NCBI GenBank assembly: GCA_027083035.1
Contig: JALWSY010000117.1
Coordinates: forward strand, 1-53,006
Source: Sulfurimonas sp.
Lineage (GTDB): Bacteria > Campylobacterota > Campylobacteria > Campylobacterales > Sulfurimonadaceae
DNA length: 53,006 nucleotides
Reading direction: 5' to 3'
This document shows positions 1-53,006 of this stretch, in pieces. The translations under genes were made by a program, and so were the position numbers. Position 1 is the stretch's first letter, and every line of letters begins with the position of its first letter. The notes under the pieces are model-generated. The model saw only the letters and a program-made list of their open reading frames with translations. It was not told the origin of the DNA and ran no database searches.

Positions 1-329
1 CCAAGGGCATAGAGTGAGAGCATCTTTTTTTCAATCTCATCTGTCATAGTTGTTTGATTTTTCTTGACGATTTGAGGCTCAAAACTTCCGTTTCGATCTC
101 GTGGAACATCGAGTTCAAACTTACCGTAATCACTTTTCATGGTCTTGGTAGTAAAACCATTTTTACGGTTTTTACTGAGATCTTGGGCTAGGTGAGAGTC
201 TATCTCTGCTGCAAGTGCAGCTTCTGTGAGTTGTTTGATAAGGGAACTGAGTGCTCCATCAGCACCACCAATTCCTTTACCTGCTTTAATATCTTGAGCA
301 AATTGCTCAACATCTACTTCTATCTTCAT
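1..329 (-). CDS. IS256-family transposase, 5' part (cut by window edge)
   Basis: Reading the minus strand from an ATG at 329 gives 109 codons without a stop, running off the left edge. The product starts MKIEVDVEQFAQDIKAGKG, then has a helical stretch with IDSHL, a basic KNRKNGF segment, FELDVPRDRNGSFEPQIVKK, and a segment ending KKMLSLYALG. This is the N-terminal layout of IS256/Mutator transposases; the DDE catalytic residues would lie beyond the window. The family moves a compact element by cut-and-paste or copy-out. Whether this copy is intact cannot be seen. The AAGGA-like bases just upstream of the ATG (about 335-340, minus sense) are a plausible ribosome site. Confidence 0.88.
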   Translation of the reverse strand, partial: MKIEVDVEQFAQDIKAGKGIGGADGALSSLIKQLTEAALAAEIDSHLAQDLSKNRKNGFTTKTMKSDYGKFELDVPRDRNGSFEPQIVKKNQTTMTDEIEKKMLSLYAL

Positions 330-362
330 GTGTCTTTCCTTGGGTATTTGTTATTTTACCCG

Positions 363-390
363 ATTGACACAGATTTTTGAACGGTCCCCC
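363..390. repeat. probable terminal inverted repeat of the IS256-family element
   Basis: The 28 bases between the transposase start and the neighbouring gene contain TTGACACAGATTTTTGAACG followed by a run of C. Read outward-in from the minus strand it has the GGG...CTGTGTCAA form of IS256-family ends. The partner repeat and target duplication lie outside the window, so the exact boundary (about 390) is inferred. The element ends about 30 bp beyond the stop codon of the 422-709 gene and does not interrupt it. Confidence 0.5.
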
Positions 391-421
391 TCTCTGGTAC
401 CACACCATTTAAATGAAGCAT

Positions 422-709
422 TTACTCCTCAACAAATCCAAAATCTTCATCATCGCTGCTGCGCTGTGCATCTACGATATCTTCGATAAGCTCTTGACAC
501 TCTTCTTCATCCATTTCACCACTTTTAATATCTTCTAAGACATCTTCCAAGTCAGCTTTAAACTCACGAAGCTCCTCTATCTCCTCTTTTGCATCCTCAC
601 TTGCCTCTTTATTATCAGCTATCTCTTCAAAAATTTCATCTAACCTATCATTAATATCGGGAATAACACTCTTATTAATCAACTCTTCTAGTTTTTCTGC
701 TTGTGACAT
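422..709 (-). CDS. small acidic coiled-coil protein of unknown function
   Basis: The product has 95 residues, about a third of them Glu or Asp, with no cysteine, membrane segment or signal peptide. Heptad-like spacing of Leu/Ile through residues 8-75 suggests a helical or coiled-coil protein, followed by an acidic tail ending DEDFGFVEE. An AAAGG ribosome site lies 7-8 bases before the ATG, and a TATACT -10 candidate lies at 737-742 on the minus strand. I do not recognise the family. The composition is typical of cytoplasmic protein-binding helical proteins, but that is only a description. The gene is transcribed toward the insertion sequence and away from plsC. Confidence 0.75.
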   Translation of the reverse strand: MSQAEKLEELINKSVIPDINDRLDEIFEEIADNKEASEDAKEEIEELREFKADLEDVLEDIKSGEMDEEECQELIEDIVDAQRSSDDEDFGFVEE

Positions 710-736
710 TGTCGCACCTTTACATATATTTTTGGA

Positions 737-742
737 AGTATA
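737..742 (-). promoter_or_regulatory. -10 candidate for the 422-709 gene
   Basis: TATACT is read on the minus strand about 28 bases before the ATG at 709. No clear -35 is seen, which is usual for sigma70 promoters in this phylum. Confidence 0.35.
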
Positions 743-776
743 CTATTTTCTAGCTTTATCATTATTTTTTATTCGG

Positions 777-782
777 TATAAT
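777..782 (+). promoter_or_regulatory. -10 hexamer TATAAT, probable promoter of plsC-pdxJ-pdxA
   Basis: A perfect TATAAT preceded by CGG sits directly before the left target duplication of the 791-1038 element. Start would fall near 789, inside that duplication. If the element and one duplication copy are removed, the -10 would lie about 35 bases from the plsC ATG with an AAGGG ribosome site in between, an ordinary promoter arrangement. The element therefore now forms most of the leader. Confidence 0.55.
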
Positions 783-820
783 CATTTAATCTGACCTTAC
801 GCACTAAACATATATCTGAG

Positions 821-897
821 TGGTATAAGTTGCATTCAAGTTCAAGGCAGGAGGATGCAGGAGCTACTAGTAGCTAAATTGTGTGCAAATTATACCA
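821..897. repeat. left internal hairpin of the MITE
   Basis: TGGTATAAGTTGCA (821-834) pairs with 884-897 with a single mismatch. The loop region contains the perfect 14-bp palindrome AGCTACTAGTAGCT at 862-875. Confidence 0.75.
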
Positions 898-908
898 TCC
901 CTTTGGGA

Positions 909-1008
909 CAAAAAGATAAAGCATTACCTGTGGCGTTAGAAAACCTCCACCGTAGCTAAGGCCTACGCTGGAGAACTTCCGCCTTGCATCTAATGCTTTA
1001 TCTTTTTG
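909..1008. repeat. right internal hairpin of the MITE
   Basis: The 18 bases 909-926 (CAAAAAGATAAAGCATTA) are exactly inverted at 991-1008. Within them CTCCACCGTAG pairs with CTACGCTGGAG (one mismatch), so the whole 100 bases can fold into one long stem. Confidence 0.78.
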
Positions 1009-1066
1009 CTCGGATATATGTTTAGTGCGTAAGGTCAGATTTAATCTTAAAATCCAAGGGTAGTCT

Positions 1067-1786
1067 ATGCTAAAAAACTACAGTTTTAAAAACATTGGAA
1101 AGTTTATCTTTATGATTGAACTTGGTCTGAAATATATCCATGTCTTTAAAAAGACATTTTTTCATCCCTCAATTACTCTCAAACCTGCCTATGAAGAGTT
1201 ATCTAAACAGAGACAAAACTACTCTAAAGAGGTTTTAGAGTTTTTAAACATCGAAGTAAAAACCATCGGCTCCTTGCCAGATGAAGATAAAATTCTCTAT
1301 GCTATCAACCATCGCTCTCTGCTTGACATTATTATTATGGAGTCTGTCTTTGCATCAAAAAATAAAAATGGTACATGGATAGCAAAACAGCAACTCTTTG
1401 ACTCTCCTATCTATGGAAAATTTTTTGAGTATAGCGGGTGTATTAGTGTTGACTTAGAAAACAAAAGAGGGCTTCTTACATTTTTCAAAACCATTAAAAA
1501 AACCTTTGAAAAGGTAAACAACATGAACATCTATATGTTTCCAGAGGGTGAGCGTTACAATGGAGAGGGCATTACCACTTTTCAAAGCGGCGCAAGTAAG
1601 ATTGCAAAAGCAAACAAACTCAAAGTAGTACCCATCTTTATTAAAGGAAAAAATGAAGAACTCTTTGCAAATGCACCTTATAAAGAGAGAGAAGTAGTAG
1701 AGGTTTACATCGGAGATGTTATCTCAGGTGAGAATATAGAGGATGAGTATATCTCTTTTTACAAATCTATCGAGGCGCAATCATAA
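1067..1786 (+). CDS. plsC: 1-acyl-sn-glycerol-3-phosphate acyltransferase (PlsC family)
   Basis: The protein has 239 residues and transfers an acyl chain to the sn-2 position of lysophosphatidic acid at the inner membrane, giving phosphatidic acid. The acyltransferase signature H-x4-D is at His82-Asp87 (NHRSLLD), and the glycerophosphate-binding FPEG motif is at about 158-161 (FPEGER). A hydrophobic N-terminal stretch fits peripheral membrane attachment. The length is normal for the family. An AAGGG ribosome site precedes the ATG. The stop overlaps the pdxJ start by one base (TAATG), so the two are co-transcribed. Which acyltransferase of the family it is (main PlsC or an ornithine-lipid type) cannot be settled from sequence alone. 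Confidence 0.85.
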   Translation: MLKNYSFKNIGKFIFMIELGLKYIHVFKKTFFHPSITLKPAYEELSKQRQNYSKEVLEFLNIEVKTIGSLPDEDKILYAINHRSLLDIIIMESVFASKNKNGTWIAKQQLFDSPIYGKFFEYSGCISVDLENKRGLLTFFKTIKKTFEKVNNMNIYMFPEGERYNGEGITTFQSGASKIAKANKLKVVPIFIKGKNEELFANAPYKEREVVEVYIGDVISGENIEDEYISFYKSIEAQS

Positions 1787-2583
1787 TGAAAAAGATGACA
1801 CTAGGCGTAAACATAGATCATATAGCTGTTTTAAGAGAGGCAAGAAAGGTAAATGACCCAGATATCCTCCAAGCACTCTATGTAGCATGTGAGAGTGGCG
1901 CAGATCAGATCACCATCCATCTACGCGAAGATCGTCGCCATATTCAAGATAGCGATGTAAAAAACATCATCTCTCTAAGCAAAGTCCCTGTAAATCTTGA
2001 GTGTTCTATCAATCGTGAGATCTTAGATATAGTTGCCTCACTCAAACCCCACCGCGCTACACTTGTACCGGAGAAAAGGGAAGAAGTAACAACAGAGGGC
2101 GGGCTTGATGTTTTTGGCTTCTCTAGCGAGATATCATACGCAATAGAACAACTCCATGATGCACTCATCCCTGTCTCTCTCTTTGTAGATCCCACAATCG
2201 AAGCGATGGAGCAGTCAAAAGAGCTAGGTGCTGAGATGGTAGAGTTACACACCGGACACTTTGCAAACCTCTTCAATATGCTCAACTCCGCACTCCCCTA
2301 CTCCAACCACTCCGTTAAAGAGTTAGAACTGCCTCGCTATGAGTTAAGCTCCCGTCTTGAGCAGGCACTAGAGGAGATTAAAAAGGCTGCCACATATGCC
2401 AACAAACTTGGGTTGGAGGTAGCTGCAGGACATGGACTTAACTACCAAAATGTCCATGAGATGATGCAAATAGAGGAGATATGTGAACTCAACATCGGGC
2501 AAAGCATCATTGCAAGAAGTGTTTTTACAGGACTAAGCGATGCTGTAAAAGAGATGAGAAAACTGATTTCACGCCATGTCTAA
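1786..2583 (+). CDS. pdxJ: pyridoxine 5'-phosphate synthase
   Basis: PdxJ condenses 1-deoxy-D-xylulose 5-phosphate with 3-amino-2-oxopropyl phosphate, the last step of DXP-dependent vitamin B6 synthesis. The 265-residue TIM-barrel protein begins with LGVNIDHIAVLREAR and has ITIHLREDRRHI near residue 45, VNLECSI near 70, the long insertion typical of epsilon PdxJ, VAAGHGLNY near 210 and NIGQSIIARS near 240. The length is slightly longer than E. coli PdxJ, as is usual in this phylum. The ATG overlaps the plsC stop, and the 3' end overlaps pdxA by 8 bases, so the enzyme is made with the one that supplies its substrate. Confidence 0.96.
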   Translation: MKKMTLGVNIDHIAVLREARKVNDPDILQALYVACESGADQITIHLREDRRHIQDSDVKNIISLSKVPVNLECSINREILDIVASLKPHRATLVPEKREEVTTEGGLDVFGFSSEISYAIEQLHDALIPVSLFVDPTIEAMEQSKELGAEMVELHTGHFANLFNMLNSALPYSNHSVKELELPRYELSSRLEQALEEIKKAATYANKLGLEVAAGHGLNYQNVHEMMQIEEICELNIGQSIIARSVFTGLSDAVKEMRKLISRHV

Positions 2584-3490
2584 ACCCACTATTGCCATCA
2601 GTATTGGTGATCTCAACGGTGTAGGTATCGAGATAGCCCTCACATCACATGAAGAGATAAAAAAACTCTGCAACCCCATCTACTGCATCAACGAAGAGCT
2701 GCTTCTACAAGCAACAACCCTCTTGGGCATAGCACTCCCTGATGATTTTAGAGTACAAAGCGTTGCAGGAAACTTTACAATCCAAGCCGGTGTTACTGAT
2801 GCTAAGAGTGGTCGCTACTCCTATGACTCCTTTTTGAGTGCCATCAAGATGTGTGAGCGTGGCGAGGCGGATGCAGTCGTGACTCTACCTATCCACAAAG
2901 AGGCATGGATGCTGAGTGGTTTAGAATACAAAGGACATACAGATCTGCTTCGAAAATACTTTCACAAAGAAGCTATTATGATGCTAGGATGCCCTGAGAT
3001 GTTTGTAGCTCTCTTTACTGAGCATATCCCTCTCAAAGAGGTAGCTGCATCCATAAAGTATGACAAACTCAAAGCGTTCCTTTTAGACCTGCATCAAGAC
3101 ATCAAAGAGCCTGTTGCCGTACTTGGACTCAATCCACACGCGGGAGACAATGGTGTACTTGGGGATGAGGAGCGTATCATTTCTCGCGCCATAAAGGATG
3201 TAAACAGAGAGATAAAACTTGAACAATTCCATGGTCCTATCGTTCCAGATATAGCCTTTACCCCTCACTTTCGCAAAAACTTCCACTTCTATGTAGCGAT
3301 GTACCATGACCAAGGATTAGCACCACTCAAAGCACTCCACTTTGATGAGAGTGTAAATATATCACTCAATCTGCCCATCATCAGAACATCTGTTGATCAT
3401 GGAACGGCCTTTGATATAGCCTACACAGGAGAGGCGAAAACACTCTCTTACATAAATGCTGTAAAGAGTGCTTTAACACTCCACTCTTGA
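2576..3490 (+). CDS. pdxA: 4-hydroxythreonine-4-phosphate dehydrogenase
   Basis: PdxA oxidises 4-phosphohydroxy-L-threonine to the unstable amino-ketone used by PdxJ. The protein has 304 residues. Visible signatures are SIGDLNGVGIEI at 9-20, HTDLL at 121-125, and three histidines expected to bind the divalent metal: His150 (TEHIPL), His187 (NPHAGD) and His244 (YHDQGLAPLK). RTSVDHGTAFD lies near 270-280. The start lies inside the end of pdxJ, which fits translational coupling. The gene is the last of the plus-strand operon and converges with trkH after a gap of about 20 bases that has no obvious terminator. Confidence 0.96.
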   Translation: MSKPTIAISIGDLNGVGIEIALTSHEEIKKLCNPIYCINEELLLQATTLLGIALPDDFRVQSVAGNFTIQAGVTDAKSGRYSYDSFLSAIKMCERGEADAVVTLPIHKEAWMLSGLEYKGHTDLLRKYFHKEAIMMLGCPEMFVALFTEHIPLKEVAASIKYDKLKAFLLDLHQDIKEPVAVLGLNPHAGDNGVLGDEERIISRAIKDVNREIKLEQFHGPIVPDIAFTPHFRKNFHFYVAMYHDQGLAPLKALHFDESVNISLNLPIIRTSVDHGTAFDIAYTGEAKTLSYINAVKSALTLHS

Positions 3491-3509
3491 GTAGTAATAC
3501 CAATCCCCA

Positions 3510-4952
3510 CTAAAACTTTTTCCAAAAAGCGCTACTAAGGAGTACAAAAACAGTATAACACTCCAACCTACCTATAATCATAGCTACTGAAAAAAATATT
3601 TTATCAAAATCATTAAAAAAGGAGAAGTTGTCCGCCGGTCCAACAAGAGAAAATCCCGGACCAATATTACCCACTAAAGCAAAAGCTCCAGATATAGCAC
3701 TCATTGCATCAAAGCCTCGTGCATAGATATAGATGGTCACAACGCCTACACTCATCATAAAGAGTGTAAAAAATCCAAAGGTTGAAGAGAGAATACGCTC
3801 TTTTTGTTTGATATTATCTATAAAAACAGAGATAATAGCGTTTGGATGTAGTATGCGTTTAAATTCTGAAAAGAGTGTTTTGAAGATAATAACATGACGA
3901 ATGATTTTTATACCTCCTGCTGTAGAGCCTGCATTCCCCCCAAGTAACATCCCTACAAAAATAATCGCAATAGCCAAATGGGACCAAGAACCATAGTCTA
4001 TAGTCGCAAACCCCGTTGTCGTCATAACAGAAGCAATAGTAAAAGAGGAGTGCTTTATCGCATCATAAAAACCATCATGGCTAATATCCATATGCACAAT
4101 AGTGAGTGCGAGACTTAAAAGAGTAAAAAGAAGAAGATACCAGCGTACCTCTTCACTTTTATAACCACTCATATCTCTATGGTAGAGTTTTAAATGTGCT
4201 AAGAAGTTAATACCAGAGAGAAGCATAAAGAGTGTCGTTACCCAAATAATTCCATCTTCATGAAAGTAGCCAAGAGAGCTATTTTTTGTAGAGAATCCAC
4301 CTGTTGAGACGGTGGAGAAGGCATGGTTAAGTGCATCAAACCAACTCATTCCAAATAGTTTTAAAAGCAGTGTATCAAGCAGTGTTAAAACAAGATAAAT
4401 TATCCATAAACTCAGTGCAGTATCTCTTATCTTTGGTGTAAGTTTTTCAAGTGTAACCCCTGTTGATTCTGCCTTAAAAAGGGAGAGACTCCCTGTGGGA
4501 TTAATCATCGAGAGCAGTCCTACGCCAAGAACAATAACTCCAAGTCCACCAAGCCAGTGCATCAGACTTCTGTGAAAAAGTATCATCTTTGGAAGTGCTT
4601 CTATCTCAGTATATACTGTTGCCCCCGTCGTTGTAAAACCACTAATAGACTCAAAAAAGGCAGAAGCGAAACTGACATCTGTGTAGAGAAACAGAGGTAT
4701 CGCCCCTGCTATTCCCAAGAGTATCCATAAAAAATTTACTATTAAAATGCTATCTTTGATTTTTAGATTTAATCTATGTTTATAAAAGAGCATCCAAATA
4801 AAAAAATTGACCAAAAAAAAGAGCAAATCATAAAATAAAAACTGCTTAAAATCTTCACTATATAAGATGCATACAAAGATATCTAAAATAAAAATAACCG
4901 ACACAGTCATCCCAATTAAAGAGAGTACTTTAAAGATATTTTTATAATTCAT
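3510..4952 (-). CDS. trkH: Trk-type potassium uptake channel subunit TrkH
   Basis: The protein has 480 residues and is an integral membrane protein with about ten hydrophobic segments, built from four pore repeats. The four selectivity-filter loops can be seen in order: TTTGATVYTE (about 105-115), STGGFSTKN (about 215-225), TTTGFATIDYG (about 310-320) and VGNIGPGFS (about 425-435), each with the conserved glycine. A GGNAGSTAGGIK loop before the fourth repeat is typical of TrkH. The start overlaps the end of trkA by 11 bases, so the channel and its gating subunit are translated together. It carries potassium into the cell under control of the TrkA ring. Confidence 0.95.
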   Translation of the reverse strand: MNYKNIFKVLSLIGMTVSVIFILDIFVCILYSEDFKQFLFYDLLFFLVNFFIWMLFYKHRLNLKIKDSILIVNFLWILLGIAGAIPLFLYTDVSFASAFFESISGFTTTGATVYTEIEALPKMILFHRSLMHWLGGLGVIVLGVGLLSMINPTGSLSLFKAESTGVTLEKLTPKIRDTALSLWIIYLVLTLLDTLLLKLFGMSWFDALNHAFSTVSTGGFSTKNSSLGYFHEDGIIWVTTLFMLLSGINFLAHLKLYHRDMSGYKSEEVRWYLLLFTLLSLALTIVHMDISHDGFYDAIKHSSFTIASVMTTTGFATIDYGSWSHLAIAIIFVGMLLGGNAGSTAGGIKIIRHVIIFKTLFSEFKRILHPNAIISVFIDNIKQKERILSSTFGFFTLFMMSVGVVTIYIYARGFDAMSAISGAFALVGNIGPGFSLVGPADNFSFFNDFDKIFFSVAMIIGRLECYTVFVLLSSAFWKKF

Positions 4953-6258
4953 AAATCCACTGCTTCACTTTTGCGCCCTCACTAGATGCACTAAATGCAA
5001 TCACTAAATCACTCTGCTGTAGTACAATCTTCTCACTAATGCGTTGCAGACTCCCTGCTCTCATTAAAAAAAGTTTTGAGTTTGATAATTTTAAAGGCTT
5101 TATAATTTTTCCATTCAATGGTGATGCGTCTATGACTCTTCGCATAAAAACGCTCCCCATAGCACCACAAAAACTCTTTTGAACCACTACCCCCGTTGAG
5201 TGTATCTCTTCGATTATACTGTTATAAGCACTTATTTTAGGTCCTCTTATAACAATGATTCCCAAAGAGTGCATCAAAGAGTAGTAATCCATCTCGTTAT
5301 TTATTGCAACAACTTTTGTTATTCCCCTATCTTTCGCCTCAAGACATTTAATGATATTATACTCATCATTATTTGTTGCAGCCACAAACAAATCAGCCCG
5401 ACTCAGCTCTTCATCATCAAATATATCATGAATACCATACTTGGAGTTAATGACAGTTGCTTTGCCTTCAAGCTTCTCCTCCGCCTCTTCGCACAAAACC
5501 AAATCTTTCTCGATAAGTTTGACATCTTTGTTTGCATTCACTAAAGTGTGTGCGATGGAGACACCCAAGGCATCACCACCAAATACAACACAACGGTTTA
5601 TTGTCGAAATATCTTCTAAAACTATTGAAGAGCAAACTCCTTCTATGCTCTCTGTGAGACCAAAGAAGTAAACCAAATCATCCTCTTTAAGAGCAGTATG
5701 CTTCTCCTGTGGTACAAAAAATTTCTTGTTTCGCTCAATACCAACAAGTACATACTCATGCGCATCAAGTATCTCTCTACCGGCGCCCTTAGAGACCTTA
5801 AAAGAGAAGAGCTTAAAATCTGTGTATTTGAAAAATTTTACATTATTTGCTTTTGGATACGCTAAAAGAGAGACAACTGTTTTTGATGAGAGTTGAATAG
5901 GAAAAATAATCCTGTCAATTGAAAAGCGTTGTTTAAGATCCTCTGCATCGTAAATATCTTTTTGAAGTCTAACAAACTTTCTTTTCACACTCAGTACAGA
6001 ATCTATAACCATAGAAGCTACAAGGTTTACATTGTCAACATTAGTTACAGCAATAAAAAGATCTATCTCTCCATGCGCAAATGACTCATAAGTTTTATAA
6101 CTCTCCACATCCCCACGGAGCGGTAAAATATCTAAACTCTCTTGAATTCGATGCAGAGCTTCAGAATTAATATCAATAACCGTGACATCATGTCCTATAG
6201 AGAGAGTTCGGGCAAGATTAAAACCAACTTTTCCAGCACCAGCGATAATAATATTCAT
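4942..6258 (-). CDS. trkA: Trk system potassium transporter regulatory subunit TrkA
   Basis: The product has 438 residues with two RCK units, each a Rossmann nucleotide-binding domain followed by a TrkA-C domain. The first unit begins IIIAGAGKVGFNLARTL with the GxGxxG motif and acidic VIDIN; the second starts VVFGGDALGVSIAHTL near 222, with a less regular glycine motif. TrkA-C domains lie at about 135-215 and 360-438. It binds NAD(H)/ATP and gates the TrkH channel at the cytoplasmic face. It is first in the two-gene minus-strand operon. The upstream 95 bases are shared with the divergent DUF1566 gene. Confidence 0.94.
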   Translation of the reverse strand: MNIIIAGAGKVGFNLARTLSIGHDVTVIDINSEALHRIQESLDILPLRGDVESYKTYESFAHGEIDLFIAVTNVDNVNLVASMVIDSVLSVKRKFVRLQKDIYDAEDLKQRFSIDRIIFPIQLSSKTVVSLLAYPKANNVKFFKYTDFKLFSFKVSKGAGREILDAHEYVLVGIERNKKFFVPQEKHTALKEDDLVYFFGLTESIEGVCSSIVLEDISTINRCVVFGGDALGVSIAHTLVNANKDVKLIEKDLVLCEEAEEKLEGKATVINSKYGIHDIFDDEELSRADLFVAATNNDEYNIIKCLEAKDRGITKVVAINNEMDYYSLMHSLGIIVIRGPKISAYNSIIEEIHSTGVVVQKSFCGAMGSVFMRRVIDASPLNGKIIKPLKLSNSKLFLMRAGSLQRISEKIVLQQSDLVIAFSASSEGAKVKQWIYEL

Positions 6259-6317
6259 CTATTTTCTTCCATAAACCAATTTTACTCTTATAACTTTTTA
6301 ATTAAGATTAATTGCAG

Positions 6318-6323
6318 TATAAT
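6318..6323 (+). promoter_or_regulatory. -10 TATAAT for the 6354-8188 pair
   Basis: TATAAT lies 31 bases before the ATG at 6354, with AAAAGGA as ribosome site between them. A T-rich tract lies upstream instead of a clear -35. Confidence 0.5.
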
Positions 6324-6353
6324 CTTGCATCACTCAAAAAAAAGGATTAAGAT

Positions 6354-6764
6354 ATGAAAAAAATCTCTCTTTTACTCTCCTTTGTACTCCTAAGTTCCCT
6401 TCAGGCAAAAGATGTTGTATATGACACGACTACTTCACTTCTGTGGCAGGATGCTCCCATCAACAAAAAAGCTTCTGTAACCTTTAAAGAGGCAACTAAC
6501 TACTGTAAATTTCTCAAGATTGACAAATACGCAAACTTTCGTCTGCCAACACTTCAAGAGTTGCAGACACTTATAGACTACAAAAATTATAAACCAGCCA
6601 TCCTCGATGGCTTTCACTATGTAGAGAACACAACATACTGGACTACGACACCCTTTGCCGATGCAGAGGATGAAGTCTGGACGATAGATTTTGAAAAGGG
6701 TGCTCGTAGTACAAAAGCTATCTACTACGATAGACACTTTCGATGCGTTACAAAATTACACTAA
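6354..6764 (+). CDS. exported DUF1566 (Lcl C-terminal-like) domain protein
   Basis: The product has 136 residues. Residues 1-18 form a clear Sec signal peptide (MKKISLLLSFVLLSSLQA), so the protein should be periplasmic or outer. The mature part is a single DUF1566 domain: DTTTSLLWQDAP near the start, EATNYCKFL, the FRLPTLQELQTLID core, TYWTTTP, then VWTIDFEKG and a closing FRCV. Two cysteines (in NYCKF and FRCV) are spaced as in other members and could form a disulfide. The domain resembles C-type-lectin/FGE folds; its function here is unknown. The end overlaps the next gene by 22 bases, suggesting coupled expression. Confidence 0.85.
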   Translation: MKKISLLLSFVLLSSLQAKDVVYDTTTSLLWQDAPINKKASVTFKEATNYCKFLKIDKYANFRLPTLQELQTLIDYKNYKPAILDGFHYVENTTYWTTTPFADAEDEVWTIDFEKGARSTKAIYYDRHFRCVTKLH

Positions 6765-8188
6765 TACTACTTCTTTTGGGGATGAGCATGCAGACACTAC
6801 AAGCAGATAGAGATCCGGCAGTTGCAGGTGCCTTTTACCCAGCATCGCAAAAAGAGTTGCATCAAGAGATTTTAAATGAGTTGCAAAATGCAAAAGAGTT
6901 TGAAAAGAGAGATGTCCAAGCGATTATCGTCCCTCATGCGGGGTATGTCTTCTCAGCGGGTGTGGCTGCAACAGCCTATAAAACACTCCATAAAAAGTAT
7001 AAAAACATCTTCATTCTAGGCTCTTCCCATCATGTCAACTTTAATGGCGTCTCCATCTACACACAAGGAGACTACCTCACACCACTTGGAAAAGTAAAAG
7101 TGAACCAAGAGATTGTAGAGGAGTTACTAAAGAGTAATGATTTTATGACCTACAAAGCCGCAGCGCATGCAAAAGAGCATACTATAGAGGTACAGCTTCC
7201 TTTTTTACAAACAATCTATGGGGATGATTTGCGTATAGTGCCTATCATTATGGCTACCTCAGAGCTAGATACAATTGTAAAGAGTGCAGAGGCACTTCGC
7301 CCCTACTTCACAGATGAGAATCTCTTTGTTATCAGTTCTGACCTCTCGCACTATCCAAGCTATGATGATGCAAAAAGAGTCGATATGCGTCTGCTCCATA
7401 CACTAGAGCTCAATGATGCACAAAAGTTTATTGAGAGCATTATTACAAGTGAGAGAGAGGGTGTACAAAACCTGCAAACCTCTGCTTGTGGTTGGAGTTC
7501 TATTTTAACCTTGCTCTATCTCACACAAGAAAGAGGATACATCTACGAACTATTAGAGTACAGAAACTCAGGCGACTCAAAATATGGAGAACGGGATAAA
7601 GTCGTAGGGTATGGAGCTATGCGTATCTTTAAAAAAGAAGGTACAAGATTTCAACTGAGTGATGCAGAGAAGAAATCTCTTAAAGAGATAGCAAAAGTTG
7701 CTCTGTATGATGCAGTCCTAAGAGATAGACGGGCAGATATAGATGCCACAAAACTATCCCCCACTCTCTTAAAACATCTCGGTGTCTTTGTTACACTCCA
7801 TCTCAATGGCAAACTTAAAGGATGCATAGGCAGATTTGAGCCTGATGCACCGCTCTATGAGACCATAGTCGATATGGCTATCGCTGCTTCTCGCTATGAC
7901 ACCCGTTTTACTCCTGTTAAACCAGAAGATTTGGAAAATATCGATATAGAGATATCTGTACTCACGCCAAGAAAAGAGGTAAATTCTGTTGATGATGTTC
8001 TTGTCGGTCGTGATGGTATCTATGTAGAGTATGGCTCAAAAAACGGCACCTATCTCCCACAAGTAGCAACCGATATGGGATGGAGTGCGCAAGAGTTTGT
8101 AAAGAGTTGCTGTGAAGAGAAAGCAGGCATTCCTGCAAAGCATTGCAAAGATGCGAAGCTCTACACTTACGAGGCTATCGTTTTCTAA
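6743..8188 (+). CDS. AmmeMemoRadiSam B-A fusion (Memo domain + AMMECR1 domain)
   Basis: The product has 481 residues. Residues 1-21 look like a signal peptide (RYK, then ITLILLLLGMSM, then LQA). About 22-290 is a Memo domain with DRDPAVAGAFYPAS, PHAGYVFSAG, SSHHVNFNG, EHTIEVQLPFL and SSDLSHYP, including the His residues of the Memo metal site. About 300-481 is an AMMECR1 domain with the hallmark LKGCIGRFEP. The two are parts of the AmmeMemoRadiSam set, whose biochemical role is not established. The radical SAM partner is not in the window. In-frame ATGs at 6782 and 6788, the latter with GGGG 6 bases ahead, could give a form without the signal peptide, so export is likely but not certain. Confidence 0.87.
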   Translation: MRYKITLILLLLGMSMQTLQADRDPAVAGAFYPASQKELHQEILNELQNAKEFEKRDVQAIIVPHAGYVFSAGVAATAYKTLHKKYKNIFILGSSHHVNFNGVSIYTQGDYLTPLGKVKVNQEIVEELLKSNDFMTYKAAAHAKEHTIEVQLPFLQTIYGDDLRIVPIIMATSELDTIVKSAEALRPYFTDENLFVISSDLSHYPSYDDAKRVDMRLLHTLELNDAQKFIESIITSEREGVQNLQTSACGWSSILTLLYLTQERGYIYELLEYRNSGDSKYGERDKVVGYGAMRIFKKEGTRFQLSDAEKKSLKEIAKVALYDAVLRDRRADIDATKLSPTLLKHLGVFVTLHLNGKLKGCIGRFEPDAPLYETIVDMAIAASRYDTRFTPVKPEDLENIDIEISVLTPRKEVNSVDDVLVGRDGIYVEYGSKNGTYLPQVATDMGWSAQEFVKSCCEEKAGIPAKHCKDAKLYTYEAIVF

Positions 8189-8199
8189 GTTTTTTTGAG

Positions 8200-8205
8200 T
8201 ATAAT
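8200..8205 (+). promoter_or_regulatory. -10 TATAAT for ychF
   Basis: GAGTATAAT follows a T-tract just after the preceding stop codon. Start would be near 8212, at the foot of the 8209-8231 hairpin. Confidence 0.5.
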
Positions 8206-8208
8206 TCC

Positions 8209-8231
8209 ACTAGACTTCTCTGGAGTCTAGT
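8209..8231 (+). promoter_or_regulatory. hairpin at the 5' end of the ychF leader
   Basis: ACTAGACT (8209-8216) and AGTCTAGT (8224-8231) form a perfect 8-bp stem with a 7-base loop, starting at the predicted transcription start. It has no T-run, so it does not look like a terminator of the preceding gene. A CGGAG ribosome site follows before the ATG at 8255. A stabilising 5' stem-loop or an operator are both possible. Confidence 0.45.
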
Positions 8232-8254
8232 AACAATAAAATATCGGAGAAATA

Positions 8255-9355
8255 ATGGGATTAGCAATCGGACTCGTCGGGCTTCCAAATGTAGGTAAAT
8301 CAACAACTTTTAACGCACTCACAAAGGCACAAAATGCAGAAGCGGCAAACTACCCCTTCTGTACCATCGAACCAAACAAGGCTGTTGTTCCTGTTCCTGA
8401 TAAGCGCTTGGCAGAACTTGCTAAAATTGTAAATCCGGAGAGAATCCAATACTCGACACTAGATTTTGTTGATATAGCAGGTCTTGTAAAGGGTGCTTCA
8501 CAAGGTGAGGGGCTTGGAAACAAATTTCTCTCAAACATTCGTGAAACTGAAGTTATTTTACAAATCGTAAGATGTTTTGAGGATGAAAACATTGTGCATA
8601 ATGAGGGGAGCATCGATCCGCTTCGTGATGTAGAGATTATTGAAGGTGAATTGATTTTAGCTGATATTGAAGTCCTTGCTAACAGAATTGAAAGACTCAA
8701 AAAACAGGCAAAAGCGGACAAAAGTGCAAAGGCTGTTCTTGAGGTGGCTGAAGAGCTTTTAGAGTTTTTAGGTGATGGAAATCTTGCACGCAACTTTGAA
8801 AAAGCAGACTCTGATGAGTACAAACAACTCGCAAAAGAGGTGAGATTTTTAACTGACAAAGAGAGTATGTATGGTGCAAATACTGATGAAGATGGTCTTT
8901 TAGAGGACAATGAGTATGTTCTTGCACTCAAAAAACACGCAGAGCAGAACAACTGTGAGCTTATCAAACTCTGTGCAAAAGTTGAAGAGGAACTCATCGG
9001 TCTTGAAGAGGATGAGGCCAAAGAGTTTCTTGATGAGCTTGGTGTAGAAGAGTCTGGACTTGAGCAGATTATCCATAAAGGTTTTGAAAAGCTTGGATTG
9101 ATGAGCTACTTTACAGCAGGTGTCAAAGAGGTGCGTTCATGGACTATCAAACAAAACTCCACAGCTCCTCGCGCAGCTGCTGCAATCCACAATGACTTTG
9201 AAAAAGGCTTTATTCGTGCTGAAGTAATCTCTTATGAAGATTTCATCAAGTATGGAGGCGAAGCAGGAGCAAAAGAGGCCGGAAAAATGCGCCTAGAGGG
9301 GAAAGATTACATCGTCCAAGACGGTGATATTATGCACTTTAGGTTTAATGTTTAG
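8255..9355 (+). CDS. ychF: redox-regulated ATPase YchF (OLA1 family)
   Basis: The product has 366 residues and is a ribosome-associated P-loop NTPase of the Obg group that prefers ATP. The G1 motif GLPNVGKST is at about 8-16, DIAGLVKGASQGEGLGNKFL near 75-93 carries the G3 region, a coiled-coil domain spans about 130-205, and the C-terminal TGS domain ends in KDYIVQDGDIMHFRFNV. These are the signatures of YchF, and the length is standard. It is transcribed alone, and its stop overlaps the stop of the convergent 9345-10085 gene by 11 bases. Confidence 0.97.
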   Translation: MGLAIGLVGLPNVGKSTTFNALTKAQNAEAANYPFCTIEPNKAVVPVPDKRLAELAKIVNPERIQYSTLDFVDIAGLVKGASQGEGLGNKFLSNIRETEVILQIVRCFEDENIVHNEGSIDPLRDVEIIEGELILADIEVLANRIERLKKQAKADKSAKAVLEVAEELLEFLGDGNLARNFEKADSDEYKQLAKEVRFLTDKESMYGANTDEDGLLEDNEYVLALKKHAEQNNCELIKLCAKVEEELIGLEEDEAKEFLDELGVEESGLEQIIHKGFEKLGLMSYFTAGVKEVRSWTIKQNSTAPRAAAAIHNDFEKGFIRAEVISYEDFIKYGGEAGAKEAGKMRLEGKDYIVQDGDIMHFRFNV

Positions 9356-10085
9356 GCGTATAACTATCAATATGCATCATATACTGAATCATTGCATTTC
9401 TGAGGCGTAAAATCGCTTCATCAAAGAACGCAAGAGGCTTCTTTTCTAAAAGTGCCTCTTGATATTCATACTTTTGTAGCTCTTTTGCATCACGGCTTTC
9501 AGATATCTTAATCTGTAATTTTGTCAATTTATCTCTCTTAAAATCATGCGCATGACGTACCCTGCTCCAGAGTTGTCCATAGTTATATACAACAGCAATA
9601 CCATCCTGCTTTATAAAATCAGAATTTAAAACAGTATCTATAAGCTCATTACTATAATTTGGGCTAGGCATAGTCTCTATAAGTTCTATAAAGCTATCCG
9701 CTATCTTTTGAACAAAATAGATTTTATAGTGCCTAAAATACTCTTTTACAAAAGTAATCAAAAAGAGCGCCCTCTCCTTATCTTGTAAGATTTCTATCGC
9801 ATCTTCTTGCTCTATAGCCAAAACTTCTTGGGCATAAGCCACCCACTCATTTGCCAGTTCATGAAATAAAATATTTACAATAAGTGAAAATTTGAAATTC
9901 TCTAAATTTTTCATATATAAAAAATTTAACTCTTCTCTGAGTAAAACATTTATAATCTGTTCCACCAAAATCTCTATGACCTCTATACGATCATCATTCG
10001 TTAAAATATTTAAGACATACTTCTCAAAGAGTTCTTTTTTACTAAATATAGCATCAATAAAATTCTTTTTTTCAGCTTTTGTCAT
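9345..10085 (-). CDS. conserved hypothetical protein, helical, cytoplasmic
   Basis: The product has 246 residues, no signal peptide, no convincing membrane span and no cysteines. It looks almost entirely alpha-helical, rich in Glu, Ile and Leu, with aromatic clusters (EYFRHYKIYFVQKIADSF near 130; VVYNYGQLWSRVRHAHDF near 180). The last third has paired basic and acidic stretches. I do not recognise a family. The gene ends inside ychF and starts 4 bases before the psd stop, so it is co-transcribed downstream of thiL-truD-psd. Confidence 0.72.
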   Translation of the reverse strand: MTKAEKKNFIDAIFSKKELFEKYVLNILTNDDRIEVIEILVEQIINVLLREELNFLYMKNLENFKFSLIVNILFHELANEWVAYAQEVLAIEQEDAIEILQDKERALFLITFVKEYFRHYKIYFVQKIADSFIELIETMPSPNYSNELIDTVLNSDFIKQDGIAVVYNYGQLWSRVRHAHDFKRDKLTKLQIKISESRDAKELQKYEYQEALLEKKPLAFFDEAILRLRNAMIQYMMHIDSYTPKH

Positions 10086-10089
10086 AGTT

Positions 10090-10911
10090 TTATTTAAGTG
10101 TAGCTATTGTTTGTGCAAATTTCACCTTATCCCCAGCAGATACATTCAAATCAAGTGTATCTTTTTGAGCCAGAATCACGATGGTTGACCCCATCTCAAA
10201 ACAACCAAAGTCATCCCCTTTATTCAAGTAAAGATTTTCAAAAGTGTATGTTTGTGGTGTAAGAGCATCAGCATTTGTTTGAATACGAGGCTCAAAACTC
10301 ACCTTCATAACACCAACATTAAGTGCGCTGACCAAAACCATATAAAATCTTTTGCCATTCGTAGCTTCGCACAAAATAACCACTCTCTCATTCTCTACAA
10401 AAAGGTTAAGCCGTTTTTTGAGTGACGGCATATTTACAGGATAAAATTTTCCGGGAATATGTACAGCTTTTAAGACCTTGAGATTTGTAGGAATATGGTA
10501 GCGATGATAATCTTTTGGGGAGAGATAGAAGTTTACAAAAGTACCATCTTCAACGATTGATTTCTCTGCATCATCAAAGGAGTTCCCTATAAGTTCAGAG
10601 GCTTTATAGCGCATCCCTTTTATCTGCAAGGCATAATCGTTCTCTATCTTACCACATTCCGAGATGAGAGCATCACAAGGAGAGATAAAATCCTCTGCGT
10701 CCAAAGAGAATTTACGTGGCTCTTTAAGTCTTCTTGTAAAGAGTGCATTTAAGCTCTCATAAGTGTTTGCATTATGAAACTCACTCATATCTAAGCCCAT
10801 CAGAGAGACATAGGAGTTATTTACTATCTTTTGAAACCAATGTAGAAACTTTTTATTTGCGAACTTTCCAAAATTTTGTGAAATGAGTGATGTTATATGT
10901 CTTTTTTCCAT
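10090..10911 (-). CDS. psd: phosphatidylserine decarboxylase proenzyme
   Basis: The product has 273 residues. The enzyme decarboxylates phosphatidylserine to phosphatidylethanolamine at the inner membrane and uses a pyruvoyl cofactor made by self-cleavage. The cleavage site is visible near the C-terminus as CFEMGSTIVIL, with the GST serine becoming the pyruvoyl group; most relatives have LGST, here MGST. The catalytic-site motifs FISPCDA (about 78) and FYLSPKDYHRYHIP (about 128-141), with conserved histidines, are present. The size matches the short type I enzyme of Helicobacter. It is six bases from truD in a minus-strand run. Confidence 0.93.
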   Translation of the reverse strand: MEKRHITSLISQNFGKFANKKFLHWFQKIVNNSYVSLMGLDMSEFHNANTYESLNALFTRRLKEPRKFSLDAEDFISPCDALISECGKIENDYALQIKGMRYKASELIGNSFDDAEKSIVEDGTFVNFYLSPKDYHRYHIPTNLKVLKAVHIPGKFYPVNMPSLKKRLNLFVENERVVILCEATNGKRFYMVLVSALNVGVMKVSFEPRIQTNADALTPQTYTFENLYLNKGDDFGCFEMGSTIVILAQKDTLDLNVSAGDKVKFAQTIATLK

Positions 10912-10917
10912 TATTTT

Positions 10918-12000
10918 TTACTTTCCTTCTTGAATCTTTCTTTTTGCTATCTCTTCGATAAGTACAGTTGCATAGGCACCCTTTGGAAGGGTAAAGTGCA
11001 TCTCATACTGTGCCTCTATGGCATTAAACTTCCCCTCTATATCTGTCGGATATACCCAAGCATATCTTCTTGCTCCATCAGCATTAATAGTGTCGTCAAA
11101 ATCCTTTTCTATCTCTCTTGCTACTAAAGAAGCGTGTTTCACCTTTTTACCACAAAGCAGTCCTGTTACGGTAATATCTCTTGTATTAAAACGCTCCAAA
11201 TCCTCCTCTGAACCCTCAAATTCAAAGAGTCTTCCATGAGGATAGTGTTCCATCACATCCCCCTCTATCAGCTTAAAAGGGTGTGATTGCGCTTTCATCT
11301 TTTTAACAGCTTCATTTGGCATATTGAGCAGTGTCTCTAACTCGGAGAGTTCAAAACTATTTACAAGAGAGTTTATCTCCAAACGCCTTGAGAGCCAGAG
11401 ATTAAAGAGGTGTGACTGGTAGGCATTTATAAGGAGTTTTTTTACTCGTGGATTTTTCTCTCTCGCCTCACCTTTGGCTATCTTCTCTCCAAGAATATGA
11501 TTATCACCATCATTTCCAAAACGCTGATACCCAAAATAGTTTGGCATTCCAAACTGCTCTATCTTCTTAAGTGCTTCATCTATCTTCTGTGCAGATGTTG
11601 GATTTACCTTTTTAACTTTAATGTAAAAACGATTTCCCTTAAGATGCCCAATGCGAATTTTATTATTATGGTATGTTTTTGAGAGGATTTTAATTCCTTC
11701 AAAGTTAAAGTTCTCCAGAGCCTCTTCATACTTCTTATGGAGTGATATATACTGCTTTGTCATTGCGTGTTTATCTTTGAGTCCCGCATACCCTATCTCT
11801 TTGTTTTTAATACCAAGATATCGTGCAATCTGCCCAATCATCTCATTTGTTGTAAGATTTTTCTTTCTCACAAATAAAATGAGGTGTTCCCCCTCTCCTG
11901 AAAACTCATAAAGAGGAATCTCCTCAACTACAAAATCTCGTGGAGACTGTTTAAAGTGAAAATCAATACTCGCGTGTGCAAGTGAATAAAATCTATCCAT
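10918..12000 (-). CDS. truD: tRNA pseudouridine(13) synthase TruD
   Basis: TruD converts U13 of tRNA-Glu to pseudouridine. The frame is open to 12069, but I place the start at ATG 12000 (MDRFYSLAHASIDF): it has AAGGA 10 bases ahead, it avoids a 56-base overlap with thiL, and it aligns with the Helicobacter TruD N-terminus. The protein then has 360 residues. The catalytic Asp lies in the TruD signature GYAGLKDKHAMT (about 70-80), followed by HLKGNRFYIKVKK and NYFGYQRFGNDGDNH. The TRUD insertion domain occupies roughly 150-300. The gene lies between thiL and psd. Confidence 0.93.
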   Translation of the reverse strand: MDRFYSLAHASIDFHFKQSPRDFVVEEIPLYEFSGEGEHLILFVRKKNLTTNEMIGQIARYLGIKNKEIGYAGLKDKHAMTKQYISLHKKYEEALENFNFEGIKILSKTYHNNKIRIGHLKGNRFYIKVKKVNPTSAQKIDEALKKIEQFGMPNYFGYQRFGNDGDNHILGEKIAKGEAREKNPRVKKLLINAYQSHLFNLWLSRRLEINSLVNSFELSELETLLNMPNEAVKKMKAQSHPFKLIEGDVMEHYPHGRLFEFEGSEEDLERFNTRDITVTGLLCGKKVKHASLVAREIEKDFDDTINADGARRYAWVYPTDIEGKFNAIEAQYEMHFTLPKGAYATVLIEEIAKRKIQEGK

Positions 12001-12013
12001 TCCTGTATAATCC

Positions 12014-12853
12014 TTAAAAATGATGCGCTTTGCACCTGTTTGTATATTTTGTTCGTGATGCTTTTGCAAAGATAGTTAGTTTCACTCTACTCTGCTTTGC
12101 TCTTCTTAGCAAACTCTTTTTATCACGCCTATCAAAAGCGACTAACATCTCATACTCTTCACCACTACAAAGCACTCTCTTTTCCAGCTTTTGTAAATAG
12201 GTAAATCCTACTCTATTAAGTGATGCAAGTTTTGCTACATCACTTGCAAGGCCATCAGAGATATCCATACCGGCTTTTAAATATCGAATACTCTTCATTA
12301 TAAACTCTTGCCGTAGTCGTATATCTGTAAATTTTGAATATTTATGTATTTTACCCAAATTAAAAAGTTTTTTTAACTCGGAAGCTGAATTTCCAAGTTC
12401 TCCTGTATATGCAAGAAGATAATTTTGTCGTATTTTTTCTCTTCTAAGTACCTTTTGTTTCGCCTTTGAGACGATAGTTACCGTAATATCGAGCTTCGTA
12501 TTACTTATGGTATCACCACCGATTATCTCTATGCCAAACTGATTTGCCGTCTCTTGAAATCCTCTCACAAGCTCCTGTGCATCCGCTTTTTTAATAGACT
12601 TGGGCATCGCTACTGCCAAAAGTGCATACCTTGGAGTAGCATTCATTGCAACTGCATCTGAAATATTCACAAGCATCGCTTTTTTGGCTATCTCATAGTA
12701 GGAAAGCCACTCTTTTTTAAAGTGTACACCCTCAAAGAAAGCATCTTTTGAGTAGATATACTCGCCAACAACAGCTGCATCATCACCAATATAATCACTT
12801 TTAAAGTGTGAAATAAAATAATTCTCTAAATTCAAAGAAACTTCTTTAAGCAT
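12014..12853 (-). CDS. thiL: thiamine-monophosphate kinase
   Basis: ThiL phosphorylates thiamine monophosphate to the active cofactor thiamine diphosphate. The product has 279 residues and shows the AIR-synthase-like fold motifs in order: IGDDAAVV near 22, the Mg/ATP loop VNISDAVAMNATPRY near 60, EIIGGDTIS near 108, and GMDISDGLASDVAKLA near 195, then SGEEYEMLVAFD near 230. It is shorter than the E. coli enzyme (325) but close to other epsilon forms. It is the first gene of the minus-strand thiL-truD-psd-9345 run and is divergent from the GGDEF-type gene. Confidence 0.92.
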   Translation of the reverse strand: MLKEVSLNLENYFISHFKSDYIGDDAAVVGEYIYSKDAFFEGVHFKKEWLSYYEIAKKAMLVNISDAVAMNATPRYALLAVAMPKSIKKADAQELVRGFQETANQFGIEIIGGDTISNTKLDITVTIVSKAKQKVLRREKIRQNYLLAYTGELGNSASELKKLFNLGKIHKYSKFTDIRLRQEFIMKSIRYLKAGMDISDGLASDVAKLASLNRVGFTYLQKLEKRVLCSGEEYEMLVAFDRRDKKSLLRRAKQSRVKLTIFAKASRTKYTNRCKAHHF

Positions 12854-12886
12854 AAATTAACTACGGTCGATATAGAATACCAAGTT

Positions 12887-12894
12887 ATTATAAC
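12887..12894. promoter_or_regulatory. overlapping divergent -10 elements between thiL and the 12915 gene
   Basis: The bases ATTATAAC contain TATAAT on the minus strand (12892-12887), 33 bases before the thiL ATG, and TATAAC on the plus strand (12889-12894), 20 bases before the 12915 ATG. The two promoters may share the same core, so their use could be mutually exclusive. Confidence 0.35.
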
Positions 12895-12914
12895 ATTCTT
12901 TAGGAAAAACAGAC

Positions 12915-14126
12915 ATGAAACACTCTATAAAAAAAATATTTATGAACTTAAACACCTATCTATTTTTTGTACTACTTATCTCTTTTGTAGCGATGATGCT
13001 TACATTAGAACAGCAACTCTCTTTTGAGAAAGTAAACAATCTCAATAAACAAAAAGAGGTTATTAAGTCTCTTATGAAACTTGATAAAAACAACATTGAA
13101 CTTGCTCTTATTCAGTTCAATGGCAAAAGTACACAACTGCTTCAAGAGATTGAAAAACTTAGAAATATTTATAAGTACGACTATACAGATAGATATCTCT
13201 TCTCTCACGGCGATGAGTATCTACATGACCTTCAAAAACTTACAAACCTAACAAAAGAGTTTAACAAAAAAGCGCATGAATTCTATATAGACACTAAAAA
13301 TCAAACCATTAGAGATGCTGCAGAGACAGAATTACAAAAAACTTATGAGGCTCTTAATGATCATATTAACCACATACTTATAAGAAACATTGACTATAAC
13401 CAAGCCAAATATAACTTTGTCAAGATAGCTACAATTATTATATTTTTTATAATCCTTTTCTCGACTCTTCTCTATAGAAGAAGACTTTTTGCCATATACA
13501 AAGATATAGAGTATCTCTATCAAATAGACAAAGCCAAAAGAGATCATAAGATATACACTCTAGAAGCAGATGCAATTTCTATGAGGATGAGTAGAAAATC
13601 TGTGGAATCTGATAACCCTGCTCTTATGGACCCTGTTACCGGTATCAACAACTACAAAGGACTAGTAAACTCCTATTCCAATAAAAAGAACCTAAAAGAT
13701 AGTGATTTTACTGCCGTAGCTGTTTTAGAAATCGATAACTTCTCAAAAACAAGGCGTACTTTTACTCAAGAAGTTACACAAAGTATCTTAAAAAAAGTGG
13801 CATACACCATCTCTCTGCATGAACAGGCTGTAGATGTTATAGCAAGAACAGACTATAATCAGTTCACACTTATCTTCTCCCGTGCATCAAAAGAACAAGC
13901 TTTCAAAGATGTTGACTTAGTAAGACAGAGTATTGAAGAGTTAAAGTTTAATATTACAAATGTAGGAGCAGTAACCATTACCGTAAGTGGTGGTTTTGTA
14001 ATAAAACCGAACAACACAAATCTTGAAGAAGCATCACGACAAGCTAAAGAGATTCTTGCCTATGCAAAGTCCACAGGTACAAACAGAATCCTCCAAGAGA
14101 GAGATTTTGCAGAGAAAAACTTCTAA
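12915..14126 (+). CDS. membrane sensor with degenerate GGDEF domain
   Basis: The product has 403 residues. A first membrane helix lies at about 14-32 (LNTYLFFVLLISFVAMML), a mostly helical periplasmic region at about 33-165, and a second helix at about 168-186 (IATIIIFFIILFSTLLY). After a linker, residues 235-400 have a GGDEF fold: DPVTGINNYKGLVNSY, LEIDNFSKTRR, then ARTDYNQFTLIF where GG(D/E)EF should be, and ITVSGGFV. The catalytic loop reads TDYNQF, so diguanylate cyclase activity is not expected and no RxxD I-site is seen. It may act as a GTP/c-di-GMP-sensing or scaffold protein; that is inference. Confidence 0.8.
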   Translation: MKHSIKKIFMNLNTYLFFVLLISFVAMMLTLEQQLSFEKVNNLNKQKEVIKSLMKLDKNNIELALIQFNGKSTQLLQEIEKLRNIYKYDYTDRYLFSHGDEYLHDLQKLTNLTKEFNKKAHEFYIDTKNQTIRDAAETELQKTYEALNDHINHILIRNIDYNQAKYNFVKIATIIIFFIILFSTLLYRRRLFAIYKDIEYLYQIDKAKRDHKIYTLEADAISMRMSRKSVESDNPALMDPVTGINNYKGLVNSYSNKKNLKDSDFTAVAVLEIDNFSKTRRTFTQEVTQSILKKVAYTISLHEQAVDVIARTDYNQFTLIFSRASKEQAFKDVDLVRQSIEELKFNITNVGAVTITVSGGFVIKPNNTNLEEASRQAKEILAYAKSTGTNRILQERDFAEKNF

Positions 14127-14143
14127 TCCTAAACCCCTAAAAA

Positions 14144-14183
14144 ATGTCTCAAATCGTAACACCCTCCAAGTTACGAGAGACAT
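14144..14183 (+). terminator. stem-loop between the GGDEF-type gene and sdhA
   Basis: ATGTCTC (14144-14150) pairs with GAGACAT (14177-14183), and inside it CGTAAC (14155-14160) pairs with GTTACG (14170-14175), giving a two-part stem with an asymmetric bulge. It lies 18 bases after the stop codon at 14126 and before the sdhA -10, so a terminator is the simplest reading, though no long T-tract follows. Confidence 0.45.
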
Positions 14184-14218
14184 ATTACATATTTAACCTC
14201 TTATAAGTCTTTTAACGC

Positions 14219-14224
14219 TATAAT
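14219..14224 (+). promoter_or_regulatory. -10 TATAAT for sdhABE
   Basis: GCTATAATC lies 38 bases before the sdhA ATG, preceded by an AT-rich tract. A TTTTAAGGAAA ribosome site lies just before the ATG. Confidence 0.5.
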
Positions 14225-14261
14225 CAGCACTATTATTCTAGTTCTATTTTAAGGAAATTTA

Positions 14262-15974
14262 ATGAGTATTCCTATTTATACTTACGATGCAATCGTTGTT
14301 GGAGCAGGTCTTGCGGGATGTGCAGCAGCAAGAGAGTTGCAAAATGCAGGAAAAAAAGTTGCGGTTATTACAAAGCTACACCCTCTAAGAAGTCACTCTG
14401 GAGCGGCACAAGGTGGAGTAAATGCTGCATTTAGTGACGAGGATAGTGTTGAACTTCATGAGTTTGATACAGTAAAAGGTTCAGACTACTTAGCTGATCA
14501 GGACGCTGTTGAATTTATGTGTCAAAAAGCACCGGAGACTATTCGCTGGGCTGAGAGAATGGGAGCTGCGTTTAGCAGAACTGCTGATGGTAAAATCGCA
14601 CAGCGTCCATTTGGTGGTCAAAGTTCACCTCGCGCATGTTATGCAAAAGATAGAACTGGTCTCACACTTCTTCAAACAATTTACGAGCAAGCACATCGTG
14701 CCGGTGTAAAGTTTTGGGATGAGTGGTACGCGGCAGATATTATCTATAAAGATGGAAAAGTATCTGGTGTTATCGCTTTTAATATAAGAGATATGCAGAT
14801 GGCGATTTTTAACTGTAAGTCTGTTATGTTTGCTACTGGCGGTTATGCTCGCTCATACAAAATCAACTCAAACGCACACGCAAATACTGGTGATGGTCTA
14901 AGCATCGTAGCGCGTCACGGTCTTCCGTTAGAAGATATGGAGTTCGTTCAGTTTCACCCGTCAGGTCTCTCTGGAAATGGTGTTTTAATCTCTGAAGCAG
15001 CTCGTGGTGAAGGTGGAAGACTTTTCAACTCTGAGGGTGAGCGCTTCATGGAAAAATATGCTCCAAATGCGATGGAACTTGCTTCTCGTGATGTTGTATC
15101 TCGTGCTATCTTAAATGAGATTCGCGAGGGTCGTGGTGTCGGTCCAAGAAAAGATGCTGTTTACATCGATGTAACACACCTAGGAAAGGACCTAATAATG
15201 GAGAGACTTCCTGAGCTTCGTGATTTAGCTATCACTTTCTTAGGTTTAGATATGATTAAAGAGCCTATCCTTATCTCTGCAACAGCTCACTACTCTATGG
15301 GTGGTATTCCTGTAAATATTGCTGGAAATGTTCGCAAGAACAATGAAGAGTTTGTAGAGGGTTTCTATGCAGCTGGTGAATGTTCTTGTGTATCTGTTCA
15401 TGGGGCAAACCGCCTTGGTGCAAACTCTGTACTTGAAGCACTTCTCTTTGGTCGCTTTGTTGGTAAAACAATGGTTGCAGAGATTGATGACATCGAACTG
15501 CGCCCTGCTTCTGAAGATGATGCAAAAACTGCACAAGAGGAGATTGCCTTTATCCTTGAAAATAATGGTGATGAAACAGTCACAAACCTTAGAGAAGAGT
15601 TGCAGCAATGTATGACTGCAAATGCAGGTGCTTTTAGAACAAAAGAGACACTTCAAATTGCTATTGATACAGTAAAAGAACTTCGTGAGCGTTTTAAAAA
15701 TATTCGTATTAAAGATAAATCAAAAGTTTTTAATACTGAGCTTCAAGAAGCTATTGAGTTTGGACATATGCTTGATTACTCACTCTTTATCGTTGAGAGT
15801 GCTATAGAGAGAAATGAGAGTCGTGGTGCTCACTATAGAGAGGATTTTGATACGCGTGATGATGAAAACTTCTTAAAACACACAATGGCTTATATGAATG
15901 AAAATGGTGAAATTCGTCTAGATTACATGGATGTTGTACTTGGCAAACATGAACTAAAAGCTAGAAACTACTAA
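14262..15974 (+). CDS. sdhA: succinate dehydrogenase/fumarate reductase flavoprotein subunit, type E
   Basis: The product has 570 residues. The FAD-binding [12 protein letters not shown] lies at 14-25; His45 in [10 protein letters not shown] is the expected covalent FAD attachment site; the dicarboxylate/capping region has [10 protein letters not shown] and RGEGGRLF; the substrate site has [10 protein letters not shown] near 345; and [17 protein letters not shown] lies near 385. No twin-arginine signal is present, so the enzyme should face the cytoplasm, unlike the exported MfrA of Campylobacter and Wolinella. It forms an operon with sdhB and sdhE. In this phylum such complexes act as succinate:quinone oxidoreductase or fumarate reductase, depending on quinone and growth mode; sequence does not settle the direction. 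Confidence 0.93.
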
Positions 15975-15990
15975 AAGGGAAGGTAAACTT

Positions 15991-16968
15991 ATGAGTCATA
16001 AAATTACAACACAACAAGTAAACTTCAAAGTATTCCGTTTTAATGCGGATGAGGATTATTTACCATACTATGAAGATTACAGCATGGAAGTTACTTCAGA
16101 AGAGGTTGTCTTAGATATATTAAACAGAATAAAATGGGATCATGATGGTAGTTTCTCTTATAGAAGATCTTGTCGTCACGGTATCTGTGGTGCATGTGCT
16201 ATTAAAGTAAATGGTCGCTCAACTCTTGCTTGTAAGGAGAGTATGACAAAGATGATAGAAATCTTTGGAACAGACTTAACCATAGAGCCTTTAAGCACAA
16301 AACGAGCAGTAAAAGATATGATTATTGATAAGGGTGACTTTTGGGAGAAACACGATGCTATCCAGCCATACCTTATCTCTGACGTTGATGAACATCCTGA
16401 GCATGAACACCTTGTTACACCTGAAGAGGCTGAAGCTTTGAATGAAGCTGATCTATGTATTCAATGTGGTGCGTGTCACTACGCTTGTCCTGTTATTGAG
16501 ATTAATGAAGATTACTTTGGGCCTGCTGCTTTTGCAAAAGCTTACAGATTTGAAGCAGATGTTCGTGATGATGCACACACAAGCAGACTTATAGACCTCC
16601 ACAAAGAGGGGCAAGGTGTTTGGGATTGTGTGAAGTGTATGGAGTGTGCAGAAGTATGCCCTAAAGATGTTGATCCTATCTCTAAAATAACCTCTCTTCA
16701 CAATATGCTCTTTAGAGAGGGAGTCGCAACTTCAAATGTCGCAACGCGTCATGCAGTTGGCTTTAAAAACTCAATCGCTAAAAATGGTGTACTTGATGAG
16801 GGTGGTTTGGTACTCTACTCTGAAATGGCAGGTATCGTTAAACATGTTCCTGTTGCGCTGAAGATGTTTAAAAAAGGAAAGATTGTTCCACCATGGGGCA
16901 TCACAAAATCAGATAATCTTGATGAGATTCAAAAACTTGTAAAATCATCATCAACTGCAAAGTTCTAG
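15991..16968 (+). CDS. sdhB: succinate dehydrogenase/fumarate reductase iron-sulfur subunit, type E
   Basis: The product has 325 residues and passes electrons from FAD to the quinone-reactive subunit. The plant-type [2Fe-2S] ligands are Cys61, 66, 69 and 81. The first cubane motif is CIQCGACHYACP (Cys156, 159, 162, 166). The third cluster site reads CVKCMECAEVCP (Cys213, 216, 219, 223), with a cysteine at 216 where E. coli SdhB has Ile. Classical subunits bind [3Fe-4S] here, whereas this set fits a second [4Fe-4S], as described for archaeal type E complexes. The C-terminal tail is extended. It lies 16 bases after sdhA and 10 bases before sdhE. Confidence 0.93.
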   Translation: MSHKITTQQVNFKVFRFNADEDYLPYYEDYSMEVTSEEVVLDILNRIKWDHDGSFSYRRSCRHGICGACAIKVNGRSTLACKESMTKMIEIFGTDLTIEPLSTKRAVKDMIIDKGDFWEKHDAIQPYLISDVDEHPEHEHLVTPEEAEALNEADLCIQCGACHYACPVIEINEDYFGPAAFAKAYRFEADVRDDAHTSRLIDLHKEGQGVWDCVKCMECAEVCPKDVDPISKITSLHNMLFREGVATSNVATRHAVGFKNSIAKNGVLDEGGLVLYSEMAGIVKHVPVALKMFKKGKIVPPWGITKSDNLDEIQKLVKSSSTAKF

Positions 16969-16978
16969 GAGTCAATAA

Positions 16979-17860
16979 ATGGAAAAATTAAAATACGCAC
17001 TTTTTACAGGCTGTACTGCGAAACAGAGTACACCTGAGCAGATGATGTCAACTATGGCTGTTGCAGAGAAACTTGGAATCGAACTTGTCGAGCTAACAGA
17101 AGCTTCTTGTTGTGGAGCTTCACACCTTCAAGATTATGATGACTTTTTATCTTTGGTTCTAAATGCAAGAAATATAGCGTATGCAGAGAAGCATGGTTTA
17201 ACAATGGTTACTATCTGTAATACTTGTCAACTTAATACTGCTATGACAAAACATCGTCTAGATAACAATGCTGAGCTTAAAGCAAAAGTAAACGAAAAAC
17301 TTGCAGAGGTTGGACTTGAGTACAAAGGAACATCCGATATTACTCACTTTTTATATGCTATTATCGATGATATCGGTCTTGACAAGATTAAAGAGATGGT
17401 TGTAACACCACTCTCTCAATTCAATATCGCACCGTTTTATGGATGTCACAACATCCGCCCAAGTGAACTTCAAAATGAGACACATAAGACTCCAGAGAAT
17501 GCATACCGCCCTACTTCCCTTGATGATCTCATCATTGCGTGTGGTGGTATGAATGTTGATTATGAAGAGAAGACAAAATGTTGTGGTTTCCATGCTGAGC
17601 TTCAAGCACCAAAAACAGCTGCAGTTCTTACTGGTAATGCTATTGCCGGTGCTATGGATGGTGATGCAGACTGGATGGTAACGCCATGTCCACTCTGTCA
17701 CTTAAAACTTGATACACAGACACACCACGCATCAGAGGCTATCGGTCGTGAGGTTTCACTTCCGGTACTTCATATGCAGCAGATGGTTGGACTTGCTCTT
17801 GGTTGTTCTCCTGAATCACTTGGACTACAACATCACCTTGTAAATGTAGATTTCGTATAA
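16979..17860 (+). CDS. sdhE: SdhE/HdrB-like CCG-domain subunit of the type E complex
   Basis: The product has 293 residues with no membrane helices. It is homologous to subunit B of CoB-CoM heterodisulfide reductase and replaces the usual membrane anchor. Two CCG modules can be read: Cys12, Cys44-Cys45, Cys80 and Cys83; and GCHNIRP (about 153), KCCG (about 200) and CPLC (about 237-240). In heterodisulfide reductase such modules bind unusual [4Fe-4S] clusters. Here it is expected to hand electrons to or from menaquinone at the membrane surface. It is the third gene of sdhABE, and a hairpin follows at 17873-17891. It is distinct from the unrelated E. coli flavinator that shares the name SdhE. 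Confidence 0.9.
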   Translation: MEKLKYALFTGCTAKQSTPEQMMSTMAVAEKLGIELVELTEASCCGASHLQDYDDFLSLVLNARNIAYAEKHGLTMVTICNTCQLNTAMTKHRLDNNAELKAKVNEKLAEVGLEYKGTSDITHFLYAIIDDIGLDKIKEMVVTPLSQFNIAPFYGCHNIRPSELQNETHKTPENAYRPTSLDDLIIACGGMNVDYEEKTKCCGFHAELQAPKTAAVLTGNAIAGAMDGDADWMVTPCPLCHLKLDTQTHHASEAIGREVSLPVLHMQQMVGLALGCSPESLGLQHHLVNVDFV

Positions 17861-17872
17861 TCTACACCTCTA

Positions 17873-17891
17873 TTCCCGCTTCTAGCGGGAA
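17873..17891 (+). terminator. hairpin terminator candidate after sdhE
   Basis: TTCCCGCT (17873-17880) and AGCGGGAA (17884-17891) form a perfect 8-bp GC-rich stem with a TCT loop, 12 bases after the sdhE stop. The following bases are only moderately T-rich (CTTGCTTTT), so termination may be partial. Confidence 0.6.
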
Positions 17892-17947
17892 ACCTCTTGC
17901 TTTTACTATATAGTAAACTATATAACACTCTAAATAATGGAACTTTT

Positions 17948-18724
17948 ATGTCAGACTCAATAGAAATCATCTCATGGAATGTCAATGGTATTCGTGCTGT
18001 TGCAAATAAAGAGGCACTTCGCTGGATAGATGCAAGAGATACCGACATCTTATGTTTACAGGAGATAAAAGCACTACCTGAGCAGATGCCGAGTAATCTC
18101 TTTGAAAAAGAGTTTACAGAACTCCATATCAACTCTGCAGAGAAAAAAGGCTACAGCGGAACAGCTACTTTTTCAATGATAAAGAGTGACTACACCTCCA
18201 CGGGCAAAGAGATAGACAGACTCAATGAGGGGCGTATTATCGAGACACACTATGATGATATAGTCCTCTTGAATATCTACTTTCCAAATGGGCAGAGGGA
18301 TCAAGAGCGGCTTGATTATAAAATGCAGTTTTATGATGATTTACTTGCACATTGTGAAGCGCTGAGAGAGGAGGGAAAAAGTATCATAATTTGTGGTGAT
18401 GTCAATACAGCCCACAGAGAGATAGACCTAAAAAACCCAAAAGCAAACTCCAAAACAAGTGGTTTTCTTCCGATAGAGCGCGCATGGATAGATAAACTCA
18501 TCTCACATGGTTATATTGACACCTTTCGATATGTTCATGGAGACAAAGTGGATAGTTATAGTTGGTGGTCTTATCGCTCAAATGCGCGGGTAAATAATGT
18601 TGGCTGGAGAATTGATTACTTCTTTATTAGCGAAGATTTGTGTGAATCACTTGAAGATGCATTTATCTTAGATGATATCCCCGGTTCTGATCATTGTCCT
18701 GTAGGTATTAGAATAGCACTTTAA
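17948..18724 (+). CDS. xth: exodeoxyribonuclease III (AP endonuclease)
   Basis: The product has 258 residues from the chosen ATG at 17948 (MSDSIEIISWNVNGIRAV). An upstream in-frame TTG at 17897 would add 17 residues with no family similarity. The exonuclease-endonuclease-phosphatase motifs are present: SWNVNGIRA with the catalytic-site Asn, LCLQEIK with the Mg-binding Glu, GDVNTAHREIDL with the catalytic Asp/Asn pair, and GSDHCPVGI with the Asp-His pair at the C-terminus. It cuts at abasic sites in base-excision repair. It is convergent with the outer-membrane gene, overlapping it by 4 bases. Confidence 0.95.
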   Translation: MSDSIEIISWNVNGIRAVANKEALRWIDARDTDILCLQEIKALPEQMPSNLFEKEFTELHINSAEKKGYSGTATFSMIKSDYTSTGKEIDRLNEGRIIETHYDDIVLLNIYFPNGQRDQERLDYKMQFYDDLLAHCEALREEGKSIIICGDVNTAHREIDLKNPKANSKTSGFLPIERAWIDKLISHGYIDTFRYVHGDKVDSYSWWSYRSNARVNNVGWRIDYFFISEDLCESLEDAFILDDIPGSDHCPVGIRIAL

Positions 18725-20058
18725 AAAGGCTGATTTATCATAACCCAACTATTTATACCTTCACTCCCATAGGCTACTTCAAGGCGCATTGGCACCTTTG
18801 CAGTAAGGGCTCTGAGACTCACTCCTACATCATACTTCATATCCTGCATCAACACACGAAAATCATAGCGAGGTGCTACCCTACCAGCCTCTATAAAGAA
18901 AACCGCCTGAAACCAGTCTATAGGTACAGGATTCCAACGAAAACCTCTCACAGGATTGTAATCAGGTATGACTCTATACTCAGCTGCACAATAGATAGCT
19001 GCCTTATCACTAAACCTGTCTGTATCATAAGCACGCATTCTGTAGTAGCCACCAAGTCTTGCACCCTCCCACATAGGAGGTTGATGTTTATCTAAAAAAG
19101 AGTTCTCTTTCTTGGCATCACTATTCCATGATGGTGAATAAGCACTCCAAAAATTAAGAGCAATTACATTATGCCGACTCCAACTATAGTTTGGAAGTGC
19201 AATGTAGTGAGAGTATTCGACCTCTAGGGAGTTCCAACTCTGTGTAGAGTTAAACCAGCCAAAATCGAAGGAGGATTGGAGTTTGAAGTTATATCCCCAG
19301 TTTGGATTATCGGGATAGTCAGTATTATCATGCTCCATGTAGAGACGAATACCATTACTATTTAACTCAGGAGAGCTATGCAGTCGCTCTGCAGAGAACT
19401 GTTTATAAAAAAGTTTCACACCAAGGAGTGTTTGCCCTGTTAAAAAGGGGATACCATTTCCCTGTGTATCACGATTGACAGCTATCCCTTTTTTGAGCTT
19501 TATAATAGGAGTTATAGTGTCCAACCCCTCTCCAAAAGGAAGTACAAAGCGAAAGTTTAGCTCTGCCCAGTTATTATACCCTTGCGTCTGAAATGGTGTA
19601 AAATTAGCTGCAGATGTCGCATCTAGATTTTTCACAGAATCATTATTTCCCTCAAGGTAGATGCGCTGATTTGGAAAATAGGCGTAATTTCCCATAAAAG
19701 AGAGAAACATACGCTTTGAAAATGGTGGTTTATAACCACTAATACCAAGAGAAAAGCCTCGTGAATATGCCTTTGTTTTTGTTGTCTCTCCACTATCAGA
19801 TATATTTTGTACAGGTAACTTCTCTCCCATATATGCAGTTGCTATCATAGTTACTTGTGGTTGTAAAAATCCATTCATAATCCCCACAAGACCACCGGTA
19901 ATACCTGTTGTATCAGAACTAAAGAGGTAAGGAAGCACTATCCATGAAGTTATTTTTTCCTCATCCGTTCTAATATCTTTGACTATAAACTCTGTTGCAC
20001 TAAGTTGCACACACAAAAGCAATGCCAGAAGAAGCAGACGAGGGTTTATAGTTTGCAT
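18721..20058 (-). CDS. BamA/TamA (Omp85)-type outer-membrane barrel protein
   Basis: The product has 445 residues. A signal peptide covers about 1-21 (LLLLALLLCVQLSA). The rest is rich in aromatic/Gly alternation typical of beta strands (LFSSDTTGITGGLVGI, RMFLSFMGNYAYF, WAELNFRFVLPFGEGL) and ends in Phe (INQPF). A GGYYRMRAYDTDRF segment near 340 matches the conserved G-x-R-G-Y/F-x region of the D15 surface-antigen barrel, and GVSLRALTAKVPMRLEVAYG is its last strands. No POTRA domains precede the barrel, so it is barrel-only rather than BamA itself. Its substrate is unknown. It is the last of the minus-strand run, 6 bases after mog. Confidence 0.8.
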   Translation of the reverse strand: MQTINPRLLLLALLLCVQLSATEFIVKDIRTDEEKITSWIVLPYLFSSDTTGITGGLVGIMNGFLQPQVTMIATAYMGEKLPVQNISDSGETTKTKAYSRGFSLGISGYKPPFSKRMFLSFMGNYAYFPNQRIYLEGNNDSVKNLDATSAANFTPFQTQGYNNWAELNFRFVLPFGEGLDTITPIIKLKKGIAVNRDTQGNGIPFLTGQTLLGVKLFYKQFSAERLHSSPELNSNGIRLYMEHDNTDYPDNPNWGYNFKLQSSFDFGWFNSTQSWNSLEVEYSHYIALPNYSWSRHNVIALNFWSAYSPSWNSDAKKENSFLDKHQPPMWEGARLGGYYRMRAYDTDRFSDKAAIYCAAEYRVIPDYNPVRGFRWNPVPIDWFQAVFFIEAGRVAPRYDFRVLMQDMKYDVGVSLRALTAKVPMRLEVAYGSEGINSWVMINQPF

Positions 20059-20064
20059 ATATCT

Positions 20065-20598
20065 CTACTTAGCTTTTGGTCTAAATGCTTTGATTACACT
20101 CTCATTCACTTCTAAGTATGGTCCCTCTATAAGATCGATACAGTAGGGAACTGCCGGAAAGACTGCATCAAGACACTCTCTTATTGATTTTGGTTTTCCG
20201 GGAAGATTAATAATTAACGAGTTCCCTCGAATACCTGCTGTTTGTCGTGAGAGAATTGCCGTTGGAACATACTGCAGACTCACCTGACGCATAAGTTCAC
20301 CAAAACCGGGCATCATCTTCTCGCACACATTTTCAGTCGCCTCCGGTGTTACATCACGCAGAGCAGGACCTGTACCGCCTGTGGTCACCACCAAACAACA
20401 CTTCTCTTTGTCACATAACTCCTTCATTGTAGCCTCTATCTGCTCCTGCTCATCAGGTATGCATCGATAGAGTATCTCAAACTCGCTCGTAAGGTACTCT
20501 TTCATAGTATCTTGAATCGCTACACCAGAAATATCTTCATATATTCCTTTACTCGCCCTATCACTAGCCGTAATCACACCAATTTTTATCTCACTCAT
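20065..20598 (-). CDS. mog: molybdopterin adenylyltransferase
   Basis: The product has 177 residues and activates molybdopterin with ATP before molybdenum insertion. MoaB/Mog signatures are visible: IGVITASDRASKGIYEDISG at the start, LVVTTGGTGPALRDVTPEAT at about 70-89, and RGNSLIINLPGKPKSIRECLDAVFPAVPY near 130-155. It is 14 bases from bioV in the long minus-strand run. No other molybdenum-cofactor gene is in the window, which is common for this phylum, where they are dispersed. Confidence 0.93.
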   Translation of the reverse strand: MSEIKIGVITASDRASKGIYEDISGVAIQDTMKEYLTSEFEILYRCIPDEQEQIEATMKELCDKEKCCLVVTTGGTGPALRDVTPEATENVCEKMMPGFGELMRQVSLQYVPTAILSRQTAGIRGNSLIINLPGKPKSIRECLDAVFPAVPYCIDLIEGPYLEVNESVIKAFRPKAK

Positions 20599-20611
20599 AT
20601 TTTTATCTCCT

Positions 20612-21133
20612 TTAATTTAGTTGCAAAAAGTGGTTTGCTTCTTTAATGTATGTAGTTGTCCCTACCTCTCTAAAAAAAGCCTCCGCACTCTTTGCATCAA
20701 TGATAGCATCTCTGCCACCAAGATATATCTCAACCTTCACACCTGCAGATACTATTTTCTTAAGAGCCTCTAAAGACCATTCATAATAGAGTAACTCCTC
20801 TAACTCCTCTACTCTCGTCTGAGAATGCTCTACTATTTTTGCCCCATAGGGTGCAAAACAGGAGGCCAAAAAATTCTCTAAGTAACGCGCCTTATCTCGT
20901 TTATATGCCATTAGTTGCAAACGCTTAAACTTCATATCTCTATTTTGAAAAAAAGCGGGTGAGAGAAGTTGCAGAGTATCGACTCGCTGTGCCTTTTGCA
21001 ACTTCTCTTCTACAAAACGGTACGCTTTTATGGCTCCATAGCTAAATCCAGCGACACAAAAGTCACTCTTTTGCAGATAATTTTGAAAAAGATACTCTTC
21101 ATTTTTCAAAGAGAAACCACTAAAAAACTGCAT
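20612..21133 (-). CDS. bioV: pimeloyl-ACP methyl ester esterase, BioV type
   Basis: The product has 173 residues, a short alpha/beta hydrolase. The nucleophile elbow GFSYG is at 29-33 (Ser31), the acid is probably Asp142 (GGRDAIID), and the base is His168 (ANHFLQ). The protein lacks the N-terminal strands of BioH, as BioV of Helicobacter does. BioV removes the methyl ester that ends pimelate assembly and so opens biotin synthesis. The start lies inside the end of the FtsH-like gene (14-base overlap). The assignment rests on size, motifs and the mtaB-ftsH-like neighbourhood that I recall from Helicobacter; another small esterase is the alternative. Confidence 0.8.
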   Translation of the reverse strand: MQFFSGFSLKNEEYLFQNYLQKSDFCVAGFSYGAIKAYRFVEEKLQKAQRVDTLQLLSPAFFQNRDMKFKRLQLMAYKRDKARYLENFLASCFAPYGAKIVEHSQTRVEELEELLYYEWSLEALKKIVSAGVKVEIYLGGRDAIIDAKSAEAFFREVGTTTYIKEANHFLQLN

Positions 21134-22772
21134 TCAAAAACTTCTTTATCTCTGATTTTGATATACTTTCTCTCTCATAGAGTACCTTTTCTATCTCCTG
21201 TGCAACACCTTGTAGTGATGTTAAAAGATTTGCAGACTCTTCATAGAGACGCTTGAGGATAATCTCTTTCTCCCCCTCTTTTGGAAGCAATGAAGATGCC
21301 ATACCATATTCATTACACATCTTCTCTACTATCTCTTTTGCCTCATACAAATCATTTCGATTACTGCTGGAGTGTTCGTTATATCGTATGTCACAAGCAA
21401 CACTTCCCGCTAGTAGCATCTTCACACGAGACTCTAACTCACTCTTTCTAAAAGGTTCATCGACTGTTGGAGTAAGTCTTTCATTGGAGAGCATTAACTT
21501 TTCAAATGGCAAATCATAATAGGTTGCTACTAAAGCCTTTCCTGCTTGGTAAGTTATACGATACTCTTTTTGTTTGTCGTTAAGCATCTGCAACTTCTTC
21601 TTGCCAAACATCACCTTATCTTTTACCTGATGAAAATGCTCTATGGTTACATGAAAATCTTTTTGACGCAAAGCAAGCAGCGCTGCCTCATTAACTAGTG
21701 CAGCAAGGGCAGCGCCATTAAAGCCGACACTCATATTGGCAACTACTTTTACATCTAAATCATGCGGTACCTTCTCAAGATACTTCATAAGTATTGACTC
21801 TCTCTCCCGCTTTGTCGGAAGTTCTACAAAAACGCGCCTGTCAAAACGACCTGCTCGCAAAAGTGCGCTATCTAAGACATCTATCTTATTGGTCGCGGCT
21901 ATCACGATAACACCACTTGAGTTCTCAAAACCATCCATCTCCGTCAGGAGTTGATTAAGTGTTCCCTCACGCTCATCACTTCGCTCACCACCTCTCTTTT
22001 TCCCGACTGCATCAATCTCATCGATGAAGATAATACTCGGTGCATTTTTCTTCGCGGCAGCAAAGAGTTCATGCACACGCTTTGCACCCATTCCTACATA
22101 TATCTGCACAAAAGAGGCACCACTTTGATAATAAAACGGCACACCTGCCGCATGAGCTACTGCTTTTGCTATCATAGTCTTTCCAACACCCGGAGGACCA
22201 ACAAGCAGTACACCACGGGGCATACGCGCTCCAAAACTCTTATAGCGCTTTGGATTTTTCATAAAGTCTATCACCTCTTCTAACTCTATCTTTACATCAC
22301 TAATCCCACCGATATCATCAAAACTGACATCGCTCTTACTCGCTTCAATAACGCTGCTTTGTGCATCCGCACCACTAGGAATAACACTATTTTTTTCACT
22401 TTTAGCTGGAAAATGTAATATCTCTTTGTTTTGTAAAAACCGAATAAGAAGTGAGAGTATGCTTATAAAAAGAATAAAAAAGAGAATATAGATAAGGATT
22501 TGTGAGCTGTTTTGCACCTCTACCTTGTAATCTATAAACATCTTCGGTGTCACCTGTGATGATGCTATCTTATAGTAACCATTATCTGTTTTAAGATAGA
22601 CATACTCTTTGGAGACAACAACTTTTTTCACTTCCCTATTTTGAAGCATCTCTGTCGCTTTTTTTAAAGTAACAGCATCTGCTGTATCGCGTAAGAGTGC
22701 GAAGAGTATCAGTGCAATAATAATAAATGCAGAGGAGAAGAGTGCTATTCGATTTGTTTTAGAGAGTGGCAT
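21120..22772 (-). CDS. FtsH-like AAA ATPase lacking the protease active site
   Basis: From the chosen ATG (22772, AAGGTGG ribosome site 5 bases ahead) the product has 550 residues. Membrane helices lie at about 8-27 and 93-112 with a periplasmic stretch between, then an AAA module: Walker A GPPGVGKT (192-199), Walker B IIFIDEID (247-254) and the arginine-finger region RAGRFDRR. The M41-like domain follows, but the HExGH zinc motif reads YQAGK (about 408-412). The third-ligand region NDLYEA is kept. Proteolysis is therefore not expected; an unfoldase or adaptor role is inferred. An in-frame ATG at 22796 would extend the overlap with mtaB to 38 bases. Confidence 0.9.
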   Translation of the reverse strand: MPLSKTNRIALFSSAFIIIALILFALLRDTADAVTLKKATEMLQNREVKKVVVSKEYVYLKTDNGYYKIASSQVTPKMFIDYKVEVQNSSQILIYILFFILFISILSLLIRFLQNKEILHFPAKSEKNSVIPSGADAQSSVIEASKSDVSFDDIGGISDVKIELEEVIDFMKNPKRYKSFGARMPRGVLLVGPPGVGKTMIAKAVAHAAGVPFYYQSGASFVQIYVGMGAKRVHELFAAAKKNAPSIIFIDEIDAVGKKRGGERSDEREGTLNQLLTEMDGFENSSGVIVIAATNKIDVLDSALLRAGRFDRRVFVELPTKRERESILMKYLEKVPHDLDVKVVANMSVGFNGAALAALVNEAALLALRQKDFHVTIEHFHQVKDKVMFGKKKLQMLNDKQKEYRITYQAGKALVATYYDLPFEKLMLSNERLTPTVDEPFRKSELESRVKMLLAGSVACDIRYNEHSSSNRNDLYEAKEIVEKMCNEYGMASSLLPKEGEKEIILKRLYEESANLLTSLQGVAQEIEKVLYERESISKSEIKKFLNAVF

Positions 22773-24009
22773 AATTTCCACCTTTTTGAACTTCATATTT
22801 ACTAATATTAATCCAGTTTCCGATTAAATCCTCTTTTGAGTTTATAGTAATTTTATTAAAGTATTGATCTATTCCTTGATAGAGTCCATCTTTCTTTGAC
22901 TCTACAAGCACCTCTAATTCTCCCAAGACTCCCTTTCTAAAGTCAAGATTTTTCTCATTTACTAAAGTCTCAATCTCATGAAGCCTCTCTTTTGCTACTC
23001 TTCCGTTTACCTCGGGCTTCATTGTTGCAGAGGGTGTGCCATCACGCTTTGAGTAGGTAAAAGCGTGTAGATGTGTTAGCGGCAACTCTGCAGCATTTCG
23101 CATAGCCTCCTTCCAGAGAATGTCACTCTCACCGGGATGTCCTGTGATAAAGTCTGTTCCAATAGCAAAACCTTTTTGGGCTAAAAATTCAAAGAGTTCT
23201 CTATCTTGTTTATAAACATTGCGTCTATTCATGCGTTTGAGCATCTCTGGGGATGTATGTTGTAGTGCTATATGCATATGTTTCTCCATCCATGGCTCAT
23301 CGAGAATCTCTTTGAACTCATCACTTATCTGAATAGGCTCTACACTTCCAAGACGAATTCGTCTCACACCGCGAATTTGTGACATTCTCTTCATCAATCT
23401 TGCTAAAGAGGTTCTCTTGTCTTGACCATAACTGCCGACATTCGTGCCTGTTAAGATAAACTCACCAAAGCCATTGAGTGCAAGCCTTGAGATTTGCTCT
23501 AAAATCTTCTCTTCATCCATACTTCTAGCATCACCACGAACAAAAGGGATGATACAGTAGGAGCAGCGAAAGTTACACCCCTCTTGAATCTTAATAAATG
23601 CCCTGCTCTTACCAACAAAATCATCTACTATCACATCATCAATATGGTTCAAATCACCCGGATCATAAAAGGGTTGCTCTTTTTTTAAAAGCGCATCTAT
23701 CTTCTCCTTTTCACTCTGTCCAAAAACACCATGAATACGCCCCTCTTTTAAAAGTGACTCTCCCTTAGTGTGTGCGCCACACCCAGTTAAAAAGAGCTTC
23801 GCACCACTCCCTGATTTCTCTACAGAAGATATATAAGAGCGAACATGAGTATCAGCTCCATTAGTTACTGTACAGGAGTTTATAACGATAGTATCTGCTT
23901 CAGACTCATTCTCTGTAACCTCATAATCCTGCATAGCACTCATCATCACTTGAGAGTCATAGATATTTGTTCTACATCCAAATGTCTTAAAATATACTTT
24001 TTTTTTCAT
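22759..24009 (-). CDS. mtaB: tRNA t6A37 methylthiotransferase MtaB
   Basis: The product has 416 residues and converts t6A37 to ms2t6A in tRNAs reading ANN codons. The N-terminal UPF0004 domain carries Cys12, Cys46 and Cys77 for one [4Fe-4S] cluster. The radical SAM core has CNFRCSYC (Cys145, 149, 152) for the other. A C-terminal TRAM-like region follows from about 350. FKTFGCRTNIYDSQ at the start and RIRLGSVEP in the middle fit MtaB rather than MiaB or RimO. It abuts mscS without a gap and overlaps the FtsH-like gene. Confidence 0.92.
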   Translation of the reverse strand: MKKKVYFKTFGCRTNIYDSQVMMSAMQDYEVTENESEADTIVINSCTVTNGADTHVRSYISSVEKSGSGAKLFLTGCGAHTKGESLLKEGRIHGVFGQSEKEKIDALLKKEQPFYDPGDLNHIDDVIVDDFVGKSRAFIKIQEGCNFRCSYCIIPFVRGDARSMDEEKILEQISRLALNGFGEFILTGTNVGSYGQDKRTSLARLMKRMSQIRGVRRIRLGSVEPIQISDEFKEILDEPWMEKHMHIALQHTSPEMLKRMNRRNVYKQDRELFEFLAQKGFAIGTDFITGHPGESDILWKEAMRNAAELPLTHLHAFTYSKRDGTPSATMKPEVNGRVAKERLHEIETLVNEKNLDFRKGVLGELEVLVESKKDGLYQGIDQYFNKITINSKEDLIGNWINISKYEVQKGGNYATL

Positions 24010-25755
24010 CTACACCATCTCATTATTATGTTCTATTGGTTTTTGACTCTTCATATTTACATGAAGTTGCTGTGTTGGGTATGCTATGGTTATATCATCT
24101 TCAGCCTTAAATGCATCAATAATCTCTAAAGAGATAACACTTCTCAGCGTAAGCGTTGCATAAGCATTTGTAAGGTACCACGCCTCAATATCAATCCCGT
24201 GTGGCTCTATAAAAGAGAAGATTCTCGGCTCTACATTTGTGTTTTTTAGACTGTAGTGTTGACGTAGTTTATTGAGTTGCTTTCTTGTAATATCTGTATA
24301 ACCTTTAGAGAATTTTTTTGTTATCTCTTTGACTAAGTGCATAGCCTTCTTATGGTTCGAGTCAAAAGTAATAGTTATCTTTACTCCATCCCAAACTGTT
24401 TTGAGAGAGTTATGTGTATAGTTTGCTATCATTCGTGTAAATACATAGTTATTAGGAACAAAGATAATTCTCCCTGCACGACGGTTGTGCATAATAGATG
24501 TAAGTGTAATATCTTCTAATATTGTCATACGAAGCAGCGAGATATCCATCACATCTCCGACATATTTTATACCATCCATATCTACACGAATCCTATCGCC
24601 TACATGAATACTACCACCAAAGACAATCACAAGCCAACCCAAGATACTCATAAACCAATCTTTCATAGCAATAGCGATACCCGCAGATGCAAATCCCAAA
24701 ATAGTTATAAGATATCCTGCATTCTCGATATAACTAAAAAAGAGTATTAGAATAATAATGGTAAAATTTGTAAAGGTAATAATTTTATTTGCCATATAGA
24801 AGCGTTCATTATCTGTTATGTAGCGTTTTACAACAAGTTTAAGCAGAAAAAAGATAAAAAATACTATCAAAATAGCAGACCCGATTTTAATGAGTCTATA
24901 TATCTGTTTCTCTATCCCCTCATTAATCTCTGTCTCCACTATCTCTAATCGCTTTTGATACACTTCAAGCGTCACATTCATTGTATCAAGTGCTTTTTCA
25001 AGACGATCTAACTGGACCTTTTTGTAGTTTTTTATTGCATCATACTTACCACTTCTATCGAGTTTTGCAAGTTCTTCATAGATAGCATTCTCTTTTCTCA
25101 GTAAAATTACCAGATTCATAAGAGAATCCCTTTTATGCTTGTACTCTTCAAAATTTGTATTAAGCACTTTAATCTTTGAAAACCCTGTAAAGATATCAAA
25201 AGGATTCGTTATCTTCTCTACCTCTCCAATGGTAGGCGGGGTGATAAGATCTGAAAAAGGTGCGCCGCCATCTCCCTTAAGCTTTCCTATCTGAGAGGTT
25301 AAAATACTCTCTTTTGAGATAAGTGCATTTAACTCATCTCTATCACTAATGCTTTTTGCGTGTTCTCGTAAATATTTTATGCGCTGCTTGATTTTATCAA
25401 GGTTTGTACGCACTTCTAAAGAGGTTAGGTAAGAAGCATAGCTCTTATTCCATGTACTCTCGTTAGCAATCTTCTTCTCTAGCTCTTGAAGTTTTTGTTC
25501 TCTAATGCGAATCTCTCTAAGTCTCTCTTGCTCTCTTCTTTGTGCCTCTTCTCTCTCTTTTTTCACCCGCAACGTTTCTGCTTTTTCCTGCTCTATGCGT
25601 AACAACTCTTCCGCTGATAGTGTCGAGTTTGTCTCACTAATCACGATTGCCTTTGTACTATTTTGCTCAACCACAACCTCCTCTTTGGAAGCTATTGCGC
25701 TACTTACATAAAAAAACGAGAAGAGAAAAACTACTCTAAAGAGCAAATATCTCAT
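24010..25755 (-). CDS. large MscS-family mechanosensitive channel with N-terminal coiled coil
   Basis: The product has 581 residues. A signal peptide covers about 1-22, then a long charged coiled coil at about 45-110 (Glu/Arg/Gln-rich) and further helices to about 270. Three membrane helices follow (about 285-310, 325-345, 350-375), and the MscS pore and beta domain: GFASAGIAIAMKDWFMSILG for the pore-lining helix, GDRIRVDMDGIKYVGDVMDISLLRM, and IIFVPNNYVF near 435. It opens on membrane tension to release solutes. The periplasmic coiled coil is larger than in E. coli MscS. The start overlaps the aroB stop by 4 bases (ATGA). Confidence 0.92.
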   Translation of the reverse strand: MRYLLFRVVFLFSFFYVSSAIASKEEVVVEQNSTKAIVISETNSTLSAEELLRIEQEKAETLRVKKEREEAQRREQERLREIRIREQKLQELEKKIANESTWNKSYASYLTSLEVRTNLDKIKQRIKYLREHAKSISDRDELNALISKESILTSQIGKLKGDGGAPFSDLITPPTIGEVEKITNPFDIFTGFSKIKVLNTNFEEYKHKRDSLMNLVILLRKENAIYEELAKLDRSGKYDAIKNYKKVQLDRLEKALDTMNVTLEVYQKRLEIVETEINEGIEKQIYRLIKIGSAILIVFFIFFLLKLVVKRYITDNERFYMANKIITFTNFTIIILILFFSYIENAGYLITILGFASAGIAIAMKDWFMSILGWLVIVFGGSIHVGDRIRVDMDGIKYVGDVMDISLLRMTILEDITLTSIMHNRRAGRIIFVPNNYVFTRMIANYTHNSLKTVWDGVKITITFDSNHKKAMHLVKEITKKFSKGYTDITRKQLNKLRQHYSLKNTNVEPRIFSFIEPHGIDIEAWYLTNAYATLTLRSVISLEIIDAFKAEDDITIAYPTQQLHVNMKSQKPIEHNNEMV

Positions 25756-26804
25756 CTAGAGGCTCCAAAACTCTCCAACACAGAAAGCACCAAATCTTTC
25801 TCACACGCATCGGTAATCTTCACATCACCAATCCCAACAGGTAGAATAAATGTAATTTTACTATCAGCACTCTTTTTATCTAAGAAAAAAGTCTCATAAA
25901 AACTCTGTGCATCAGTAATATCATAAGATGTCGGTAGATTATATTTCTTTAACAATGCTTTGACTCTTTGTGCCTCTCCTTGCGTCATCAAAGACATTCT
26001 TACAGCCAACTCATTCGCCATCACCATGCCAATAGCAACTGCCTCACCATGAAGATATTTTTTATACTTCGTTTCATTCTCTATCACGTGTCCAAAGGTG
26101 TGTCCATAGTTAAGTGCAGCACGAATACCATTCTCTTTCTCATCTTGAGCAACAACATCAGCCTTCGTTTGGACAGCCTCTTTTATCGCTTTTTGCAACA
26201 CTTCTGCATCTTGTAGGTCTGCACTCTCTAAAAATTCAAAAAACTCTGCATTAAAAGTAACGGCCATCTTCACTATCTCTGCTACACCCGCAGCAAATTC
26301 ACGTGCATGAAGCGTTGTGAGAAAATGAGGATCTATATAAACTGCTTTTGGTTGATGAAAAGCTCCTATGAGGTTTTTTCCATAGCTATTATTCATTCCC
26401 GTTTTTCCACCAACACTTGCATCAACCTGAGAGAGAAGTGTAGTAGGAATCTGAATAAAATCAATCCCTCTTTGGTAGATACTCGCTACGTATCCCGTCA
26501 TATCACCAATTACACCACCACCAAAAGCAACAAGCATTGATTTACGGTTAAACTTATGATTAAAAAGAGACTCTAAGATAAGATCAACACTCTCTTGATT
26601 TTTATACTCCTCACCATCAGGAACTGTTATGATATAAAGCTCCTTTGCTGTAAATTTTGAGAGAAGATATCCTAGATGCAGACCAGCTACTTTAGGGTTT
26701 GTAATGATTGCTACTTTTGTATCAAGATGCGTAGGTTGCATACTCTCTATGCTTATATCGTATGAGTTGTCAATTACTTTTTTAAGGGGAATATTTACTT
26801 GCAT
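25752..26804 (-). CDS. aroB: 3-dehydroquinate synthase
   Basis: The product has 350 residues and catalyses the second step of the shikimate pathway, cyclising DAHP to 3-dehydroquinate with NAD and a divalent metal. Visible signatures are LVAFGGGVIGDMTGYVAS near 95, IQIPTTLLSQVDASVGGKTGMN near 118-140, and the metal ligands within the RAALNYGHTFGHVIEN segment (about 230-245) and LHGEAVAIGM (about 253). The length is normal. It lies 60 bases after the COG3400 gene, a gap large enough for a secondary promoter, and overlaps mscS. Confidence 0.97.
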   Translation of the reverse strand: MQVNIPLKKVIDNSYDISIESMQPTHLDTKVAIITNPKVAGLHLGYLLSKFTAKELYIITVPDGEEYKNQESVDLILESLFNHKFNRKSMLVAFGGGVIGDMTGYVASIYQRGIDFIQIPTTLLSQVDASVGGKTGMNNSYGKNLIGAFHQPKAVYIDPHFLTTLHAREFAAGVAEIVKMAVTFNAEFFEFLESADLQDAEVLQKAIKEAVQTKADVVAQDEKENGIRAALNYGHTFGHVIENETKYKKYLHGEAVAIGMVMANELAVRMSLMTQGEAQRVKALLKKYNLPTSYDITDAQSFYETFFLDKKSADSKITFILPVGIGDVKITDACEKDLVLSVLESFGASR

Positions 26805-26864
26805 TATTTATCCAGATTTATAAGATAGATGATAATACTTAAAAAATGCTAAATTATTACTAAA

Positions 26865-28271
26865 TCAGAGTTGCACAGGAATAAATATCTGATGATACTC
26901 ATCAAGTTTGTAGTAAAGTTTCTCACTATCTGTAGAAAAAAGGGAGTAGAGACGCCTTGTTGTCAATTTTTGTGTAAATGGCAGAATATGAATAAAATTC
27001 TCTTTCTCTCGGAGTTTACGGATTGGATTTTCATTCTCTTTTATTACCTTGATATTTTTTGAAAAGATAGTTGCAAGATTATAATAATGCTCTATTACCT
27101 GCTCCTTCTCCTCTTGATGTTCATTCATATAATTATGTAACTCGATATTAAAGTTCATCTGCTCAGATATATCAAATATAGTAGCAGATATCTTCTCTAA
27201 ATCTCTGTTGTCAGAGAGAATAAGTGCTGCATCTTTGAGTGTTGAGAAATCTTTATCTGAGAGTTTCAACACAGGTACATGCGCCTCATACATAGCACAC
27301 CTTACATAAAAATCTGCAAACATCTCTTTAGAAACAATGACTAAACCAATATGATATGATTTAATATCACGAAAGAATGTCTCTTTTAAGTTTACACTAT
27401 CATAATCTATATCTACCATAACATTTGCGCTACGGAGACTCTTAATGTCTTCTAATATGTCTATGCAAGAGGGATTTGCTACTTTAATAATAAGATCATG
27501 TTTAAACTCTTTATGCAGATAAATTGCACGTCGGACAGACTCTTTGATAGTAGTATGATTGACTATATCCATATCCAAATAGAGAAGAAGATTTGTTCCA
27601 AAAGGTTCTGGAAACTGTCCAAGTTCTCGCTTAATGGCTCTATAGACTGATTTTAAAACGGCTGGTTCTCCTACTAAAACAAGCAAATCATTGGGTTGAA
27701 TCATCTTTCTTCGTGAGGGCATTATAAGTTTTCTGTTTCTATAGATAGCTACTATACGCCAGTTTTTCTGTTCAATCGCACCAATATGCCTATATACAAA
27801 AGAGCTTCCAAAGGGAACTAGCACCTCCATAATTTCACCCTCACCTAATCCAACATTTTGAGCGATTACCGGTACATTTGGCAAATAATCAAGCAGACGA
27901 GATGCAATAAGTTCATCACTATTCACCATTAAAACATTTGCATCCTCATTTTGCATACTCCATCTGTTTAAAACGATAACACGAAGCTGTTTTTTAATGG
28001 CACGGATATTTTTAATGGTATTTTCAACATCAACTTGAGAATCCATAACTATGAAGACTTGAATAAACTCCATTTTTAATAGATTAGCAAGTTTATAAAG
28101 ACTTGTAGGATCAAACTCATAGAACTTAAATCGAGCTGGGTTTATTCCCTCAAACTCTGTTGCTTTTGTCTGCACAACATAGTAAATATTCTCACTTGTA
28201 TAAGTCTCATTGACTCGTTCAATAAAATGTTCGCCAAGGGAACCATCACTAATTATTAATATCTTTTTCAT
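26865..28271 (-). CDS. TrkA-N/TrkA-C-like protein (COG3400 type)
   Basis: The product has 468 residues. It begins KKILIISDGSLGEHFIERV, a Rossmann start with a relaxed glycine motif, continues through a nucleotide-binding-like domain to about 130, then an RCK_C-like domain at about 140-215 (EIMEVLVPFGSSFVYRHIG, then DLLVLVGEPAVLK). A second Rossmann-like half follows (LLLYLDMDIVNHT, then IIKVANPSCIDIL). No membrane segments are seen. It resembles potassium-channel regulatory proteins, but the window's true trkA is at 4942-6258, so this is a paralogue of unknown target. Regulation of the nearby MscS channel is a guess only. It overlaps the SH3-like gene by one base. Confidence 0.78.
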   Translation of the reverse strand: MKKILIISDGSLGEHFIERVNETYTSENIYYVVQTKATEFEGINPARFKFYEFDPTSLYKLANLLKMEFIQVFIVMDSQVDVENTIKNIRAIKKQLRVIVLNRWSMQNEDANVLMVNSDELIASRLLDYLPNVPVIAQNVGLGEGEIMEVLVPFGSSFVYRHIGAIEQKNWRIVAIYRNRKLIMPSRRKMIQPNDLLVLVGEPAVLKSVYRAIKRELGQFPEPFGTNLLLYLDMDIVNHTTIKESVRRAIYLHKEFKHDLIIKVANPSCIDILEDIKSLRSANVMVDIDYDSVNLKETFFRDIKSYHIGLVIVSKEMFADFYVRCAMYEAHVPVLKLSDKDFSTLKDAALILSDNRDLEKISATIFDISEQMNFNIELHNYMNEHQEEKEQVIEHYYNLATIFSKNIKVIKENENPIRKLREKENFIHILPFTQKLTTRRLYSLFSTDSEKLYYKLDEYHQIFIPVQL

Positions 28272-28891
28272 TATTTAGGACTCCCTTTTCGTAACATCAC
28301 ATCCTCTACTTTTACCCACATCTCTTGCTGTGCAGCTTGCCATACTCTATTTTTAAAGACACCAGTTATCTTTATCCAATGCTCTGTTTTTTGATTTGAG
28401 GTAAACGAGGTAGCATCTTCCCACTCCTCTATTGGTTCACCCTTTACACTATCATAGATAAATGCTTTTCTCTTCATACGAAATGTACTCGCTTTAAAAT
28501 AGACTACACGCTCTACATTACGCTTTGTAAAAGCATCTTTTAGTTCCAACTTTGGAAATCTATTTGCATCATCTAATGATTGAGTATTCAAACACTTTTG
28601 CAAAAATTTTTGGTTTTTATTTTTACTATTCTCTTTAGCCTGTATCTCTTTTTGAAGCCTTTTTATTTCAGATTCCAAATTTTTTATTCTATCTTCATAA
28701 GAAGCTGTAAGATTTGTATTTTCAACTTTTACTGACTTCAGTTCCTCTGCATATCTCTCTTTCTCCTCTTTAGTGTTTCTATAATCATGCTGAAGATGAG
28801 AAATATCGCTCACTATAGAGTCTATACGCTCTATTGTATCACCATTAAGTAGTGTTGCGTAAAGAAGTGTCAAAGCTGAGATGCGCTTCAT
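28271..28891 (-). CDS. exported coiled-coil protein with SH3-like C-terminal domain
   Basis: The product has 206 residues. A short signal peptide covers about 1-17 (SALTLLYATLLNG). A coiled coil runs from about 25 to 90 (KEEKERYAEELKSVKVEN, ESEIKRLQKEIQAK). Residues 120-200 look like a small beta-rich SH3-type domain with VVYFKASTFRMKRK, HWIKITGVFKNRVWQ and MWVKVEDVML. Bacterial SH3 domains often bind peptidoglycan. The role is unknown; an envelope scaffold is plausible. It is joined to trmA and to the COG3400 gene by one-base overlaps, so all three should be translated from one message. Confidence 0.75.
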   Translation of the reverse strand: MKRISALTLLYATLLNGDTIERIDSIVSDISHLQHDYRNTKEEKERYAEELKSVKVENTNLTASYEDRIKNLESEIKRLQKEIQAKENSKNKNQKFLQKCLNTQSLDDANRFPKLELKDAFTKRNVERVVYFKASTFRMKRKAFIYDSVKGEPIEEWEDATSFTSNQKTEHWIKITGVFKNRVWQAAQQEMWVKVEDVMLRKGSPK

Positions 28892-30009
28892 TATGCAGTA
28901 TCCTTTCTAATAAGCTTTACACCCATCTCTGCGTGGTGCGTATAAGGAAACTGATCAAAGAGTGCCATATCTTCAATCTCATGCGTTTTTGTTAATATCT
29001 CCAAGTCTCTTAAAAGTGTTTCAGGATTACATGATATGTAGAGTATATGCTTATAGCGCGACGCGAAAGCACACGATGTGGCATCCATTCCACTTCGAGG
29101 AGGATCAACAAAGATACTCTCAATCTTATATGATGCAATATTTATCTCTTGCATACGCCGAAACTCTCGCACTCCATCAAGAGCAGAGACAAACTCCTCT
29201 ACACTCATACGCACAAACTCTATATTTGAGATATTGTTAAGTTTCATATTCTCTTTTGCTGCATTGATAGAGGATTTTGATATCTCGGTTGCTAAAACCT
29301 TCTCAAAGTGTGTTGCAAAAGGGATGGTAAAGTTACCCACACCACAATAGAGTTCTAAAAGGTCATCTTTTGCATTTGCAAACTTCTCTAATGCCCACCC
29401 TATCATCTGCTCATTAACACGAGGATTTGGTTGAGTAAAACTGTTTTCTATGTAGTGAAAGCTATACTCCCTACCCTCTACACTTAACTTCTCTGTGATA
29501 TAGTCCTGTCCTATCACCACCTTTTGCTTTCGGCTTCTTCCAATAATGTAGATATCAAGCTCTTTTGCTATCTCTTTGGCAAGAAGTCCCCAAGCATCAT
29601 CAAGTCTTCTATGATAGAGCAGAGAGACTACTATCTCTCCACTAGTAGAGCTTAAAAAATCTACTCCAAAGAGTTTAAAATCTATCTCTTTAGCTTTTAT
29701 CTCTTTAAGTAGCTTTGGCATTAAAGCATCTATATGTTCATTAACTTGTGGGCAGGACTCTATTAAAACAATACCATCTTTTGTGATGTTGTTCATCGCA
29801 TAGTCTATAGCATCACCATGATGCCAAAGTTTAAACTCACTTCTCGCTCTGTAGTGTACATCGGGAGATGCAAAAGCAGATATTTCACCTTGAAAAAGAT
29901 GCCAAAATCGCTTTTTATTTAACTCTACTTTCTCTTGAAGCTGTGCATCATACCCACTTTCATAGACCCGGCACGCACCACACTCTCCAAAATATTTACA
30001 ATCCAACAC
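28891..30009 (-). CDS. trmA: tRNA (uracil-5-)-methyltransferase TrmA with RlmD-like cysteine set
   Basis: The product has 372 residues and makes m5U54 in the T-loop of tRNA using SAM. The body follows E. coli TrmA closely: LWHHGDAIDYAM, ENSFTQPNPRVNEQM, LLELYCGVGNFTIPFA (SAM site), FVDPPRSGMD, the nucleophile in ISCNPETLLRDL (about 326), and FDQFPYTHHAEMGVKL. Unlike E. coli TrmA, the N-terminus has CKYFGECGAC (Cys4, 10, 13), and Cys86 sits in ESCPQVN where E. coli has Phe. These four match the spacing of the [4Fe-4S] site of RlmD. The end overlaps the SH3-like gene by one base, and fliP ends six bases before the start. Confidence 0.93.
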   Translation of the reverse strand: MLDCKYFGECGACRVYESGYDAQLQEKVELNKKRFWHLFQGEISAFASPDVHYRARSEFKLWHHGDAIDYAMNNITKDGIVLIESCPQVNEHIDALMPKLLKEIKAKEIDFKLFGVDFLSSTSGEIVVSLLYHRRLDDAWGLLAKEIAKELDIYIIGRSRKQKVVIGQDYITEKLSVEGREYSFHYIENSFTQPNPRVNEQMIGWALEKFANAKDDLLELYCGVGNFTIPFATHFEKVLATEISKSSINAAKENMKLNNISNIEFVRMSVEEFVSALDGVREFRRMQEINIASYKIESIFVDPPRSGMDATSCAFASRYKHILYISCNPETLLRDLEILTKTHEIEDMALFDQFPYTHHAEMGVKLIRKDTA

Positions 30010-30015
30010 TCTCTC

Positions 30016-30753
30016 CTATTTTATAGAGGCAATTAGATTGCCTATAAGTAAATTCCACCCATCAATAAGTACAAAAACAAGTACCTTAAAGGGGAGTGAT
30101 ATCATAACAGGTGGCAACATCATCATACCCATAGACATTAGTGTTGATGCCACAACCATATCAATAACTAAAAATGGTAAAAATATCAAAAATCCTATCT
30201 CAAATGCTGTCTTCATCTCACTAATAACAAAGGCAGGAATTACCACAGAGAGTGGTACATCTGCTACAGTTTTAGGATTTTGCATCTTTCTTATACGAAA
30301 AAAGAGTGCCAAATCTTTCTCTCTGGTATTACGAATCATAAAGTTTTTAAAAGGCAGCGTTGTTTTGCTAAATGCCTCTTCATACCCTATCTCTTCGGCA
30401 AGATAGGGCTTTATTCCTGCATCATACGCCTTTGTTCCAACGGGTTCCATGACAAAAAAAGTCAATATCATCGCAAGCATTACTAACAGTTGTGTAGGTG
30501 GTACCTGCTGTGTTCCAAGTGCTTGGCGTAAAAAGCCAAAAACGATAACAAAACGGGTAAATGTCGTCATTACAAGTACCATAGAAGGTGCTAAGAAGAG
30601 AAGCGTTAGAACAACTAAGACATTAAGTGAAGATACTAACTGCTGAGGTGTATCTGGAGCAGAAAGGGAGAAGTTCATAGTAGGAATAGTGACACTCTCT
30701 GCACCAAAAAGGTATGCAGACAGTAAGAGAAGAAGAGAGAGTGTTTTACCCAT
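30016..30753 (-). CDS. fliP: flagellar type III export apparatus protein FliP
   Basis: The product has 245 residues. A cleavable signal peptide lies at about 1-18, as is usual for FliP, followed by four membrane segments. Family signatures are FLAPSMVLVMTTFTRFVIV (about 53-71), GTQQVPPTQLLV, and MSMGMMMLPPVMISLPFKV near 205-225. FliP forms the export gate core with FliQ and FliR. It follows motB with a one-base overlap (TAATG) and is the third gene of the minus-strand run. The rest of the flagellar set is outside the window. Confidence 0.97.
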   Translation of the reverse strand: MGKTLSLLLLLSAYLFGAESVTIPTMNFSLSAPDTPQQLVSSLNVLVVLTLLFLAPSMVLVMTTFTRFVIVFGFLRQALGTQQVPPTQLLVMLAMILTFFVMEPVGTKAYDAGIKPYLAEEIGYEEAFSKTTLPFKNFMIRNTREKDLALFFRIRKMQNPKTVADVPLSVVIPAFVISEMKTAFEIGFLIFLPFLVIDMVVASTLMSMGMMMLPPVMISLPFKVLVFVLIDGWNLLIGNLIASIK

Positions 30754-31529
30754 TACTTCGTTGCAGCCTTATCTAAAACAGACATTTTTGCCTTTGCAGC
30801 TTGCTCATCTTTTTTACCATAAAAATGAATCTCAACGCGTCTGTTTTTTTCTCGACCACTCGGTGTTGCATTAGTAGCTACTGGATGATACTGCGCAAAA
30901 CCGGCTGCACTCAGTCGTTTTGGATCCACACCATCTAAGATAAGTTCATGTAAAACAGCAATAGCCCTTGCTGTTGAGAGTTCCCAATTATCTTTATAGG
31001 GACTATTAGGTCCGGGAGAACCATTATCTGTATGCCCTTGTATGCTCACCTCCATCTCATTTGGCAACTCTTCAATAATAAGTGCCATTCTTTTTAAAAA
31101 GAGCAGAGCATCTTGATTTTCAATAGTCGCACTTCCAGCTTTAAAGAGTAGTGTCGCAGGCAAAGCTATAGAAAACCCCTCCTGTCCTTCATCAACGGTG
31201 ATAGTAGGTCCTTGTGTCTGCTCCATCATCTCATTTGCATCACCCGCAGCCTGTTGCACTCTGTTTACAAGCTCACTTGTCTCATCCTGAGACTCTATCG
31301 GTGTGGACTCTTGAATACGCTGTTTAGATATCTCTGTTTTAGTACCACCTTCTAAAACACTCATCGCTCCAGAGAGCGATCCGATAGCTTCAGAGACCTT
31401 TTTGGCATCCATACTCGACATGGAGAGAAGTAGAACAAAGAAGCAGAGCAGAAGGGACATAAGATCCCCAAAGGCGGCAAGCCAAGCGGGCAGACACTCT
31501 TCACACTCAGGACAGTTATCTTTAGCCAT
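30753..31529 (-). CDS. motB: flagellar stator protein MotB
   Basis: The product has 258 residues. One membrane helix lies near the start (about 18-38), with the proton-carrying Asp22 in FGDLMSLLLCFFVLLLSM, followed by a linker/plug region and an OmpA-like peptidoglycan-binding domain at about 125-240 (SIQGHTDNGSPG, LSTARAIAVLHEL, GREKNRRVEIHFYG). It anchors the stator and, with MotA, converts ion flow into torque. An N-terminal CPECEEC cysteine cluster (Cys6, 9, 12) precedes the helix. It is eleven bases from motA. The coupling ion (proton or sodium) cannot be decided from the sequence alone. Confidence 0.96.
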   Translation of the reverse strand: MAKDNCPECEECLPAWLAAFGDLMSLLLCFFVLLLSMSSMDAKKVSEAIGSLSGAMSVLEGGTKTEISKQRIQESTPIESQDETSELVNRVQQAAGDANEMMEQTQGPTITVDEGQEGFSIALPATLLFKAGSATIENQDALLFLKRMALIIEELPNEMEVSIQGHTDNGSPGPNSPYKDNWELSTARAIAVLHELILDGVDPKRLSAAGFAQYHPVATNATPSGREKNRRVEIHFYGKKDEQAAKAKMSVLDKAATK

Positions 31530-31540
31530 CTGCTACTTTC

Positions 31541-32308
31541 CTAATCAAACTGACTAACACGATCATTTGGTGCTAGATATGCAAGAAGTTTGGCTTCAAG
31601 TACACGAGGTGCGTCTCCTGACTGAATAGACATAATACCTGAGATAATCATCTCTTTAAGCATAGTCTCATCATCATTTCTAATCGCCAAAATATTATAA
31701 ATCGGTGTACCAAAAACATTTCCGATAATCGCACCATACATGGTAGTAAGAAGGGCAACCGCCATAGATGGACCGATGGCTGATGGATCAGCCATATTAA
31801 GAAGCATCGCAACAAGACCGATAAGCGTACCAACCATACCCATAGCTCCGGCGAGTCCAGCCCAGTTGTTAAAGATAGCTCCATGAATTTTATGACGCGA
31901 ACTTGTCTGCTCCATCTCTATCTCTAAAAGCTCACGAATAGTATCAGGTTCACTTCCATCAATCGCCATAGAGAGACCTTTTTTTAAAAATTCGTTCTCT
32001 TCATTGTTTACTTCGCTCTCCAAAGCAAGAATCCCATCTTTTCTCGCTTTTGTAGCAAACTCAACAAGCTTTTTTATAAGTTCGGCAGGATCCTCTTCTC
32101 CCGGTTTTATAGCTTTCATAAAGATTTTTGTAAACTGTTTCATCTGCCCGGGTTTAAATGAAACCATTAACGCCCCGATACTTCCTCCTACAACGATAAG
32201 AACAGAAGGAATATCAATATAGGCGCCAACACCAACACCCATCATCATAGCACCCAAAAGGAGTACCATGATTAAAACCAAACCAATGACCGTACCTAAA
32301 TCCATCAA
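31541..32308 (-). CDS. motA: flagellar stator protein MotA
   Basis: The product has 255 residues with four membrane helices (about 3-22, 30-47, 148-170, 180-202) and a large cytoplasmic loop bearing charged residues that contact FliG. The VGTLIGLVAMLLNMADPSAIGPSMAVALLTTMYGAI region is typical of MotA, including the conserved Pro residues of the ion channel. It is the first gene of the thirteen-gene minus-strand run down to 18721. A -10 candidate lies at 32351-32356. Confidence 0.96.
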   Translation of the reverse strand: MMDLGTVIGLVLIMVLLLGAMMMGVGVGAYIDIPSVLIVVGGSIGALMVSFKPGQMKQFTKIFMKAIKPGEEDPAELIKKLVEFATKARKDGILALESEVNNEENEFLKKGLSMAIDGSEPDTIRELLEIEMEQTSSRHKIHGAIFNNWAGLAGAMGMVGTLIGLVAMLLNMADPSAIGPSMAVALLTTMYGAIIGNVFGTPIYNILAIRNDDETMLKEMIISGIMSIQSGDAPRVLEAKLLAYLAPNDRVSQFD

Positions 32309-32350
32309 AAAACCTTATAATAATCTGGTGCTTATGTTACCACAAAAAAT

Positions 32351-32356
32351 ATTATA
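32351..32356 (-). promoter_or_regulatory. -10 candidate for the motA-led run
   Basis: TATAAT is read on the minus strand about 43 bases before the motA ATG. No sigma54 (GG/GC) or clear sigma28 element is visible in this 180-bp region, so the stator genes probably use the housekeeping sigma factor here. Confidence 0.4.
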
Positions 32357-32417
32357 TGTATCTTTCATTCTAAAAATAAAAACCTTGCAAATTAAATACT
32401 AATTAATATTAATCTTC

Positions 32418-32423
32418 TATAAT
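32418..32423 (+). promoter_or_regulatory. -10 TATAAT for the 32488-41494 run
   Basis: TATAAT in an AT-rich tract 65 bases before the TTG start at 32488. It is divergent from the motA promoter. Confidence 0.45.
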
Positions 32424-32487
32424 TAGAATACAAGATAAAAAAGGATAAAATCTTGTTTCATATTTTATATTTTACAAAGGATATCTC

Positions 32488-34386
32488 TTGAGTCCAACAT
32501 CCACGAACCGTTTTAGACTTCTTTATGCTCTTATTGTCAGCTTTTTACTTGTCAACCTTCTTACAAGAGTTGTACTTCTTGTTGTTGATTTTGGAAGTGT
32601 TGATTTAAATATTTTTACTTTAATAAAAACATTTGCAGTTGGCTCTTTTTATGATTTGCTTACTTCATTTTACTACTTTATTCCACTTGTCATCTATCTA
32701 CTACTCGTGCCGACTAAACTCTATAACTCGACACTTCATAGAATCTTTTTGTACATAGTTGTTGCCACTATCTTTTTTGCCATGATTTTTAATGGTGTAA
32801 GTGAGTATTTTTTCTGGGAGGAGTTTGGGAAAAGATTTAATTTTATTGCCGTGGATTACTTAGTTTATACACATGAGGTCATTCATAACATCGAAGAGTC
32901 CTACCCTCTTCCTGCTATTTTGAGTGCTATTTTCGTTGTAAGTTTAACTATTACTTACTTCTTTCGTGAAAAACTTTTCATCCAAAGAGATACAACCACT
33001 TTTAAATCACGAGCAAAAACTGCATCACTACTACTACTTGCTCCTCTTCTTATATTTAATCTTTTTGATAAGCAGGGACTCTCTAACATCTCTGAAAATA
33101 TCTATAACAACGAACTCGCAAAGGATGGAACATACTCCCTCTTCTCGGCATTTAGACACAATGAACTCAAATATAGCGAATTTTTTAAAACACTCGATAC
33201 ACAAGAGGTTTTTGCAAACCTCAAAAAACTTGAAGGCTTTGATGATAAAACACCTAAAGAGATTACTGCAACAAAAGAGATAGAGAAAAAAAATATTATC
33301 TTTATCATGATAGAGAGTATGAGTGCTGAATATATGGGTATCTATGGAAATAAAAAAAATCTTACACCCCATCTTGATGCAGTTGCAAAAAAATCTCTCT
33401 TTTTTAATAATCTCTACGCAACAGGAACACGAACTGTACGAGGTATGGAGGCTGTTACACTCTCTTTTCCACCAACACCGGGAAGAAGCATTGTAAAGCG
33501 TCCAAAGAATGACACCCTAGACTCCATCGGAGATATCTTTTTAAAAGAGGGGTATGATAACCGTTTTATCTATGCAGGACATGGCTACTTTGATAATATG
33601 AATGATTTCTTCTCTAAAAATGGTTTTGAAGTGATAGATAGACTTGACTTTAGTGATGAAGAGGTAACTTTTTCAAATGCTTGGGGTGTGTGTGATGAAG
33701 ACCTTCTCAACAAAGCCCTCCAAAAAGCAGATGCATCATACGCAAACAAAAAGCCATTTTTCTCCTTTATCATGACTACTTCAAACCATAGACCATATAC
33801 CTATCCTGAGGGGAAAATAGATATTCCTAGTCATACGGGGCGTGATGGAGGTGTGAAATATACAGATTATGCCATCAATCAGTTCTTAGAAAAGGCAAAA
33901 GAGAAGCCTTGGTTTAAAGATACTATTTTTGTTATTATTGCTGATCATAATGGCGGAAGTGCCGGAAAAAGCTCACTTCCACTCTATAGATACAAAATCC
34001 CTCTTATGATGTATGCACCGGGAATGATAGAGCCACAGATGGTGACAAAACTCTCTTCACAAATAGACACTTTTCCTACACTCTTTGCTCTTTTAGGATT
34101 TAGCTACAAAGCGAAATTTTATGGCAACAACATCTTAGATGAGAAGTATATTCAAAGGGCTTTTATTGGAAACTATCAAAAGCTTGGCTATGTAAAAAAT
34201 GGCTATATGTACTATCTTACTCCTGATAAAAAATCACATAAAGAGAAGATTAATAATCTCACTATCAATAGCGTAGAGTATGAGGATATGCCTCTCTCAA
34301 AAGAGGAAGAGAAAGAGATTATCACCTACTATCAGAGTGCAAGTGATATTTACGAGAAGAGCAAAGCAAAACCAAATTATAAATAA
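32488..34386 (+). CDS. LTA-synthase-family membrane sulfatase (phosphoglycerol/phosphoethanolamine transferase type)
   Basis: The product has 632 residues, starting at a TTG codon with AAAGGA seven bases ahead. Five hydrophobic helices occupy about 8-200, then an alkaline-phosphatase-like extracellular domain. Expected metal and catalytic residues are present: Glu276 (IESMSAEYMG), a threonine near 312-316 (ATGTRTV) in the place of the LtaS nucleophile, SNHRPYTYP near 430, and Asp486-His487 (ADHNGG). In Gram-negatives this family modifies periplasmic glycans or lipids with a headgroup taken from phospholipids; the acceptor here is unknown. It is the first gene of a nine-gene run rich in envelope functions, ten bases from glmU. 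Confidence 0.88.
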   Translation: MSPTSTNRFRLLYALIVSFLLVNLLTRVVLLVVDFGSVDLNIFTLIKTFAVGSFYDLLTSFYYFIPLVIYLLLVPTKLYNSTLHRIFLYIVVATIFFAMIFNGVSEYFFWEEFGKRFNFIAVDYLVYTHEVIHNIEESYPLPAILSAIFVVSLTITYFFREKLFIQRDTTTFKSRAKTASLLLLAPLLIFNLFDKQGLSNISENIYNNELAKDGTYSLFSAFRHNELKYSEFFKTLDTQEVFANLKKLEGFDDKTPKEITATKEIEKKNIIFIMIESMSAEYMGIYGNKKNLTPHLDAVAKKSLFFNNLYATGTRTVRGMEAVTLSFPPTPGRSIVKRPKNDTLDSIGDIFLKEGYDNRFIYAGHGYFDNMNDFFSKNGFEVIDRLDFSDEEVTFSNAWGVCDEDLLNKALQKADASYANKKPFFSFIMTTSNHRPYTYPEGKIDIPSHTGRDGGVKYTDYAINQFLEKAKEKPWFKDTIFVIIADHNGGSAGKSSLPLYRYKIPLMMYAPGMIEPQMVTKLSSQIDTFPTLFALLGFSYKAKFYGNNILDEKYIQRAFIGNYQKLGYVKNGYMYYLTPDKKSHKEKINNLTINSVEYEDMPLSKEEEKEIITYYQSASDIYEKSKAKPNYK

Positions 34387-34395
34387 GAGAGTAGC

Positions 34396-35700
34396 ATGAA
34401 TCAAGAATCAATTAGCATCGTCATTTTAGCAGCAGGGAAAGGGAGTCGCATGAAGTCTTCCAAAGCAAAAGTTCTCCACTCTATTAGTGGAAAACCAATG
34501 CTTTATCACATTATCAAAGCCTCACAAGAGATTTCAGATGATATTACTATTGTTATTGCGCATCAAAAAGAGGCTGTTCAAGAGCAGATGGAAGCACTCT
34601 TTGAAAATATAAACTTTGTTGTTCAGGATGCACAAAACTTTCCGGGAACCGGTGGGGCGATGAAAAATATCAACCCTAAACATGAGAAAGTTTTAGTGCT
34701 TAATGGAGATATGCCACTTATCACCGCTGATGCACTACGAGGATTTTTAACTACCGATGCAGACATTATTATGTCTATCTTTGATTTAGAAGATCCAAGT
34801 GGATATGGTCGCGTTATCATTGAAGAGAATAGTGTGCAATATATAGTTGAGCAAAAAGATGCAAATGATGCAGAACTTGCAACTACAACGGTAAATTCAG
34901 GTATATACGCTTTTAGTAAAGCTGTTATTGAGAAGTACATTCCACTTTTGAGCAACGATAACGCTCAAGAGGAGTATTATCTTACAGATGTGATTGCTAT
35001 GGCAAAAAAAGATGGACTCACAATCACCCCTCTTTTGGTGGATGAGGAGCATTTTAAGGGTGTAAACTCTAAAAAAGATTTAGCAGATGCCGAAGAGATT
35101 ATGCAGGAGAGAATCAAAACAAAATGGATGCAAGAGGGGGTCATAATGCAACTCCCCTCTACTATCTACATCGAAGTTACTGTCAATTTTGAGGGGGAGT
35201 GTGTAGTTGAAAATGGCTGCAGAATCTCTGGCGAGACACTTATTGTTAACTCGCACATAAAAGCGCACTCTATCATTGAAGACTCTATTGTTAAAAACTC
35301 CAATGTAGGACCACTTGCACATCTGCGTCCTGCATCATACTTAGAAGATACTCATATAGGCAACTTTGTAGAGGTCAAAAAATCAAGCCTCAAGGGTGTC
35401 AAAGCAGGACATCTCAGCTATCTCGGTGATGCGATTATAGATAGTGGCAGCAATATAGGTGCCGGTACAATCACCTGTAACTATGATGGCGTAAACAAGC
35501 ACAAAACCATCATAGGAAAAAATGTTTTTGTAGGAAGCGATACCCAGCTTGTAGCACCTGTGACCATAGAGGATGATGTTATGATAGCTGCAGGAACTAC
35601 CGTGCCAAGTGGTACTGTTACAAGTGGTAACTTAGTGTTAAGTCGTGTAAAACTCAAATCCATCAAAGATTACTTCTACAAACATTTTAGGAAAAAATAG
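34396..35700 (+). CDS. glmU: bifunctional N-acetylglucosamine-1-phosphate uridyltransferase / glucosamine-1-phosphate acetyltransferase
   Basis: The product has 434 residues and makes UDP-GlcNAc for peptidoglycan and LPS. The N-terminal nucleotidyltransferase has [13 protein letters not shown] (about 9-21), PGTGGAM (about 80) and LNGDMPL (about 102). The C-terminal left-handed beta helix (about 245-430) has [27 protein letters not shown] and repeated hexapeptides, with the acetyltransferase His in LAHLRPAS. The length is usual for epsilon GlmU. The stop is immediately followed by the coaBC ATG. Confidence 0.97.
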
Positions 35701-36975
35701 ATGCTTATACCTACCTCTCTACTCAACAACAAAAAAATCCTTCTTGGTGTAACCGGTTCTATAGCCGTTTACAAATCACTCGAACTCGCTCGTCTCTTTG
35801 TTAAAGCAGGTGCAGAGGTACGCGTTGTTATGAGTGAGAGTGCAAAGAAGTTTGTCACACCACTTACTTTTGAAACACTTACTTCCAATCGTGTACTTGA
35901 TGATACAAATGAGTCTTGGATAGATGACCACAACCATATCAAAACAACAGAGTGGGCAGATATTTTTGTCATAGCACCGGCAACGGCAAATAGTATCGCC
36001 AAACTTGCAAATGCCATAGCAGATACCATGCTGCTTCAATGCGCCCTCGCCTTTAGTGATATGAAAATTTTAGCTCCCGCAGCAAATACAAATATGTTAA
36101 AGAATCCCATCACACAAGCAAACTTTAAAATGCTTGGTATCTCAAACTACACCATCATAGATACACAGACAAAAGAGTTAGCGTGTAAAACTGTTGGAGA
36201 TGGGGCGATGGCTGAACCCTTAAATATTTTTTGGGCAACTGCCCGTGAGCTTTTAAAAGATACATTTTGGGCAGATAGACGCGTCATTGTTACAGGTGGC
36301 GGTACTATAGAGAAGATAGATGATGTCCGCTATATCTCCAACTTCTCAAGTGGTAAGATGGCATCAGCGGTAGCTACTGCTCTGTACTGTAGAGGTGCTG
36401 ATGTAAATCTCATAAGTACACGCTTTGATGCAGACCTGCCAGAGGGTGTTTACAGACTCGATGTAACAGACTCTACAGAGATGTTAGAGTATCTCACAGA
36501 CTCTATTCGCGTAGCAAAAAAAGGGAAACTCTCTAAAGCAACACTTGTAAGGGATGAACATATTCATCTTATCCAAAAGAAACCTTATCTTTTTATGGCA
36601 GCAGCGGTGAGTGATTATATTCCTGAATTTTCACAGAAGGGAAAACTCAAAAAGGATGTTTTAGGGGAGAATTGGGAGTTAAAACTGAAAAAAAATAGCG
36701 ATATACTCTCTTCCATAGATAAAAATGGAATTAATGTTGTTGGATTTAAGGCAGAGATGGATGCTACAAATGCCCTACAAAATGCTACAAAGATGCTCCA
36801 CTCAAAAGAGCTTGATGCAGTCTGCTTAAATGTTCTAAAGGACTCTGAGAGTTTTGGGACAGATACAAATGCTGTGACCTTTATAACAAGAGAGCAACAA
36901 GTTGTACTACCAACTGCCGATAAACTCTCTTTAGCTTTTGAGCTTCTTACACACGCCAAAGCATTAGAAGAGTAG
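35701..36975 (+). CDS. coaBC: bifunctional phosphopantothenoylcysteine decarboxylase / phosphopantothenate-cysteine ligase
   Basis: The product has 424 residues and catalyses two coenzyme A steps. The N-terminal flavin-dependent CoaC domain starts ILLGVTGSIAVYKSLELAR, with the active-site His in DHNHIKTTEWAD and the flavin loop APATANSIAKLANAIAD. The substrate-clamp motif, usually PAMNxxMW, reads PAANTNML. The C-terminal CoaB domain starts near 195 with VIVTGGGTIEKIDDVRYISNFSSGKM and has MAAAVSDY, LKLKKNSDIL and VVGFKAE. It lies between glmU and uppS with essentially no spacing. Confidence 0.95.
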   Translation: MLIPTSLLNNKKILLGVTGSIAVYKSLELARLFVKAGAEVRVVMSESAKKFVTPLTFETLTSNRVLDDTNESWIDDHNHIKTTEWADIFVIAPATANSIAKLANAIADTMLLQCALAFSDMKILAPAANTNMLKNPITQANFKMLGISNYTIIDTQTKELACKTVGDGAMAEPLNIFWATARELLKDTFWADRRVIVTGGGTIEKIDDVRYISNFSSGKMASAVATALYCRGADVNLISTRFDADLPEGVYRLDVTDSTEMLEYLTDSIRVAKKGKLSKATLVRDEHIHLIQKKPYLFMAAAVSDYIPEFSQKGKLKKDVLGENWELKLKKNSDILSSIDKNGINVVGFKAEMDATNALQNATKMLHSKELDAVCLNVLKDSESFGTDTNAVTFITREQQVVLPTADKLSLAFELLTHAKALEE

Positions 36976-36978
36976 AAA

Positions 36979-37656
36979 ATGAATCAAGCAAAACACATAG
37001 CAATTATCATGGATGGGAATGGGCGTTGGGCAGAGCTTCAGGGTAAAAAAAGAGTCAAAGGGCATGAGGCTGGAGCAAAGGTTGTCAAAGATATAACAAC
37101 CTACTGCTCTAACTCTACAGATGTGGAGCGCTTAACACTCTATGCCTTCTCAACTGAAAACTGGAAACGACCTCGTCTAGAGGTAGAGTTTCTTATGAAG
37201 TTGCTCAACACCTACTTAAAAAATGAACTTCCTGTCTATCTTGAAAACAATGTCCGCTTCGAGAGTATAGGCGACACAAGAGCTTTTTCTAAAACGCTGC
37301 AAAAGACCATAGCAACGGTAGAGGAGAAGACTGCCCACTGCGATGGACTTGTTCAATCTCTCGCCCTCAACTATGGAGCGCAAGATGAGATACTTCGTGC
37401 GATAAACAGACTCAAGAGTGAAACAGATGACATTACACTAGAGATGTTCTCCAACGCTCTTGATTGTAAGCATGATGTTGATATACTTATACGAACAGGT
37501 GGAGACCATAGACTCTCAAACTTTTTACTCTGGCAAGCGGCTTATGCTGAACTCTTCTTTACAGATACACTCTGGCCAGACTTTACAACAAAAGAGTTAG
37601 ATAAAATTATAAAAAAATTTACGAAAATTGAGCGTAGATTTGGAGGATTAAAATGA
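36979..37656 (+). CDS. uppS: undecaprenyl diphosphate synthase
   Basis: The product has 225 residues and extends farnesyl diphosphate with IPP in cis to make the C55 lipid carrier for peptidoglycan and O-antigen. The signature IAIIMDGNGRWA (about 8-19) carries the catalytic Asp. TLYAFSTENWKRP lies near 54-66, and LIRTGGDHRLSNFLLWQAAYAEL near 172-195. It starts 3 bases after the coaBC stop and overlaps the prepilin peptidase start by 4 bases. Confidence 0.97.
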   Translation: MNQAKHIAIIMDGNGRWAELQGKKRVKGHEAGAKVVKDITTYCSNSTDVERLTLYAFSTENWKRPRLEVEFLMKLLNTYLKNELPVYLENNVRFESIGDTRAFSKTLQKTIATVEEKTAHCDGLVQSLALNYGAQDEILRAINRLKSETDDITLEMFSNALDCKHDVDILIRTGGDHRLSNFLLWQAAYAELFFTDTLWPDFTTKELDKIIKKFTKIERRFGGLK

Positions 37657-38471
37657 TAGAGTTGGTATTTGTTTTTATATTTGGACTTCTGTTTGGGTCA
37701 TTTTTAAATGTGGTGATTTTGCGCATACCAAAGGAAGAGAGTGTTGTCTTTGAAGGCTCTTACTGTTACAGTTGTGGAAAAAAGCTCAAACCTTGGCATA
37801 ATATTCCTCTTTTCTCTTGGATTTTTCTGGGTGGAAAGTGTGCTTTTTGTAAAAGTAAAATCTCTATTCAGTATCCGCTTATAGAGTTAGCTTCAGCGAT
37901 TATTTTTCTGCTTGTCGCTATGAAAAGCGGTATCACTATTGCTTCTTTTTTTGTTGCACTGAGCTTTTTAATGCTGCTTGCTTTGGCAATGATAGACTTA
38001 AAATATAAAATGGTTCCAGACTCTCTTAATCTCTTGGCAATTCTCTTTGCAATCCTAGGTGCATCATCACCGCAAGGATTTATACTCAACTTACAAAACG
38101 CCCTGCTCTTCGCTGGGGGTTTTACCCTGCTTCGCTTTGCACTTTCTTACTACATGACTTCAGGTGTTTATAGAGCAGGACTCAAGACAAAAACATCTTG
38201 GAACAGACACTACGACAGAACACCGATGATTGAGGCTATGGGAGAGGGTGATATCATGGTCGCTGCAACTATGGGTGCGCTTTTAGGAGTGCAACTTACT
38301 CCCGTAGCTATTTTTTTATCTGCTCTTTTAGCGATGCCTGTTATGCTTCTAGTTATGAAAAAATCTAAAGAGGAGCAGCGTGTTCCTTTTGTCCCATTTT
38401 TAGCTATGGCTACACTTATTGTGTATATTTATGAGACGCCTATTTTAAACTTTATAGAGGCTAACTACTAA
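37653..38471 (+). CDS. type IV prepilin peptidase (A24 family)
   Basis: The product has 272 residues, an inner-membrane aspartyl protease that cleaves prepilin-like leaders and methylates the new N-terminus. The zinc-type cysteines of the cytoplasmic loop are present (Cys38, 41, 63, 66: YCYSCGK and CAFCKSK). The two catalytic aspartates are probably Asp115 (MIDLKYKMVPD) and Asp200 (GEGDIMV; the usual motif is GxGDxK, here Met replaces the lysine region). About seven membrane helices are seen. No pilin or secretin gene is in the window. It is positioned in the envelope run after uppS. Confidence 0.93.
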   Translation: MIELVFVFIFGLLFGSFLNVVILRIPKEESVVFEGSYCYSCGKKLKPWHNIPLFSWIFLGGKCAFCKSKISIQYPLIELASAIIFLLVAMKSGITIASFFVALSFLMLLALAMIDLKYKMVPDSLNLLAILFAILGASSPQGFILNLQNALLFAGGFTLLRFALSYYMTSGVYRAGLKTKTSWNRHYDRTPMIEAMGEGDIMVAATMGALLGVQLTPVAIFLSALLAMPVMLLVMKKSKEEQRVPFVPFLAMATLIVYIYETPILNFIEANY

Positions 38472-38476
38472 CACGA

Positions 38477-39496
38477 ATGAATAGACTTAACAAATACATC
38501 ACAGATAATCTCTCAGCACTCTTTGTCTCGATGTTTATGCCTCTCTTTGCTATCGCTTCGGTTATATTTTTAATCAAGCTCGCGACCTATACTGCTGTTA
38601 TACACCTCAGTATCTGGGAGATGACAAAGCTCTATCTCTTTTTTACTCCAGAGCTGCTCTTCTATACCCTTCCTGTTGCCTTTTTTATAGCAGCTACACT
38701 CTCGCTACTCAAACTCTCAAATGACAATGAGATAATTGTCCTCTTCTCTCTTGGCATTAAACCAGCCTATATTCTTAAAATACTTCTCAAACCAGCTCTG
38801 CTGCTAAGTGTTCTTTTAGGATTTAACTTTTTTGTACTTTTCCCCCATACAAAAATACTCTCAGGAAATTTTCTCTCCTATAAAAAGAGTGAAGCAAAGT
38901 TCAATCTCTCAGCAAGTGAGTTTGGAAACAGTTTTGGAGAGTGGCTCCTCTATCTTGGAAAGAAGAGTGAAGATGGCACTTTTAGCGAAGTCTTTCTCTT
39001 TAATAAAAAGCAAAAAGAGGAGATTCTAATCGCTGCAAAAAAAGCAGAGCTGATTAATGATGCAGGTATTTTAAGGCTTAAACTAACAAATGGACAAGGA
39101 TACAGCTACTCAAAAAAGAAGTTTACTCAGATAAATTTTAAGACTATGCTCATTAATGATACTATGAAAACAGATTTGACTACATATCGCTCTACATTGG
39201 GATACTGGACATCAGATGAGAGAAAAGAGGCAAAACGACATATGCTTATCACGGATACACTTCTGAGTCTCTTCCCTCTGCTGAGTCTTTTTTTGGTACT
39301 CTCCTTTGGAGTAGTACACGCGAGACATCAAAAATCATATATCTACCTCTATCTATTTTTGAGTATAGCTATCTACTACGCCTCCATTATGATTTTACAA
39401 GACAGGCTCTACTACTACACTATTCCTACCGTAGCAGTTTTCTGGAGTATAGCTACTTACCTGCTCTATAGAAAAATGATTGTAAAGAGATTTTAA
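38477..39496 (+). CDS. LptF/LptG-family permease of lipopolysaccharide export
   Basis: The product has 339 residues. Three membrane helices lie in the first 120 residues (about 12-35, 52-75, 95-115), a periplasmic beta-jellyroll region at about 125-250, and three helices at the C-terminus (about 260-335). This is the YjgP/YjgQ layout. With LptB2 it extracts LPS from the inner membrane and passes it to LptC/A. LptF and LptG cannot be separated confidently; LptF is the more likely. It begins 5 bases after the peptidase stop, and truA starts on its last base (TAATG). Confidence 0.88.
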   Translation: MNRLNKYITDNLSALFVSMFMPLFAIASVIFLIKLATYTAVIHLSIWEMTKLYLFFTPELLFYTLPVAFFIAATLSLLKLSNDNEIIVLFSLGIKPAYILKILLKPALLLSVLLGFNFFVLFPHTKILSGNFLSYKKSEAKFNLSASEFGNSFGEWLLYLGKKSEDGTFSEVFLFNKKQKEEILIAAKKAELINDAGILRLKLTNGQGYSYSKKKFTQINFKTMLINDTMKTDLTTYRSTLGYWTSDERKEAKRHMLITDTLLSLFPLLSLFLVLSFGVVHARHQKSYIYLYLFLSIAIYYASIMILQDRLYYYTIPTVAVFWSIATYLLYRKMIVKRF

Positions 39497-40206
39497 TGCG
39501 TGTTGCTCTTAAACTTGCCTACAATGGAGCGCACTATTTTGGCTCACAACAACAAAAAGAGACTACCAACACTATCTTAGGAAAATTACTTGAAGCACTC
39601 AAGGCACTTGGCATAGACTCAAAGGTTGTCGCAAGCGGTAGAACAGATAGAGGTGTGCATGCAACAGGTCAAGTCTGCCATCTTGATTTGCCAGAGTTTT
39701 GGAGCAATCTTGAAAGACTTCTTCAAGTGCTAAACAACAAGCTCCCCTCCTCCATCAGGGTACTCAAGATACAAAGAGTCAAAGCAGATTTTCATGCAAG
39801 ATACAGTACAAAAAAAAGAGTCTATAGATATCTCATCAAAGAGGGTGAAACAAATCCTTTTGAGAGTGAATTTATCACCTTCTTAACTAAAGTAAATTTT
39901 ACAAAACTGGCTCACAACATCAAACTCTTTGAGGGGAGGTATGATTTTAAGCACTTTATGAAAAGTGGTAGTGATGTAGGTTCTACAGAGAGAGAAATCT
40001 TTAAAGCTTTTGCATATAAGCATAAAGAGTATATAATTTTATACTTTGAAGCAAATGGATTTTTAAGAAGTCAGATTCGCATGATGGTAGCTTCTCTGCT
40101 ACACCTTGATGCGCAGAGTATAAAGCAGAAACTAGGTGGTCTGCAAGATTACAGAGTTAAACCGGCACCACCAAATGGTCTCTACCTTGCTAAGATAAAA
40201 TATTAA
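39496..40206 (+). CDS. truA: tRNA pseudouridine(38-40) synthase TruA
   Basis: The product has 236 residues and isomerises uridines 38-40 of the anticodon stem-loop. The catalytic Asp is in ASGRTDRGVHATGQV (about 47-61). RYSTKKRVYRYLI lies near 100, the DFKHFMKSGSD segment near 150, and FLRSQIRMMVASLL near 195. It is slightly shorter than the E. coli enzyme, as in other epsilon forms. It is one-base coupled to the permease gene and 12 bases ahead of the scaffold gene. Confidence 0.96.
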   Translation: MRVALKLAYNGAHYFGSQQQKETTNTILGKLLEALKALGIDSKVVASGRTDRGVHATGQVCHLDLPEFWSNLERLLQVLNNKLPSSIRVLKIQRVKADFHARYSTKKRVYRYLIKEGETNPFESEFITFLTKVNFTKLAHNIKLFEGRYDFKHFMKSGSDVGSTEREIFKAFAYKHKEYIILYFEANGFLRSQIRMMVASLLHLDAQSIKQKLGGLQDYRVKPAPPNGLYLAKIKY

Positions 40207-40218
40207 AGGAAGTAAAAA

Positions 40219-40689
40219 ATGCTAGAAGATATAAAAGTTCCAGAGGGTGTTAATAAAGAGACTCTCGAACATCTTATGGATCCAAAAAACTATGGAAAAC
40301 TTGAACACCCGAGCTGTATAGGTGTGGCTCTTGATGAAAAGACAAAGGAGTATGTTATAGTCTATACACTTCTTGATGCAGACACCATTAAAGATATAAA
40401 GTTTGCTACAAATGGGTGTCAAGATACAGTTGTGATTGGTTCTATGTTTACAGAGATGATTAAAGGAAACGACATTGAATATGCTACAAAAGCTATAGAG
40501 AAGATAAATGAAAAGCTCGGCTCTCTCTCTGTACAACAACAAATCTGTGCGGACATCGTCTTTAGTGCTTTTCAAGCCTCTTTAATCAACTACAAAAATC
40601 TACAAAACGGAGAGAGTGAGGAGTTGCATCTTCTCAAAATGAAAGAGAGTTGTGAAGTTGTAGAGAGTGAGGAGAAAGAGAATGAATAA
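40219..40689 (+). CDS. IscU/NifU-N-like iron-sulfur scaffold paralogue, incomplete cysteine set
   Basis: The product has 156 residues. It follows the NifU N-terminal fold: HLMDPKNYGKLEHP at about 18-31, DIKFATNGCQDTVVIGS at 59-75, QQQICADIVFSAF at about 106-118. Of the three scaffold cysteines, Cys67 (GC) and Cys110 are present, but the CGD motif expected near residue 42 reads TKEYV, and the histidine of KLHC is replaced by Gln. An extra Cys33 lies in HPSCIG. The C-terminal 30 residues are acidic with Cys144. It may hold iron or a labile cluster rather than act as a standard scaffold; that is inference. A ferritin-like gene starts within its last codons. Confidence 0.78.
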   Translation: MLEDIKVPEGVNKETLEHLMDPKNYGKLEHPSCIGVALDEKTKEYVIVYTLLDADTIKDIKFATNGCQDTVVIGSMFTEMIKGNDIEYATKAIEKINEKLGSLSVQQQICADIVFSAFQASLINYKNLQNGESEELHLLKMKESCEVVESEEKENE

Positions 40690-41494
40690 GACCTATCAGA
40701 AGAAACATGAACTCTGGCTAAGCATAACATTTGCATCATTTGCAATCAGTAACGAAGAGATAAAATCTCGTCTGTATGATTTTTCACAAATAGCTTTTAG
40801 GCATATGAAGTGGCTTGGTAGTGATATCTTAGCCTCTGGGGATGATTATAACTATGACAGAGATATGAAACTCAAAAAGAGTAGTTCTGTATTTGAAATC
40901 ATTGATGCTCTTGTTGAAGAGATAAGTGCTATACAAGAGTATTATCCAAAAACTATCCTTGGAGAGAGAATCAAAACAGATGATGCATATCTGCTTGAGT
41001 ACCTCCAAGAGATACGAAGTGTAGTACTTAACGACCAAGTAGTAACTGCTTTTAATATGAAGAGAAAATGGCTCAACAAAGAGCTAGAGCAGGAGCAGAT
41101 AGATGCGCTTACACTCTTTTTGTTTGAGGAGTCCTATAAGGAGTATGAGCTTATCCTTATCTACGCTTATATGCAGGCAAGAACAGAAAATGCACTTCAG
41201 TTTAATGTTTTTCAAGACCTCATAGATGAGTCACATTTTCATCTAAAATCATTTGGTAATATGATGGCAAAGTTAGGGATACTTACACTCCCTAGGATGC
41301 TCCATGAGATGACCTATATTGTCAAAGATTTAGAGCAGTTTGTCATTGATGGTATTGCAGAGGAGGAGGCTGCAAAAGAGATGTGTAGAGAGCTGAGTGA
41401 ACGCATAAAAGATGCAGAGTTATCAAAGTTTTTTGACTTTATTAACTATCAGGAGTCTTACCATATTGAGCTTATGAAGAAGTTACTCTCTTAA
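40682..41494 (+). CDS. ferritin-like (putative iron-binding) protein
   Basis: The product has 270 residues from ATG 40682 (GAGGAG ribosome site 8-13 bases ahead); an in-frame ATG at 40667 has no such site. The protein is helical and has two ExxH motifs, Glu183-His186 (DESHFHL) and Glu258-His261 (QESYHIEL), plus acidic residues on other helices (EE79-80, EE149-150) and His41. This fits a four-helix diiron site, as in ferritin-like proteins. No signal peptide is seen. It overlaps the degenerate scaffold gene by 8 bases, so iron handling by the pair is likely. The exact family is not recognised. Confidence 0.72.
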   Translation: MNKTYQKKHELWLSITFASFAISNEEIKSRLYDFSQIAFRHMKWLGSDILASGDDYNYDRDMKLKKSSSVFEIIDALVEEISAIQEYYPKTILGERIKTDDAYLLEYLQEIRSVVLNDQVVTAFNMKRKWLNKELEQEQIDALTLFLFEESYKEYELILIYAYMQARTENALQFNVFQDLIDESHFHLKSFGNMMAKLGILTLPRMLHEMTYIVKDLEQFVIDGIAEEEAAKEMCRELSERIKDAELSKFFDFINYQESYHIELMKKLLS

Positions 41495-42233
41495 TCACCT
41501 CAGTTACACGAGTGTCCCATAAAATCTCTTTATGGTCAAGCCCGCTGAGTTCTACATACTCTTTAAGGTTTGCAGCTTTTTTTATAAGTTTTTTTGTATG
41601 AGAGAAGGGAACTCTCTCATCATCCACAGAAGCAAATATATATGTCGGAGAGTTCACTTTTTGCAGATACGCATCTGTTGGAAACTTATAACGAAAGAGT
41701 TTATCTCCAAAAGGGTATATCTCTTTTGCCAATGATGCAACCGAATCAAAAGCACCTACCAAAAAGAGTCCCTTTACCTTACAATGCATCGCAACATAGG
41801 CTGCGGGTGTGGAGCCAAGAGAGTAGCCAAGCGTGTAAAAATCGCCATAATTTTTCTGCACTAATCCGGCGATATGAAGGGCATCTGAGAGTAAATTTAT
41901 TTCACTTAAACTCCCCTCACTTTTTCCATAAGCACGGTAGTTAAAAGCAATAATTCGACATGATGGATATGTTGATGCAAACTTATTTATAACACCAACG
42001 GCATCATGATGTCTTCCTAAAAAGAGAAGAAGTGTTGCGACTGCATCTTCTGGCTCATAGACAACACCCTCAAGTGTAACTCCATCCTCTGCAGTTGCAT
42101 CAAGCAGAGAACATTTAACACAGAGTTTCTCTTCTCTGTGATATGTGGGAGCAAAAAGGAGGTAGTATTGCCACTGATAAAAAGCAAACCCCAAAATTAA
42201 CAGCGTTAAAATAGTAAAAACAGCATAAATCAT
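41472..42233 (-). CDS. alpha/beta hydrolase, membrane-anchored
   Basis: The product has 253 residues. One N-terminal hydrophobic helix (about 2-22: AVFTILTLLILGFAFYQW) should anchor it in the inner membrane with the hydrolase domain outside. LLFLGRHHDAVG (about 91) may form the oxyanion site, the nucleophile elbow is GYSLGS (about 138-143), the acid lies in SVDDERVPFSH, and the base in LDHKEILWD near 240. It resembles the BEM46/YfhR group of unknown substrate. It converges with the ferritin-like gene, overlapping it by 23 bases. Confidence 0.85.
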   Translation of the reverse strand: MIYAVFTILTLLILGFAFYQWQYYLLFAPTYHREEKLCVKCSLLDATAEDGVTLEGVVYEPEDAVATLLLFLGRHHDAVGVINKFASTYPSCRIIAFNYRAYGKSEGSLSEINLLSDALHIAGLVQKNYGDFYTLGYSLGSTPAAYVAMHCKVKGLFLVGAFDSVASLAKEIYPFGDKLFRYKFPTDAYLQKVNSPTYIFASVDDERVPFSHTKKLIKKAANLKEYVELSGLDHKEILWDTRVTEVIKRVTSS

Positions 42234-42247
42234 CCCGATAATTGTAG

Positions 42248-42253
42248 TATAAT
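42248..42253 (+). promoter_or_regulatory. -10 TATAAT for the 42275 gene
   Basis: GTATAATTCG lies 22 bases before the ATG at 42275, with AAAAGGA as ribosome site. The leader would be very short. Confidence 0.45.
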
Positions 42254-42274
42254 TCGCTCATAAAAGGAATAATA

Positions 42275-43018
42275 ATGCAGATTTTTGGAAAATTTACAAC
42301 AAATTTTGATATGGACTACATCAATGGTCACTATATCTACCTCAATGAAGATGATGATGCAAAGATAACACCTCAAGAGTTGGAAGATATGCTTCAAAAA
42401 AAGCGCAAACGCAAAAGTGTCTGTGGTACTATATTTTTATACAACCCTGAACTCTCTCCAGTTGGCTACTCTATGAGTCGCTTTTTACAAGAAGATGGAT
42501 TTGATAAGTATGACACCTTTGTACCCCTCAATGAAGACCCAATGAGTTATGTTATCAATGCAGGACTTAAAAATATCTACCCAAATAAACTTGTTGAGAT
42601 AAAATATCTCTTTGGCTACAATCGTGCAAATATAGCACCTACGCCTATAATAGAGGAGTTTGATGCAGACTTAGATAAACTCACCTCTACACAACTCACA
42701 CGCTATGATAGAGAACTCAATTATATAGATATACCTAACATCCGCCTGAGTGGTAAATTTGTCTTCTTTGGTATGGGTCATAAATATGACAGACACCACA
42801 AAGCCATCATAGCCTATGCACAAGCCTTAGCGGCACAGATAGCAAAAATGGATAAACAGGTTCTTTTCTTGCATGATAACAACTATGATGCAGATGAAGC
42901 ACTCCAAAAGGCATACTTTTTATCTCCTTTGGCAACAGGAAAGATGAAAGAGGTTCGTGCAAATGCTTTTAAAGAAGTTTTTAAAGCTACACCTCATAAA
43001 ATTGTAAAAATATCGTAA
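42275..43018 (+). CDS. conserved hypothetical protein
   Basis: The product has 247 residues, soluble, no signal peptide, one cysteine (SVCGT near 49). It begins QIFGKFTTNFDMDYINGHYIYL, has an acidic stretch EDDDAK, a KKRKRKS basic patch near 42-48, and a mixed alpha/beta C-terminal half with SGKFVFFGMGHKYDRHHKAIIAYAQAL (His-rich, near 162-188) and VLFLHDNNYDADEAL. I do not recognise a family. It has its own promoter and sits alone between the hydrolase and the sensor kinase. Confidence 0.75.
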   Translation: MQIFGKFTTNFDMDYINGHYIYLNEDDDAKITPQELEDMLQKKRKRKSVCGTIFLYNPELSPVGYSMSRFLQEDGFDKYDTFVPLNEDPMSYVINAGLKNIYPNKLVEIKYLFGYNRANIAPTPIIEEFDADLDKLTSTQLTRYDRELNYIDIPNIRLSGKFVFFGMGHKYDRHHKAIIAYAQALAAQIAKMDKQVLFLHDNNYDADEALQKAYFLSPLATGKMKEVRANAFKEVFKATPHKIVKIS

Positions 43019-43079
43019 AAGAGGTTCAAAAAGTAATAGACAAGCGAAAACTGTATAGAAAAAACTTATAAAAGGAAAC

Positions 43080-43085
43080 TATAAT
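43080..43085 (+). promoter_or_regulatory. -10 TATAAT for the kinase operon
   Basis: ACTATAATAAAA lies 58 bases before the GTG start at 43143. CTAGGAG serves as ribosome site. Confidence 0.4.
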
Positions 43086-43142
43086 AAAAAACAAGATATC
43101 ATTCAAACTATTACTTTATTCTATAAGTACCTAGGAGAGTTT

Positions 43143-46100
43143 GTGATTCGCTTATTATTTTTTTTCTTGTTAACCTACAGCAGCCTGTTTGCGAGAGGTG
43201 ATATAAAAATCACTTCTGAACCTATAAATCTTACTGATTTTCATGTTGAAATTTATAAAGATACTTCAGCGTCGCTTGCGCTTGAAAATATACAGCAAAT
43301 CAAATGGTTTCAAGAGCATACCAATCATCTTCAAAGCACTATAGAAAAATCAAATCTCTGGGTACACTTTACACTCTCTAACTCTACAGATGAAATAAAA
43401 AAGCTTTTTATCTACTTCCCCGATGCTACTTTAGAAAAACTTGATTGCTACATTATAGATGAAGATGGTAAAGTAGTGACACAAAAATCAGGGGTAGCAA
43501 ATGCACAAGAGCATACAGCCTCTAAAACAAAATTTGAAGTAACTCTTAAAAATTATGAAACAAAAGAGATTTACATACGTATTTTTAATCCACATACTTA
43601 TAGCTATAAATTTTGTCTTTTGGATGAAAAATCACTCTATGATCTCTCCACAAAGTATAATACTCTCTATATTCTCTTTTTTGGAGCGCTTCTTACCTTA
43701 ATTCTCTACCATCTTTTTCTTTATTTTTATAGCAAAAATGCTACATATCTATACTATGTTTTATATGCTTCTGCACTTCTCTATTGGCAAGCTTCACTCA
43801 ATGCTATTACGCCATTTAATAATTTTACATCACTCTCCTCATTTTATTTTACAACTCTGACAATATCTATCCCTGTTGTTTTTTTAATGTTCTTTACAAG
43901 AAGAAGCATCGCTTTAGGCAGAACATATCATCTACTAGATAGTATCTTGTTGATTATGACCCTACTTTATCTCGTTATCTCTGTCGGACTCTTTTTTCAA
44001 CCAATAATTCCATACTACATTATAAATATGGTAAATATTGCTATTTTGCTCTTTTTACTCTTTACATCATTTTTGGTTTATCTAAAATCGAGCGCATCCA
44101 ATGCACTCATTGTCACAATAGCGCAGCTTATCTTCTTAGGTGCATACAGTTTTTATTTTCTTATGCATCTAGGGTTTCTCAGTTTTGATAGAGACATCAC
44201 CAACCTTCTTGTTTTTTCTATCTTTGTTGAACTTATAATCTTTGCATTTACTATAATGCACAGCCTAAGGAAGAAAGAAGTCACAGTTGTTGCACCTTTA
44301 GAGAAAAAAGTTGTTCAAACAAAATCACCAGAACTGCTTACACAAGAAGCACCTCAGATTATGAATCTTGAAGGTGGATTTAATCATCTGCTCAACAACA
44401 CTATAGAAGCGATAGTAGTTTTTCAAGAGGACATCTGTATAGATATCAATGATGCAGCACTCACACTTTTTGAATACAACACAAAAAAAGAGGCACTTGG
44501 AAAGCATATAAACAAATTTATAACACATAGCTCTCTCGAGAGAACACAAAAGAATGAACTCAACGAAGATACTGTAGTTGTCCATGAGATAGATGCCATA
44601 AAAAGAAATAGAGAGGTATTTCCAGCATTTTATAAAAGTTACTTTAGTGATTTAAACTCGGAGAGAGTTCAGGTAACTGCCTTCATTGATATTTCCCCAT
44701 TTAAGACTAAAGAGCTTAACTTAAAACAGGCGAAAACAAAAGCAGAAGAGGCAACAAGGATAAAATCTGAGTTTTTAGCAAATATGTCTCATGAGATTCG
44801 CACACCTATGAACGGTATCTTGGGTATGAGTCACCTAATGATGCAGACAAGACTTGATAAAAAACAGCGAAATTTTCTTCAAAAGATAGATGATAGTGCG
44901 CGTGCCTTGCTTGGTGTCATCAATGATATTTTAGATCACAGTAAAATGGAAGCTGGAAAACTAACCATTGATAATGTTCCTTTTGATATGAACGAACTGC
45001 TTGAGAGTACCATTAGTATTGTAAATGTTAAAGCGCAAGAGAAGGGTGTACATATAAAACTCAACTACGATTTAAATGCCGCAGATAACTTTTATGGTGA
45101 TTCCCTACGCATTGGACAGGTACTTAAAAACCTTCTCAGTAATGCCGTGAAATTTACACAGAGTGGAGAGATAGTTGTCTCTTTTAAAAAGACAGGAAAA
45201 AATCTCTTCTGCTTTAGTGTTAAAGATAGTGGCATTGGAATGACACCAGAACAACTTAAAGGACTTTTTGAGCAGTTTACACAAGCTGACAAATCAACAA
45301 CTCGTGTCTATGGAGGTACTGGGCTTGGTCTGAGTATCTCAAAGAAGCTTGTAGAGCTTATGGATGGCGAGATAAAGGTAGAGAGTGAAGTAGGTGTTGG
45401 CAGTACCTTTAGTTTTGAATTACCTCTTGTTGAGCTTGAAGATGATGCAATAAGTCTCAAACATGAGAAACTAGACCCAAATAGTATCAATGTACTCATT
45501 GGCAGTAAGATTTTACTTGTTGAAGATAATCTCATTAACCAAGAGATTATTCTAGGACTCCTTGAAAATAGCGGTATCAAGATAGATATCGCAAACAACG
45601 GAAAAGAGTGTTTAGAGAAGTATAAAGAGAATGATTATGAACTTATCTTTATGGATCTGCATATGCCACTTATGAATGGATACGAAGCGACTATGATTAT
45701 TAGGGAAACAGATAGTGAAACTCCTATCATTGCGCTTACTGCAAATGCTATGAAAGAGGATGTAGATAAAACACTTGCTGTGGGAATGAATGAACACCTC
45801 AATAAACCAATCGAGATAAATAGACTTTACGAAGTGTTACTAAAATATATCTCTAAAAAAGTAGATGATTATGATCCTTCTATCGTGGGAGATGAGATTG
45901 AGATTCCAGAGTTTGAAAATATTAATGTAGAGCTTGGACTCAACCACTTAGGTAACAATAGAAATCTCTATCTAGAAATCTTAAAAGATTTCTATAATCA
46001 ATATAAAGAGTTTACTCTTGAGAACATGGAAGAGGATCAGATAAAGATGGAAGTACATACACTCAAAGGCTTGAGTGCAAGTATCGGAGCAGAAACACTT

Positions 46101-46433
46101 AATGAAATAGCTAAGAGAACGGATGCTTCAATGGACAAAAATCTCTTTAGCCTTCTCTACATAGAGTTAAATCTCGTTATTGAAGAGTTAAAAATTCTTG
46201 ACCAAGAGCTTATCGAAGCGCAGGCGCAACTCCTACCTGCAACAGATCAGCAGATAGCAGAGTATTTTAAGTCTCTGAAGTTCCAGCTCAAAACAAACAG
46301 ACCAAAAAACATCAACCCTATTATCGAAGAGATTTCAAGATATGAACTCTCAGAGTACAATAAAGAGCTATTTATGCACGTAAAACAGCTTACCCTAAAC
46401 TATGAATATGAAAAAGCAGAGCAACTATTATGA
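43143..46433 (+). CDS. 7TMR-DISM hybrid sensor histidine kinase with REC and HPt domains
   Basis: The product has 1096 residues, starting at GTG 43143 after CTAGGAG. A signal peptide lies at about 1-18, a 7TMR-DISMED2-like periplasmic ligand domain at about 25-165 ([25 protein letters not shown]), seven membrane helices at about 175-375, and a PAS-like domain at about 410-520. The HisKA domain has His550 in [12 protein letters not shown], the ATPase domain lies at about 650-765 ([25 protein letters not shown]), a receiver has Asp838 (FMDLHMP), and an HPt domain has His972 ([12 protein letters not shown]). All phosphorelay residues are intact. DISMED2 domains are thought to sense carbohydrate-like ligands. 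The stop overlaps the next gene by ATGA. Confidence 0.92.
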
Positions 46434-47350
46434 TACCAAACAATAAAAAAACAATCCTTATCGTAGATGATACAAAGATAAACATAGACATACTTTTAGA
46501 GCTTTTGGGCGATGCGTATGATATTTTAGTCTCCCTTTCAGGAAAGCGTGCTTTAGAGATAGTTGAAGAGAATCATGTAGATATCATTTTGCTCGATATT
46601 TTGATGCCAGATATCAATGGTTATGATGTCTGCAGAGTCTTAAAAACAAAAGAGAAAACAAAAAATATTCCTGTTATTTTTATTACTGCAAATACAGATG
46701 AGGAGTCTATAGAGAGTGCCTTTGAAGTAGGTGGTATAGATTATATTACCAAACCTTTTAAAGCACTTGAACTACTTGCAAGACTTAAAACACATCTTGG
46801 TATGCAAGAGTTAATAAAAGAGCTTGAGGACTCTCAAAAAAGCCTAGAGCAACTTGCTTCACAAGATCATATGACGAAGCTTTACAATAGAAGATACTTC
46901 TCAGAGATGTCACTTAAAATTTTGGAACTTGCAAAAAGAAATAAAACAGATTTATCTATCCTTATGCTTGATATCGACAAGTTTAAAAATGTAAATGATA
47001 CTTATGGACATCATGTGGGTGATGATGTCATTATTGCACTTGCCAATGTTCTTAAAAATATTAGCAGAAACAGCGATATCGCTTGTAGATTTGGGGGTGA
47101 AGAGTTCTTGTTACTGCTTCCCGAGACAAATCTAGAGGGTGCCTACGCTATTGCTGAGAAGATACGTAAACACGTTGAACAATTGGTTGTAAAATTAGAA
47201 AACCATGAACCACTTCACTTTACAATTAGTGCAGGTGTGGCACAATACAATCCTGAAAGTGAGTTAAATTTAGAAAAGACTATTCAAAGAGCAGATGATG
47301 CACTCTATGAGGCGAAAGAGAGTGGTAGAAACAAAGTGTGTAAAGGGTAA
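46430..47350 (+). CDS. response regulator with receiver and active diguanylate cyclase (REC-GGDEF)
   Basis: The product has 306 residues. The receiver at about 9-125 has [10 protein letters not shown], the phospho-Asp in [14 protein letters not shown] (about 61), ITANT and TKPF. A short coiled linker ([13 protein letters not shown]) leads to the GGDEF domain at about 150-305 with [28 protein letters not shown] and the intact active site RFGGEEF. The allosteric I-site RNSD sits five residues before GGEEF, so product inhibition is expected. The four-base overlap with the hybrid kinase, whose HPt domain can donate phosphate, makes this the likely output: phosphorylation raising c-di-GMP. Confidence 0.94.
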
Positions 47351-47384
47351 AACACTACCTTTTTTTGAAAATCAGTAGTGTTTT
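47349..47384 (+). terminator. hairpin terminator shared by convergent genes
   Basis: AAAACACTAC (47349-47358) and GTAGTGTTTT (47375-47384) form a perfect 10-bp stem starting at the stop codon of the REC-GGDEF gene. The stem overlaps the last codons of the convergent methyltransferase gene. A/T tracts on both sides let it work in both directions. Confidence 0.6.
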
Positions 47385-48038
47385 ATCTTCAGTATCATAA
47401 AGAGAGAATGTCTGCTTATCAATGAGTTTTAACTTCTCTATCTTTTTAAAGAGTTGCATCTTATGAAAGTACTGTACTATTGTATCTTGACGCTTTTCAT
47501 ATAAGCCCTCTTTTTGCTTTTGAAAAAGAGTAAATTTTGTATGCAGCTCATCGTTGCTAAACTCTGCATCAACACTTAAAAACTCATCTTCACTCTCGCT
47601 GCTCATAGTTCCCTCTGCTACATCAGAAAAACCATAACGGGTATTTATATCAGCTATGAAAATGCCATCATCTGTAAGCTTATCAGCCATAGAGTTCAAG
47701 AAGTCTTTTAAAGTCTCCGCGTCCATAAAGTTGAGTACATCAAATATACTCACTATGGCATCAAATTTTCCCTGCACTTCTCGTGCATCAATACACTCTG
47801 CATCAAGTCCTGCTTCTTTGCACTCAGAAACCATAACAGCACTTAAGTCCACACCTTTACACTTTACACCATCGCTTATCATACGCTGCATAAAGCCACC
47901 ACGACCGCAACCTACATCTAAAAGTGTTTTTACACCCTTTCCATCAAGTTCTGAACGGTAGAGATCATAAAGGGCTTCAGTAGCCTCTTCTATGCCTAAT
48001 AAGTGTTCTGCTTTTGCGTAAAGATCTAAATTTGTCAT
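47355..48038 (-). CDS. class I SAM-dependent methyltransferase
   Basis: The product has 227 residues. The SAM-binding motif I is LLDVGCGRGGFMQRM (about 40-54), followed by an acidic residue in GVDLSAVMV and motif IV FDAIVSIFDVLNFMD near 109-123. The C-terminal half is beta-rich with DDGIFIADINTRYGF. It resembles small-molecule methyltransferases; the substrate is unknown. It is downstream of hisG by 3 bases, and no other histidine gene is near. Confidence 0.87.
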   Translation of the reverse strand: MTNLDLYAKAEHLLGIEEATEALYDLYRSELDGKGVKTLLDVGCGRGGFMQRMISDGVKCKGVDLSAVMVSECKEAGLDAECIDAREVQGKFDAIVSIFDVLNFMDAETLKDFLNSMADKLTDDGIFIADINTRYGFSDVAEGTMSSESEDEFLSVDAEFSNDELHTKFTLFQKQKEGLYEKRQDTIVQYFHKMQLFKKIEKLKLIDKQTFSLYDTEDKTLLIFKKR

Positions 48039-48041
48039 TAT

Positions 48042-48665
48042 TTACCTGTTTTCAGCTTTAATAACAGCTTCTATCTTTTCATAAATATCTAAAACTTCAT
48101 CTTTTTTTGCGATGTAAGAGTTTTTGTTTGCTATAAGGTAGGTAGAGCTTGTCATGATATCCTCTACAACCTCTAGTCCATTTTGCTTCATAGTAGTACC
48201 CGTCTCAACAACATCTACAATCATATCAGCAAGACCGATAAGAGGAGCAAGTTCTACAGAACCGTTGAGCTTAATGATTTCAACACTTACTGCTCGCTCT
48301 TCAAAGTATCGCTTCGTGATGTTGACCATTTTAGAAGCCACTTTTAGCTCTGGTTTTGTAAGGTCAAGCTTTTCACCTACTTTCATCCCTATAGAGACCT
48401 TGCAGACACCACGATGCAAGTCAAGCAGACGCACTACATCAAGTCCCTGCTCCTCTAGAGTGTCAAGCCCTACTACACCAATATCCGCTGCTTGATGGTA
48501 AACATAGGTCGCAACATCTTGGTTACGAACAAGCAAAAAACTAAAATTTGGAGTATCTAAAATAAGTTTTCTATCATCAAACTTAAAACCATCACCAAAG
48601 ATAGTTTCAAAAATTTCAAGAGTCTCTTTAGCAATACGACCTTTTGGAAGTGCAACTGTTAGCAT
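48042..48665 (-). CDS. hisG: ATP phosphoribosyltransferase, short form
   Basis: The product has 207 residues and starts histidine synthesis by joining PRPP to ATP. The N-terminus LTVALPKGRIAKETL, a DVATYVYHQAADIGVVGLD segment near 50-68, and the PRPP-binding region GLADMIVDVVETGTTMKQNGL near 145-165 are typical. At this length the C-terminal ACT-like regulatory domain is missing, so activity and histidine feedback should need a HisZ partner. No hisZ is in the window. It lies between coaX and the methyltransferase on the minus strand. Confidence 0.95.
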   Translation of the reverse strand: MLTVALPKGRIAKETLEIFETIFGDGFKFDDRKLILDTPNFSFLLVRNQDVATYVYHQAADIGVVGLDTLEEQGLDVVRLLDLHRGVCKVSIGMKVGEKLDLTKPELKVASKMVNITKRYFEERAVSVEIIKLNGSVELAPLIGLADMIVDVVETGTTMKQNGLEVVEDIMTSSTYLIANKNSYIAKKDEVLDIYEKIEAVIKAENR

Positions 48666-48702
48666 TGTAAGCCTTTATATCTTAATAATTTTCGCATTTT
48701 AG

Positions 48703-49311
48703 CTAAATAATGCTTATAATCTTTTTCATTCCACTAAAAATTAATTTTTCATCTACTTCTGCTTGAGGGAATATTTTTTGCAAGAGTTTTGCGTCACCAC
48801 CTGTCAAGATTATAGGAAGCTTATAGGATGTAACTTCTCTATGAAGAGTCTTTAAAAATCCATAACTAATAGCGTCCTGAGAATTTTTAGGGAGACTCTC
48901 TAAATCTAAAGTGAAGTTAAAACTGTAATCAAGTGCGGGAGAGATATTTTTATAGCATTTTGACATTGCGCGAATACCGGGATAGATAAAACCACCCACA
49001 AATACACTATCCCTTATAAGATCAACAGTTATAGCACTTCCTGCATCAACAACGACTCCATTTGCAACAGCCATTGAAGCGACAACTCTATCGATACCCA
49101 TTGTCTCATAAAAAGATTCCATAGAAATAAATGATGCAAGATTTATCCAGTTTTCCAACTCAAAGAGCTGTTCGTTCACTTTACTGTTTACAGAGATATA
49201 ATAGACTTTTTTTTTAATACTATTAGGAGAGAAGGAAGTGACACTCTCTTTGAACTCACTCTCACCATCAAAAAAATGATACGAAGTATTACCAATATCA
49301 CACAGAAGCAT
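48703..49311 (-). CDS. coaX: type III pantothenate kinase
   Basis: The product has 202 residues from ATG 49311 (MLLCDIGNTSYHFFDG), which overlaps the upstream stop as TAATG and has GGAAG ahead; an in-frame ATG at 49326 would add five unlike residues. CoaX phosphorylates pantothenate in the first step of coenzyme A synthesis, is insensitive to CoA feedback and needs a monovalent cation. The ATP site is LCDIGNTS (3-10). GIDRVVASMAVANGVVVDAGSAITVDL (about 73-100) holds the pantothenate and catalytic residues, and ILTGGDAKLL lies near 170. It is shorter than most family members but like the Helicobacter form. coaBC is elsewhere in the window (35701-36975). Confidence 0.92.
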   Translation of the reverse strand: MLLCDIGNTSYHFFDGESEFKESVTSFSPNSIKKKVYYISVNSKVNEQLFELENWINLASFISMESFYETMGIDRVVASMAVANGVVVDAGSAITVDLIRDSVFVGGFIYPGIRAMSKCYKNISPALDYSFNFTLDLESLPKNSQDAISYGFLKTLHREVTSYKLPIILTGGDAKLLQKIFPQAEVDEKLIFSGMKKIISII

Positions 49312-49631
49312 TACTGAATCTTCCATCCTGCTTCTTTAAAAGCAGCTGCAGCCTTAGAGCAAAGCGGTGCATCAATGAAAATAATCTTATGCTTGAAGTT
49401 ATGCTCACAAAAAATCGTGAGTTTCGCATAAATCTCTTCCATCTTATGCACATCTTTCATAAGTACCCTGCTCTTCTGACTTATTGCAAAGATAGCCCAA
49501 AAGTAACCATTTAAGTCCGTTGCTTTATATATTTTTATTTTGTTTCTGATGCCTAACTCTTTGGGAGCTACCTCTTGCATTTTTTTATAAATTTTCCCTC
49601 TTTTTCTGAGAGAATCCACGATCATCTGCAT
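49311..49631 (-). CDS. small conserved hypothetical protein
   Basis: The product has 106 residues, basic, alpha/beta in appearance, without a signal peptide. The first third is Lys/Arg-rich (DSLRKRGKIYKKMQEV). The middle has YFWAIFAISQKSRVLMKD, and the C-terminus KIIFIDAPLCSKAAAAFKEAGWKIQ. I do not recognise it. It is coupled by TAATG to coaX, so it is expressed with CoA and histidine biosynthesis genes. The second Met (residue 3) is an equally possible start; no strong ribosome site is seen for either. Confidence 0.7.
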   Translation of the reverse strand: MQMIVDSLRKRGKIYKKMQEVAPKELGIRNKIKIYKATDLNGYFWAIFAISQKSRVLMKDVHKMEEIYAKLTIFCEHNFKHKIIFIDAPLCSKAAAAFKEAGWKIQ

Positions 49632-49711
49632 ATCGATACTTTTGCCTTTTTACTATTTTTATGACATTTTATCTTAGGAGAGTATAATATAACTTGAAAT
49701 TTTATTGCACA

Positions 49712-51607
49712 CTATGGTAGTGTCAAAAGAATTTTTTTCAAATTTGAAGTTTTCATGTAACATCTTCTTAAGGAGCAGACTAGATAGTCTTGATATAGTT
49801 CCTTTTTTCTCAAAACAAAGGGATAGTTTACAGACTCTATAAGTTCTCTATTTTTCATTAAATTTTTAGAGGAACTTTTTATAATCATTATCTGTAACTT
49901 TTGCATCAAGTAAGCTCTAGCGAGTGCTGGAACTTCGGATTTTTTCTCTGCAAAGCGACTTTGTAATACTTTCATACTCTCTAAAAAAAGCTTCTCATAA
50001 GAGAGTTTTCCCTTAAGTGATGCAAATATAATGATATTTTGCATCATCTTTGAGAGAGGCGAGACATAGTATTTATCTAAGAGTCCTGCTTGTATCTTCA
50101 GTCCATCATCTGAGAGATACCAGATACCTTTTTTATAAAACTTCTCTTTGGCTTTTTCTAAAAGATACGCTACAAAATCCAACTTCTTTGCGTCATAATC
50201 AACCTCATATCCAGCAAGAAGTGCAGCAATAAAAAAACTATAGTCCTCTAGCAAACCCTTTTGCGTAGGCACTCTATCTAAAAGTGTTTGATGATACAAA
50301 ACACCCCTCTCAAACATAAGGCTTGTCAGTTTTTGAAGCGTTTCATCTGCCATATTTGCATACCTTTTATCAATCACAGATGCAGAATAAAGTGCTTCTA
50401 TCATGAGTGCATTCCATGCTGTATTTATCTTTTTATCTATAAAGGGGTACTCTTTTTTCTCTCTTACTTTGAGTAGTTTCTCTCTTGCTACCTTAAAGTA
50501 TGAAGGTCGTTTTTCATCCTCAATGTTTATATGCATCTGATCTTTAAAGTTTGGATAAAATTCAAACTCAGTTTGTGCTATCTCCTCTTTTGTAAAAGTA
50601 AAGTAAGCACCCTCTTTCTCATTCGTATCAGCATTTGATGCACTATAGTAAAGATTATTTTTTTTATAATGTTTTTCTAACATTGCTATGGTCTCTTCTA
50701 CTACATTTTTATAGAGTTCTTTTTTTGTTTTTTGATAAGCCCTTACATATAGGGGTATTAATTCAGCCTGAGTATAGAGCATCTTCTCAAAGTGAGGAAT
50801 CTCCCAAGCTGCATCAGTAGAGTAACGAAAAAAACCACCCTCTACTTGATCATAAAGACCTCGAAGCGCCATCATATCTAGCATTTCATAGGCAAAACTC
50901 TCCAACTCTTTATCATGGTTGAGTGCAGCTAAGTCCATCATTAGTGAAAGTTTTGAGGCTTCAGGAAACTTTTTACTCACTCCAAAACCACTATATATCT
51001 CATCATAGCTCTCTTTTAAGTCTTCTGCTAAACTCTTTGCATTGAGTGCATCTTCTGTTGCATTCTCAAAAAGTTCCCTAGGTTTCTCTTGAAGCGTTGG
51101 TAGGCTATTCGTATAAAAAGCTTTTGCAAGTCTTGGTACAAGAGTATCTAGACCCTCAGCATAGGACTCTTTATGGAGTGGAATATACGAACCGATATAA
51201 AAAACCTCTCGTGATGGTGTAAGAAAAAGTGTTAAAGGCCACCCTCCTCTTCTCCCTTTTACTTTGAGATACAGCTCTTGATAGAGTGCATCAATTTGTG
51301 GCATTTCCTCTCTATCTACTTTGATACTGACAAAATTTTTATTGAGTAGTTTGGCTAGAGATTTATTTTTAAACGACTCTCTTTGCATCACATGACACCA
51401 ATGACAGGTGGAGTAGCCTATGGAGAGAAAGATTGGTCGGTTTTCTTTGAGTGCTTTTTTAATTCCCTTTTCCCAAGGGTACCAGTTAAGAGGATCATTT
51501 TTATGTGCTTGTAGATAGGGAGAAGTTTCAAATTTGAGTTCATTTGCAGATATTGATTCATAAAAGAAAAGTTGCGATATTATTACGAGAAGAAAAATTT
51601 TTTTCAT
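49712..51607 (-). CDS. exported thioredoxin-like DUF255 protein (YyaL/SPATA20 family)
   Basis: The product has 631 residues. A signal peptide lies at about 1-21. The thioredoxin-like domain follows (about 22-185), with ETSPYLQAHKNDPLNWYPW, the redox motif STCHWCHVM near 67-75, VDREEMPQIDALY and RGGWPLTLFLTP. The remainder is an alpha/alpha toroid like that of six-hairpin glycosidases and epimerases (GLYDQVEGGFFRYSTDAAWEIPHFEKMLY near 250-280, NADTNEKEGAYF near 328). The exact function of the family is not known. The last stretch (KKILLTLP) is atypical for the family and may be a recent C-terminal shift. Its promoter region is the 78-base gap after the carbonic anhydrase gene. Confidence 0.9.
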   Translation of the reverse strand: MKKIFLLVIISQLFFYESISANELKFETSPYLQAHKNDPLNWYPWEKGIKKALKENRPIFLSIGYSTCHWCHVMQRESFKNKSLAKLLNKNFVSIKVDREEMPQIDALYQELYLKVKGRRGGWPLTLFLTPSREVFYIGSYIPLHKESYAEGLDTLVPRLAKAFYTNSLPTLQEKPRELFENATEDALNAKSLAEDLKESYDEIYSGFGVSKKFPEASKLSLMMDLAALNHDKELESFAYEMLDMMALRGLYDQVEGGFFRYSTDAAWEIPHFEKMLYTQAELIPLYVRAYQKTKKELYKNVVEETIAMLEKHYKKNNLYYSASNADTNEKEGAYFTFTKEEIAQTEFEFYPNFKDQMHINIEDEKRPSYFKVAREKLLKVREKKEYPFIDKKINTAWNALMIEALYSASVIDKRYANMADETLQKLTSLMFERGVLYHQTLLDRVPTQKGLLEDYSFFIAALLAGYEVDYDAKKLDFVAYLLEKAKEKFYKKGIWYLSDDGLKIQAGLLDKYYVSPLSKMMQNIIIFASLKGKLSYEKLFLESMKVLQSRFAEKKSEVPALARAYLMQKLQIMIIKSSSKNLMKNRELIESVNYPFVLRKKELYQDYLVCSLRRCYMKTSNLKKILLTLP

Positions 51608-51638
51608 ACTCCAAGTATATCAAAAAAATAGAAGTTTA

Positions 51639-51664
51639 TTAGCCTCAACAAACATTGAGGCCAA
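51639..51664 (-). terminator. hairpin after the carbonic-anhydrase-like gene
   Basis: On the minus strand TTGGCCTCAA and TTGAGGCTAA pair over 10 bp (one G-U) around a 6-base loop, about 20 bases after the stop codon at 51686. A TTTTTTT tract follows some 14 bases further on (51622-51628). Confidence 0.6.
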
Positions 51665-51685
51665 TAAAAAATTGATTATGTATGT

Positions 51686-52594
51686 TTATTTAATCTCAGA
51701 AAGAAGATCAGGATTAATAACAAGGTTTCTTACACCATGCGCATGCTCCTCTTCAAATTGGTTATGTTCAAACCAATCTTTTACCGTCGCAATATTTACC
51801 TTTTCAACCTTTGGTCTCACACTCCATGTAACTTGATATGGTGAAAATGTTTCATTATATCCGGGGCCAGTTGTTGAACCTTCATATACTACTGGTGTTC
51901 CTGTAGTGTTAGGAATATTGACGGCTTGATTATGACCTGAAACTTTTGCAACTTTATTTAACTCTGTAAAATCAGCTGCTTTATCATCATTCACAAGAAC
52001 ATATACTTGAGACTCTACGCGCAGTAGAGGCTGTTTTCCTGCTTCATATCCAACGAGACAACTTCCCAAACCATGCTCTAATGTTGCTTGAGGATTACTC
52101 GCATAAACATAATGAACTTCAATAGTGTCTCCAGAGTATAGCGGATTATGTTCCGTTTCAATTGCATATTGTGCTAATTCTGCTTTGCTTAAAGTACCGG
52201 AGTATTTATATCCTCCTCCAAACCCTTCTTCATCACCATTGCCTGCATATTTAGTAAATTCACCACCTTTATGCTCAGCACTTTTATGAAAGTGTATATC
52301 ACAAAGATACATCTCAGAAGGTGCTGGAGCTGTAGTTGTTGCCTTTTTATTATAACCTACCTTATTATCTATATCTCGAGGTGATTGAGGACCAACATCT
52401 TTGCCTATAACACTCTCAGCAAGTAACTGTCTTTGCTCCTGCATAGCCTCGTCTGATCTTTCATTGAGATTTCCAACATAATGATCAGCAACCACAGATG
52501 AAGAGTGATCGGACGGTGTAACTGAATCAGATTTTCCACAACCTGAAAGTGCTACTATTGCCACTAGAGAGATAGTTAAAATTGAATTACGCAT
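51686..52594 (-). CDS. probable delta-class carbonic anhydrase lipoprotein
   Basis: The product has 302 residues. A lipoprotein signal ends in the lipobox LSGC (Cys19), with Gly-Lys-Ser after it. After a low-complexity linker (about 20-90) comes a compact domain with CDIHFHKSAEHKGG: His101, His103 and His108 have the HxH...EH arrangement of zinc ligands seen in alpha- and delta-type carbonic anhydrases. GFGGGYKYSG, IEVHYVY (near 155) and GLGSCLVGYEAG follow, with a cysteine pair (Cys98 and the one in GSCLVG) possibly forming a disulfide. A periplasmic enzyme interconverting CO2 and bicarbonate would suit an autotroph. The class is recognised from memory of the family pattern, not by search. 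A 17-bp inverted repeat precedes the gene. Confidence 0.7.
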   Translation of the reverse strand: MRNSILTISLVAIVALSGCGKSDSVTPSDHSSSVVADHYVGNLNERSDEAMQEQRQLLAESVIGKDVGPQSPRDIDNKVGYNKKATTTAPAPSEMYLCDIHFHKSAEHKGGEFTKYAGNGDEEGFGGGYKYSGTLSKAELAQYAIETEHNPLYSGDTIEVHYVYASNPQATLEHGLGSCLVGYEAGKQPLLRVESQVYVLVNDDKAADFTELNKVAKVSGHNQAVNIPNTTGTPVVYEGSTTGPGYNETFSPYQVTWSVRPKVEKVNIATVKDWFEHNQFEEEHAHGVRNLVINPDLLSEIK

Positions 52595-52952
52595 ATAAAT
52601 CCTTGTTTAATATTTGTTTATAAAGAGTCCTGCTTTAAGATTATCTCTAAAAGCAGGACTCTTTATAATGTGGGATTGTAATATAGATAAACTTAGATAT
52701 CTATAATTTCAAAGAAAGAGGTTTATTTAATACAATTTTTATAGAGGAGCTGATAGTATCTGAACTTAGTTTTATAAGATAAGTATTTTTAATAACGATA
52801 GAGTTTAAATAATTACTATAGACTAATATATTCCACTCTATAGATTGATAAAAATCTGTGGATTGGTATTGAGTAATAAATCGGTAGTGTAAAATAATTT
52901 CTGTAAATTCCAAATTGACTATGATTATGAAAAAATAAAAAGGATCATAGAG
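52595..52952. other. 358-bp AT-rich intergenic region
   Basis: Apart from the inverted repeat at 52620-52666 I see only short palindromic matches (CTATAGA...TCTATAG around 52818-52844) and no convincing gene. A minus-strand open stretch of 70 codons (52701-52913) has no ribosome site and biased AT-driven composition. Promoters for the divergent genes on either side must lie here, but none stands out. Confidence 0.5.
52620..52666. promoter_or_regulatory. 17-bp perfect inverted repeat upstream of the carbonic-anhydrase-like gene
   Basis: ATAAAGAGTCCTGCTTT (52620-52636) is perfectly inverted at 52650-52666 with a 13-base loop, 26 bases before the ATG at 52594. No T-tract follows on either strand, so it does not look like an ordinary terminator. 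It could be an operator, or a 5' leader stem-loop. Confidence 0.6.
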
Positions 52953-53006
52953 ATGGAATTACAAGGGAAAAAGATAGAATTTGAGTTAGAGGAGTTTGTA
53001 CCACTT
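52953..53006 (+). CDS. start of an unidentified gene, cut by the window edge
   Basis: An ATG at 52953 with AAAAAGGA about 9 bases ahead opens 18 codons without a stop to the edge (MELQGKKIEFELEEFVPL). The short alternating pattern is compatible with the first strand and helix of a small S4-type RNA-binding domain, but that is a weak guess from 18 residues. Confidence 0.55.
   Translation, partial: MELQGKKIEFELEEFVPL

Follow-up and report, generated by a model that had tools for sequence, protein, structure and literature searches.

The 53,006-nucleotide stretch of Sulfurimonas (Campylobacterota) DNA analyzed here (the window) carries a short repeat-bounded element at positions 784-1045, the element proper occupying 248 bp (791-1038). 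MITEs are generally regarded as deletion remnants of a parent IS. The locus raises the question of whether this element is such a remnant or whether its folded interior is a unit in its own right. The element is probably a member of a non-autonomous transposon family distributed across the Campylobacterales, in which ends copied from IS elements enclose a foldback core of fixed geometry.

A reading of the sequence alone had described a MITE with 30-bp TIRs differing by one mismatch and flanked by the 7-bp duplication ATTTAAT, and direct inspection gives the same picture (37 nt at 95% identity if the near-palindromic duplication is counted as part of the repeat). No open reading frame of 60 aa or more overlaps 784-1045. 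The element lies between a gene for a small AF0941-like protein (422-709, minus strand) and a gene for a 239-aa protein (1067-1786, plus strand). In the 29 genus-mate loci examined with the orthologous gene, the upstream neighbor of the window copy is absent beside that gene and is not conserved. A few hundred bases from the MITE, window positions 1-329 (minus strand) contain the start of an IS256-family (Mutator-type) transposase gene truncated by the contig end (PF00872, NF033543).

The predicted RNA fold of 784-1045 has an energy of -125.5 kcal/mol compared with -61.2 +/- 4.5 in 200 dinucleotide shuffles, none of which equaled it (z = -14.2). It is arranged as an outer helix, a first arm, a mini-hairpin and a second arm, joined at a junction without unpaired bases (Table 1). 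The nested hairpins of the sequence-only reading are thus present, but they are not perfect: internal loops and bulges occur in both arms, exact pairing being confined to the 18-bp base of arm 2. The window copy is also a shortened one. Its relatives are about 266 bp long, and the missing portion of arm 1 corresponds to TCAAATCTTCCTAACGTGG in the G026 copy; direct reading shows the YAACGNAG partner of CAAGGC to be deleted in the window. Arm 2 is matched by covariance model (CM) R1 at 911-1006 on the minus strand with an E-value of 2.6e-12, and arm 1 gives a weak CM match at 823-895 (E 0.005-0.011). No Rfam family attains its gathering score, whether in the element or at eight related loci; the single match to a miRNA family is far below the score set for that family. 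Scans for tRNA genes and terminators gave no match accounting for the element.

Table 1. Features of the element and their positions in the window
Feature	Position	Strand	Basis
Target duplication, left copy	784-790		ATTTAAT, direct reading
IS-shared end CTGACCTTACGCAC	791-804	+	Also at either terminus of the IS701-like elements of genus mates (1111 and 1183 bp), exact or with 1-2 mismatches
Outer helix, left strand (30-bp TIR)	791-820	+	Inverted-repeat comparison and fold
Arm 1, about 20 nt shorter than in relatives through internal deletion	821-897	+	Fold; comparison with G006 and G026 copies
CAAGGC, one half of the internal-loop motif conserved in arm 1	843-848	+	AAGGC column block invariant in 40 arms
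Arm 1 tip GGAGCTACTAGTAGC	860-874	+	AAGGC-N11-tip pattern in at least 116 DNA stretches
Mini-hairpin between the arms, TCCC-TTT-GGGA (TCCCTTTGGGA)	898-908		Fold; CC(C)-NNN-(G)GG form in most relatives
Arm 2	909-1008	-	Carries the internal-loop motif as well, in minus orientation: CAAGGC 981-986, TAACG 934-938
Outer helix, right strand (TIR)	1009-1038	-	Ends in the IS-shared 14 bp at 1025-1038
Target duplication, right copy	1039-1045		ATTTAAT, direct reading

Relatives with the ends of the window copy (type A, CTGACCTTACGCAC) are found at unrelated loci in the genus mates G006, G025, G026, G091, G102, G119 and G124, where they measure about 261-266 bp. A 7-bp target duplication flanks 7 of 28 type-A elements compared with 0.22 expected after permuting the flanks. 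Type-A ends also bound two IS elements of 1111 and 1183 bp in genus mates. These encode an IS701-like DDE transposase (NF049921 at 208 and 229 bits, range 207-229; also PF13546/PF01609). Broken reading frames keep the scores under the NF049921 cut-off of 250; both IS copies look frameshifted and are apparently degenerate. The relatives, their 7-bp duplications and an IS701-like IS with the same ends support the MITE call. The expectation of the sequence-only reading that several dispersed copies exist holds for the related genomes and fails for the host genome, which has a single copy with type-A ends and in which no type-A IS partner was found. The IS701 family usually makes a 4-bp target duplication, not the 7 bp of type A. 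The IS and the element agree only over the terminal 14 bp, and no IS match extends into the outer-helix stretch 805-820, which is specific to the element. Several genomes of the genus contain a second, unrelated MITE family of 133-162 bp, whose left end is again CTGACCTTACGCAC and whose interior, TAGCTTTAGGGGGTTGTAGGGACA..TGTCCCTGCC, is conserved (L081:1005-1147, L092:1007-1149, L066:1349-1510 and L051:1501-1643, the L066 copy with the 7-bp duplication TAAGTAA).

The first DNA search with the element returned some matches to the interior alone, and those loci showed the same layout between unrelated ends. The AAGGC-N11-GGAGCTACTAGTAGC pattern was sought in 84,980 species genomes, and among the matches listed 80 of 80 belonged to Campylobacterota. 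A full-model CM search of the phylum detected the core in 60 of 397 sampled genomes and in 26 of 68 genera, all of one order. No relatives were found in viral contigs or in plasmid and phage collections. The core combines an outer helix of some 33 bp, a pair of arms each about 97 nt long and the mini-hairpin, again without unpaired junction bases, in elements of typically 260-275 bp. Among the matches listed, 53 complete elements are 260-274 nt long, a few with insertions reaching 321. Typical sizes in them are 31-34 bp for the outer helix, 94-99 nt for arm 1 and 94-102 nt for arm 2, with a mini-hairpin of 7-11 nt. The CC(C)-NNN-(G)GG form of the mini-hairpin is retained in most related elements with varying loop letters. 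Across elements, the loop triplets enclosed by CCC and GGG (as at window 898-908) form reverse-complement pairs (TTT/AAA, TAC/GTA, TTC/GAA), as if the loop could flip.

The window's own genome contains at least six further copies of the core (contigs C82, C87, C98, C103, C110 and C166), whose ends are of types C, D and E and differ from those of the window copy. Dependence of the matches on end type was addressed with a hold-out model, R2, from which the arms of types A and B were left out. Every type A and type B locus tested yielded arms with this model, as did the new end types present in other families, in most cases at E < 1e-7; in the window the model recovered arm 2 at 2.2e-8 and the damaged arm 1 weakly, at 0.011. 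In elements of types B and F (e.g., L020 and L098) one arm belongs to a second class; on inspection its internal motif differs, reading approximately AATCTTGCACA..TGCACAATCTTACC in F and TTGTGCAAAA..TTTTGTGCAAG in B.

At least eight different end sequences occur on core-bearing elements. Apart from type A they include type B (AGACTTCTTGCA), C ((T)AAGTRCCT...), E (ACCAATCCC), F (GGGCACCTCTAAAAA), G (ATTGCCATCCTA) and H (TTGAACCCTCTGAA), and in other families of the order TTATTACCGCACCAAC, TAGAACCTTTCTCC and ATTACCAACCCG border the same geometry. The length of the target duplication varies with the end type, being 7, 4, 3 or probably 5 bp, or TA alone, and duplications are present in only 25-70% of copies. 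With permuted flanks as the expectation, a 3-bp duplication (AAT/ATT) was found in 15 of 27 type-B elements (5.2 expected), a 4-bp one in 22 of 32 type-F elements (5.2 expected) and a 5-bp one in 3 of 6 type-E elements (0.8 expected, a small sample), ATTAT also surrounding the C82 copy of the host. Types C and G are flanked by TA without a longer duplication. For type C2 the empty site is available in another genome (L049), with one TA where the filled site has two. Counts for types G, H and E are small. The material consists mostly of draft metagenome-assembled genomes, in which the structure of IS copies is poorly assembled.

IS partners were sought through DDE transposase loci across the genus, and IS elements with matching ends were found for four end types: A, which is IS701-like, and B, F and H, which belong to the IS5 family (NF033581). 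The type-B IS is 907 bp long, has a 17-bp end AGACTTCTTTCATAACC identical to that of the G017 element, is flanked by AGT and encodes PF13613+PF13359. The type-F IS measures 1254-1300 bp, two copies having the duplications ATTA and TTAA; the type-H IS is about 1230 bp long, with AATT in two copies. Both encode PF05598+PF01609. No IS-length pairs of type-B or type-F ends were present in the 18 genomes first searched; they were found later in other genus mates through the transposase loci. The same genus-wide search gave no partner for the TA-flanked types C and G or for the 5-bp types E and D. IS-length end pairs of the TA-flanked type were considered as IS and rejected, as they enclose ordinary genes (rubrerythrin, AMMECR1) or a repeat protein and no transposase. 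At L106:2705-2744 a type-C2 right-end fragment lies about 1.3 kb from a complete element, with the rubrerythrin and AMMECR1 genes between them. An apparent replacement of ends in place between L200:4368-4636 (type C) and L045:1932-2215 (type F) was likewise rejected, the two insertions being some 20-30 bp apart; in these related genomes one intergenic region has thus received two separate insertions.

The pattern of variation in the arms bears on the proposal of the sequence-only reading that the structure itself is under selection. Across 40 diverse arms, both partners have changed at 31 of the 36 base pairs; doubly changed cells number 395 compared with 128 +/- 10 in shuffles, and the pairing score falls from 0.70 to at most 0.24 when the partner is shifted by one column. 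The unpaired blocks AAGGC and AACGNAG are invariant across the same arms. On the motif strand, G-T outnumbers A-C by 54:1 in the ten base pairs adjoining the motif and by 43:5 in the upper stem, the distal stem giving 14:22; after clustering at 75% identity the ratios are 45:1, 35:5 and 13:21. These counts use symmetric scoring without an energy model. A first count of strand bias taken from RNA folding was dropped, because RNAfold itself favors G-U. From this asymmetry the motif-proximal hairpin is, as judged by base-pair substitutions, constrained as a single strand, either of RNA or of single-stranded DNA, for both of which the same preference of G-T over A-C is expected. Covariation and the strand-specific tolerance of G-T together bear out selection on the structure. 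In elements whose two arms are both of the motif class, arm 2 has its motif on the opposite strand, which leaves one such arm for each strand. All 38 scorable copies are intergenic, often less than 60 bp from a start or stop codon, and their orientation relative to flanking-gene transcription is unbiased (9:8).

The near-identity of the ends had also been taken as a sign of recent insertion. The comparison does not support this: outer helices are about 94% paired even in elements whose end sequences are unrelated, so the pairing of the ends is maintained and does not serve as a clock. Solo outer hairpins of 43-57 bp, which have type A, B or F ends and no core, were observed at L228, L229, L249, L250 and L069, and matching duplications still flank those of types B and F. 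These hairpins resemble either products of palindrome deletion or relatives without a core. The same 22-nt insertion, TGCTATGCCCTTTGGGTACAAG, is present in the arm-1 tip of L132 (type C), L015 (type F) and L142 (type-G-like), elements with different lower stems and ends. It is direct evidence either of an exchange between elements of different ends or of three insertions from one source.

Could the element nevertheless be an ordinary IS701-derived MITE, that is, an internally deleted IS whose interior was palindromic by chance and became nearly perfect through template switching (quasi-palindrome correction) and not through selection? Type-A ends do match the IS701-like IS, replication template switching perfects imperfect palindromes, and the distal arm stem shows no strand bias, as a neutral process predicts. 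Origin by internal deletion is nevertheless disfavored, as the interior is not IS sequence and is common to elements with the ends of other IS families. Template switching, moreover, would not fix the unpaired bases of the internal loop, a length constant within a few percent, or the preference for G-T over A-C on one strand. This explanation is therefore considered improbable. An assembly or sequencing artefact of long palindromes, suggested by the many copies at contig ends of draft genomes, is improbable in the extreme: copies with differing flanks occur in the single-contig genomes G039, G030, G060, G144 and G369, and one copy has an empty site in another genome.

The two other explanations concern what the core is. 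It could be an RNA structure that a host protein binds or that is processed into small RNAs; it would hitchhike on MITEs, be active either way round and shield or regulate neighboring genes. The G-T (G-U) tolerance of the motif strand, the intergenic position close to start and stop codons and a C(UACG)G tetraloop possible in some arm-2 tips are in line with such an RNA. Set against it are the negative Rfam result, the absence of an orientation bias (although the 9:8 ratio taken by itself speaks neither for nor against an RNA role) and the same asymmetry predicted by folding of single-stranded DNA; it is regarded as a tentative possibility. The core might instead be a pair of single-stranded-DNA hairpins serving replication or transposition in the manner of REP doublets/RAYT or attC hairpins. 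Two inverted imperfect hairpins, each strand-specific, are also what REP doublets have, and the core-less solo hairpins suggest palindrome deletion on single-stranded DNA. The arms are about 97 nt and not 20-40, a constant GTAG tag at the hairpin foot is missing, and the DDE transposases of the matching ends would already explain mobility. The boxes of attC sites are paired and complementary; CAAGGC is not complementary to YAACG, and identification with attC sites was rejected. This second possibility is rather unlikely.

On balance we favor, with some reserve, a class of selfish DNA defined by its folded core and not by its ends: an IS satellite that would have moved among the ends of at least five transposition systems across the order, with a strand-specific hairpin doing conserved work. 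What natural selection maintains is apparently the fold and not the ends. Such an element has two layers. The outer one, 14-17 bp at each end, would be copied from the TIR of some resident IS, whose transposase would then move any element with matching ends in trans. The inner one consists of the element-specific extension of the outer helix, the two arms of about 97 nt, the 7-11-nt mini-hairpin and the fully paired junction. Each arm presents a conserved internal loop, CAAGGC against YAACGNAG, with the constraint on the fold acting on the motif strand only. With both arms of the motif class in opposite orientation, either strand of the element may expose one working arm. The element would thereby be indifferent to its landing orientation, which agrees with the unbiased orientation and the intergenic position of the scorable copies. 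Ends and arm tips may be swapped between elements by recombination or gene conversion. We infer both that the core is a transposase-agnostic passenger selected as a single-stranded fold and what the fold does: it would act as RNA or single-stranded DNA, most likely with a host or transposition protein bound at the internal loop, and the core would be kept because this protein or the replication or transposition machinery uses the folded loop.

No matching element or core was found in the literature, where open-access papers were searched. The closest resemblance is to QMITE2 of Coxiella burnetii and similar structured bacterial MITEs, which are small and intergenic, have 23-29-bp inverted ends, 7-9-bp duplications and a palindromic core, and give a very stable predicted transcript fold (PMC10969869). 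Unlike the present core, with its 26 genera, at least eight ends, covariation and strand-specific pairing, QMITE2 is described as one element of one species (PMC10969869). The IS of the IS701 and IS5 families and their MITE derivatives share the 14-17-bp ends and, in several copies per type, the duplications; the present interior, in contrast, is not IS-derived and is common to elements of both families. Like REP, BIME and REPIN sequences, the elements are dispersed, intergenic, strand-specific pairs of inverted imperfect hairpins, whereas their arms of about 97 nt (94-102) lie within an outer helix fixed at 33 bp, bordered by transposase-type ends and duplications, and lack GTAG, a REP hairpin being 20-40 bp (PMC3733652, PMC3116915). 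The Tn3-derived TIMEs are also non-autonomous miniature inverted-repeat elements and known makers of mosaics, but depend on one transposon family where the present elements use several (PMC4133298).

Contrary to the usual view of MITEs, it is the interior that forms the conserved unit here, and the ends can be exchanged. This makes it possible to test how a passenger without coding capacity switches from one transposase to another and what role a folded nucleic acid plays for a mobile element. The core is conserved well enough for covariance models, with which it can be sought in transcriptomes and in other phyla.
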